A stretch of DNA of 35,329 bases, from contig JAUYGN010000119.1 in the NCBI GenBank assembly GCA_030690545.1, forward strand, positions 1 through 35,329. The letters are read 5' to 3'. How positions within the stretch are numbered: the stretch's first letter is position 1; each line of letters begins with the position of its first letter. The translations under genes were made by a program, and so were the position numbers. The notes beneath the pieces were generated by a model, which saw nothing but the letters and a program-made list of their open reading frames with translations, did not search any database and had not been told where the DNA came from. Below, one piece after another: positions 1 to 35,329 of this stretch. This DNA is from Solirubrobacteraceae bacterium (GTDB lineage: Bacteria; Actinomycetota; Thermoleophilia; Solirubrobacterales; Solirubrobacteraceae).

Positions 1-663
1 CGCGGCGCGCAGCACGCGCGGGTCGGGCGCCCGCGCCGAGCCAAACCAGACGAGCAGCGCATAGCCGATGCCGACCGTGATCCGGGTGAGCTCGGCATGC
101 GCCGCCCCACGCCCGAGCCAGCCGCGGCGGCGCGCGCCGCACAGCGCCGCCGCGGCGAACGCGGCGTCGGCGAGGCCTTCGAGGTCGCGTCCGATCCGCG
201 TCGGCGCGGTCGCGCGGGCCAGCCGTCCGTCGAGCCCGTCGCTGGCGAGAGCCAGCACGCAGATCCACGGCGCCGGCGTGTCGGCGACCGCCGGGACGAG
301 CCAGACGCGCGCGAGCGTGCAGGCGTCGGCGGCCGAGAGGTTGCGCGGCTGGCCGTCCTCGGTCTCGAACATCCCGACGTGCCAGTCGAGCATGGCGTAC
401 GTGAGCGTCCACCAGGCGACGAACGAGCCGAGGCGGCGACGATAGGGCTCACGTCCGGCGAGCGCGAGCGCGAGCCACGCGGCGGCGCCCGCGGCGATCA
501 CGTGGCGCGTACGCCGCGCGGTCGCCGGCCGCACCGCGCGCTGCTCGTTCGCGCGCCGCTGGCTGGCGACGAGGAAACGCACCGCGGCGCGCGGCGCGAA
601 GCGTGCCTCGCGCAGGATCGCGAGCTGCTCGCGCGCCCACAGCTCGCCGTCGGTCAGCGTCAG
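1..663 (-). CDS. CDP-alcohol phosphatidyltransferase family protein (3' part beyond window)
   Basis: Reading the minus strand from about 663 down to 1 gives an open frame with no stop. It contains SDGLDGRLAR followed by RIGRDLEGLAD, which fits the CDP-alcohol phosphatidyltransferase signature D-x2-DG-x2-AR-x(n)-G-x3-D-x3-D. Two departures are visible: the spacer before the Gly is one residue shorter than usual, and the third acidic position is Glu rather than Asp. Hydrophobic stretches flank the motif, as expected for this membrane enzyme, which transfers a phospho-alcohol between CDP-lipid and an acceptor. No ATG, GTG or TTG lies at the natural beginning. The frame appears to start at CTG 663, overlapping the upstream stop as CTGA; the first conventional start is GTG 582, which would drop about 27 plausible residues. 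It is translationally coupled to the FAD oxidoreductase. The substrate is unknown and the C-terminus is outside the window. Confidence 0.75.
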   Translation of the reverse strand, partial: MTLTDGELWAREQLAILREARFAPRAAVRFLVASQRRANEQRAVRPATARRTRHVIAAGAAAWLALALAGREPYRRRLGSFVAWWTLTYAMLDWHVGMFETEDGQPRNLSAADACTLARVWLVPAVADTPAPWICVLALASDGLDGRLARATAPTRIGRDLEGLADAAFAAAALCGARRRGWLGRGAAHAELTRITVGIGYALLVWFGSARAPDPRVLRAA

Positions 664-1829
664 AGCAGCGTCCCGAAGACGTCGTCGACCTGACGCCAGC
701 CGACCTGCAGCAGGAACTGGCTGTTGCGCCCGTAGGACTTCGCGCCGAGGATGAAGAAGCCCGGCTCGGGCGTGCGCAGCGTCTCGGGTCCGTGCGACGC
801 GATCGCCAGGCAGTCGCCGCCCGTCTCGCCGAGTAGCGCGGCGGCGAGGTTCATCGGGCCGGAGGTGGCGTAGCACTCGTGCACCTGCAGCTGGCGGTAG
901 AGCGCGTGGTCGCCGACGCCGCCGTTGAGCGCGAGGATGCGGTCGACCTCGACCTGCTCGCGGCGCCCGTTGCGCAGCGTGACCGCGACGCGGTCGCCGC
1001 TCGCGTGCAGGGCCTCGGTGACGAAGCCGGCGCGCAGCTGGAGCGCGTCGCTCGCGCCGGCTGCGAGCTGCGCCGCGGCACGGCTGAGCTGCGCGCGCTC
1101 GGGCAGCGGGTCGTCCTCGACGACGCCCCAGCCCGGCACCGCGCTGCGCGTCGCCCAGACGACGCGCGTGCCGGGCGCGTCGCGCGCGAAGTCGGCGAGC
1201 TGGCGAGCGGCGGTCTGCGCGGAGTGACCGGCTCCGGTGAGCAGGATCGTCCGGCCCGCCCACGCGCCGGCCTGCTCCTCGAACGCCGGCAGGAAGCGCT
1301 CGATGCGATCCTCGAAGGCACGCTCGTTGACCGCGTCGATGCCGCCGTCGCCGAGCCGGTTGGGGATGCCGTACGTGCCGGTCGCGTCGATCACGACGTC
1401 GGCGTGGGCGATCGCCTCGCTGCCGTCGGGCCGGCGGATCAGCAGCCGGAACGGTCGCTCGGCGCGCCGCCCGTCGCCGATCGCCTCGTGCTTGAGCAGT
1501 CCTTCGCGGCCGACGGCGAGCACGCGCGTGGTCAGCCGGATGCGGTCGCGCAGCTGCGCCAGCGCGGCGACCGGCTCGAGCAGGTCGGCGGCGAGCTGCG
1601 CGCCGGTCGGCAGCCCCGCTCCGCTCGGCGCCGACGGCAGCGCGGCGCGCATCCGCGGGGACACGTTCATGCCCCAGGGCGTGAACGTCCGCACGTGGCC
1701 CCAGCGGCGCAGGTGCCAGCCGACGGTCGGCGCGGCCTCGAAGACCACGAAGTCGTCGCCGCGCGTGGCCGCCGCCAGCGCGGCCTCGAGGCCGATCGGG
1801 CCCGCTCCCAGGATGGCGATGCGCGTCAT
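660..1829 (-). CDS. FAD/NAD(P)-binding flavoprotein oxidoreductase
   Basis: A 389-residue protein starting with MTRIAILGAGPIG, a classic N-terminal FAD-binding Rossmann motif (residues 5-13). A DATGTY segment (about 148-153) and a second dinucleotide fold LLTGAGHSAQ (about 197-204) give the two-dinucleotide layout of flavin monooxygenase and thioredoxin-reductase-like proteins. There is no CxxC redox pair, so a monooxygenase-like or amine-oxidase-like role is more likely than a disulfide reductase. The C-terminal FFILGAKSYGRNSQFLL region resembles the end of FMO-like proteins. The ATG at 1829 was chosen because the Rossmann motif follows at once; an upstream extension to 1931 would run into the divergent gene. 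Only 53 bp separate it from the metallophosphoesterase-radical SAM gene, so the two probably share a control region. Substrate unknown. Confidence 0.85.
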   Translation of the reverse strand: MTRIAILGAGPIGLEAALAAATRGDDFVVFEAAPTVGWHLRRWGHVRTFTPWGMNVSPRMRAALPSAPSGAGLPTGAQLAADLLEPVAALAQLRDRIRLTTRVLAVGREGLLKHEAIGDGRRAERPFRLLIRRPDGSEAIAHADVVIDATGTYGIPNRLGDGGIDAVNERAFEDRIERFLPAFEEQAGAWAGRTILLTGAGHSAQTAARQLADFARDAPGTRVVWATRSAVPGWGVVEDDPLPERAQLSRAAAQLAAGASDALQLRAGFVTEALHASGDRVAVTLRNGRREQVEVDRILALNGGVGDHALYRQLQVHECYATSGPMNLAAALLGETGGDCLAIASHGPETLRTPEPGFFILGAKSYGRNSQFLLQVGWRQVDDVFGTLL

Positions 1830-1868
1830 GGGGCTCCTCGTGATGATCTCGGCAGGACCCGCGAACGC

Positions 1869-1882
1869 ACGATACTCAGAGC
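1869..1882 (+). promoter_or_regulatory. Putative -10 element for a leaderless transcript
   Basis: GATACT at 1871-1876 resembles a -10 box and ends six bases before the ATG at 1883. Transcription would then start at or next to the A of the start codon, giving a leaderless mRNA, which is common in actinobacteria. There is no Shine-Dalgarno sequence before this ATG. No convincing -35 is seen, so this is tentative. Confidence 0.35.
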
Positions 1883-3709
1883 ATGACGAGGATCGCCGCA
1901 TTCGGCGGCGTGTACGCCAATCCGTACGCACTGCGCGCGCTGCTGGACGACGCGCGTGCGCGCGGCTGCGACGAGCTGTACTGCCTCGGCGATCTCGGCG
2001 GGTTCGGCGCCGAGTGCGACGCCGTCTGGCCGCTGCTGCTCGAGCACGGCGTCACGACGATCGCGGGCAACTACGACGTCGCGATCGGTCGCGGCGACGA
2101 CGACTGCGGATGCGGCTACGCCGACGAGCGCGACAACCACTACGCCCAGCTGATGTACGACTACACCCGCGCGCACACCTCGCCGCGCTTCGCGGCCTGG
2201 ATGGCGGCGCTGCCGGGCGACCTGCGCGCCGAGCTCGGCGGGGTCGACGTGCACATGGTCCACGGCTCGCCGCTGGCGATCAACGACTTCCTGTGGGAGT
2301 CGCTGTCCGACGACGAGCTGGCGACGCGCGCCCGCGCCAGCGGCGCGCAGCTGCTGCTGTGCACGCACACCGGGATCGCCTGGGAACGCTCGGTCGCCGG
2401 CGTGCGGATCGTCAACGTCGGCGCGATCGGGCGGCCGGGCAACGACGGCCGGACCGACGTCTGGTACGCGGTGATCGATCTCTCCGATGGGATCGTCGAG
2501 CGCGTCGAGCTCGTGCCGCTGGCCTACGACTGGCGCGCGCAGGCGGCGTCGATGCGGCGCGCCGGGCTGCCCGAGCCGTTCGTCGAGACGGTCGAGACCG
2601 GCTGGTGGACGACGTGCCTGGAGGTCGTGCCTGCGCGCGAGCGGGCGCGGGGTCGCTTTCACGTCTACCGCGACGCGCTGCCGCTGCCGGCAGGGTTCGG
2701 CGCCGGTGCCGAGGGCGCCGGCTGGGCGGGTTCGTCGTCCTCCGCTGCCGAGGGAGACGGGCGAGCGGTCGTGGCGGACGAGGACGGACGATGGTCCGTG
2801 CCCGAGAGGAACGGACGGTCGCCAGCGCCCGGCGTCGACGAGCGATCGCCCACGCCCGCGAGGGACGAGCGGCCGGTCGTCTCGCTGTTCGGGACCGAGC
2901 TCTTCCCACCGCGCCTGTGGGTCTACTCGAACTTCCACTGCAACCTGGCCTGCGACTACTGCGTCGTGGCGAGCTCGCCGCGAGCGCGGCCGCGGGAGCT
3001 GTCGCCGCAGCGCTTCCGGGCGCTCGTCGACGAGGCCGTCGCGGAGGGCTTCGCCGAGCTCTACGTCACCGGCGGCGAGCCGTTCGTGCATCCGCAGATC
3101 TTCGCGCTGCTCGAGTACGCCTGCGAGCGGCTGCCGACGGTCGTGCTGACGAACGCGATGCTCTTCACGGGGCGCCGGCGCGAGCAGCTCGCCCGCCTCG
3201 CGGGCCGCCCCGGCCTGACGCTGCAGTCCTCGATCGACGGCGCCTGCGCGGACACCCACGACCGCTGGCGCGGCGCGGGGTCGTGGCGTCGGGCGCTCGA
3301 CGGGCTGCGCTTCGCGGCCGGGCTCGGCCTGCCGCTGCGCGTGGCGCTGACGCAGACGCCCGACAACGGCGGCGAGATCGAGCAGCTGCGCGGCCTGCTC
3401 GGCGACCTCGGGATCGACGGCGGCGACTTCGCGGTGCGCCCGCTCGTCGCGCGCGGCTTCGCGGCCGGGGCGCCGCCGGCGACCGGCGCGATCGAGGTCT
3501 CCGACGACGTCATGGTTCCCGAGCTGACGATCACCGCCGACGGCGCGCACTGGCACCCCGTCGGCGGCGATCTGCAGTCCAGCCCCGACTTCCTCGTCGC
3601 CGCCGGAGAGGTCTCGCTCGCCGACGCCAAGCGCCTCGTCGTCGAGCGCTTCCTCGCGCTGCGCCAGGCCGACGGCTCGCTGCCCGACGCGTTTCGCTGC
3701 GCGGTATGA
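1883..3709 (+). CDS. Metallophosphoesterase-like domain fused to a radical SAM domain
   Basis: A 608-residue two-domain protein. Residues 1 to about 240 follow the YfcE/ApaH-like metallophosphoesterase pattern: LGDLGGFG, AGNYD, MVHGSP and LCTHTGIAW. Motif I, normally DxHGN, reads GGVYAN, and the last motif reads THTG instead of GHTH, so the ligands of one of the two metals are gone. Residues about 275-335 are a charged, loosely repetitive linker (recurring GRS, DER and PAR segments). The C-terminal half is a radical SAM domain with Cys353, Cys357 and Cys360 (CNLACDYC) for a 4Fe-4S cluster and the GGE motif at 397-399 for S-adenosylmethionine. I see no SPASM-type cysteine set. The stop overlaps the next ATG as ATGA, so it is coupled to the glycosyltransferase. 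The reaction is unknown; the first domain may be regulatory, or act with a single metal. Confidence 0.85.
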   Translation: MTRIAAFGGVYANPYALRALLDDARARGCDELYCLGDLGGFGAECDAVWPLLLEHGVTTIAGNYDVAIGRGDDDCGCGYADERDNHYAQLMYDYTRAHTSPRFAAWMAALPGDLRAELGGVDVHMVHGSPLAINDFLWESLSDDELATRARASGAQLLLCTHTGIAWERSVAGVRIVNVGAIGRPGNDGRTDVWYAVIDLSDGIVERVELVPLAYDWRAQAASMRRAGLPEPFVETVETGWWTTCLEVVPARERARGRFHVYRDALPLPAGFGAGAEGAGWAGSSSSAAEGDGRAVVADEDGRWSVPERNGRSPAPGVDERSPTPARDERPVVSLFGTELFPPRLWVYSNFHCNLACDYCVVASSPRARPRELSPQRFRALVDEAVAEGFAELYVTGGEPFVHPQIFALLEYACERLPTVVLTNAMLFTGRRREQLARLAGRPGLTLQSSIDGACADTHDRWRGAGSWRRALDGLRFAAGLGLPLRVALTQTPDNGGEIEQLRGLLGDLGIDGGDFAVRPLVARGFAAGAPPATGAIEVSDDVMVPELTITADGAHWHPVGGDLQSSPDFLVAAGEVSLADAKRLVVERFLALRQADGSLPDAFRCAV

Positions 3710-4401
3710 GCGACGCCCTGCTCGTCTCGATCCTGGTCCCGACGCTGAACGAGGCCGCCGAGCTGCCGCGGCTGCTCGACGATCTCGCGGCGCTGCCCGG
3801 TCGCTGGGAGCTGATCGTCGCCGACGGTGGCTCGCGCGACGCGACGCGGCAGCTCGCCCGCGAGCATCCGGCGGGCGCCCGCGTGCTCGAGCAGAGCGGC
3901 GGTCGCGCAGCGCAGCTCAACGCCGCCGCACGCGACGCGAGCGGCGAGGTCCTGCTGTTCCTGCATGCCGACAGTCGCCTGCCGCGCGACGCCTACGCCT
4001 CGCTCGCCGACGCGGCGCGCACGCCCGGCATCGGGGGCGGCAACTTCGCCCTCCAGTTCGAAGGTGACCGCGCGTTCGAGCGCATCCTCGGCGCCGTCTA
4101 CCGCTTCCAGCGCCGCCACGGCTACTACTACGGCGACTCGTCGGTATGGGTGCGCCGCACGACGTTCGACGCGCTCGGCGGCTACCGCGAGATCGCGATC
4201 ATGGACGACTACGACTTCGTCCGACGCCTGGAGCGCAGCACGGCGACGCGCTGCCTGCCCGGTCCCGCGACGACGTCCGCGCGGCGCTGGCGCGCGATCG
4301 GCATCCCGCGCACGGTGCTCGCCTGGTTTGCGATCCGCTGGCTGTACGTCGCCGGCGTCTCGCCCGAGCGGCTCGTCCGGCTCTACCGGATCGTGCGCTA
4401 G
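3706..4401 (+). CDS. GT2-fold glycosyltransferase, TIGR04283 (rSAM-associated) type
   Basis: A 231-residue family 2 glycosyltransferase. SILVPTLNEAAELPRLL opens the nucleotide-sugar fold, VADGGSRDAT and FLHADSRLP supply the acidic, metal-binding positions, and the C-terminal TTSARRWRAIGIPRT plus GVSPERLVRLYR segments match the group named rSAM/selenodomain-associated transferase 2 (TIGR04283), later linked to arsenosugar biosynthesis. It is full length for that family and probably soluble or peripheral, since it has no clear membrane anchor. Its ATG overlaps the radical SAM stop as ATGA. The neighbours here do not include recognisable ArsM or ArsS, so the arsenosugar assignment is by family name only. 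The acceptor could be the product of either adjacent radical SAM enzyme. Confidence 0.88.
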   Translation: MSDALLVSILVPTLNEAAELPRLLDDLAALPGRWELIVADGGSRDATRQLAREHPAGARVLEQSGGRAAQLNAAARDASGEVLLFLHADSRLPRDAYASLADAARTPGIGGGNFALQFEGDRAFERILGAVYRFQRRHGYYYGDSSVWVRRTTFDALGGYREIAIMDDYDFVRRLERSTATRCLPGPATTSARRWRAIGIPRTVLAWFAIRWLYVAGVSPERLVRLYRIVR

Positions 4402-4423
4402 CGTGCGTCTCGTGGGCGGCCTC

Positions 4424-5806
4424 ATGACCCGGCTGCGCGAGCTGGAGATCGCGACGCGGCCCGAGCATCCCGACCTCAGCGCCGCGCTCGCCGCACGCTG
4501 GGCCGAGCTTCCCGCGCACGTCAAGCGGCCCAACCAGATGCTCGGCAGGCGGATGACCGGCTGCGAGGGAACGCACGGCGTCTTTCCTCGCTGCAACCTC
4601 GCATGTACGCCCTGCTACCACGCCAAGGAGGCGCAGCGCGTGCGCACCGACGGCGACCACACCGAGCGCGAGGTCGACCGCCAGATGGCGCTCCTGCGTG
4701 AGCTGAGGGGCCCCGGCCAGCACGCGCAGCTGATCGGCGGCGAGGTCACGCTGCTCGGCCCCGACGACCACGCCCGCGCGCTGCGGGCGATGATCCGCCA
4801 CGGCCGCAAGCCGATGTCGATGACCCACGGCGACTTCGACTACGACTACCTCGAGCAGCTCGCGCTCGACCCGGTCAGCGGGAAGCCTCGCTTCGAGCAC
4901 CTCGCCTTCGCCGGTCACTTCGACTCGACGATGCTCGGCCGCCGCGGCATCGAGCGGGTGCACGACGAGGCCGAGCTGAACGACCACCGCGCCCGCTTCT
5001 GCGCGATGTTCGAGCGGTTGGAGCGCGAGCACGGGATCACGCACTACCTCGCGCACAACATGACGGTGACGCCGCGCAACATCGACCAGATCCCGCAGCT
5101 CGTGCGCGACTGCCGCCGGATGGGCTTTCGGATGCTCTCCTTCCAGCCGGCGGCGTACATCGGCAACGAGGCGCGCTGGAAGGACGAGTACCGCGCCATC
5201 TGCACCGACGAGGTCTGGCAGCGGATCGAGCGGGGCGCCGGCGCGCGGCTGCACCACAACGCCGAGCAGGTCGGCGACGTGCGCTGCAACCGCACCGCGC
5301 ACGGGCTCTCCGTCGGCGACCGCTACGCGACGCTGCTCGACGAAGACGACCCCCGCGACGCCCGCGCGCTGGCGGACTTCATCGTCGCCTTCGGGGGGAT
5401 GGACTTCGAGGCGGGCGGCCGGCGCCTGCGGGCGGTGCGCGTCGCGCGCGCGATCGCCCGCCATCCGGCGGTGCTGCCCAGCGGCGCGCGCTGGGCGGCG
5501 CGGCTGCTGCGTCGCATCGGCGGCGTGCGCGCGCTGCGTCGCGAGCGTCCGCGAGCGATCACCTACGTCATGCACGCCTTCATGGACGCGCGCGACGTGC
5601 GCCCCGCCTGGGAGCTCATGCAGCGCGGCGAGGTCAGCGACGACCCGACGATCCGCGCGACGCAGGAGCGCCTGCAGGCCTGCTCGTACGCGATGGCGCA
5701 CCCGGAGTCCGGCACGCTCGTGCCCGCCTGCGCCCAGCACGCCGTGCTCGATCCGCTCGAGAACCTGCGCCTCGCCAGGCTGCTGCCGGCACGCGACCGC
5801 AGCTGA
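4424..5806 (+). CDS. Radical SAM protein of unknown function
   Basis: About 460 residues. The radical SAM cluster motif CNLACTPC lies at residues 57-64 and is followed by QLIGGEVTLL, a GGE-type S-adenosylmethionine motif. The rest shows HAFMDARDVRPAWELMQRGE and scattered cysteines (CSYAMAHP, VPACAQH) near the C-terminus that might bind a further cluster, but I cannot assign a named family. The ATG at 4424 was preferred; in-frame GTG codons at 4403 and 4412 would add 7 or 4 residues, and none has a strong ribosome binding site. It follows the glycosyltransferase by 22 bases in the same direction, so the three plus-strand genes look like one operon. The gene ends in a convergent arrangement with erm. 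Confidence 0.82.
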   Translation: MTRLRELEIATRPEHPDLSAALAARWAELPAHVKRPNQMLGRRMTGCEGTHGVFPRCNLACTPCYHAKEAQRVRTDGDHTEREVDRQMALLRELRGPGQHAQLIGGEVTLLGPDDHARALRAMIRHGRKPMSMTHGDFDYDYLEQLALDPVSGKPRFEHLAFAGHFDSTMLGRRGIERVHDEAELNDHRARFCAMFERLEREHGITHYLAHNMTVTPRNIDQIPQLVRDCRRMGFRMLSFQPAAYIGNEARWKDEYRAICTDEVWQRIERGAGARLHHNAEQVGDVRCNRTAHGLSVGDRYATLLDEDDPRDARALADFIVAFGGMDFEAGGRRLRAVRVARAIARHPAVLPSGARWAARLLRRIGGVRALRRERPRAITYVMHAFMDARDVRPAWELMQRGEVSDDPTIRATQERLQACSYAMAHPESGTLVPACAQHAVLDPLENLRLARLLPARDRS

Positions 5807-5820
5807 GCTCGTGCCCCGGC
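5785..5820 (+). terminator. Imperfect inverted repeat at the radical SAM stop codon
   Basis: GCCGGCACG and CGTGCCCCGGC can pair with one bulge across the stop codon of the second radical SAM gene. There is no T-tract. It may help end transcription between the convergent radical SAM and erm genes. Confidence 0.3.
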
Positions 5821-5898
5821 GGCGATGACGCGCAGCAGTACACGGCGCTGCCTGGCCGGGATCCTGGAATCGGCCCCTCATGAGCGCGGCGCGGCTGC

Positions 5899-6675
5899 TC
5901 ATCGATCCGGTCCCCGCGCGACCGCGGCCCAGACCGGGGGAGCGACCTGCGCGGCGGCGGCGTTGGGATCGACGCCGGCATCGCGCAGGATCAGGGGTCC
6001 CGCCCTGCGCCCCGCGAAGCGGCGAGCGATCGTCGTGGCGCGCCTGGACGGAGCGTCGTAGACGGCGGCGAGCAGCTGGCGCAGTCGACGCTCGGCATCG
6101 GCCTGCAGCGGCTCGCGCGCCCGGATGCGCAGCAGCGCCGCACTGACGTTGGGAGCGGGCGCGAAGGCCGTGCGCGGCACGACGCGCACGATCCGCAGGT
6201 CGTAGCGAGCGGTCCACCATGCCGCCCGTGCGCTGCGCGGCAGTCGGGCGCTGAGACGGATCGCGAAGCCGTGCTCGACGAGCAGGTCGATGCCGGCGCG
6301 AGGGCGCCCCGGAGGATCGAGGAGCTTGGCGACGAGCGCCCCGGACGTCGCGAACGGCAGGTTGGCGACGACCTTCGCGCGGCGCGGGATCTGGACGCTG
6401 CGCAGGTCGGCCGCGACGACGCGCACGTGGCCGAAGCGACCGAAGCGCCGCTGCAGGTCGTGCACGAAGCGCGGGTCGCGCTCGACCGCCGTGACGGTCG
6501 CGCCCGTGCGGGCCAGCGCGGCGGTCAGCGTTCCCGGCCCCGCGCCGAGGTCGAAGACGTGATCGGCCGGGCACAGGTCGGCCGAGCGCATGATCGCGCG
6601 CAGGACAGGGGTGCAATGCAGGTGATGGATGCCCGAGGGGTTGGCTCGGGAACGGCGTGCGGTACGGGCCGGCAT
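5899..6675 (-). CDS. erm: Erm-type 23S rRNA adenine N6-methyltransferase
   Basis: A 258-residue S-adenosylmethionine-dependent methyltransferase of the KsgA/Erm superfamily. Motif I VFDLGAGPGTLT (about 40-51) binds the cofactor, VERD near residue 65 is the acidic ribose contact, and NLPF (105-108) is the catalytic adenine-binding motif. Erm proteins methylate A2058 of 23S rRNA and give macrolide-lincosamide-streptogramin B resistance. Erm rather than KsgA is favoured by the Arg-rich N-terminus with HHLHCTPV in place of the KsgA QNFL segment, by NLPF rather than NLPY, and by the control region upstream. AAGGAG lies seven bases before the ATG. The 468-base upstream region carries a leader peptide with an Arg-Leu-Arg motif and pairing arms. 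Intrinsic self-protection or resistance is the likely role; specificity is inferred. Confidence 0.85.
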   Translation of the reverse strand: MPARTARRSRANPSGIHHLHCTPVLRAIMRSADLCPADHVFDLGAGPGTLTAALARTGATVTAVERDPRFVHDLQRRFGRFGHVRVVAADLRSVQIPRRAKVVANLPFATSGALVAKLLDPPGRPRAGIDLLVEHGFAIRLSARLPRSARAAWWTARYDLRIVRVVPRTAFAPAPNVSAALLRIRAREPLQADAERRLRQLLAAVYDAPSRRATTIARRFAGRRAGPLILRDAGVDPNAAAAQVAPPVWAAVARGPDR

Positions 6676-6683
6676 GCGGTGCT

Positions 6684-6871
6684 CCTTCGTCTCGGTGCGA
6701 TGACGCGCCCGGACGGGTGAGCGATGAGTCGGTCCGGACGGCGGCGAGGTCAGCGGGCCACCCGGGGGTGGCGGACGACCGCGAGCGAAGCAACGAAGGG
6801 GCCCGTGATCCCTAGTACGAGATCACGAACGAGGGCGCGCGCTCAGGCGCGCCACGGATCGCTTCGCTCGC
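6684..6871 (-). promoter_or_regulatory. Candidate erm attenuator (pairing arms between leader and erm RBS)
   Basis: In the transcript, the arm at 6871-6861 starts on the base after the leader stop codon. It is an exact 11-base inverted repeat of 6791-6781. Between them sits a 7-base hairpin (6827-6821 with 6810-6804). The seven bases at 6799-6793, immediately before the second arm, are exactly complementary to 6690-6684, which contains the erm ribosome binding site. A further hairpin, GCCACC/GGTGGC, lies at 6757-6772. A ribosome stalled inside the leader would cover the first arm and could change the fold around the erm start. The repeats are seen directly; the switching model is inference from known erm attenuators. 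Confidence 0.55.
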
Positions 6872-6913
6872 TCAGCGGCGAAGACGAACTGCGTATATGC
6901 ACACGACGCACAT
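6872..6913 (-). CDS. Putative erm leader peptide with RLR arrest motif
   Basis: ATG at 6913 opens a 13-codon frame, MCVVCIYAVRLRR, closed by TGA at 6874-6872, in the same direction as erm and 196 bases before the erm start. Leader peptides of several inducible erm genes end in an Arg/Lys-x-Arg/Lys motif such as RLR, at which macrolide-bound ribosomes stall; this peptide has VRLRR at its end. The stop codon abuts one arm of an 11-base inverted repeat. There is no clear Shine-Dalgarno sequence. TAGCCT eight bases before the ATG may be a -10 box, which would make this leader itself leaderless. It is too short for statistical support, so the call rests on motif, position and flanking structure. 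Confidence 0.6.
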   Translation of the reverse strand: MCVVCIYAVRLRR

Positions 6914-7143
6914 GCCACTGCAGGCTAACACCGACGCCACCGAAAGCGAAGGCCCGTGGATCATCCGACCGGCGGTCGGGATGGCTGTTGGCACGGCGCT
7001 CCAGCACGGCGACGAGCGCATCAGGCGATCGTCGCCGGATCGGCCGTCGGCGACGGGCGTCCGGTCTCGACGCAGGATGGCTGGCCACCTGACCGCGTGA
7101 CGTCTGAGGACACACCCGGCCGAGTCACCGATCGGCGCGGGCG
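6914..7143. other. Intergenic region between erm leader and membrane-protein gene
   Basis: About 230 bases with no gene that I can support. It must hold the divergent promoters for the erm leader and the plus-strand membrane protein. On the minus strand TAGCCT at 6927-6922 is the best -10 candidate for the leader; the -35 is weak. Base composition is lower in GC than in the genes further out. Confidence 0.5.
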
Positions 7144-8130
7144 ATGCTCAGCGGCTCCAAGGAGACAGCCGGTCTCACCACAGCCCATGCGGCACGGTTG
7201 CCGTTCTGGTTGACTTCACTCGTGGATCCCGCTCGCCAGGTCATCCGATACACCGTGCCCGGCGGCCTGGCCGTCCTCTTTGCGGTGGCAACGTATGCCA
7301 CCTTTCGAGTCCTCTGGGGCGTCACACTCACGGAGATCGAGGCGCTTACGCGAGTGACCACCAGCGTGACCGCCATCGCCGCAAGCGTGCCGGTGGGGTT
7401 CGTCATCTACCAGGTCTACTACTGGTCGTACTCACCCTTGGTGCGGAGACGGTACGTCACACGCGATCGCGGAGCCGAGGTGCTGAAAGGCCTCGACGAC
7501 GACGTCTTGGCTCGACTGCGGACCTTGTTGGACGCTCGACTGGATGTCGACAGGAGTCATCGGCAAGCGAGCACAGGGCTCGCACGGGCGCTCCGGCTCC
7601 TTGAACTGGACCATGAGGCCATGAGATCGCGGTATCCAGCGTCTGCCGACGGCTCCCGACCTACGAACGCGGAGCTGCGAGCCATCTACCGCGAGAACTG
7701 GTTTGAGAACTGGGATGTGTTTCGCAGCCTTCTGGACCTCCTGCATACCCATGGCCACGGCGAGGAGCTCAAACGAGAGTTCGTCAGCTTGTCCGATATC
7801 TACCATTCCCTTGGTGCCTCGCGCGCCGCGGTGGCCGCCGGCTGGCTGGTGGCTTTCGTCTATCTCCCCGTCGCCCACCACGCCGACTTCTTCGCCAACC
7901 CTGCAGCATCCGTGCTCGGCGCGGTCATCACGGCCTCCTCGACGCTGGCCATCGCCTACGTCTTGCACCGCACGCGACATGCGACATGGAAGACCGCCGT
8001 CGGCAGCATCCAGTTCGGATTGCGATGGTGCGTCGCGACCAGTGACGGGTTTCAAGCGGTGCTGCGCGCTTCTCAGCCCGCAAGCGAACACGCGTCGGAC
8101 AGCGGCCCGGCGCTCGCACCATTGTCCTGA
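7144..8130 (+). CDS. Hypothetical membrane protein with four predicted membrane segments
   Basis: I do not recognise this 328-residue protein. Two hydrophobic segments lie near the N-terminus (YTVPGGLAVLFAVATYATF and VTAIAASVPVGFVIYQVYYW), then a soluble part of roughly 120 residues rich in Arg, Asp and Glu with several Trp/Phe, then two more membrane segments (AAVAAGWLVAFVYLPVA and SVLGAVITASSTLAIAYVL). The C-terminus is polar and disordered. Codon use includes many TTG, CTT, CGA and ACA codons and the GC content is visibly lower than in neighbouring genes, which suggests transfer or relaxed selection. The ATG at 7144 has only a weak preceding purine run. It may have arrived together with the adjacent erm region, but nothing shows a joint function. 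Confidence 0.7.
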   Translation: MLSGSKETAGLTTAHAARLPFWLTSLVDPARQVIRYTVPGGLAVLFAVATYATFRVLWGVTLTEIEALTRVTTSVTAIAASVPVGFVIYQVYYWSYSPLVRRRYVTRDRGAEVLKGLDDDVLARLRTLLDARLDVDRSHRQASTGLARALRLLELDHEAMRSRYPASADGSRPTNAELRAIYRENWFENWDVFRSLLDLLHTHGHGEELKREFVSLSDIYHSLGASRAAVAAGWLVAFVYLPVAHHADFFANPAASVLGAVITASSTLAIAYVLHRTRHATWKTAVGSIQFGLRWCVATSDGFQAVLRASQPASEHASDSGPALAPLS

Positions 8131-8182
8131 CGGTCCGCGGGGCGTGGCAGGACGTCGCCGGCGCACGCAGAGCGCAGCGGGC

Positions 8183-8668
8183 TCACCGCCGGCCGGCGGC
8201 GACCTCGACCTGGACGAGCGCGGCGAGCCGCTCGGGCGCGACCGCGTGGCGGGCGAGCAGGCGAGCGAGCGTCGGGGACGGCGGTCGTAGCGTGCCGAGC
8301 AGGATGTGCTCGGCGCCGAGCCGGCGGTCGCCGCGGGCGACGGCTTCGCGCAGCGCGTGCTCGAGCGCCTGCTTGGCGTGCACGCTGTACCCCGGCTGGT
8401 CGGCGCGCGGCAGCGCGGGTACCGCGCCGACGACGGACGCCGGCACGCCGACGACGTCGAGCATCGCGACGAGGTCGGCCTCGATCGCCTCGGCGATGAC
8501 CTGATCGTCGAGGCCGAGCTCGACCAGCGCGCGCGCCGCGGCCGTGTCGCTCTCGGCGAGCGCGAGCAGGAGATGCTCGGACTCGACCTGCTCGGCGCCC
8601 AGGCGCCGGGCGGCCCGCCGAGCGCCGACCACGACCTGGCGCGCCTCGCGCGTGAAGCGCTCAAACAC
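8183..8668 (-). CDS. Clp N-terminal-domain protein
   Basis: About 161 residues forming the two-repeat Clp N domain alone: FERFTREARQVVVGARRAA and LGAEQVESEHLLLALA form the first repeat, YSVHAKQALEHALREAVARG and LGAEHILLGTL the second. In ClpA/ClpC this domain binds substrates and adaptors. No ATPase module follows, so the protein cannot unfold substrates by itself and may be a decoy, adaptor or sensor domain. The GTG at 8668 overlaps the TGA of the HTH gene by eight bases (GTGTTTGA), so translation is coupled. Pairs of small HTH and stand-alone Clp-N genes recur in actinobacteria; the split HTH/Clp-N pair may act as one regulator responding to protein-quality signals. That role is inference. 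Confidence 0.85.
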   Translation of the reverse strand: MFERFTREARQVVVGARRAARRLGAEQVESEHLLLALAESDTAAARALVELGLDDQVIAEAIEADLVAMLDVVGVPASVVGAVPALPRADQPGYSVHAKQALEHALREAVARGDRRLGAEHILLGTLRPPSPTLARLLARHAVAPERLAALVQVEVAAGRR

Positions 8669-8906
8669 GGCCGCGCTCCGATCGCACGCCGCGCGCGCGC
8701 AGGCGCTTGGCGTGCTTCTTGTGCACGGCCTGGCGGCTGACGCCGAGCGCCGCCGCGATGTCGCTCCACGACCAGCCGTCGACGACGGCCCGCTCGACCT
8801 GCCCGGCCTCGAGCCGGTCGGCGAGCTGGCGCAGCGCGAGCACCGCGGCGAAGCCCTCCGCCGGATCGCTCGGGATTGCTTCCTCTTCGGTGGGAACGAA
8901 TGCCAT
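8661..8906 (-). CDS. Small helix-turn-helix DNA-binding protein
   Basis: An 81-residue protein. Residues about 40-75 read VERAVVDGWSWSDIAAALGVSRQAVHKKHAKRLR, a helix-turn-helix like those in sigma-factor region 4 (the quoted part spans residues seen in the frame). The N-terminus is acidic (FVPTEEEAIPSD) and the C-terminus basic. ATG 8906 was chosen because a TTGACA-N17-TACGGT promoter ends seven bases before it, placing the transcription start at the ATG itself; the longer GTG/TTG-type start near 8954 would lie upstream of the promoter. A 16-base palindrome covers the -10 region, so autoregulation is likely. Coupled to the Clp-N gene. Confidence 0.8.
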   Translation of the reverse strand: MAFVPTEEEAIPSDPAEGFAAVLALRQLADRLEAGQVERAVVDGWSWSDIAAALGVSRQAVHKKHAKRLRARGVRSERGRV

Positions 8907-8942
8907 GACGTCAACCGTAGTTGACGCTGGCTCCGTTGTCAA
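8907..8942 (-). promoter_or_regulatory. Leaderless promoter with palindromic operator for HTH/Clp-N genes
   Basis: On the minus strand TTGACA and TACGGT are separated by 17 bases, and the ATG lies seven bases after the -10, so the mRNA is probably leaderless. GTCAAC-TACG-GTTGAC (8925-8910) is a perfect 6-4-6 palindrome covering the -10 box. A second palindrome, GTTGACAAC, overlaps the -35. Both share the GTTGAC half-site. The likely binder is the encoded HTH protein. Confidence 0.65.
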
Positions 8943-9087
8943 CCCAGGTTGCACTCAACGTGAGGGCCGGCGACCGTCACCCACCGGGCTCCGGCGCGCA
9001 CCGGACGCCATCGACGCATGGCGACACCGTCGAGCCCGTCGCAGGACGCGGCGACCCAGCCCTCGTCGACCGGCTGCGCGACGCCGG

Positions 9088-9738
9088 TCATGACGGGATC
9101 GCGTACGTCAGCGCCGCGTGGCCGCCGCCCTCGTGACCACCGTCGTCGCCGGATCCGAACAGCTCGGCGCCGAGCACGGCGGCGCCGAACGCGAAGGCGA
9201 CGAGGGCGATCGCGCCGACCACTCGCGGCGAGGGCCCGCCGTGGACGCCGGTGGCATGCAGGACCGCGTGGCCCTTCCCGCGCTTGATCAGCCAGCGGTT
9301 GACGGGCAGCGCGACCGCTCCGGCGACCGCCAGCGCGAACGCGAGGCTGCCCCAGAACAGCAATGACGTCACGCCGCTGTCCATCGCGCCCGGAATCGCG
9401 AGCATGATCGCGTTGTCGACGGTCTCCATGACGGTGATGCTGAGCGTGTCGACGGCGAATGCGATCGGGATGACCGTGCTCAACGCGAAGCCGGCGCGCA
9501 GCAGCGGCAGGCTCGTCAGCGCGTAGCCGAACAGGAACGCCAGCCCGACGGCGAGCGCGACGGTGCCCCACTTCGAGAACCCCAGCGCGGTTCCGATCAC
9601 CATGCCCAGCACCTCGCCGATCGCGCAGCCGGTCAGGCAGTGCAGGGTGGCGCTCAGCGCGACGGCATTGAGCTCGCGGCCCGACGTCGGCAGCGCGTGC
9701 TCGTGCTCGTGCGGCCCAGCGGACACGGCGGTGTGCAT
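9088..9738 (-). CDS. DUF4396 membrane protein
   Basis: A 216-residue integral membrane protein of the DUF4396 family, recognised from ATLHCLTGCAIGEVLGMVIG, LAFLFGYALTSLPLLRAG, METVDNAIMLAIPGAMDSG and PVNRWLIKRGKGHAVLH. It has about five hydrophobic segments. A His-rich N-terminus (GPHEHEHALP) and a Gly/His-rich C-terminal stretch (GDDGGHEGGGHAAL) could bind metal. The conserved HC-x3-C segment in the first membrane helix also suggests metal. AGGAG lies eight bases before the ATG. A perfect ATACCCC-TAC-GGGGTAT palindrome sits 39 bases upstream, the style of CsoR-family copper operators. A role in copper handling is inferred from these features; the family's biochemical function is not established. 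Confidence 0.85.
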   Translation of the reverse strand: MHTAVSAGPHEHEHALPTSGRELNAVALSATLHCLTGCAIGEVLGMVIGTALGFSKWGTVALAVGLAFLFGYALTSLPLLRAGFALSTVIPIAFAVDTLSITVMETVDNAIMLAIPGAMDSGVTSLLFWGSLAFALAVAGAVALPVNRWLIKRGKGHAVLHATGVHGGPSPRVVGAIALVAFAFGAAVLGAELFGSGDDGGHEGGGHAALTYAIPS

Positions 9739-9776
9739 CGCGATCGCTCCTGTCTTCGCCAGAGGACTGAGGCTTC

Positions 9777-9793
9777 ATACCCCTACGGGGTAT
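9777..9793 (-). promoter_or_regulatory. CsoR-like GC-rich palindrome upstream of DUF4396 gene
   Basis: ATACCCC-TAC-GGGGTAT is a perfect 7-3-7 inverted repeat. G/C-tract palindromes flanked by TA/AT are typical of copper-sensing CsoR and related RcnR-family repressors. It lies where a promoter for the minus-strand DUF4396 gene should be. No csoR gene is present in the window. Confidence 0.55.
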
Positions 9794-9848
9794 CATCGGC
9801 ACAACCTAGCACGCCTGTCACGAGGCGCCGCCGAGGGCCACCGCGCAG

Positions 9849-9866
9849 CTGCAACTTCCGTTGCAG
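9849..9866 (+). repeat. 18-base perfect inverted repeat upstream of wall hydrolase
   Basis: CTGCAAC-TTCC-GTTGCAG is a perfect 7-4-7 inverted repeat, 53 bases before the TTG start of the coiled-coil wall hydrolase. It could be an operator or an RNA hairpin; I see no matching riboswitch consensus here. Confidence 0.4.
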
Positions 9867-9918
9867 TTTGCAGGGGTTTAAGGTCCGGCCACGACTCGTT
9901 GCTAGCGTCGCGGACCGC

Positions 9919-11058
9919 TTGCGAACGTCCTTCCGCCGCCTCGTTCTGCTGTCCGGTCTCGCTGCCTGCGCCGCGGTCGTCGCCGCCCTGCTCGCAAGCG
10001 CCGGGCCGGCGGGGGCGGACCTCAACAACCGCATCGACTCCGCGTCCAACCGCGCCGAGTTCCTGCGCTCCGCCGTCGCCGCCGAGTCGGCCCGCATCCG
10101 CGCGTCGACGCAGGGCCTGGAGCGCGCCCAGCAGCGACTGCGCAAGCTGCAGGCGGACGCTTCCGCCCAGCAGGCCGAGCTCAAGCGGGTGCGCGACGAG
10201 TTCAGGCGCGCGCGCAACCGCCTGACGCGCCTCGTCAACCTGCAGCGCGAGGCGACCGGCGCGCTGGAGGCGAACCTGCAGACCGCCTACCGCACCGGCG
10301 CGCCCGACATCATCTCCGTCGTCATCAACGCCGACGGCTTCACCGACCTGCTCGAGAAGGCCGAGTTCCTCAAGCGCGTCGCCGAGCGCAACGCGAGGAT
10401 CATGGACATCGCTCGCACGGCGCGCGAACGGGTCACGCGGCAGACCGCGAGGCTGGCGAAGATGCAGCGCACCCAGCAGGCGATCGCCACGCGCCTGGAG
10501 CGCCGGCGCGACGCGGCGCAGGCCGTCGAGACCGCGCTGCTGCGCGAGCGCGAGCGGCGCCTGGCGCGGTCGAGCTCCCGGCGCGCCGAGCTGCGCACCG
10601 TCCAGGGCCAGCTCGCCGCACTGCGCGAGCGGCTCGCGCGCAGCGCCCGCCAGGGCATCCCGACGAACGCCGGCGGGCTCGCGCAGCCGCCGGCCGGCGC
10701 GCCGCCCGCGGTCGGGCTCGTGATGGCCGCCGGCAACGCGATCGCCGGCCTGCCCTACGTCTACGGCGGCGGCCACGGCGGCTTCAAGGCCAGCGCCTAC
10801 GACTGCTCGGGCTCGATCAGCTACGCGCTCGCCGCCGCCGGCCTCGTGACGTCGCCGATGGCCTCGGGGCCGTTCATGAGCTGGGGCGAGCCCGGACCGG
10901 GCAAGTGGATCACCGTCTACGCCAACGCCGGCCACGCGTTCATGGTCGTCGGCGAGTGGCGCTTCGACACGTCGGCGCTGCGCGGCGGCGGCACGCGCTG
11001 GACGCGCACGATGCGGCCCACCGCCGGCTTCGTCGCGCGCCACCCGCCCGGCCTGTAG
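9919..11058 (+). CDS. Secreted coiled-coil NlpC/P60-like peptidoglycan hydrolase
   Basis: About 379 residues. The TTG start gives a clean signal peptide: MRTSFRR, a hydrophobic stretch of about 20 residues, then AGPAGA and DLNN after the probable cleavage site. No ATG or GTG exists nearby in frame (TTG 9868 is an alternative). Residues about 40-245 are heptad-rich coiled coil (Ala/Arg/Glu/Leu) as in CwlO, PcsB and RipA-type endopeptidases. The C-terminal domain has YVYGGGHG, YDCSGS with Cys296, and NAGHAFMVV with His339, the Cys/His pair of an NlpC/P60-like cysteine peptidase. It probably cleaves peptide stems in the cell wall outside the membrane. The catalytic domain is closely similar to that of the hydrolase at 15054-15869. 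Confidence 0.85.
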   Translation: MRTSFRRLVLLSGLAACAAVVAALLASAGPAGADLNNRIDSASNRAEFLRSAVAAESARIRASTQGLERAQQRLRKLQADASAQQAELKRVRDEFRRARNRLTRLVNLQREATGALEANLQTAYRTGAPDIISVVINADGFTDLLEKAEFLKRVAERNARIMDIARTARERVTRQTARLAKMQRTQQAIATRLERRRDAAQAVETALLRERERRLARSSSRRAELRTVQGQLAALRERLARSARQGIPTNAGGLAQPPAGAPPAVGLVMAAGNAIAGLPYVYGGGHGGFKASAYDCSGSISYALAAAGLVTSPMASGPFMSWGEPGPGKWITVYANAGHAFMVVGEWRFDTSALRGGGTRWTRTMRPTAGFVARHPPGL

Positions 11059-11174
11059 CGCACGCCGCAGCGACGATGGCGCCTTGCCCCCTTACAGCGG
11101 GGGTGAACGCGCCACCCGTCGGGCTGTTGCGCGCCCGGCGTGCGCAGCGAGGGCACGTTGACCCCCTGGGCGGG

Positions 11175-11201
11175 GCGGACGCGCCACGACGACGCGTCCG
11201 C
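11175..11201. terminator. Bidirectional terminator-like hairpin
   Basis: GCGGACGCG and CGCGTCCGC form a perfect nine-base stem around a nine-base loop, six bases beyond the oxidoreductase stop and between two convergent genes. A second, weaker CCCCC/GGGGG hairpin lies at about 11089-11105. Neither has a T-tract, as is usual in high-GC actinobacteria. Confidence 0.5.
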
Positions 11202-11206
11202 GGCCG

Positions 11207-12607
11207 CTACGCCCGCGAGCGCACGAGCCAGCGGTAGCGCTCGGCCGCCGCGTAGCTCGCCTCGGCCGCGATCTGCTGGATCGCGAGCGCGATCGTCGGG
11301 TAGACATGCACGACGCTCGCCAGGTCGGTCAGCTTGAGCTTGCGCTCGATCGCGAGCGCGAGCTCGCCGATCAGCTCGCCGGCGCCGGGTGCCAGCACGT
11401 GGGCACCGACGACCCGGCCCTTCGCGGTGATGATCCGCAGCTCGCCATCGCCGGCCGCGGACTCCGCATGGGCGCGATCGGAGCGCGCGAGATCGCGGCG
11501 CCAGACGCGCACCGCGCGCTCGCCGTGCAGCGCGCGCGCCTGCGCCTCGGTCGGTCCGGCGCGCGCGAGCTCGGGGTCGGTGAACGTGCACCACGGGACG
11601 AGATAGGACCCGCGGCTCGTGCCGGGGAAGAACATGTTGCGCACCGCCCGTGCCGCCTCGAAGCCCGCCGCGTGCGTGAACAGCGCTCGACCGGCGACGT
11701 CGCCGGCGGCGTAGATCGACCGCACGCTCGTACGCAGCGCGTCGTCGACGACGACGCCGCGAGCGCCGACCTTCACGCCGACCTCCTCGAGCCCGAGGCC
11801 TTCGACGTTCGGCATCCGTCCGGCCGCGACGAGGATCTCCGCCGCAGACCACGATCGCTCGCCGGCCGCCACCGTCTTCGCACCATCCGCGGCGACGGTC
11901 ACGCGGTCGGCGTCGACGCTCGTGACGACCTCGACGCCCTCATGGCGAAGGCGCTCGACGAGTCGCGCCGCAAGCTCGGGCTCCTCGCGCGCGAGGATGC
12001 GCGGCCCGCGCTGCAGCAGCGTGACCCGCACGCCGAGCCGGTTGAGACCCTGCGCGAGCTCGACGCCGACCGGCCCGCCGCCGATCAGCACGATGCTCGC
12101 CGGCGCGCGGTCGAGCGCGAAGATCGTCTCGTTCGTCAGCGGCGTCGCCGCGCGCAGCCCCTCGATCGCCGGCAGCGCGGGACGGCTGCCGGTCGCCAAC
12201 AGGACGAAGCGCGCCGCGTGCTGCCGGCCGGCGCGCACCGTCGTCGGCGAGATCAGGCGCGCCGGGCTGCCCAGCAGCACGTCGACGCCGGCCCGCCGGA
12301 AGCGCTCGGGATCGTCGTCGCCTGCCGCCAACCCCTCCTGGATCGCCTTGATCCGCGTCCACGCCGGGCCCGTGTCGGCGCTCGGTCCGACGGCCTCGAG
12401 GCCGTAGGCGTCGGAGTGCCTGATCGTGTGCGCTGCCTTCGCCGACGCGAGCAGCGCCTTGGAGGGAACGCAACCCGTCCACAGGCAGTCGCCGCCGGGC
12501 CGGCCGCGCTCGGCGCAGGCGACGCGCACCCCGAGCCTGGAGGCGAGCTCGGCGGCGACCATGCCCGCCGAGCCCATCCCGACGATGAGGAGGTCGTAGC
12601 TACTCAG
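11207..12607 (-). CDS. Pyridine nucleotide-disulfide oxidoreductase (mercuric reductase/Lpd-like)
   Basis: A 466-residue class I flavoprotein disulfide reductase. YDLLIVGMGSAGM is the FAD site, CLWTGC (Cys41, Cys46) the redox-active disulfide, IVLIGGGPVGVELA the NAD(P)H fold and IYAAGDVAGRALFTHAA the second FAD contact. The C-terminal active-site segment reads HVYPTIALAIQQIA rather than the lipoamide dehydrogenase HPTxSE, and no N-terminal heavy-metal domain is present. It therefore belongs to the broad mercuric-reductase-like group with uncertain substrate. No ATG/GTG/TTG precedes the FAD motif in frame. The apparent start is CTG 12607, overlapping the acyl-CoA ligase stop by eight bases, so the two genes are coupled. 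Confidence 0.85.
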   Translation of the reverse strand: MSSYDLLIVGMGSAGMVAAELASRLGVRVACAERGRPGGDCLWTGCVPSKALLASAKAAHTIRHSDAYGLEAVGPSADTGPAWTRIKAIQEGLAAGDDDPERFRRAGVDVLLGSPARLISPTTVRAGRQHAARFVLLATGSRPALPAIEGLRAATPLTNETIFALDRAPASIVLIGGGPVGVELAQGLNRLGVRVTLLQRGPRILAREEPELAARLVERLRHEGVEVVTSVDADRVTVAADGAKTVAAGERSWSAAEILVAAGRMPNVEGLGLEEVGVKVGARGVVVDDALRTSVRSIYAAGDVAGRALFTHAAGFEAARAVRNMFFPGTSRGSYLVPWCTFTDPELARAGPTEAQARALHGERAVRVWRRDLARSDRAHAESAAGDGELRIITAKGRVVGAHVLAPGAGELIGELALAIERKLKLTDLASVVHVYPTIALAIQQIAAEASYAAAERYRWLVRSRA

Positions 12608-14093
12608 GCGCTGAGATCTCGCGCTTGAGGATCTTCCCCGTCGGCCCCTTGGGCAGCTCGTCGACGAACCAGATCCGGCGCGGGTACTTGTACGCCGCGA
12701 CCCGCTCCTCGACGAACGCCTGCAGCTCACCGATGTCGATCGCCATCCCGTCCTTCAGCGCGATCGCCGCCCCGACCTCCTCGCCGAGCTCGGCATCGGG
12801 CACGCCGACGACCGCCGCCTCGCGCACCGCGGGATGCTCGTAGAGCACCTCCTCGACCTCGCGCGGATAGACGTTGTAGCCGCCGCGGATGATCAGCTCC
12901 TTCTTGCGATCGACGATGAAGTAGTAGCCGTCGTCGTCGACGCGCGCCATGTCGCCGGTGGCGAACCAGCCGTCCCGGATCGCCTCGGCGGTCGCCTCGG
13001 GGTGGTTCAGGTAGCCCTTCATGACGTTGTGGCCCTTGATCAGGATCTCGCCGATCTCGCCCGCCGCGACCTCGTTGCGGTCGTCGTCGACGAGCATCAT
13101 CTCGACGCCCGCGATCGGCGTGCCGATCGAGCCGGCCTTGCGCTCGCGGTCGGGGTGGTTGAAGGACGCCACCGGCGACGTCTCGCTGAGCCCGTAGCCC
13201 TCGAGCACCTTGCAGCCGAACTGCTGCTCGAAGCCGCGCAGCACCTCGACCGGCATCGACGCGCCGCCCGACGCGCAGACGCGCAGCGTCGAGACGTCGA
13301 CCGTGTCGCGGTCGGGATCGTTCAGCAGCGCGCCGTACATCGTCGGCACGCCCTCGAAGACCGTGCAGCCGTCGCGCTCGAGGATCTCCAGCGCCTTGCC
13401 CGGCTCGAAGCGCGGCAGCAGCGTGACGGTCGCCCCGCAGCGGATCGCGGCGTTCATCGTGCACGTCTGGCCGAACGAGTGAAACAGCGGCAGGCCGCCG
13501 AAGATCACGTCGCCGACGCTGAGGTCGAACAGCGAGACGGCGATGTCGACGTTGCTGCGCAGGTTGTCGTGCGTCAGCTCGGCGCCCTTCGGCCGGCCGG
13601 TCGTGCCCGAGGTGTAGAGGACCACGGCGGTGTCGTCGCCCGCCACCTCGGCGACGTCCGGGTCCGGCTCGTGAGCGAAGATCAGGCCCTCGACCTTGCC
13701 GGGCTCGACGGGCACGATCTCGACCCCGCCGGCCGCCTGCGCCCCAGCCTCTGCGGCCTCCATGAAGCCGTGCCAGGCGAACAGCAGCGCGACCTGCGGA
13801 TCGGCGAGGTAGAAGCCGACCTCGCGGCCCTTGAGCAGGACGTTCATCGGCACGACGACGGCGCCCGCGCGCAGCGCGCCGTAGTAGACGGCCGGGAAGT
13901 AGGGGACGTTGGGAAGCATGATCCCGACGCGGTCGCCGCGACCGACGCCCTTGCTCTCGAGCATCGCCGAGACGCGCTGGCTGGCGTCGTCGAGCAGGCG
14001 GTAGCTCAACGCGGCCTCGTCGAGCTTCACCGCGATCGCGTCGGTGTGCTCGGCCGCCGTGCGCGTGAGGTTCAGGGCGAGGTTCGCGGACAT
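12600..14093 (-). CDS. Long-chain fatty acid-CoA ligase / AMP-dependent synthetase
   Basis: A 497-residue member of the ANL adenylating superfamily. YTSGTTGRPKG (from Tyr160) is the phosphate-binding loop, VLEGYGLSETSP the adenine-binding A5 motif, WFATGDMARVDDDGYYFIVDRKKELI the A7-A8 hinge and PTGKILKREI the C-terminal catalytic lysine. It activates a carboxylic acid with ATP and loads it on CoA; the sequence resembles fatty-acyl-CoA ligases, but chain-length specificity cannot be read. ATG 14093 starts MSANLALNLTRTA. It is transcribed away from the ArfB-like gene, whose ATG is only 22 bases off, so the two share a very short divergent promoter region. It is coupled downstream to the disulfide oxidoreductase. 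Confidence 0.9.
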   Translation of the reverse strand: MSANLALNLTRTAAEHTDAIAVKLDEAALSYRLLDDASQRVSAMLESKGVGRGDRVGIMLPNVPYFPAVYYGALRAGAVVVPMNVLLKGREVGFYLADPQVALLFAWHGFMEAAEAGAQAAGGVEIVPVEPGKVEGLIFAHEPDPDVAEVAGDDTAVVLYTSGTTGRPKGAELTHDNLRSNVDIAVSLFDLSVGDVIFGGLPLFHSFGQTCTMNAAIRCGATVTLLPRFEPGKALEILERDGCTVFEGVPTMYGALLNDPDRDTVDVSTLRVCASGGASMPVEVLRGFEQQFGCKVLEGYGLSETSPVASFNHPDRERKAGSIGTPIAGVEMMLVDDDRNEVAAGEIGEILIKGHNVMKGYLNHPEATAEAIRDGWFATGDMARVDDDGYYFIVDRKKELIIRGGYNVYPREVEEVLYEHPAVREAAVVGVPDAELGEEVGAAIALKDGMAIDIGELQAFVEERVAAYKYPRRIWFVDELPKGPTGKILKREISAPE

Positions 14094-14114
14094 TGATGCG
14101 ACTCTATTGGCACG

Positions 14115-14528
14115 ATGACCGACCCGCTGCCGATCAACCGCGGCCTCGCGATCCCGCTCGACGAGGTCGTCGTGCGCGCCAGCCGCTCCTCCGGACCGGG
14201 CGGCCAGCACGCCAACGTGACCGCCTCGCGGATCGAGGTCGTCTTCGACGTGGCGGCGTCCGCCACCCTCGACGAGGCGCAGAAGGCCCGGCTGACGGCG
14301 CGCTGCGGCCCGCTCGTCCGCGCGGTCGCGCAGGACGCCCGCAGCCAGACGCGCAACCGCGCGCTCGCGCTGGAGCGCCTCGCCGGCCGGATCGCGCGAG
14401 CGCTCGAGGTCCAGCGACCGCGGCGACCGACGAAGCCGACGCGCGCCTCGCGGACGCGCCGGCTGGACGCCAAGCGGCGCGCGTCGGAGCGCAAGTCGGC
14501 GCGCCGGCGCCCATCCGGCGAGGATTGA
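14115..14528 (+). CDS. arfB: ArfB/YaeJ-like peptidyl-tRNA hydrolase (release factor-like)
   Basis: A 137-residue protein with the class I release factor motif SSGPGGQHANVTASRIE (GGQ near residues 28-30). The GGQ glutamine is the catalytic element that triggers hydrolysis of peptidyl-tRNA. It has no codon-recognition domains. The highly basic C-terminal tail (RPRRPTKPTRASRTRRLD and onward) is the part that in ArfB enters the empty mRNA channel of stalled ribosomes. The length matches ArfB (about 140). The usual HVNKT after GGQ reads HANVT, a mild deviation. Its expected job is rescue of ribosomes on non-stop messages. Confidence 0.9.
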   Translation: MTDPLPINRGLAIPLDEVVVRASRSSGPGGQHANVTASRIEVVFDVAASATLDEAQKARLTARCGPLVRAVAQDARSQTRNRALALERLAGRIARALEVQRPRRPTKPTRASRTRRLDAKRRASERKSARRRPSGED

Positions 14529-14539
14529 GCCGACAGGGG

Positions 14540-14561
14540 CGCCCCGCGGAGAGCCGGGGCG
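14540..14561. terminator. Terminator-like hairpin between convergent genes
   Basis: CGCCCCG and CGGGGCG form a perfect seven-base stem with an eight-base loop, 12 bases after the ArfB stop and 24 bases before the VOC gene's stop on the other strand. There is no T-tract. Confidence 0.5.
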
Positions 14562-14584
14562 GGGCTGGGCGAGCTGGCGGGCTG

Positions 14585-14992
14585 CTACCCCGTCGAGCCG
14601 GGGTCCTGCGGCGTGACGAACTCCCCGTCGATCAGCTCGATCCGGTAGCCGTCGGGATCCTGCACGAAGCAGATCCGGAACTCCTCGCGCCCGCCCGGCG
14701 CGTAGGGAGGCTGCTCGGGCTCGATGCCCTGCGCCTGCAGGCGCGCGAGCAGCCCGTCGAGGTCCTCGACGCTGAGCGCGGCGTGCCCGTACCCGTCGCC
14801 GAGGTCGTAGGGCTCGTCACGGTCGTCGTTGACCGTCAGCTCGAGCGTGTCGCCGTCGCCGGGCAGTCCGAGGTAGACGTTGTAGGCGGTGTCGAACTGC
14901 AGCCGGCCGCGGCGCTCGAAGCCGAGCGCCTCGTAGAAGCGCAGCGACGCGTCGATGTCGCGGACGCGCATGTTCGCGTGCATGAACCTCAT
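14585..14992 (-). CDS. VOC family (glyoxalase I-like) protein
   Basis: A 135-residue vicinal-oxygen-chelate protein with two beta-alpha-beta-beta-beta modules. FMHANMRVRDIDASLRFYEALGF opens module one, with His5 as probable metal ligand; YGHAALSVEDLDGLLARL opens module two, and DPDGYRIELIDG supplies the final Glu ligand. The closest match is glyoxalase I (lactoylglutathione lyase), helped by TLELTVND in the first module. Actinobacteria usually lack glutathione, so a mycothiol adduct or another substrate is possible. ATG 14992 was preferred; ATG 14983 with GAGG four bases before it is an alternative. Confidence 0.85.
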   Translation of the reverse strand: MRFMHANMRVRDIDASLRFYEALGFERRGRLQFDTAYNVYLGLPGDGDTLELTVNDDRDEPYDLGDGYGHAALSVEDLDGLLARLQAQGIEPEQPPYAPGGREEFRICFVQDPDGYRIELIDGEFVTPQDPGSTG

Positions 14993-15053
14993 GCCTGCCG
15001 GTACCCGATCGCGAGCGCGCGTAGCATCGTCGCGCCGCACGAACCTGCGGCTG

Positions 15054-15869
15054 CTAGAAGCCCTTCGGGTGAACGACGCGGTAGCCCTTGGCCGAGCGCG
15101 TGCTCGACTGCCAGCGGCTGCCCGTGCGCTGCCGACCGCTCGTGTCGAAGCGCAGGCCCGCGACGACCATGTACATGTGGCCCCTGTTGGCGTAGATCGT
15201 GATCCACTGGCCGGGACCTCGTTCGCCCCAGTTCATGAAGCCGCCGGACGGCATCGAGGCCTTCAGCAGGCCGCCGCCGTACAGCGCGTAGGAGACGGAG
15301 CCCGAGCAGTCATAGCCGGAGTCCTCCCACTTGCCGTGACCGCCGCCGTAGATGTAGGGCGTCTTGGCGATCTTGTTGCCGGCCGCGATCACCGCGTGGA
15401 CCTCCGGCGGCGCGAGGATCGGCGCGACCGCGAGGCCGTCGGGCCCGACGGTCGCCCTCATGCCCGGGCCGAGCGCGAGCGGCGGTGGCTCCGGCGGCGG
15501 AACCGGCTTGACGTTCTCGGGCAGCGCGCCGCCGGTCGAGGCAGCCGAGGCGACGGCGCCGCCGTTGACGGCGACGTCCTTGATCACCCTGGCGTCGGTG
15601 CGCGTGACCCTGCCGTCGACCCTGAGGCGCTGCCCGCGCTTGAAGTCGCGGACCGCGCCCGCCGTGCCCCTGCCGAAGACGCCGTCGACGGCGACGTCGA
15701 GGCCGGAGCGTCCGAGATAGCGCTGGAGGGTCCTGACGTCGTTGCCCTTGTGTCCCTGCTTGAGGACCCGCTCCCCATAGTCCCAGCTGCGCGTCTGCGA
15801 CGACGCCTGGGCGGGTACGAGCAGGACCACAGCCAGCAGGCACATGGTGAGGCGGTACAACGGCTTCAC
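15054..15869 (-). CDS. Secreted peptidoglycan hydrolase, PG-binding plus NlpC/P60-like domains
   Basis: A 271-residue exported protein. GTG 15869 follows AGGAGAAGGGG at good spacing and gives a signal peptide (VKPLYRLTMCLLAVVLLVPAQA). Residues about 30-100 (VLKQGHKGNDVRTLQRYL, VDGVFGRGTAGAVRDFKR) form a PG_binding_1 domain. After a Pro-rich linker comes an NlpC/P60-like domain with Cys188 in YDCSGS and His231 in NRGHMYMVV. The catalytic domain closely parallels the coiled-coil hydrolase at 9919-11058. A c-di-AMP riboswitch precedes the gene, so wall hydrolysis is presumably tuned to c-di-AMP, as for other actinobacterial wall hydrolase genes under this riboswitch class. Confidence 0.9.
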   Translation of the reverse strand: MKPLYRLTMCLLAVVLLVPAQASSQTRSWDYGERVLKQGHKGNDVRTLQRYLGRSGLDVAVDGVFGRGTAGAVRDFKRGQRLRVDGRVTRTDARVIKDVAVNGGAVASAASTGGALPENVKPVPPPEPPPLALGPGMRATVGPDGLAVAPILAPPEVHAVIAAGNKIAKTPYIYGGGHGKWEDSGYDCSGSVSYALYGGGLLKASMPSGGFMNWGERGPGQWITIYANRGHMYMVVAGLRFDTSGRQRTGSRWQSSTRSAKGYRVVHPKGF

Positions 15870-15884
15870 GCGGGCTAGACCCCT

Positions 15885-16060
15885 TCTCCTTCGAATGCCT
15901 GCGGGGTTAGCTGACGGGCTCGCGCAGAAAGAGCTAGCGCTATGCCGCACAAGGCGGCGATTCGCCCCAGGAGCACGACTTCGTGCCCCAATGGTTCCCC
16001 CGTTCCCCGCCGAAGATCGACGGGGATTCGGCTGATCACTGACCGGCGGAACCCTAGCGC
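15885..16060 (-). ncRNA. c-di-AMP (ydaO-yuaA type) riboswitch
   Basis: On the minus strand, two hallmark blocks of the ydaO-yuaA riboswitch are visible: CGGGGGAACCATTGGGGC at 16002-15985 and CCCGTCAGCTAACCCCGCAG ending near 15899, the latter followed by GGC and an AAGGAG just ahead of the coding region. The upstream part (GATCAGCCGAATCCCC near 16040) fits the conserved 5' half. This class binds c-di-AMP, usually turns genes off when ligand is high, and often precedes cell-wall hydrolase genes in actinobacteria. It sits 15-190 bases before the hydrolase start. The outer helix boundaries are estimated by eye. Confidence 0.85.
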
Positions 16061-16124
16061 ACGTTCACGACGAATGCACGTTTGGTGTTCATAACGCCTG
16101 CACGCTGCGGAATGCGGAGGCGGT

Positions 16125-17252
16125 TCAGGCGAGCACCGCGTCGACGATCGCGAGCGCCACCTCGGCCCGCGAGCGCAGCGAGACCTCCCAGACGTACTCG
16201 CCCGGCGTGTGGGCGCCACCGCCGCGCGGACCGAGACCGTCGATCGTGATCGGGATCCTCGGCGCCATGTAGCTGGCGTCGCTCGCGCCGCCGCGCGCAG
16301 TGCCGACGATCGAGCGTCCGAGGCGCCGGCCTGCCGCCGCCAGCAGCGCGGCGGTCGGCTCGCGCGCGTCCATGCCAGGCCAGCGGCGCAGCAGATCGAC
16401 CTCCAGGCGAACGCCGTCGACGATCTCCGGCAGGCCCGCCAGGACGGTGTCGAAGGTGTCGAGACCGTCAGCGCGCAGGTCGCACAGCAGCTCGCCCGAC
16501 GCCGGCACGACGTTGAACGACTCCCCGCAGCGCACGACGGTCGGCACGGCCGTCAGGTGGGCGGGTCCGGCGGGATCGTGGCGGGCGGCCACGGCCCGCG
16601 CGGCGCTGGCCAGCGCCAGCAGCGCGTTGGCGCCGGCTTCCGGCGCCGAGCCCGAATGCGCCGAGCGGCCATGGGCGACCACGCGCAGCGTCCCCGCCGC
16701 CTTGCGGCGCACGACGACGCCCTCGTCGCCGTTGTCGTCGAGCTCTCCGCCCTCGAAGCACAGGCAGGCATCCCAGCCGGCGAAGCGGTCGGTGTGGATG
16801 AAGTCGCCCCGGCGCCACTCCTCGTCGCAGACGAGCAGCAACGCGACCTCCCGGAAGTCTCCGCTGCGCCGAGCGAGCTCGCGCAGCACGCCGAGCGCGA
16901 GCACGTCGCCGCCCTTCATGTCGACCGAGCCGGGGCCGACGAGCTTGTCGCCGTCGCGCCGCAGCGCATGGTGATCGCCATGCGCGTGGACGGTGTCGAC
17001 GTGCCCGAGCAGCAGCACGCGCCCGGCGCCGCTGCCCGGCAGCGTGAGGATCAGGTCGTCGGCGTGACCCGCCGACGAGCACGGCGCGCGCTCGACGCGC
17101 GCGCCCGCGGGCGCCAGCGAGACGGCGACCTCGATCGCCGCCTCGGCCCCCGCGATGTCGCCCGACGGCGAGGAGACCGCGACGAAACGCTCGAGCTCGG
17201 CGGGCGCACGGACGGCGATCCGCTCGGCGGCCTCTGCGATCGACGGATCCAT
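16125..17252 (-). CDS. M20 family metallopeptidase (carboxypeptidase/deacylase-like)
   Basis: A 375-residue M20/ArgE/DapE-type hydrolase. LLGHVDTVHAHGDHH gives the first His/Asp metal ligands, VGPGSVDMKGGDV the bridging Asp, LLVCDEEWRRG the catalytic Glu pair and GGGAHTPGEYV the C-terminal His ligand. The lid domain includes GRSAHSGSAPEAGANALL, typical of CPG2-like carboxypeptidases and aminoacylases. It should be a cytosolic, two-zinc enzyme removing a C-terminal residue or an N-acyl group; the substrate cannot be deduced. ATG 17252 was chosen because the upstream extension has no family similarity. It ends beyond the riboswitch start region, on the same strand. Confidence 0.9.
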   Translation of the reverse strand: MDPSIAEAAERIAVRAPAELERFVAVSSPSGDIAGAEAAIEVAVSLAPAGARVERAPCSSAGHADDLILTLPGSGAGRVLLLGHVDTVHAHGDHHALRRDGDKLVGPGSVDMKGGDVLALGVLRELARRSGDFREVALLLVCDEEWRRGDFIHTDRFAGWDACLCFEGGELDDNGDEGVVVRRKAAGTLRVVAHGRSAHSGSAPEAGANALLALASAARAVAARHDPAGPAHLTAVPTVVRCGESFNVVPASGELLCDLRADGLDTFDTVLAGLPEIVDGVRLEVDLLRRWPGMDAREPTAALLAAAGRRLGRSIVGTARGGASDASYMAPRIPITIDGLGPRGGGAHTPGEYVWEVSLRSRAEVALAIVDAVLA

Positions 17253-17300
17253 GCCCGTCGTTCTACCTGAAAGGGCTGCGCTCACACCTGGCGGCGATGA

Positions 17301-17384
17301 GCGCGGCGGCTCCCCGGCGAGGAGCTCGCCGCTGATCTCGATGCTGCGGAGGCCCCCCTCGACGATCCATGGGGCGACGGGTGA
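17301..17384 (+). pseudogene. Truncated antitoxin C-terminus (VapB-like remnant)
   Basis: A 27-codon open stretch ending GEELAADLDAAEAPLDDPWGDG and TGA, bounded upstream by an in-frame stop at 17298-17300 and without any ATG/GTG/TTG. The DPWG-type acidic tail resembles the toxin-binding end of VapB-type antitoxins, and its TGA overlaps GTG 17381 of the PIN gene as GTGA, the usual antitoxin-toxin junction. An ATG at 17297 lies in another frame and would need a frameshift. The DNA-binding part is missing. Confidence 0.45.
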
Positions 17385-17788
17385 GCGGAGCACTGCTCGA
17401 CACGTCGATCCTGCTCGCGGACGACGAGGCGTCCGCGAGCCGCGATCGTCCGACCACGACAGCGATCTCCGTCGTCACGCTCGGTGAGCTGCGCGCCGGT
17501 GTGTTGCGCGCTCGCGACGACCGCACGCGCGCCGCACGCCAGCAGCGCCTGATCGCGGTGCGCGCACGACTCGCGCCGCTGCCCGTCGACGAGAGCGTCG
17601 CCGAGCACTACGGCGACGCGCTCGCGCATGCCCGCAGCGTCGGCCGCGCGGCAAAGGCAACGGACCTGCTCATCATCGCCACGGCCCGCGCGACCGGCCG
17701 CACCCTGCACACGCTCGACCGCGCGCAGGCGGGCCTCGCCCGGGAGCTCGGCGTCGCAGTCTCCGGCGTGAGCCGAGCCGACCGCTAG
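17381..17788 (+). CDS. vapC: PIN-domain ribonuclease, VapC-like toxin
   Basis: About 135 residues (139 if ATG 17369 is used). The acidic PIN site is complete: Asp in LLDTSILL, Glu in LGELRAGVL, Asp in KATDLLIIATA and Asp in LHTLDRAQAGLA. VapC toxins are Mg-dependent RNases that cleave tRNA or rRNA and are neutralised by a cognate antitoxin encoded just upstream. GTG 17381 is preferred because it overlaps the TGA of an antitoxin-like frame as GTGA. That antitoxin appears truncated, so the toxin might be orphaned, weak or controlled elsewhere. The 3' end overlaps the sufD stop on the opposite strand by four bases. Confidence 0.85.
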   Translation: MSGALLDTSILLADDEASASRDRPTTTAISVVTLGELRAGVLRARDDRTRAARQQRLIAVRARLAPLPVDESVAEHYGDALAHARSVGRAAKATDLLIIATARATGRTLHTLDRAQAGLARELGVAVSGVSRADR

Positions 17789-19041
17789 CCGAGGACGGCC
17801 TCCAAGCGCCGCTCGAGCGCGCCGGCGACCGCTTCGCGCACGAAGCCCGCCTCGAAGCGCTCGACGGTCGCCTCGAGGAAGCCCTCGATGACGAGCCGCT
17901 TGGCGCGCTCCAGCGGCAGCCCGCGCGAGCGCAGGTAGAACAGCTGCTCGGGGTCGATCTGGGCGATCGCCGCGGCGTGCGTGCAGCGCACGTCGTTGGC
18001 GAGGATCTCCAGTCCGGGGATCGAGTCGGCGTGCGCCGTCTTCGTCAGCAGCAGGTTGCGCGACTCCTGGAAGGCGTCGATCTGCTGCGCGCCGGGGTCG
18101 ACCTTGATCATCCCCGACCAGACCGTGCTCGAGCGCCCGTCGAGGATCCCGCGGAAGGCGAGGTCCGACGTCGTGTTGGCGGCGGCGTGCTCCTGCGTCG
18201 TGGCGTAGTCGAGGTGCTGGCGGCCGCGGGTCGCGTAGGCGCCGGTGACCTTGGCGTCGGCGCCGGGACCGGCGAGCTTGCAGTCCATCGCGACGCGGCC
18301 GTTGCCGGCGCCGAAGCCCAGCGCGATCCAGTCGAGCGCCCCGTCGCGGCCGACGACCCCGCGCTGCGAGCCGAAGATCCACGACTTCTCGCTCAGGCCC
18401 TGCGCGCAGACGTAGCGCAGCCGCGCGTTCTGGCCGACCGACAGCTCGCTGACGGTGCTCAGCAGCGCCCGCTGGTCGTCCGCGGTCGAGACGTACTGCT
18501 CCCAGACCTCCGCCTGCGCGCCCTCCTCGAGCACGACGAGCGTGCGCCAGTGCAGCGCCGTCTGCGGCTGGGACTGCACGACGGTCACGACGATCGGGAC
18601 CCGCACGTGCACGCCGCGCGGGACGTAGACGAACGCGCCGCCCTGCCAGTCGGCCTCGTTGCGCGCGACGAACTGGTCGTCGGGCGCGACGATCGTGCCG
18701 AAGTGCCGCTCGACGAGCTCGGGGTGCTGCTGCACGGCGGCCGCCAGCGACATCACGATCGCGCCGTCGGGCGCCGGCTCGGGCGGATCGGCGAAGGCGT
18801 GGTCGACCTGCTCGAGCAGCATCGCGGCGGCGGGGGTCTCGAAGACGCCCAGGCCGGCGGCGTCGACGTCGACGGCCTCGGGCGCGCCGTAGGCGTCGAG
18901 GTCGAGCCCCTTCAGCGAGGTGAACTCCCAGCCCGGGTTGCCGCGGAACGAGGGCAGCGGCAGCGATTCGCGCAAGGCGACGGCGCGCTCGCGGCGCGCC
19001 GTCATCCAGGCCGGTTGCGTCGCCGTGGAGGGACTAGCCAA
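17785..19041 (-). CDS. sufD: Fe-S cluster assembly protein SufD
   Basis: A 418-residue SufD with the SufB/D beta-helix core. Landmarks are [18 protein letters not shown] near the N-terminus, [44 protein letters not shown] and the C-terminal [23 protein letters not shown], where the Cys-Thr-His and Glu-Gln-Leu-Phe-Tyr segments are family-wide. With SufB and SufC it forms the scaffold complex that builds and transfers 4Fe-4S clusters in the cytosol. The TTG start at 19041 is supported by GGAGG six bases upstream and overlaps the sufB stop by eight bases. It is the last gene of the Suf run. Confidence 0.95.
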
Positions 19042-20467
19042 TTGAGCCCTCCATCTGCAGCTCGATCAGCCGGTTCATCTCGACGGCGTACTCCATCGGC
19101 AGCTCCTTGACGATCGGCTCGATGAAGCCGTTGACGATCAGCTTCGACGCCTCCTCCTCGTTGAGGCCGTGCGACGTGAGGTAGAAGAGCTGCTCCTCGC
19201 CGACCTTCGAGACGGTCGCCTCGTGGCCGACGTTGACGTCGTCCTCGCCGATGCGGATCGTCGGGTAGGTGTCCGAGCGCGACTGGTCGTCGAGCAGCAG
19301 CGCGTCGCAGACGACCTTGGACTTCGAGCCGTGCGCGCCCTTGGCGACCTCGAGCAGGCCGCGGTAGGAGCCGCGCCCGCCGTCCTTGGAGATCGACTTG
19401 GCGAAGATGTTCGACGTCGTGTTCGGCGCCGCGTGGACGATCTTGCCGCCGGCGTCCTGGTGCTGGCCGGCGCCGGCGAAGGCGATCGAGAGGATCTCGC
19501 CGTGCGCCCGCTCGCCGGTCAGGTAGACCGACGGGTACTTCATCGTGAGCTTCGAGCCGAGGTTGCAGTCGACCCACTCGACGGTCGCGTCGCGCTCGGC
19601 GATCGCCCGCTTCGTGACGAGGTTGAAGACGTTCGTCGACCAGTTCTGCACGGTCGTGTAGCGGATCCGCGCGCCGGGCTTGGCGATCAGCTCGACGACG
19701 GCCGAGTGCAGCGAGTCCGACGAGTAGGTCGGCGCCGTACAGCCCTCGACGTAGTGCACGTAGGAGCCCTCGTCGGCGATGATCAGCGTGCGCTCGAACT
19801 GGCCCATGTTCTCCGTGTTGATGCGGAAGTAGGCCTGCAGAGGCATCTCGATGTGGACGCCCGGCGGGACGTACACGAACGAGCCGCCCGACCAGACGGC
19901 GCTGTTGAGCGCGGCGAGCTTGTTGTCGTTGGCCGGGATGATCGTCGCGAAGTACTCCTTGATGAGCTCTTCGTGCTCGCGCAGGCCCGTGTCCATGTCC
20001 ATGAAGATCACGCCCTGCGCCTCGAGCTGCTCGTTGATCTGGTGGTAGACGACCTCGGACTCGTACTGCGCGCCGACGCCGGCGAGGAACTTGCGCTCGG
20101 CCTCGGGGATGCCGAGCCGGTCGAACGTCTTCTTGACGTCGTCGGGGACGTCGTCCCACGAGCGCTCGGCGCGCTCGGAGGCGCGCACGAAGTAGTGGAT
20201 GTTGTCGAAGTCGACCTCGGCGAGATGCGGCGAGCCCCAGGTCGGCATCGGCCGGGCGAGGAAGTACTCGAGCGCCTTGAGGCGGAAGTCGCGCATCCAC
20301 TGCGGCTCGTCCTTGAACTCGGAGATCTTCTCGACGAGCTCCTTCGTCAGGCCCTTCGGCGCCTTGTAGAGGTAGTTCTCAGCGTCGTGGAAGCCGTACT
20401 TCTCCGTGTAGTCGGAGTTGATGCCCTGCAGGCTTGCCTGCTCGGCGATGGTCTCGGGAGTTGCCAT
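19034..20467 (-). CDS. sufB: Fe-S cluster assembly scaffold protein SufB
   Basis: A 477-residue SufB, the usual length. Landmarks are [45 protein letters not shown] (seen as adjoining segments), [19 protein letters not shown] and [22 protein letters not shown]. The conserved Cys of EGCTAP is the one implicated in cluster and persulfide chemistry, and the C-terminal [17 protein letters not shown] is also conserved. It is the scaffold on which SufS/SufU-delivered sulfur and iron are assembled, with SufC as ATPase. It starts five bases after the Rieske gene stop and is coupled to sufD by overlap. Confidence 0.97.
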
Positions 20468-20472
20468 ATCGG

Positions 20473-20790
20473 TTACTCAACCTCCAGCTTGATCATGTCG
20501 TCCTCGACGCGGACTCCGAACGTCTCGATGGGTACGTAGGCCGGCAAGGTCATCGGCTTGCCGGTGTGCAGATCGAACAGCGACCCATGACGGGGGCACT
20601 CGACCGTGCAGCGCTGCGGGTCGAACTCGCCGTCGGCGAGGTTTCCATCGTCGTGCGAGCAGCGATCCTCGATCGCCAGCAGCTCGCCGTTGCAGTTGAA
20701 GACGCCGATCTCGAGGTCTTCCCACTCGACGATCCGCGACGTGCCCGGCGGCAGGTCGGCGAGGGAGCAGATGTCGAGGATCTCGGCCAT
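20473..20790 (-). CDS. Rieske [2Fe-2S] ferredoxin-like protein within the suf locus
   Basis: A 105-residue Rieske protein. The cluster ligands are Cys44-Ser-His46 and Cys65-Pro-Arg-His68, the pattern C-x-H ... C-x2-H. The small size, no membrane anchor and no catalytic domain place it with NirD/CarAc-type soluble ferredoxins. It lies directly before sufB (five-base gap). Rieske genes inside actinobacterial suf operons are known, and an electron-donor role in cluster assembly is often suggested but not proven. ATG 20790 is preferred over the TTG at 20811, which would add seven residues. The ribosome binding site is weak for either. Confidence 0.93.
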
Positions 20791-20837
20791 GGATGACAAC
20801 CGGCGCGCCAATCCCGTCCTGGGCGCTCGGATTTGTT

Positions 20838-20850
20838 CTCACGGAGTGTA
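20838..20850 (-). promoter_or_regulatory. Possible internal promoter before Rieske-sufB-sufD
   Basis: TACACT (20850-20845 on the minus strand) is a fair -10 box; no good -35 is seen at standard spacing. A GCCGC/GCGGC hairpin at 20851-20866 just before it could end transcription from the secreted-protein gene. Together they suggest the suf genes may be split into two transcripts. Confidence 0.35.
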
Positions 20851-20923
20851 GCCGCCTTCGCGCGGCCATGGGGTCTGACGCGACAGGATCGACGAGGACC
20901 CGACGCGCGTCGAGAACGGACCG

Positions 20924-21274
20924 CTAGCCCGTCAGCGCCGGCTCCGGCGACGACGGCTCGAGCCCCTGGGCCCAGGGGATGCAGATCGACTGCTGGGCCT
21001 CCTCGTCCTCGCGGCACAGCCACAGCAGGCCATCGGGGCCCTCGACCGGGATCACCGGGCCCGCCGAGGGCCCGCTGCCGTCGACGGCGACGAGCTGGTC
21101 GGGGCCGAGCTTGGCGTCGGAGACGTCGCGGGCGTCGCTCGACGGCACGCGGTCCCCGGCGAGCGCGCCGCCGGCGGGCGCGAGCACGGCGACGCCGGTC
21201 AGCGCGACGATCAGCGCGCGGCGGACAGCGGTGCGACGGGAGACGTGGGCGTGGCGGCTGGTCCTGGTCTGCAT
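20924..21274 (-). CDS. Small secreted protein of unknown function inside the suf locus
   Basis: I do not recognise a family for this 116-residue protein. The start ATG 21274 follows GAGGGGGA at good spacing. A long basic N-terminus (MQTRTSRHAHVSRRTAVRR) is followed by a hydrophobic core (ALIVALTGVAVLAPAGGALAG), a standard signal peptide. The mature part is about 75 residues, acidic, Pro/Gly/Ser-rich, with two cysteines (WLCRED and QSICIPW) that could form one disulfide. It lies between sufU and the Rieske gene with gaps of about 100 and 133 bases, so it may have its own promoter. A link to cytosolic Fe-S assembly is not obvious. Confidence 0.75.
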   Translation of the reverse strand: MQTRTSRHAHVSRRTAVRRALIVALTGVAVLAPAGGALAGDRVPSSDARDVSDAKLGPDQLVAVDGSGPSAGPVIPVEGPDGLLWLCREDEEAQQSICIPWAQGLEPSSPEPALTG

Positions 21275-21375
21275 CGTGATTCCCCCTCGGGATCTCGTGT
21301 ACGGACCTCCAACCAGCCGGCGCGCGCAGAAATTACGGCGCGGACGCGCCCACGCCTGCGTCCTCGATTCGTGCG

Positions 21376-21831
21376 CTACAGCTGGTCGGCGCCCGTCGGG
21401 TGGCGCTCGACGCCGCCCTCGGCCTCGCTGGGCGGCGTCTCCGGCTCCCAGTCGACCGGGGCGCCGAGCGCAGCGCCCTTGAGCACCTTCAGGGTCAGCA
21501 GCGCGCACTTCATCCGCGTCGCCGAGATCTGGATGCCGAGCAGGTCGAGGACATACTGGCGGTCGAGCTTGATCAGCTCGTCGATCGTCATGCCCTTGAT
21601 CTCGTCTGAGGTCATCGACGCCGATGCCTGGCTGATCGCGCAGCCGTGGCCCGAGAAGCGCAGATCCTCGATCTTCCCGTCGTCGGTCGTGCGGATCTCG
21701 ACGGTCAGCTCGTCGCCGCAGAGCGGGTTGGAGTCCTTGAAGGTGAGGTCGAACGGATCCAGATGGCCCCAGTTGTGCGGGCGCTTGTAGTGCTCGAGGA
21801 TCTCCTCGCGGTAGATCGAGTCCATGGTCAT
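21376..21831 (-). CDS. sufU: SufU, zinc-dependent sulfurtransferase for SufS
   Basis: About 151 residues of the IscU/SufU fold. The ligand set is intact: Cys38 and Asp40 in NPLCGDEL, Cys64 in SGHGCAIS and Cys109 in MKCALLTL. The longer spacing between the second and third cysteines is the SufU-specific insertion found in Firmicutes and Actinobacteria. SufU accepts persulfide sulfur from SufS. Start options are ATG 21831 (used) and ATG 21825. It begins 25 bases after the sufS stop. The tail after residue 120 ([19 protein letters not shown]) looks disordered. Confidence 0.95.
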
Positions 21832-21856
21832 CGCGCTGCTTGCGGGATCGAGGCGG

Positions 21857-23070
21857 TCATCCGAAGATCTTCCTGACGTCGTGGAGGGCATCGACGAGCG
21901 CGTCGACATCGGCGCGCGTGTTGTGCACGGCAAACGAGGCGCGCGTCGTCGCCGCGACGCCGAAGCGCTGCATCAGCGGCTGCGCGCAGTGGTGTCCGGC
22001 CCGCACGCAGACGCCGCTGGAACCGAGGATCTCGGCGATGTCGTGCGGGTGCGCGATGTCCAGCGTGAAGGCGACGAGCGCCCCGCGCAGGTCGGCGTCC
22101 AGCGGACCCATGACGGTGATGTCGGGCAGCTCGGCGAGGCGGTCCAGCGCGTAGGCGCAGAGGTCGCGCTCGTGCGCGCGGATGCTCTCCATGCCCAGCG
22201 CCGCGACGAAGTCGACGGCCGCGCCGAGGCCGATCGCCTCGGCGATGTTCGACGTGCCGGCCTCGAACTTCGCCGGCAGCTGGCCCCAGCGGATCTCGTC
22301 GACGGAGACCGACGTGATCATGTGGCCGCCGCCGAGGAACGGCGGCATCGCGTCGAGCAGCGCCTTGCGCCCATGCAGGATCCCGATGCCGGTCGGGCCG
22401 TACAGCTTGTGGCCCGTCCAGGCATAGAAGTCGGCGTCGAGCTCGGCGAGATCGACGGCCATCTGCGGCACCGCCTGCGAGCCGTCGACGACGACGACGG
22501 CGCCGGCGCCGTGGGCGCGGCGCACGATCTCCTGCACCGGGTTGATCGTGCCGGCGGCGTTCGACACATGGCCGACGGCTACGAGCTTGACGGTGCCGGT
22601 CTGAAGCAGCGCGTCGAGCTGGTCGAGGTCGAGCACCGCCTCGTCGTCGACCTCGACCATCTCGAGCTGCGCGCCGGTCTGCTGGCAGAGCATGTGCCAG
22701 GGAACGAAGTTCGAGTGGTGCTCGAGCTGCGTCGTCACGACGCGGTCGCCGGGGCCGACGTTCGCGCGGCCCCACGAGTAGGCGACGAGGTTCAGCGCCT
22801 CGGTCGCGTTCTTCGTGAAGATCGTGCAGTTGGCGGGCCAGTTGACGAACGCCGCGATGCGGTCGCGGGCGCCCTCGAAGAGCTCGGTCGCCTCGGCCGC
22901 GAGGGCGTACACGCTGCGATGCACGGTGCCGCGATGGCTCTCGTAGTAGTCGTCCATCGCGGCGATCACCGACTGCGGCGTCTGCGACGTCGCGGCCGAG
23001 TCCATGTAGACGATGCCCTCGCGCCGCAGGCAGGGGAAGTCCGTGGCCAGCGGCGTGTCGGCCAGGGTGC

Positions 23071-23074
<4 letters not shown>
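21857..23074 (-). CDS. sufS: Cysteine desulfurase SufS
   Basis: A 405-residue class V aminotransferase-fold, PLP-dependent cysteine desulfurase of the SufS (group II) type. Lys223 in [13 protein letters not shown] carries the PLP aldimine and Cys363 in [11 protein letters not shown] is the persulfide-forming residue on a short active-site loop, which is why a SufU partner is needed. [11 protein letters not shown] near the N-terminus and [10 protein letters not shown]-like segments fit the family. It takes sulfur from cysteine for Fe-S cluster assembly. The ATG overlaps the sufC stop by four bases (ATGA), so it is translationally coupled. Confidence 0.97.
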
Positions 23075-23838
<764 letters not shown>

Positions 23839-23879
23839 GGTGTCCTCTGGTTCTCCTTCGTACCGGGCGGCCTGACGGA

Positions 23880-24377
23880 TCAGGCGGGAGCTGGGGTTCG
23901 TGCGTGCTGCGCCGCGGCTTCGCCGACGCGCGGCAGCTGGCGGGTCTGGAAGTCGATCAGCTCGGCGAGCGTCGTCTGCGCGAGCGTGTTGGTGACGCCG
24001 ACCTGGACGCGCGTCCAGAGCAGCTTCGTGGCGCAGCCGCGGCCGGAGTCGTCGTGGTGCGAGCACAGCACGCGGCCGTCGTCGCCGCGGTCGTCGACGA
24101 AGCACTCCATCGGTGCCAGCGAGCCCTCCAGCGCGAGCACGACCTCGTCCATCGTGATGTCCTCGGGCGCCCGCGCGAGCGCGTAGCCGCCGTGGGCGCC
24201 GCGCGTGCTCTCGACGAGCTCGACGCGCCGCAGCAGGGCGACGATCCGTTCGAGATAGGCGAGCGGCAGGTTCTCGGCGTCGGCGATCGCCTTCAGCGAG
24301 ACGGGCTGGTCGCGCGCCTGGCGCCCGAGCTCGATCAGCAGGCGCACGCCGTACTCAGCTTTCGTCGTGAAGAACAC
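23880..24377 (-). CDS. Rrf2-family [Fe-S] transcriptional regulator (SufR/IscR-like)
   Basis: A 165-residue Rrf2 protein: FTTKAEYGVRLLIELG and LPLAYLERIVALLRRVELVESTRGAHGGYALAR form the winged helix-turn-helix and wing (seen as adjoining parts). Cys92, Cys105 and Cys115, with His107/His108 nearby, correspond to the cluster-binding region of IscR-type sensors. It stands at the head of the suf locus, so it is the likely regulator of Fe-S assembly, repressing or activating according to cluster occupancy. The start is GTG 24377: a TAGGAT -10 box ends nine bases before it, giving an almost leaderless message, and the alternative start at 24425 would lie upstream of that promoter. Confidence 0.92.
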   Translation of the reverse strand: MFFTTKAEYGVRLLIELGRQARDQPVSLKAIADAENLPLAYLERIVALLRRVELVESTRGAHGGYALARAPEDITMDEVVLALEGSLAPMECFVDDRGDDGRVLCSHHDDSGRGCATKLLWTRVQVGVTNTLAQTTLAELIDFQTRQLPRVGEAAAQHARTPAPA

Positions 24378-24406
24378 GACTTGTAATCCTACCAGCGGGG
24401 TCGGGA
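24378..24406 (-). promoter_or_regulatory. suf regulator promoter with imperfect dyad
   Basis: TAGGAT at 24391-24386 (minus strand) is a -10 box, with the expected transcription start about two bases from the GTG. GTATCC upstream and GGATTAC over the -10 form an imperfect dyad 14 bases apart that could be the regulator's own site. No recognisable -35 is present, which fits an activator- or repressor-controlled promoter. Confidence 0.45.
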
Positions 24407-24421
24407 TACGGACGTCCGCGA

Positions 24422-25492
24422 TCAACCCGCCGCCAGTCGCGCGACACAGTCGAGGTCATCCGCGAACGCCGCCGCTCGGCGGTACGTCGTGCGGCAGACC
24501 GCCACGCCGCGCGCGTCCTGGAGATCGAGAGCCGCGCTGGCGATCACCGGGATCATGAACGCCGCCGCGGCCGCGTCGCGCAGCTCGTCGAGCAGCGTCG
24601 CGCGGTCGACGCGACCGTAGGCGTCCACGTAGAGCTCGACGAGCTCGTCATGATGCCGCCGGCGCACGTCGAGCTCGAGGCTGACCGCCATGAAGTAGCC
24701 CAGGTCGCAGACGCCGCGGCTGCGGTGCATGAGCTGCCAGTCGACGGCGCGCAGGACGCCGTCGGCGCCGAGCAGCAGGTTGTCGGCGCGCAGGTCGCCG
24801 TGACAGAGCGTGCGCGGCCCTCGCGAAAGGCGCGCGAGCACGGGCTCCGTGCCGGCGATCAGTGCGTCGCCGAGGGCACGCGTGCCGGAGTCCGTGAGAT
24901 CTGCGTGGATCGTCGCTGCCGGCTCCCATGTGGCGGCCAGCAACTGCGACCAGCAGGTCGCGTACCACTGGGTGCCGAGCGCCGGCAGCAGCGCATCGCC
25001 GAGGGCCGGCGGCGCGTCGTGGAACTCCGCGTGCAGCCCGCCCATCGCAGCGACGACGGTGCGCGCGTCGTCGATCGAGCAGCCGGCCAACTCGTCGAGC
25101 GCGCGATCGGCGCGGCGATCGGCGAGCAGCAGCAGGAACCGCCGCGATTCGCCGTCGAAGGCCGCGTGGTGACAGTCCGGCGCCGCCAGCGGGCTGCGCG
25201 GCGCGAGTTGCTCGTAGAACGCCACTTCGCGCTCGTACATGCGCATGAAGCCGGCGGTCGCGCGCGTGCGATCGCCCCGCGCGGCCTGCTTGGCGACGAG
25301 CGTCTCCGGCCCGTCGCCGTCCCAGTCGAGCGCGAGGCGCACGAGCTCGCTCATGCCGCCGGGCCACTCCCCGGCAGGCAGCGACCGCAGCGCGCGCAGC
25401 GCGCCGGACGCGATGCCCGCGGCGACGAGCGAGCGACCGAGCGCACCTGCGTCGATGTCGCGGACGTCGACGACGGGTGCGGACCGTGACAT
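24422..25492 (-). CDS. Aminoglycoside phosphotransferase-fold kinase (APH/choline kinase family)
   Basis: About 356 residues with a protein-kinase-like fold of the APH family. The catalytic loop reads LCHGDLRADNLLL (Asp233, Asn238) and is followed by AVDWQ, the metal-binding Asp. ETLVAKQAA carries the probable ATP lysine. Related proteins phosphorylate aminoglycosides, macrolides, choline, homoserine or other small molecules; the substrate is unreadable here. Start ATG 25492 gives MSRSAPVVDVRD; GTG 25513 (VTDYLRAM) is an alternative, and neither has a clear ribosome binding site. It ends 45 bases before the suf regulator. Drug resistance cannot be claimed from sequence alone. Confidence 0.8.
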   Translation of the reverse strand: MSRSAPVVDVRDIDAGALGRSLVAAGIASGALRALRSLPAGEWPGGMSELVRLALDWDGDGPETLVAKQAARGDRTRATAGFMRMYEREVAFYEQLAPRSPLAAPDCHHAAFDGESRRFLLLLADRRADRALDELAGCSIDDARTVVAAMGGLHAEFHDAPPALGDALLPALGTQWYATCWSQLLAATWEPAATIHADLTDSGTRALGDALIAGTEPVLARLSRGPRTLCHGDLRADNLLLGADGVLRAVDWQLMHRSRGVCDLGYFMAVSLELDVRRRHHDELVELYVDAYGRVDRATLLDELRDAAAAAFMIPVIASAALDLQDARGVAVCRTTYRRAAAFADDLDCVARLAAG

Positions 25493-25554
25493 GGCGCGAA
25501 GATAGTCAGTCACCGGACGGCCCGCGGGGCCGCAGCCCGCGTCTCGCGTGCTGC

Positions 25555-28401
25555 TCATCCGCCCGGCGGCCTGCCGAGCGCGGCACCGTAGGCGATCCGC
25601 CGACCGCTGTCCGCCACCAGCGCTTCGCCGATACCGGGATCCGGGCACGCACGGACCTCACCCCAGGCGCGCCGCAGGTAGCTGGCGGCGGCCGCTGGGC
25701 GGCCCTGCGCGACGCTGCACTCGGCGAGTAGCCGCAGTGCGTTCGCGTTGTGCAGCGGCTCGTCGAAGCGGCGTGCCCGGCGCGCGGTCTCCTCGAGGCG
25801 CTGCGCGGCAGCCTCGAGCCTCCCCTCGGCGAGCGCGAGCCAGCCGGCGGCGCCCTCGACGTAGCACTTGAACGCCGCCGCTGTGTTGCCGGTGCGAGCG
25901 TTGACGGCCTCGGCCTGCGCGACATGCAGTCGGGCGGCGTCGAGATCGCCGGCCAGGAGATCGAGGAAGGCGACGCAGGCCAGCGCGCCCGCGACGCGCG
26001 CGTGGGCGCTGTCGACGCCGCCCATCCGGATGACATGCTCGAGCTGCTCGCGCACGCCGGCCTCGTCGGCGCCCGACCAGAACCCCGTCCAGCCGAGCGC
26101 GTACGGGATCGTCATCGCGTGCACGCGGCCGTGCTCGATCTGCGCCGCGCACAGGGCGGCGGCGCGGGCGCGTCCGACGTCGCGGTACATGAAGACCGCT
26201 TCGATCATCGCGATCATCCCGCGCGTCGACGTCGAGCCATCCGGCAGCGGCTGGTCGGACTCGCGCGAGCGCGCGAGCGCGACGAGCCGCTCGAGCTCGC
26301 GGCGCTGACCGGACACGCCGGCGACGAACGCCTTCGCCGTGAGGTACCCCGGCACGTGGGCGACCTCGTCCTCGGGCAGCTCGGCGAGCCACTCGACGAC
26401 GAGCGGCCAGCTGTCCGAATGCCACAGCGCCAGCCAGCTGGCGGCGATCCGGTGCGCGGCCGCGGCGCGATCGCCGGCCGCGAGGTGATGGACGATGCAC
26501 GCCACGAGGTTGCCGTTGGCGTGATGCCATGACGCAGCGCGACCGTGCAGCTCGGCGACGAGGGCCGGCTCGGTGCGCTCGAGCTCCGCTCGCAGCATGT
26601 CGCGGAAGAGGTAGTGGTAGCGAAACCAGCGCCGCTTGCCGTCCAGCGCGACGAGGAACATGTTCGAGCGCTCGAGCTCGACGAGCAGCTCGCCGGCGTC
26701 GAGCTCGGACGCCGTGACCGCCTCGCACAGCGGGGCGCTGAAGCGCTCGAGGATCGACGTCCGGGCGAGAAACACGCGGCGCTCCTCGTCGAGACCGCGC
26801 AGGACCTCGGGGGCGAGGTAGTCGACGACCATGTTGTCGTCGCCGGCGAACGCCGCCACGAACTCGCCGCGATCGGCGACGCCGCGCAGCGAGAGGGCGG
26901 CGAGGTACAGGCCCGCGGCCCAGCCCTCGGTGCGGCGGCCGAGCGCCTCGAGCTCGGCGGGCGCGAGGTCGAGCTCGAGGCGACCGTTGAGAAACAGCTC
27001 GACCTCGCGCGCGTCGAACACGAGCTGGGCGGCGCGCAGCTCGGTCAGCTCGCCCCGCGCGCGCAATCGCCCGAGTGGGAGCTGGGGGTCCTGGCGCGTT
27101 GCGATCGCGACGCGCATCTCGTGCGGGGCGTTGTCGATGAACCAGGCGAGCGTCTCGTGCGACAGCGGGTCTACGACGAGGTGAACGTCATCGAGCACGA
27201 GCGCCGGCGGAGCGTCGAGCGCGCAGAGATCCTCGACGAGCGGGACGAGCACCTCCTCCTGCAGGTTGACCACGGGGCCCGCCAGTGCGGCCAGCGATCG
27301 GGCTCCGAGCTCCTGCCGGTCGCGCGCGAGCGCCGTGACGATCGCCGTCCAGAGCACTGACGCCGTGCTGTCCTCGTGCGAGAGCTGCACCCAGGCGACA
27401 CGGCCGCCGGCTACGCGCGTGATCCACTGCACGACGAGCGTCGTCTTGCCGTAGCCCGCAGGCGCCGAGACGAGCAACAGGCGGGCGTGGGGATCGATCG
27501 CCGCGAGCTGGCGCTCGCGGGCCAGCCACTCCGGCCGTGCGCGCGGAACGACGAACTTCGTCGGCGGCATCGAGCCGCGGACGGCAGCCGAGCGGACACC
27601 GGTGCCGTCGTCCGCCGGGTCGGCCCGCTGCATCGCGACGGCGGCGGCATCGCGCGCCCCCATGAGGTTCGCGCTGTGGCCGAGGATCGCCGCCTGCAGG
27701 CCGCGCAGCTCGGGTCCCGGCTCGACGCCGATCTCGTCGAGCAACGCCTGCCGCGTGTCGCGAAAGACCTCGAGCGCCTCGGCCTGGCGCCCGCCGCGAT
27801 ACAGCGCGAGCATGAGGTGCTCGGCGAGCCGTTCGCGCGCGGGATGGCTCGCGACGAGGCCGCGGAGCTCGGAGATCAGCGCCGCGTGGCGGCCCGCGTC
27901 GAGGTCGGCCTTCACGCGCGCCTCGACCGCCCCCAGGCGCAGTTCCTCCAGCCGCGTCACGTCGACCAGGGCGAACGGCTCGAGCGCGAGGTCTGCGAGC
28001 GCCGGGCCGCGCCAGAGCGCGAGCGCCGCCCGCAGCGTGCTCGACGCCTGCTCGGCACGACCCGCGGCGAGCGCATGGCGGCCCGCTTCGAGCAGCCGCT
28101 CGAAGCGGTGCAAGTCAAGCTCGTCGCGGGCCACGCGCAGGCAGTAGCCGGCGGGCGTCGTCGTCAATCGGTCGGGATCGCCGAGCGCCTTGCGCAGGCG
28201 CGAGACGTGCACATGCACGACGCGGACCGCTCGCTGCGGGCTGTCCTCGCCCCACAGCGCGCGCGCCAGATGCTCGGCGGTGACGGGCTGATTGGCGTGC
28301 AGCAGGAGGATCGCGAGCACGGCGCGCGGCTTGCTGCCGCCCAGCGCCACGGGACCGGACTCCCCTTGTGCGTCGATCGGTCCGAGGATCCGAAAGTCCA
28401 T
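25555..28401 (-). CDS. SARP-type transcriptional activator with MalT-like ATPase module
   Basis: A 948-residue regulator. Residues 1 to about 95 are an OmpR-like winged helix (MDFRILGPIDAQGESG, VRVVHVHVSRLRKALGD); about 100-245 is the bacterial transcriptional activation domain (DLHRFERLLEAGRHAL through GVEPGPELRGLQAAILG), together the SARP/AfsR N-terminus. Then comes a STAND ATPase of MalT type with Walker A SAPAGYGKTT (Lys319) and VLDDVHLVV as Walker B, followed by helical TPR-like repeats to the end. There is no C-terminal LuxR HTH, so DNA binding is N-terminal only. GGGGCGG precedes ATG 28401. It is divergent from the patatin/peroxidase operon, a plausible target, with a strong inverted repeat between them. 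Confidence 0.9.
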   Translation of the reverse strand: MDFRILGPIDAQGESGPVALGGSKPRAVLAILLLHANQPVTAEHLARALWGEDSPQRAVRVVHVHVSRLRKALGDPDRLTTTPAGYCLRVARDELDLHRFERLLEAGRHALAAGRAEQASSTLRAALALWRGPALADLALEPFALVDVTRLEELRLGAVEARVKADLDAGRHAALISELRGLVASHPARERLAEHLMLALYRGGRQAEALEVFRDTRQALLDEIGVEPGPELRGLQAAILGHSANLMGARDAAAVAMQRADPADDGTGVRSAAVRGSMPPTKFVVPRARPEWLARERQLAAIDPHARLLLVSAPAGYGKTTLVVQWITRVAGGRVAWVQLSHEDSTASVLWTAIVTALARDRQELGARSLAALAGPVVNLQEEVLVPLVEDLCALDAPPALVLDDVHLVVDPLSHETLAWFIDNAPHEMRVAIATRQDPQLPLGRLRARGELTELRAAQLVFDAREVELFLNGRLELDLAPAELEALGRRTEGWAAGLYLAALSLRGVADRGEFVAAFAGDDNMVVDYLAPEVLRGLDEERRVFLARTSILERFSAPLCEAVTASELDAGELLVELERSNMFLVALDGKRRWFRYHYLFRDMLRAELERTEPALVAELHGRAASWHHANGNLVACIVHHLAAGDRAAAAHRIAASWLALWHSDSWPLVVEWLAELPEDEVAHVPGYLTAKAFVAGVSGQRRELERLVALARSRESDQPLPDGSTSTRGMIAMIEAVFMYRDVGRARAAALCAAQIEHGRVHAMTIPYALGWTGFWSGADEAGVREQLEHVIRMGGVDSAHARVAGALACVAFLDLLAGDLDAARLHVAQAEAVNARTGNTAAAFKCYVEGAAGWLALAEGRLEAAAQRLEETARRARRFDEPLHNANALRLLAECSVAQGRPAAAASYLRRAWGEVRACPDPGIGEALVADSGRRIAYGAALGRPPGG

Positions 28402-28435
28402 GCCGCCCCTACTCGCGGTCGAAGACCCGATCGTA

Positions 28436-28466
28436 GATGGTCGATTCCGCCGTGGAATCAACCATC
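28436..28466. promoter_or_regulatory. Large inverted repeat, candidate operator between SARP gene and patatin/DyP operon
   Basis: Two 13-base arms, GATGGTCGATTCC and GGAATCAACCATC, are inverted repeats with a single mismatch, separated by GCCGT. The repeat lies 35 bases before the SARP-type ATG and about 145 bases before the divergent operon. It may be an operator for either or both directions, or a hairpin in the SARP leader. Confidence 0.5.
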
Positions 28467-28611
28467 TCGTGGGGCCGTCTGCCGCTCATCATCGCCGCGC
28501 CCTCGCGATCGCGCTGACAGCGCGCTGCAACTGCGCTGTAACAGGGTCGCCAGATACTGCGCTTCGAACAGGCGGGCCGCATCCGCGGACCGTAGATCGC
28601 GAGGGAGCACG

Positions 28612-29004
28612 GTGGCAACGCTCAGGCACATCGAGGAGGGCTACGTCTATCGCGACGGTGATCGGCGCCGACTCTACGACACGATCGACACGTCCCGTGT
28701 GCAAGCCGTCCTGCTGCGTCAGTGCATCGAGTGGAGCATCGGACCGCTGGCGATACGGGGATGCGTGAACAGCGATCCGCTCGGAGTGCGGCTGTGCGTC
28801 GACCTGTTCGACGTCGCGCTCGCGCACTGCACGCTGTCGCCGGCCAGCCCGAGCTGCACCGTGGGCGGCTGCCTGGAGGGGTACAGGGCCGAGCTGACGG
28901 TGACGCTCAACCAGCACCCCTTCTCGCTCACGATCACCGGCACGCTGTGCGCCCCGGTGGCCGGCTGCAAGTCGTTCAACGTCACCGTCCCGGTTGGGAC
29001 GTAG
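28612..29004 (+). CDS. Hypothetical eight-cysteine protein
   Basis: I do not recognise this 130-residue protein. GTG 28612 follows GAGGGAG at good spacing. It has no signal peptide or membrane segment. The N-terminal part is charged (LRHIEEGYVYRDGDRRRLYD); the rest is rich in beta-forming residues and holds eight cysteines (RQC, RGC, RLC, AHC, PSC, GGC, TLC, AGC), spaced in a way that could form disulfides or a metal site. It ends eight bases before the patatin ATG and is probably the first gene of that operon. Confidence 0.7.
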   Translation: MATLRHIEEGYVYRDGDRRRLYDTIDTSRVQAVLLRQCIEWSIGPLAIRGCVNSDPLGVRLCVDLFDVALAHCTLSPASPSCTVGGCLEGYRAELTVTLNQHPFSLTITGTLCAPVAGCKSFNVTVPVGT

Positions 29005-29012
29005 GAGGAGTC

Positions 29013-29963
29013 ATGAGCACGGCGTATCCCTATTCTCAGCTCGTCTTCGAGGGTGGCGGCGTGAAGGGCGTCGCCTATGTCGGCGCGCTCGAGGTGCTCG
29101 ACGACAACGGGGTTCTCGGTCAGGTCGACGCCGTCGCGGGCACGTCGGCGGGCGCGATCACCGCGGCGCTCGTCGCGCTGGGCCAGACGCCGGCGCAGCT
29201 GCGCGCGACGATGCTCGACCTCGACTTCTCGAAGTTCGAGGACGGTGGCCTCGAAGGTCCCGTGCGCCTCGTCGAGCACTTCGGCTGGTATCGCGGCGAC
29301 GCGTTCAAGCGCTGGCTGGAGGACATCGTCGCCACCCACCTCGGCTCGCCCGGCGCGACGTTCAAGCAGCTCGCCGCGACCGGCGCGCCCGACCTGCGCA
29401 TCGTCACGACGGACATCAGCAGTCAGCTTCCGAAGGTCTTCTCGGCCACGTCGACCCCGGACGTGGCGATCGCCGACGCCGTGCGGATGTCGATGTCGAT
29501 CCCGCTCTTCTTCGCGGCCGTGCGCGCTGCCGGCTCGACGTACGTCGACGGCGGCGTCGTGTGGAACTACCCGATCGGGATCTTCGACACCGCGCACCCC
29601 GACCCGCGCACGCTCGGGCTGCGGCTCGAGACCGCTGGACCGCCGCCACCACCGGTCGACGTCGACGACCTGGTCGTCTTCGTGAAGCTCCTCTACGAGT
29701 CGCTGACCGCCGTGCAGGCCGACGTCTACAAGCGCACGCAGGCCGATGTCGAGCGCACGATCGCGATCGACGACCTCGGGATCGTCGCGACCGACTTCGC
29801 GATCACGCGGGAGCAGAAGCTCGCGCTGATCGACAACGGCGCCGCCGCCGCGCAGGCGTACCTCGCCCAGCACGCTCCTCCGGCCTGGCACCCCAGCTCC
29901 CAGCACCCGTTCACCACCAACGAAAGGCAGGACCCATGGCCACCAGTCCACTCACGCTCGTAA
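29013..29963 (+). CDS. Patatin-like phospholipase
   Basis: A 316-residue patatin-family lipid acyl hydrolase. The oxyanion hole GGGVKG, the nucleophile Ser45 in GTSAG (GxSxG) and the dyad Asp179 in VDGG are all present, so it should be active. AGGAGG lies just before ATG 29013. No signal peptide is seen, so it acts in the cytosol or is released by another route. It is followed by a 163-residue unknown protein whose start overlaps its 3' end by 28 bases, then a DyP peroxidase. Patatins free fatty acids from phospholipids and serve in lipid turnover, as secreted effectors and in anti-phage systems; which applies here is unknown. Confidence 0.93.
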   Translation: MSTAYPYSQLVFEGGGVKGVAYVGALEVLDDNGVLGQVDAVAGTSAGAITAALVALGQTPAQLRATMLDLDFSKFEDGGLEGPVRLVEHFGWYRGDAFKRWLEDIVATHLGSPGATFKQLAATGAPDLRIVTTDISSQLPKVFSATSTPDVAIADAVRMSMSIPLFFAAVRAAGSTYVDGGVVWNYPIGIFDTAHPDPRTLGLRLETAGPPPPPVDVDDLVVFVKLLYESLTAVQADVYKRTQADVERTIAIDDLGIVATDFAITREQKLALIDNGAAAAQAYLAQHAPPAWHPSSQHPFTTNERQDPWPPVHSRS

Positions 29964-30427
29964 TGGCGCTCGACGTCGACGCCTCCCAGCTGCCGGCGCT
30001 GCAGAAGGTCGTCGCAACGGCGCAGGCGGAGATCAACGCCGCGCTCACCTCCGTCGGGACCGTGCACTTCGCCCGCGTTCTCGTGCTCGACACGTCGTCG
30101 CCGAACCTGCAGTTCACGGCGACGCCCGCGGGACCGTTCGCGCTCGCGGTGATCACCGAGTACGACGGCGACTTCGCGCGCTATACGCAGGACTTCGTCA
30201 ACAAGATCGGCGACGTCTTCGACATGCTGCTGAAGTTCACCGTCGGCGGCAGCGCCCTCGTGCCCGTCACCGACAACGTGGCGGCGTTCACGGCCTTCGT
30301 CGCGGCCAACGACCTCTCCCAGCAGCCGCCGAACGACGGGGGCAACCGGCTCTACAGCGCGTATCCGCAGACCGTGCAGCAGATCCTCGCCAAGTTCCCG
30401 CCGGCGGCTGCGCCAGTGCCGGCGTAG
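29936..30427 (+). CDS. Unknown protein of patatin/DyP operon
   Basis: A 163-residue protein with no family I can name. ATG 29936 follows AAAGGCAGGA. HFARVLVLDTSS and ALAVITEYDGDFARYTQDFVNKIGDVFDMLLKF suggest an alpha-beta, ferredoxin-like fold, reminiscent of modules that accompany or flank DyP-type peroxidases. There are no cysteines and no signal peptide. The C-terminus is Pro/Ala-rich. The 28-base overlap with the patatin gene and the 11-base gap to the peroxidase gene show co-expression; it may be a partner or structural companion of the peroxidase. Confidence 0.75.
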   Translation: MATSPLTLVMALDVDASQLPALQKVVATAQAEINAALTSVGTVHFARVLVLDTSSPNLQFTATPAGPFALAVITEYDGDFARYTQDFVNKIGDVFDMLLKFTVGGSALVPVTDNVAAFTAFVAANDLSQQPPNDGGNRLYSAYPQTVQQILAKFPPAAAPVPA

Positions 30428-30438
30428 GGGCTCGCGTC

Positions 30439-31845
30439 GTGAGCACGCAGCTCGACCTGGGCGACATCCAGGGCACGATCCTGCGCGGCTACCGCGTCGA
30501 CTTCGCTCGGCACTTCGTGCTCGAGGTCGTCGACGAGGCCGCCGCGCAGGCGTTCCTCGGCACGCTCGTCGACGGATCCCCCGGCACTCCGCAGATCACC
30601 ACGGCGGCGCGCTGGACGGTCAAGCCGGAGTCGTTTCTGAACATCGGGCTCACCGCGGCGGGCCTCGTCGCGCTCGGTCAGCCGGTCGACGGATTCCCGG
30701 GCACGTTCCAGACGGGGGCGACGTATGCGCCGACGGCGGAGGCCGTCGGCGACAGCGGCGACAGCGGGCCGCAGGCCTGGCTGGACGCCTTCCGGCCCGA
30801 CTCGCCCGTCCACGTCCTGCTGAGCCTGTGGGCGCACCGCGACATCGCCGTGCTCGAGCACGTCAGCGAGATCCTGCGGACCGGCTTCGCCGCCGGAATG
30901 CGGGAGCTCGCGGCGCTCGACGCGAACGCGTTGCCCGACGGGCACGTGCACTTCGGTTACGCCGACGGCATCTCGCAGCCGACGATCGACGGCGCGCCAC
31001 CGACCAAACGTCCCAGGCCGGACTGTCAGCCGGTCGCGCCGACGGGCGAGTTCCTGCTCGGCTATCCGAACCAGAACAAGGGGGCGATCTACTCCGTGAC
31101 GCCGGAGCCGCTGTCGAAGAACAGCAGCTTTGCGGCCTTCCGGGTACTCGAGCAGGACGTGGTCGGCTTCGAGGACTGGCTGACGAGCGCCTCGGCCAAC
31201 CTTCGCATCGATCCCGAGCTGCTGGCGGCGAAGGTCTGCGGGCGCTGGCGCACCGGAGTCCCGCTCGTGCTCTCGCCGGACACGGGCACGCCCAGGCCGC
31301 CGCTGCCGCGCGACCAGATCAACGCGTTCGACTACGTCGGCGCCGATCAGGCGCTGGACGACAAGCTGGGCCTCAAGTGCCCGATCGGCGCGCACATGCG
31401 GCGCGCCAACCCGCGCGGCGAGAAGGTGATCAGCGGCGGCGAGCACCTGCACCGCATCGTGCGCCGGGCGATGCCCTACGGCCCCGCCTACGATCCCGCT
31501 CAGCCGGTCGACGTCCAGCGCGGGCTCGTCGGCTACTTCATCAACGCCGACATCGCCAACCAGTTCGAGTTCCTGATGGCCGAATGGATCAACGGCAACA
31601 GCTTCGTCGTCTCGGACCCCGGGCCGCCGCCGGACTATCCGAACCCGGTCTTCAACATCAGCGGCGCCGACGTCATGCTCGGCGCCAACGACCCGAGCTC
31701 GAGCTCGTTCATCCTGTGCTCACCGCCCGACGGCTCGGCGCCGACGACCAGCGGCTTCGGGCGCTTCATCACGACGCGCGGCGGCGCGTACTGCTACCTG
31801 CCGAGCATCACGGCCCTGCGCTACATCAGCGCGGGAGGCGGGTGA
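30439..31845 (+). CDS. DyP-type heme peroxidase
   Basis: A 468-residue DyP-type peroxidase. The distal GxxDG motif is GYADGISQP (Asp176) and the proximal heme ligand is His319 in CPIGAHMRRANPR. It is longer than compact bacterial class A/B enzymes (about 300-400), closer to the extended C/D-type. There is no Tat signal and no obvious encapsulin-targeting tail at the C-terminus (ALRYISAGGG). It oxidises bulky dyes and phenols with hydrogen peroxide in vitro; physiological substrates are mostly unknown. GTG 30439 starts 11 bases after the preceding gene. Placement behind a phospholipase suggests, without proof, lipid or peroxide-linked chemistry. Confidence 0.92.
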   Translation: MSTQLDLGDIQGTILRGYRVDFARHFVLEVVDEAAAQAFLGTLVDGSPGTPQITTAARWTVKPESFLNIGLTAAGLVALGQPVDGFPGTFQTGATYAPTAEAVGDSGDSGPQAWLDAFRPDSPVHVLLSLWAHRDIAVLEHVSEILRTGFAAGMRELAALDANALPDGHVHFGYADGISQPTIDGAPPTKRPRPDCQPVAPTGEFLLGYPNQNKGAIYSVTPEPLSKNSSFAAFRVLEQDVVGFEDWLTSASANLRIDPELLAAKVCGRWRTGVPLVLSPDTGTPRPPLPRDQINAFDYVGADQALDDKLGLKCPIGAHMRRANPRGEKVISGGEHLHRIVRRAMPYGPAYDPAQPVDVQRGLVGYFINADIANQFEFLMAEWINGNSFVVSDPGPPPDYPNPVFNISGADVMLGANDPSSSSFILCSPPDGSAPTTSGFGRFITTRGGAYCYLPSITALRYISAGGG

Positions 31846-31972
31846 GTGGTGGGTGCCGAGCCGGCGCGGGTGCGAACGCCCGTCGAGCGGCACGCGACAC
31901 GGGCGTGCGCGAGTGTGCGACCGGTCACCGCCGGCACAGGATTCCCGCGCGAACCGCTAGAAGTGGTGGTGC

Positions 31973-34000
31973 ATGCCGGAGCTCAGGCCAGGCGACGTCT
32001 TCGTCGACCATCGCATCGAAGGACTCGCCGGCCGCGGCGGGATGGGCGTCGTCTACCGCGCCACCCAACTCGACCTCGAACGAACCGTCGCGCTGAAGGT
32101 CATCACACCAGCACTCGCCGACGACCCAGACTTCCGCGAGCGCTTCGTCGCCGAGTCCAAGACCGCCGCCTCGATCGAGCACCCCAACGTCATCCCCGTC
32201 CACTACGCCGGCGAACGCAACGGCGTCCTGTTCATCGTCATGCGCTTCGTCGACGGCCCCGACCTACGCGCCCTCGTCCACGCGACAGGCCGCCTCGAAC
32301 CCGAGCGCGCAGCACACATCGTCGCCCAGATCTCAGGCGCACTGGACGCAGCGCACGGCCACGGCCTCGTGCACCGCGACGTCAAGCCCGCGAACATCCT
32401 GCTCGACAACGACGACCACGCCTACCTCACCGACTTCGGCCTGACCAAGCCCGCCGCCTCGACCGCCGGTGGCTTGAGCCGCGCCGGCGGCTGGGTCGAG
32501 ACGCTCGGCTACGTCGCACCCGAGCAGATCCGCGGCGAGCGCATCGACGCACGCACCGACGTCTACGCCCTGGGCTGCGTCCTCGTCTACGCGCTGACCG
32601 GCAACGCCCCGTTCACCGGCGACAGCGACGAGGCAACGCTCTGGGCGCACCTCAACGCCCCACCACCAAGCGAGACCGTGCCACCCGAGTTCGAAGGCAT
32701 CGTCGCGCGCGCCCTCGCCAAAGACCCATCGGACCGCTACCCCTCGACCGGCGACCTCGGCCACGCAGCACTGCGCGCCGCCGGACGCAACACGACGACG
32801 CCGCCCGAGCGCCGCATCGCGCGCGGCGCGGCGCCACCGCCGCGCGACGACCGCGACGCCACGACGGCGCCGCCAAGATCGCCGCCGGCCGAGATCGCCC
32901 GCGAGCCCCGCGCGTCTTCAGCGGACGGGGACGCCGCGAGCGCTCCGGCCGAGCGTGGCCGCACCGCCGCGCTCCTGCGGCGGCCGGCCGCGCTGAGCGG
33001 CGTTGCCGCGCTGCTCGCCGCGGGCGCGATCGCGGCGCTGCTCAAGCTCGGAGGAGGCAGCGACGCGCAGGCGCCGCAGGCGACCGTCACGACCGCGCAG
33101 CAGCCAGACCACGGCACGCGCGCCGCGATCGCCGGCGAGCCGATCTCGGGCCTCACGCGGCCGCTGGCGCTGACGATCGCCGCCGACAAGGCGTGGTCGC
33201 TCAGCGGACTCTCCGGCCAGCTCGAGATCTTCGACGCCCGCACCGGCGAGCGCTCGCCGCGACGACCGAACGTCGGCGTCGGCGGCAGCTCGCTGGCCTC
33301 GGGCTTCCGCTCGGTGTGGGTGCTCAAGGAGCAGACGAGCAGCCTGATCCGGATCGGTGCGCGCAGCGAGCGCCGCGTCGCAGACGGGGTCACGCGGATC
33401 GCCACGCCCGGCCGCGGCGTCGCGGTCGCGACAGGTGCGGGCCATGTCTGGGCGGGCCTGCGCAACGCTGCACCGAACGAGCGCGCGAACGAGCATGTCG
33501 TGCGCGTCGATCCGCGCGACTACGACCAGCGCCGGATCCGCGTCGCCGCCGGAGTCCAGGACATCGCCGTCGGCGAGGGCGCGCTGTGGGTGACCAACCG
33601 CACCAGCCCGACCGTCACGCGGATCAACACCTCCACGCTCGAGCCGACGGATGAGATCCGCGTCGGCCGCGAGCCGAGGGGCATCGCGGTCGGCCACGGG
33701 GCCGTCTGGGTCGCATCGGCCGACGATGACACGCTGACGCGGATCAATCCGCGCAGCCTCGAGCGGCGCACGATCGCGCTGCGGGCGACGCCCGAGCGCG
33801 TGACCGTCGGCGGCGGCTCGGTCTGGGTGACCTCACGCGACGCCGGCCAGCTGCTGCGGATCGACCCGCGCTCGCGAGCGGTCCGCGAGCGCATCCTCAC
33901 CGGCGATGACCCGTTCGCGCTCGAGGTCGCCGGCGGCGACACGGTCTGGCTGACGCTCGTCGGCGAGAACGCCGTCCAGCGCGTGCGCTTCTTCGAGTAG
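31973..34000 (+). CDS. Membrane Ser/Thr protein kinase with C-terminal beta-propeller
   Basis: A 675-residue PknB-type kinase. GRGGMGVVYRA is the glycine loop, VALKV the ATP lysine, HRDVKPANILL the catalytic loop and TDFGL the metal-binding Asp (kinase about 12-270). A Pro/Arg/Ala-rich juxtamembrane region follows, one membrane helix at about 339-357 (LSGVAALLAAGAIAALL), and an outer domain of about 40-residue repeats such as GHGAVWVASADDDTLTRINP and GEGALWVTNRTSPTVTRINT, forming a likely beta-propeller sensor. Codon use changes near 32790: the kinase half favours A/C-ending codons (CCA, ACA, GCA), the rest G/C-ending ones, suggesting a mosaic gene. The ribosome binding site at ATG 31973 is weak. 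Confidence 0.92.
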   Translation: MPELRPGDVFVDHRIEGLAGRGGMGVVYRATQLDLERTVALKVITPALADDPDFRERFVAESKTAASIEHPNVIPVHYAGERNGVLFIVMRFVDGPDLRALVHATGRLEPERAAHIVAQISGALDAAHGHGLVHRDVKPANILLDNDDHAYLTDFGLTKPAASTAGGLSRAGGWVETLGYVAPEQIRGERIDARTDVYALGCVLVYALTGNAPFTGDSDEATLWAHLNAPPPSETVPPEFEGIVARALAKDPSDRYPSTGDLGHAALRAAGRNTTTPPERRIARGAAPPPRDDRDATTAPPRSPPAEIAREPRASSADGDAASAPAERGRTAALLRRPAALSGVAALLAAGAIAALLKLGGGSDAQAPQATVTTAQQPDHGTRAAIAGEPISGLTRPLALTIAADKAWSLSGLSGQLEIFDARTGERSPRRPNVGVGGSSLASGFRSVWVLKEQTSSLIRIGARSERRVADGVTRIATPGRGVAVATGAGHVWAGLRNAAPNERANEHVVRVDPRDYDQRRIRVAAGVQDIAVGEGALWVTNRTSPTVTRINTSTLEPTDEIRVGREPRGIAVGHGAVWVASADDDTLTRINPRSLERRTIALRATPERVTVGGGSVWVTSRDAGQLLRIDPRSRAVRERILTGDDPFALEVAGGDTVWLTLVGENAVQRVRFFE

Positions 34001-34228
34001 CGCGCGAGGTCGAACGGGTCGCGCCGGTGCGCCCTCGCACGATCGATTCGGGCGGGCGTCGTTGTGTGACGTGGCGCACGATCAGGCGCTCGCGGGCACG
34101 GTACATTCGGCGTATCCAGTGCTGCCGTCCAAGCATCGGTGCAGCGAGATCCGGGGGAGCTCGGAGGGTGCACGTGCCGATATCGCTGAGCGCTGGCGCG
34201 TAGGGATGACGGATTGGAGGTTGTGAGC
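34001..34228 (+). other. Intergenic region before response regulator
   Basis: About 228 bases without a gene. A TACATT near 34112 could be a -10 for the response regulator, but no -35 is clear. GGAGG at 34216-34220 is its ribosome binding site. Confidence 0.4.
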
Positions 34229-34861
34229 GTGAAGGTGTTCGTCGTCGACTCACATGCGATCTACCGGCGTGGTCTCGTCGCATCGCTGGAGCTGCTGGAA
34301 CGGGTCGATGACGTCGACCAGGCCGACGGTGTGCGCGGCGCGCGGGAGCACTCGGCCCTGCTCGACGCCGACGTCGTCATCCTCGACGCCTCGATCGCGG
34401 GAGGGCGCGACTTCATCGCCTCCGTGGCGCAGGCCGGCGACGCCCATGTCATCGCCTGCACCTCGAACGGCACCGAGGAGTCCGTCGTCGATGCGGTCGA
34501 GGCCGGAGCGGTCGGCTACCTGCGCAAGGACACGCTCACGCAGGACGTGCTGCAGGCGGCGATCCAGGCGGCCGAGTGCGGGGCGGCGATCGTCCCGCCC
34601 GACGCGCTCGGCGCCGTGCTGCGCAGCTCCCCGGAACCATCCGACGAGGAGTCGCCGCGGTTGTCCGACCAGCGGCTGACCGAGCGCGAGCAGCGCGTCC
34701 TCGCGCTGATCGCCGACGGGCACCTGACGCGCGGAGTCGCCGAGCAGCTGTGCTACAGCGAGCGCACGGTCAAGAACGTCCTGCATGACGTCGTCACGAA
34801 GCTCAACGCGCGCAGCCGCTCGCAGGCCGTGGCGCACGCGGTGCGCGATGGCCTGATCTGA
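34229..34861 (+). CDS. LuxR/NarL-type response regulator with atypical receiver
   Basis: A 210-residue two-domain protein. The receiver starts KVFVVDSHAIYRRGL, has the phospho-acceptor Asp in VVILDASIA, Thr in IACTSN and the conserved Lys in VGYLRKD. The usual paired acidic residues (VDDH) are reduced to Asp-Ser, so Mg binding and phosphorylation may be altered. The C-terminal NarL/LuxR HTH reads LTEREQRVLALIADGHLTRGVAEQL and YSERTVKNVLHDVVTKL. GTG 34229 lies eight bases after GGAGG; GTG 34223 and TTG 34214 are less well spaced. No histidine kinase is next to it; Ser/Thr kinases flank it instead. It ends six bases before the PAAR-like gene. Confidence 0.88.
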   Translation: MKVFVVDSHAIYRRGLVASLELLERVDDVDQADGVRGAREHSALLDADVVILDASIAGGRDFIASVAQAGDAHVIACTSNGTEESVVDAVEAGAVGYLRKDTLTQDVLQAAIQAAECGAAIVPPDALGAVLRSSPEPSDEESPRLSDQRLTEREQRVLALIADGHLTRGVAEQLCYSERTVKNVLHDVVTKLNARSRSQAVAHAVRDGLI

Positions 34862-34867
34862 GGCGCC

Positions 34868-35197
34868 ATGGCACCGCTGCTGAACGCCGATGCCATCATC
34901 CGCTGCGGTCATGGCGGCACCTTCACGATCGTGCCGAGCGGGCCACGCCCGCTGCTGGGTGGCGCCCCCGCGCTCAACGCCCGGGATCTCGCCGGCGCGA
35001 CGGCCGTGGGCTGCACGTTCAACGCCGCCGGCGCCCCCGCGCCGTGCGTGATCGCGTCGGTGATCGCCGGGACCTGCCCGGCGATCGTGCTCGGCGGAGC
35101 GCCCGCGATCGACCAGACGCTCGTCTGCGCGACCTCCAGCGGCGTGCCGACGATCCCCGTCTCGAGCGCCGGCCAGACGACGGTGCAGGGCGGTTGA
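34868..35197 (+). CDS. Small PAAR-like protein
   Basis: A 109-residue protein with the look of PAAR-like/DUF4280-type proteins: an N-terminal ADAIIRCGHGGTFTIVPSG, repeated GGAPAL and GGAPAI turns, and paired Cys/His (CGHGG, GCTF, PCVI, TCPA, VCAT) spread along a glycine- and proline-rich beta chain. PAAR-type proteins tip the spikes of contractile injection systems, and PAAR-like relatives occur near such systems in actinobacteria. No other injection-system gene is present in the window. It follows the response regulator closely and lies 34 bases before a second kinase gene. The family call is by resemblance only. Confidence 0.6.
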   Translation: MAPLLNADAIIRCGHGGTFTIVPSGPRPLLGGAPALNARDLAGATAVGCTFNAAGAPAPCVIASVIAGTCPAIVLGGAPAIDQTLVCATSSGVPTIPVSSAGQTTVQGG

Positions 35198-35231
35198 CGT
35201 TTCGTTGCGGGATCGGTCGGGTGCTGCCGCG

Positions 35232-35329
35232 ATGAGCAACGCGATCACGCTGGCCGGACGCTACGAGCTGGCCGAACCGATCGGCCACGGCGGCATGGCA
35301 ATCGTCCACCTCGCCCACCAGACCGACCT
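35232..35329 (+). CDS. Ser/Thr protein kinase, N-terminal fragment (runs off window)
   Basis: From ATG 35232 the frame reads MSNAITLAGRYELAEPIGHGGMAIVHLAHQTD and is open to the window edge (32 codons). GRYELAEPIGHGGMA is the start of a PknB-type kinase domain with its glycine loop. It is a different paralogue from the kinase at 31973. Nothing can be said about its outer domain. Confidence 0.8.
   Translation, partial: MSNAITLAGRYELAEPIGHGGMAIVHLAHQTD

What the first reader, a model, noticed from the sequence alone, without database searches (positions are those of the whole stretch)
6684..6913. Undescribed-looking erm leader peptide ending VRLRR with an attenuator-like RNA fold
Seen: a 13-codon frame (MCVVCIYAVRLRR) ends one base before an arm that is exactly repeated, inverted, 69 bases further on. 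The seven bases just before that second arm are exactly complementary to the segment holding the erm ribosome binding site. Known: several inducible erm genes use leaders with an Arg-Leu-Arg type motif that arrests macrolide-bound ribosomes. Inferred: this erm is macrolide-inducible by leader arrest in a high-GC actinobacterium. The Cys-Val-Val-Cys start of the peptide is unlike leaders I know.
Basis: partly seen in the sequence, partly recalled or inferred. Interest (0 to 1): 0.8.

Follow-up and report, generated by a model that had tools for sequence, protein, structure and literature searches.

The report
Leaderless Arg-Leu-Arg sensor before erm
Ahead of a ribosome-protecting (erm-type) resistance gene in a soil-type actinobacterium sits a 13-codon mini-gene whose Arg-Leu-Arg ending is kept in its closest relatives, so it is very probably a ribosome-stalling sensor for macrolide antibiotics, of a known kind but in an undescribed form placed at the very start of its messenger RNA.

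Summary
The leader is real. MCVVCIYAVRLRR* (6913-6872, minus) precedes an Erm-like 23S rRNA methyltransferase (6675-5899). A whole-order search found four relatives 56-68% identical. Three carry a leader at nearly the same distance (about -240 nt) with the same end: ...FIRLRRR*, ...SVRIRS*, ...SIRLRSA*. The fourth has ...VTRRRV*. Arg-X-Arg is the constant part; the Cys-Val-Val-Cys start is not conserved. In the window and those three, a TANNNT box lies 7-8 nt before the start codon and there is no Shine-Dalgarno sequence, so the uORF is probably leaderless. Shuffles give this combination in at most 0.05% of cases. The leader RNA is folded more than chance in four of five loci. However, the proposed pairing of a 7-mer with the erm ribosome-binding site is at chance level (28%), and equilibrium folding shows no consistent opening of that site when a ribosome is parked on RLR. 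Sensor: well supported. Attenuator switch: not shown. Kind: ErmDL/TlrB-type Arg-X-Arg leader, new variant. Surveying 64 Erm loci also turned up a second, apparently undescribed layout: in 43 of them an Arg-X-Arg uORF overlaps the erm start out of frame, so that the arrest codons contain the erm GTG. That is the most novel thing seen.

The parts
5899..6675 (-). Erm-like rRNA adenine dimethyltransferase gene (258 aa)
   Evidence: NCBIfam Erm broad model 149.8 bits (below its cut-off of 212) against KsgA model 108.8; Pfam RrnaAD; best PDB sequence hit the methyltransferase 6nvm; the genome has a separate KsgA on contig C118; tree
6872..6913 (-). leader ORF MCVVCIYAVRLRR* (uORF)
   Evidence: sequence; R-X-R end conserved in four homologous loci
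6878..6886 (-). Arg10-Leu11-Arg12 codons, the presumed macrolide arrest site (Leu in P site, Arg in A site)
   Evidence: sequence; +X+ arrest geometry from PMC8298421
6922..6927 (-). -10-like box TAGCCT, 8 nt before the leader ATG; implies an essentially leaderless uORF
   Evidence: same box and gap at L061, L065, L058
6858..6871 (-). arm A, 5' side of a 14-bp helix, starting directly after the leader stop codon
6781..6794 (-). arm B, 3' side of the same helix
6834..6853 (-). hairpin 2 inside the A:B junction
6801..6830 (-). hairpin 3 inside the A:B junction (12-bp stem)
6793..6799 (-). CCTTCGT, complementary to the erm RBS segment; chance-level match
6707..6739 (-). stem-loop GTCCGGAC...GTCCGGGC just 5' of the RBS, alignable with the 68% homologue L061
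6682..6687 (-). erm Shine-Dalgarno AAGGAG, 6 nt before the ATG

Best explanation
This is a drug-sensing leader for an Erm-like methyltransferase. Transcription probably starts within about 2 nt of the leader ATG, so the uORF is translated from the 5' end of the mRNA. When a macrolide (or ketolide) sits in the exit tunnel, the ribosome stops with Leu11 in the P site and Arg12 in the A site, as on ErmDL and the TlrB leader. The parked ribosome covers the leader and the first few bases of the strong RNA structure that begins at the stop codon. This changes folding, transcript survival or RNA polymerase read-through downstream, so that more Erm is made. Shown by sequence comparison: the uORF, its conserved Arg-X-Arg end, its fixed distance to erm, the -10-like box, and more RNA structure than chance. 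Inferred: arrest and induction. Open: which downstream step (translation, transcription or RNA stability) is switched.
For: Three homologues (56-68% identity) keep a leader 239-251 nt upstream ending in RLR or RIR, with Leu/Ile and Arg-codon changes; the fourth (L062) ends RRRV. Leaderless-type uORF with this motif in at most 0.0005 of shuffles at each of four loci. The intergenic DNA is otherwise hardly alignable. Fold z of leader RNAs -2.9, -6.3, -4.0, -1.5, -5.2, against upstream controls -2.1, -1.3, -0.4, +1.9, -0.4. Window and L065 share an arm that starts at the leader stop and encloses two hairpins; in L061 and L062 the R-X-R codons themselves form the 5' arm of a hairpin. More distant actinobacterial erm loci also carry R-X-R or K-X-R uORFs. 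Arg-X-Arg is an experimentally shown macrolide/ketolide arrest motif (PMC8298421, PMC6238534, PMC6851288).
Against: Parking a ribosome on RLR in silico does not consistently free the RBS: opening cost 8.1 to 7.7 kcal/mol in the window, 11.2 to 7.0 in L061, but 8.7 to 10.1 in L058. No intrinsic terminator found. The window's upstream control is also somewhat structured (z -2.1). Erythromycin stalls at only some R-X-R motifs (PMC6851288). The protein is below the curated Erm cut-off. No transcript or drug data.
Confidence: 0.75

Rival explanations
1. Classical translation attenuation: the segment next to arm B (6799-6793) pairs with the erm RBS in the off state, and stalling on the leader rearranges the arms and frees the RBS.
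For: The complementarity exists and the RBS is mostly paired in predicted folds.
Against: Seven-base complementarity occurs in 28% of shuffles. With no mask the helix is not used. Masking through arm A, as a ribosome at the stop codon would, lowers RBS openness in one model (0.32 to 0.19), the wrong direction if that were the induced state. In homologues the RBS pairs with other, nearer segments.
Confidence: 0.15
2. Reverse-logic attenuation: ribosomes that finish the leader at the stop codon cover arm A and let the RBS be sequestered; ribosomes arrested three codons earlier at RLR leave most of arm A free, so A:B forms and the RBS stays open.
For: Arm A starts directly after the stop codon in the window, and at the stop codon in L065. 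One model gives RBS unpaired 0.34 when stalled at RLR against 0.19 when masked to the stop.
Against: A slightly different sequence span removes the difference (0.35 against 0.33). Not seen in L061, L058 or L062, where the first stem includes leader codons.
Confidence: 0.12
3. Transcription attenuation or mRNA stabilisation: the stalled ribosome protects the transcript or keeps RNA polymerase going through the tandem GC-rich hairpins.
For: Strong tandem hairpins follow the leader in all five loci. yxjB/tlrB and msrD use transcription attenuation (PMC6851288, PMC10314930), and mRNA stability has been reported to track erm expression (PMC5118997, listed).
Against: No U-run terminator. Nothing in the sequence tests Rho or RNase action.
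Confidence: 0.3
4. The ORF is a chance frame and erm is constitutive, or controlled by a WhiB7-type activator only.
For: R-X-R with any start is common by chance in such GC-rich DNA (53% of shuffles in the window).
Against: Conservation of the motif, position and -10 spacing over four diverged loci; at most 0.0005 in shuffles when the -10-like box is required.
Confidence: 0.06

Closest known systems
ErmDL / ermD leader (RLR class; PMC8298421)
   Same: Short uORF before an rRNA dimethyltransferase gene with an Arg-Leu-Arg arrest motif; arrest with Leu in the P site and Arg in the A site.
   Different: ErmDL has RLR at codons 6-8 (PMC8298421), here at 10-12 of 13 right before the stop. Here the uORF looks leaderless and the host is a GC-rich actinobacterium. 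N-terminal sequence unrelated.
tlrB/yxjB leader MIIQFIRYR of Bacillus subtilis (PMC6851288)
   Same: C-terminal aliphatic-Arg-X-Arg at the end of a short leader, followed by strong RNA structure before the methyltransferase RBS. R-X-R is kept in predicted relatives.
   Different: The gene there is a G748 methyltransferase (RlmAII) with an intrinsic terminator, an SD-sequestering hairpin and NusG pausing. No terminator was found here, and SD sequestering involving the leader is not conserved.
MsrDL (MYLIFM, PMC10314930)
   Same: Works like the short hydrophobic leaders of the sister erm clade noticed here (MAFYIFI*, MGAFYYFL*, MGTLYRFL*), which also end at the stop codon.
   Different: Not Arg-X-Arg, so not like the window leader. 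It controls an ABC-F gene and arrests at termination.
ErmCL and macrolide-induced frameshifting in the ermC leader (Gupta et al. 2013, described in PMC5009743)
   Same: A drug-responsive uORF controlling erm; it shows that macrolide-type drugs can redirect ribosomes within a leader.
   Different: Different arrest motif. In ermC the shifted ribosome only unfolds the spacer; it does not enter erm.

Membership tests
Arg-X-Arg (ErmDL/TlrB-type) macrolide-arrest leader | Short uORF immediately upstream of, and co-oriented with, a macrolide-resistance methyltransferase gene | tested here: met
Arg-X-Arg (ErmDL/TlrB-type) macrolide-arrest leader | R/K-X-R/K motif in the leader, conserved in homologues | tested here: met
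   RLR, RLR, RIR, RLR and RRR in the five loci of the clade; shuffle control
Arg-X-Arg (ErmDL/TlrB-type) macrolide-arrest leader | Drug-dependent ribosome arrest with X in the P site | not testable with these tools
   needs toeprinting or ribosome profiling
Translation attenuator (ermC type) | RBS sequestered without drug and freed when the ribosome stalls on the leader | tested here: inconclusive
   equilibrium folding gives no consistent change over five loci
Transcription attenuator (tlrB/msrD type) | Intrinsic terminator between leader and gene | tested here: not met
   no terminator-like site in 6600-7150; Rho-dependent or U-less termination not testable
Erm 23S rRNA (A2058) methyltransferase | RrnaAD fold family | tested here: met
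   PF00398 98.4 bits; PDB hits incl. ErmC' and Erm(38)
Erm 23S rRNA (A2058) methyltransferase | Curated NCBIfam Erm cut-off NF000499 (212 bits) | tested here: not met
   149.8 bits; still the best family, KsgA model 108.8. Hence called Erm-like
Erm 23S rRNA (A2058) methyltransferase | Distinct from the housekeeping KsgA of the same genome | tested here: met
   separate KsgA-like gene on contig C118, 32% identity; far apart in the tree
Erm 23S rRNA (A2058) methyltransferase | Methylates A2058 and gives MLS resistance | not testable with these tools
   no activity data

The most novel reading that the evidence does not exclude
Actinobacterial erm genes are controlled by a wide family of Arg-X-Arg sensor uORFs, often at the 5' end of leaderless transcripts. 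In most lineages surveyed the sensor overlaps the erm start out of frame and its R-X-R codons contain the erm GTG, so that drug arrest itself redirects the ribosome into erm, by drop-off and re-initiation at GTG or by a +1 shift, without any attenuator. The window's clade, which lies beside such loci in the tree, would be a lineage in which the same sensor sits about 240 nt upstream and acts through RNA structure instead.
Probability: 0.4. Interest if true: 0.82.

Novelty: new variant of a known kind. Interest (0 to 1): 0.55.

Why it matters
It extends drug-sensing leader control to erm genes of Solirubrobacterales-type soil actinobacteria, in a form where the sensor uORF seems to be the first thing on the mRNA. 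This makes a testable case of macrolide arrest on a leaderless start, where the inhibited ribosome must initiate without Shine-Dalgarno help. The same survey points to a more radical layout, a uORF overlapping the erm start, which would let arrest switch on a gene without RNA refolding. Environmental erm genes of this kind are a reservoir for resistance that current leader catalogues do not describe.

Tried and rejected
Chance ORF: rejected by conservation and shuffles. The 7-mer/RBS helix as the switch: chance level and not conserved. Consistent RBS release by a ribosome on RLR: not found under two footprints in five loci. Intrinsic terminator or sigma-70 consensus promoter: none found. A known structured RNA: the only Rfam hit in the window is a c-di-AMP riboswitch elsewhere. 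The Cys-Val-Val-Cys start as a defining feature: not conserved. Reading the uORF from upstream GTG codons: the -10-like box would then lie inside the ORF. More homologues: the whole order (232 genomes) gives only five members of this Erm clade; one scan of genome contigs gave distant relatives only. Literature searches found no description of these leaders, but most subscription papers are not held.

Full report
WHAT IS THERE. On the minus strand, 6913-6872 encodes MCVVCIYAVRLRR*. It lies 196 nt before the ATG (6675) of a 258-residue Erm-like methyltransferase with SD AAGGAG at 6687-6682. The protein scores best against NCBIfam's broad Erm model (149.8 bits, below its curated cut-off of 212; KsgA model 108.8). 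The genome has a separate KsgA, so this is the extra, Erm-like paralogue.

CHANCE. Dinucleotide shuffles of the 320 nt upstream of erm give a uORF with aliphatic/Phe-Arg-aliphatic-Arg and a TANNNT box 5-9 nt before its start in 0.05% of cases for the window and 0 of 2000 for each of three homologues. Without the box, the motif alone appears in 0.2-4.4%, and plain R-X-R in 13-53%. So the motif alone is weak evidence; its conservation and setting are strong. The 11-bp arm pair is reached in 2.7% of shuffles. The heptamer is reached in 28% and carries no weight.

RELATIVES. A search of all 232 genomes held for the order found five members of this Erm clade: the window, L004/L061 (68% identity), L005/L062 (57%), L057/L065 (56%) and the partial L058 (61%). 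Only one of seven genomes of the window's own genus has it, so its distribution is patchy. Leaders: MCVVCIYAVRLRR*, MLAGIHCPQYFIRLRRR*, MLASVRIRS*, MLASIRLRSA*, and in L062, right behind another gene, MAGAAAAAVTRRRV*. What is kept is R-X-R near the C-terminus, the distance to erm, and, in all but L062, a TANNNT box 7-8 nt before the start codon with no SD. Most of the intergenic DNA does not align; only the last 75 nt before erm do, and only with L061.

TAXON. Names are withheld. L013/L014 are titled uncultured Gaiellaceae and Actinobacteria, and their uORF peptides equal those of class-mates L072/L071, so the class is probably Thermoleophilia. Contig length 6,359,369 (G044) is, from memory, that of Conexibacter woesei. 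This is inference.

RNA STRUCTURE. Leader RNAs from the uORF to the erm start fold better than their own shuffles: z -2.9 (window), -6.3, -4.0, -1.5 and -5.2, against -2.1, -1.3, -0.4, +1.9 and -0.4 for the DNA just upstream. The window and L065 share a topology without sharing sequence: a long stem whose 5' arm starts at the leader stop codon and which encloses two hairpins. In L061 and L062 the R-X-R codons themselves are the 5' arm of a 10-bp or 8-bp hairpin with a 3-nt loop. In each case a ribosome arrested on R-X-R sits on or against the first stem. Folding with the arrested ribosome masked does not give a uniform release of the RBS, so the downstream step remains open. No terminator was found.

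MECHANISM. Arg-X-Arg is a proven macrolide/ketolide arrest motif, with X in the P site and the second Arg in the A site (PMC8298421; PMC6238534). The TlrB leader MIIQFIRYR shows the same C-terminal placement and controls its gene by transcription and translation attenuation (PMC6851288). By analogy the window leader is a macrolide sensor. That erythromycin stalls at only a subset of R-X-R motifs (same paper) is a caution about which drug induces.

WIDER SURVEY. Of 64 Erm loci from Actinomycetota, 18 have a distal leader. These include KLR, RLR, RMR and RDR types in distant families, and short hydrophobic ones ending at the stop (MAFYIFI, MGAFYYFL, MGTLYRFL, MQNLVMYL) reminiscent of MsrDL. In 43 others a uORF starts 10-37 nt (mostly 19-28) before the erm GTG, one base out of frame, and its first Arg codon CGT plus the next G contains the GTG. 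Over the 46 non-distal loci: GTG in 45, C at -1 in 44, and the second Arg of R-X-R present in 42 with all six Arg codons in use, which argues for selection on the peptide in the uORF frame. Some of these erm frames have no other start (in-frame stop often at -9) and no evident SD for the GTG. The tree puts the window clade (100/100) beside such loci, though several deep forks are weak. A caveat: the overlap label itself required an Arg codon at the start, but only three of the 46 fell outside it.

VERDICT. A real, conserved Arg-X-Arg leader, most likely macrolide-sensing, probably leaderless: new variant of a known kind. The specific attenuator pairing proposed is not supported. The overlap layout in relatives deserves its own study.

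Noticed in passing
L069-L088, L091-L093, L095-L099, L102, L107, L117-L123, L125-L129, L063, L007 (coordinates and sequences): In 43 of 64 surveyed actinobacterial Erm loci a uORF (M...[FV]R[GV]R...) overlaps the erm start in another frame; its R-X-R codons contain the erm GTG. C at -1 in 44/46 non-distal loci, second Arg in 42/46 with all six Arg codons used; 24 have a TANNNT box 6-10 nt before the uORF start. Possible arrest-driven re-initiation or +1 frameshift into erm.
   Followed up: partly
L064, L066, L068 (also L009-L011, L059), L090: A separate Erm clade has very short hydrophobic leaders ending at the stop codon (MGTLYRFL, MAFYIFI, MGAFYYFL, MQNLVMYL) with a TANNNT box 6-9 nt upstream; they resemble MsrDL (MYLIFM) rather than Arg-X-Arg leaders.
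   Followed up: partly
L100, L101, L103, L104, L105, L108, L109, L089, L094: Distal leaders with RLR, KLR, RMR or RDR motifs, also with -10-like boxes close to the start codon, in other actinobacterial families.
   Followed up: partly
window 15881-16043 minus: c-di-AMP riboswitch (Rfam RF00379, 77.5 bits). It overlaps the 5' end of a minus-strand ORF (15054-15950) with a peptidoglycan-binding domain, whose true start is therefore probably downstream.
   Followed up: partly
L062 (G057), upstream of erm: Here erm follows the end of another gene (read by eye as gluconolactonase-like); the presumed leader MAGAAAAAVTRRRV starts at the overlapping TGATG, so the sensor may be fed by coupled translation instead of a leaderless start.
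   Followed up: no
window 8183-8914 minus and 7144-8130 plus: Neighbouring ORFs: one with a Clp N-terminal domain, one of unknown function with only a weak BA5345-family match; relation to erm unknown.
   Followed up: no
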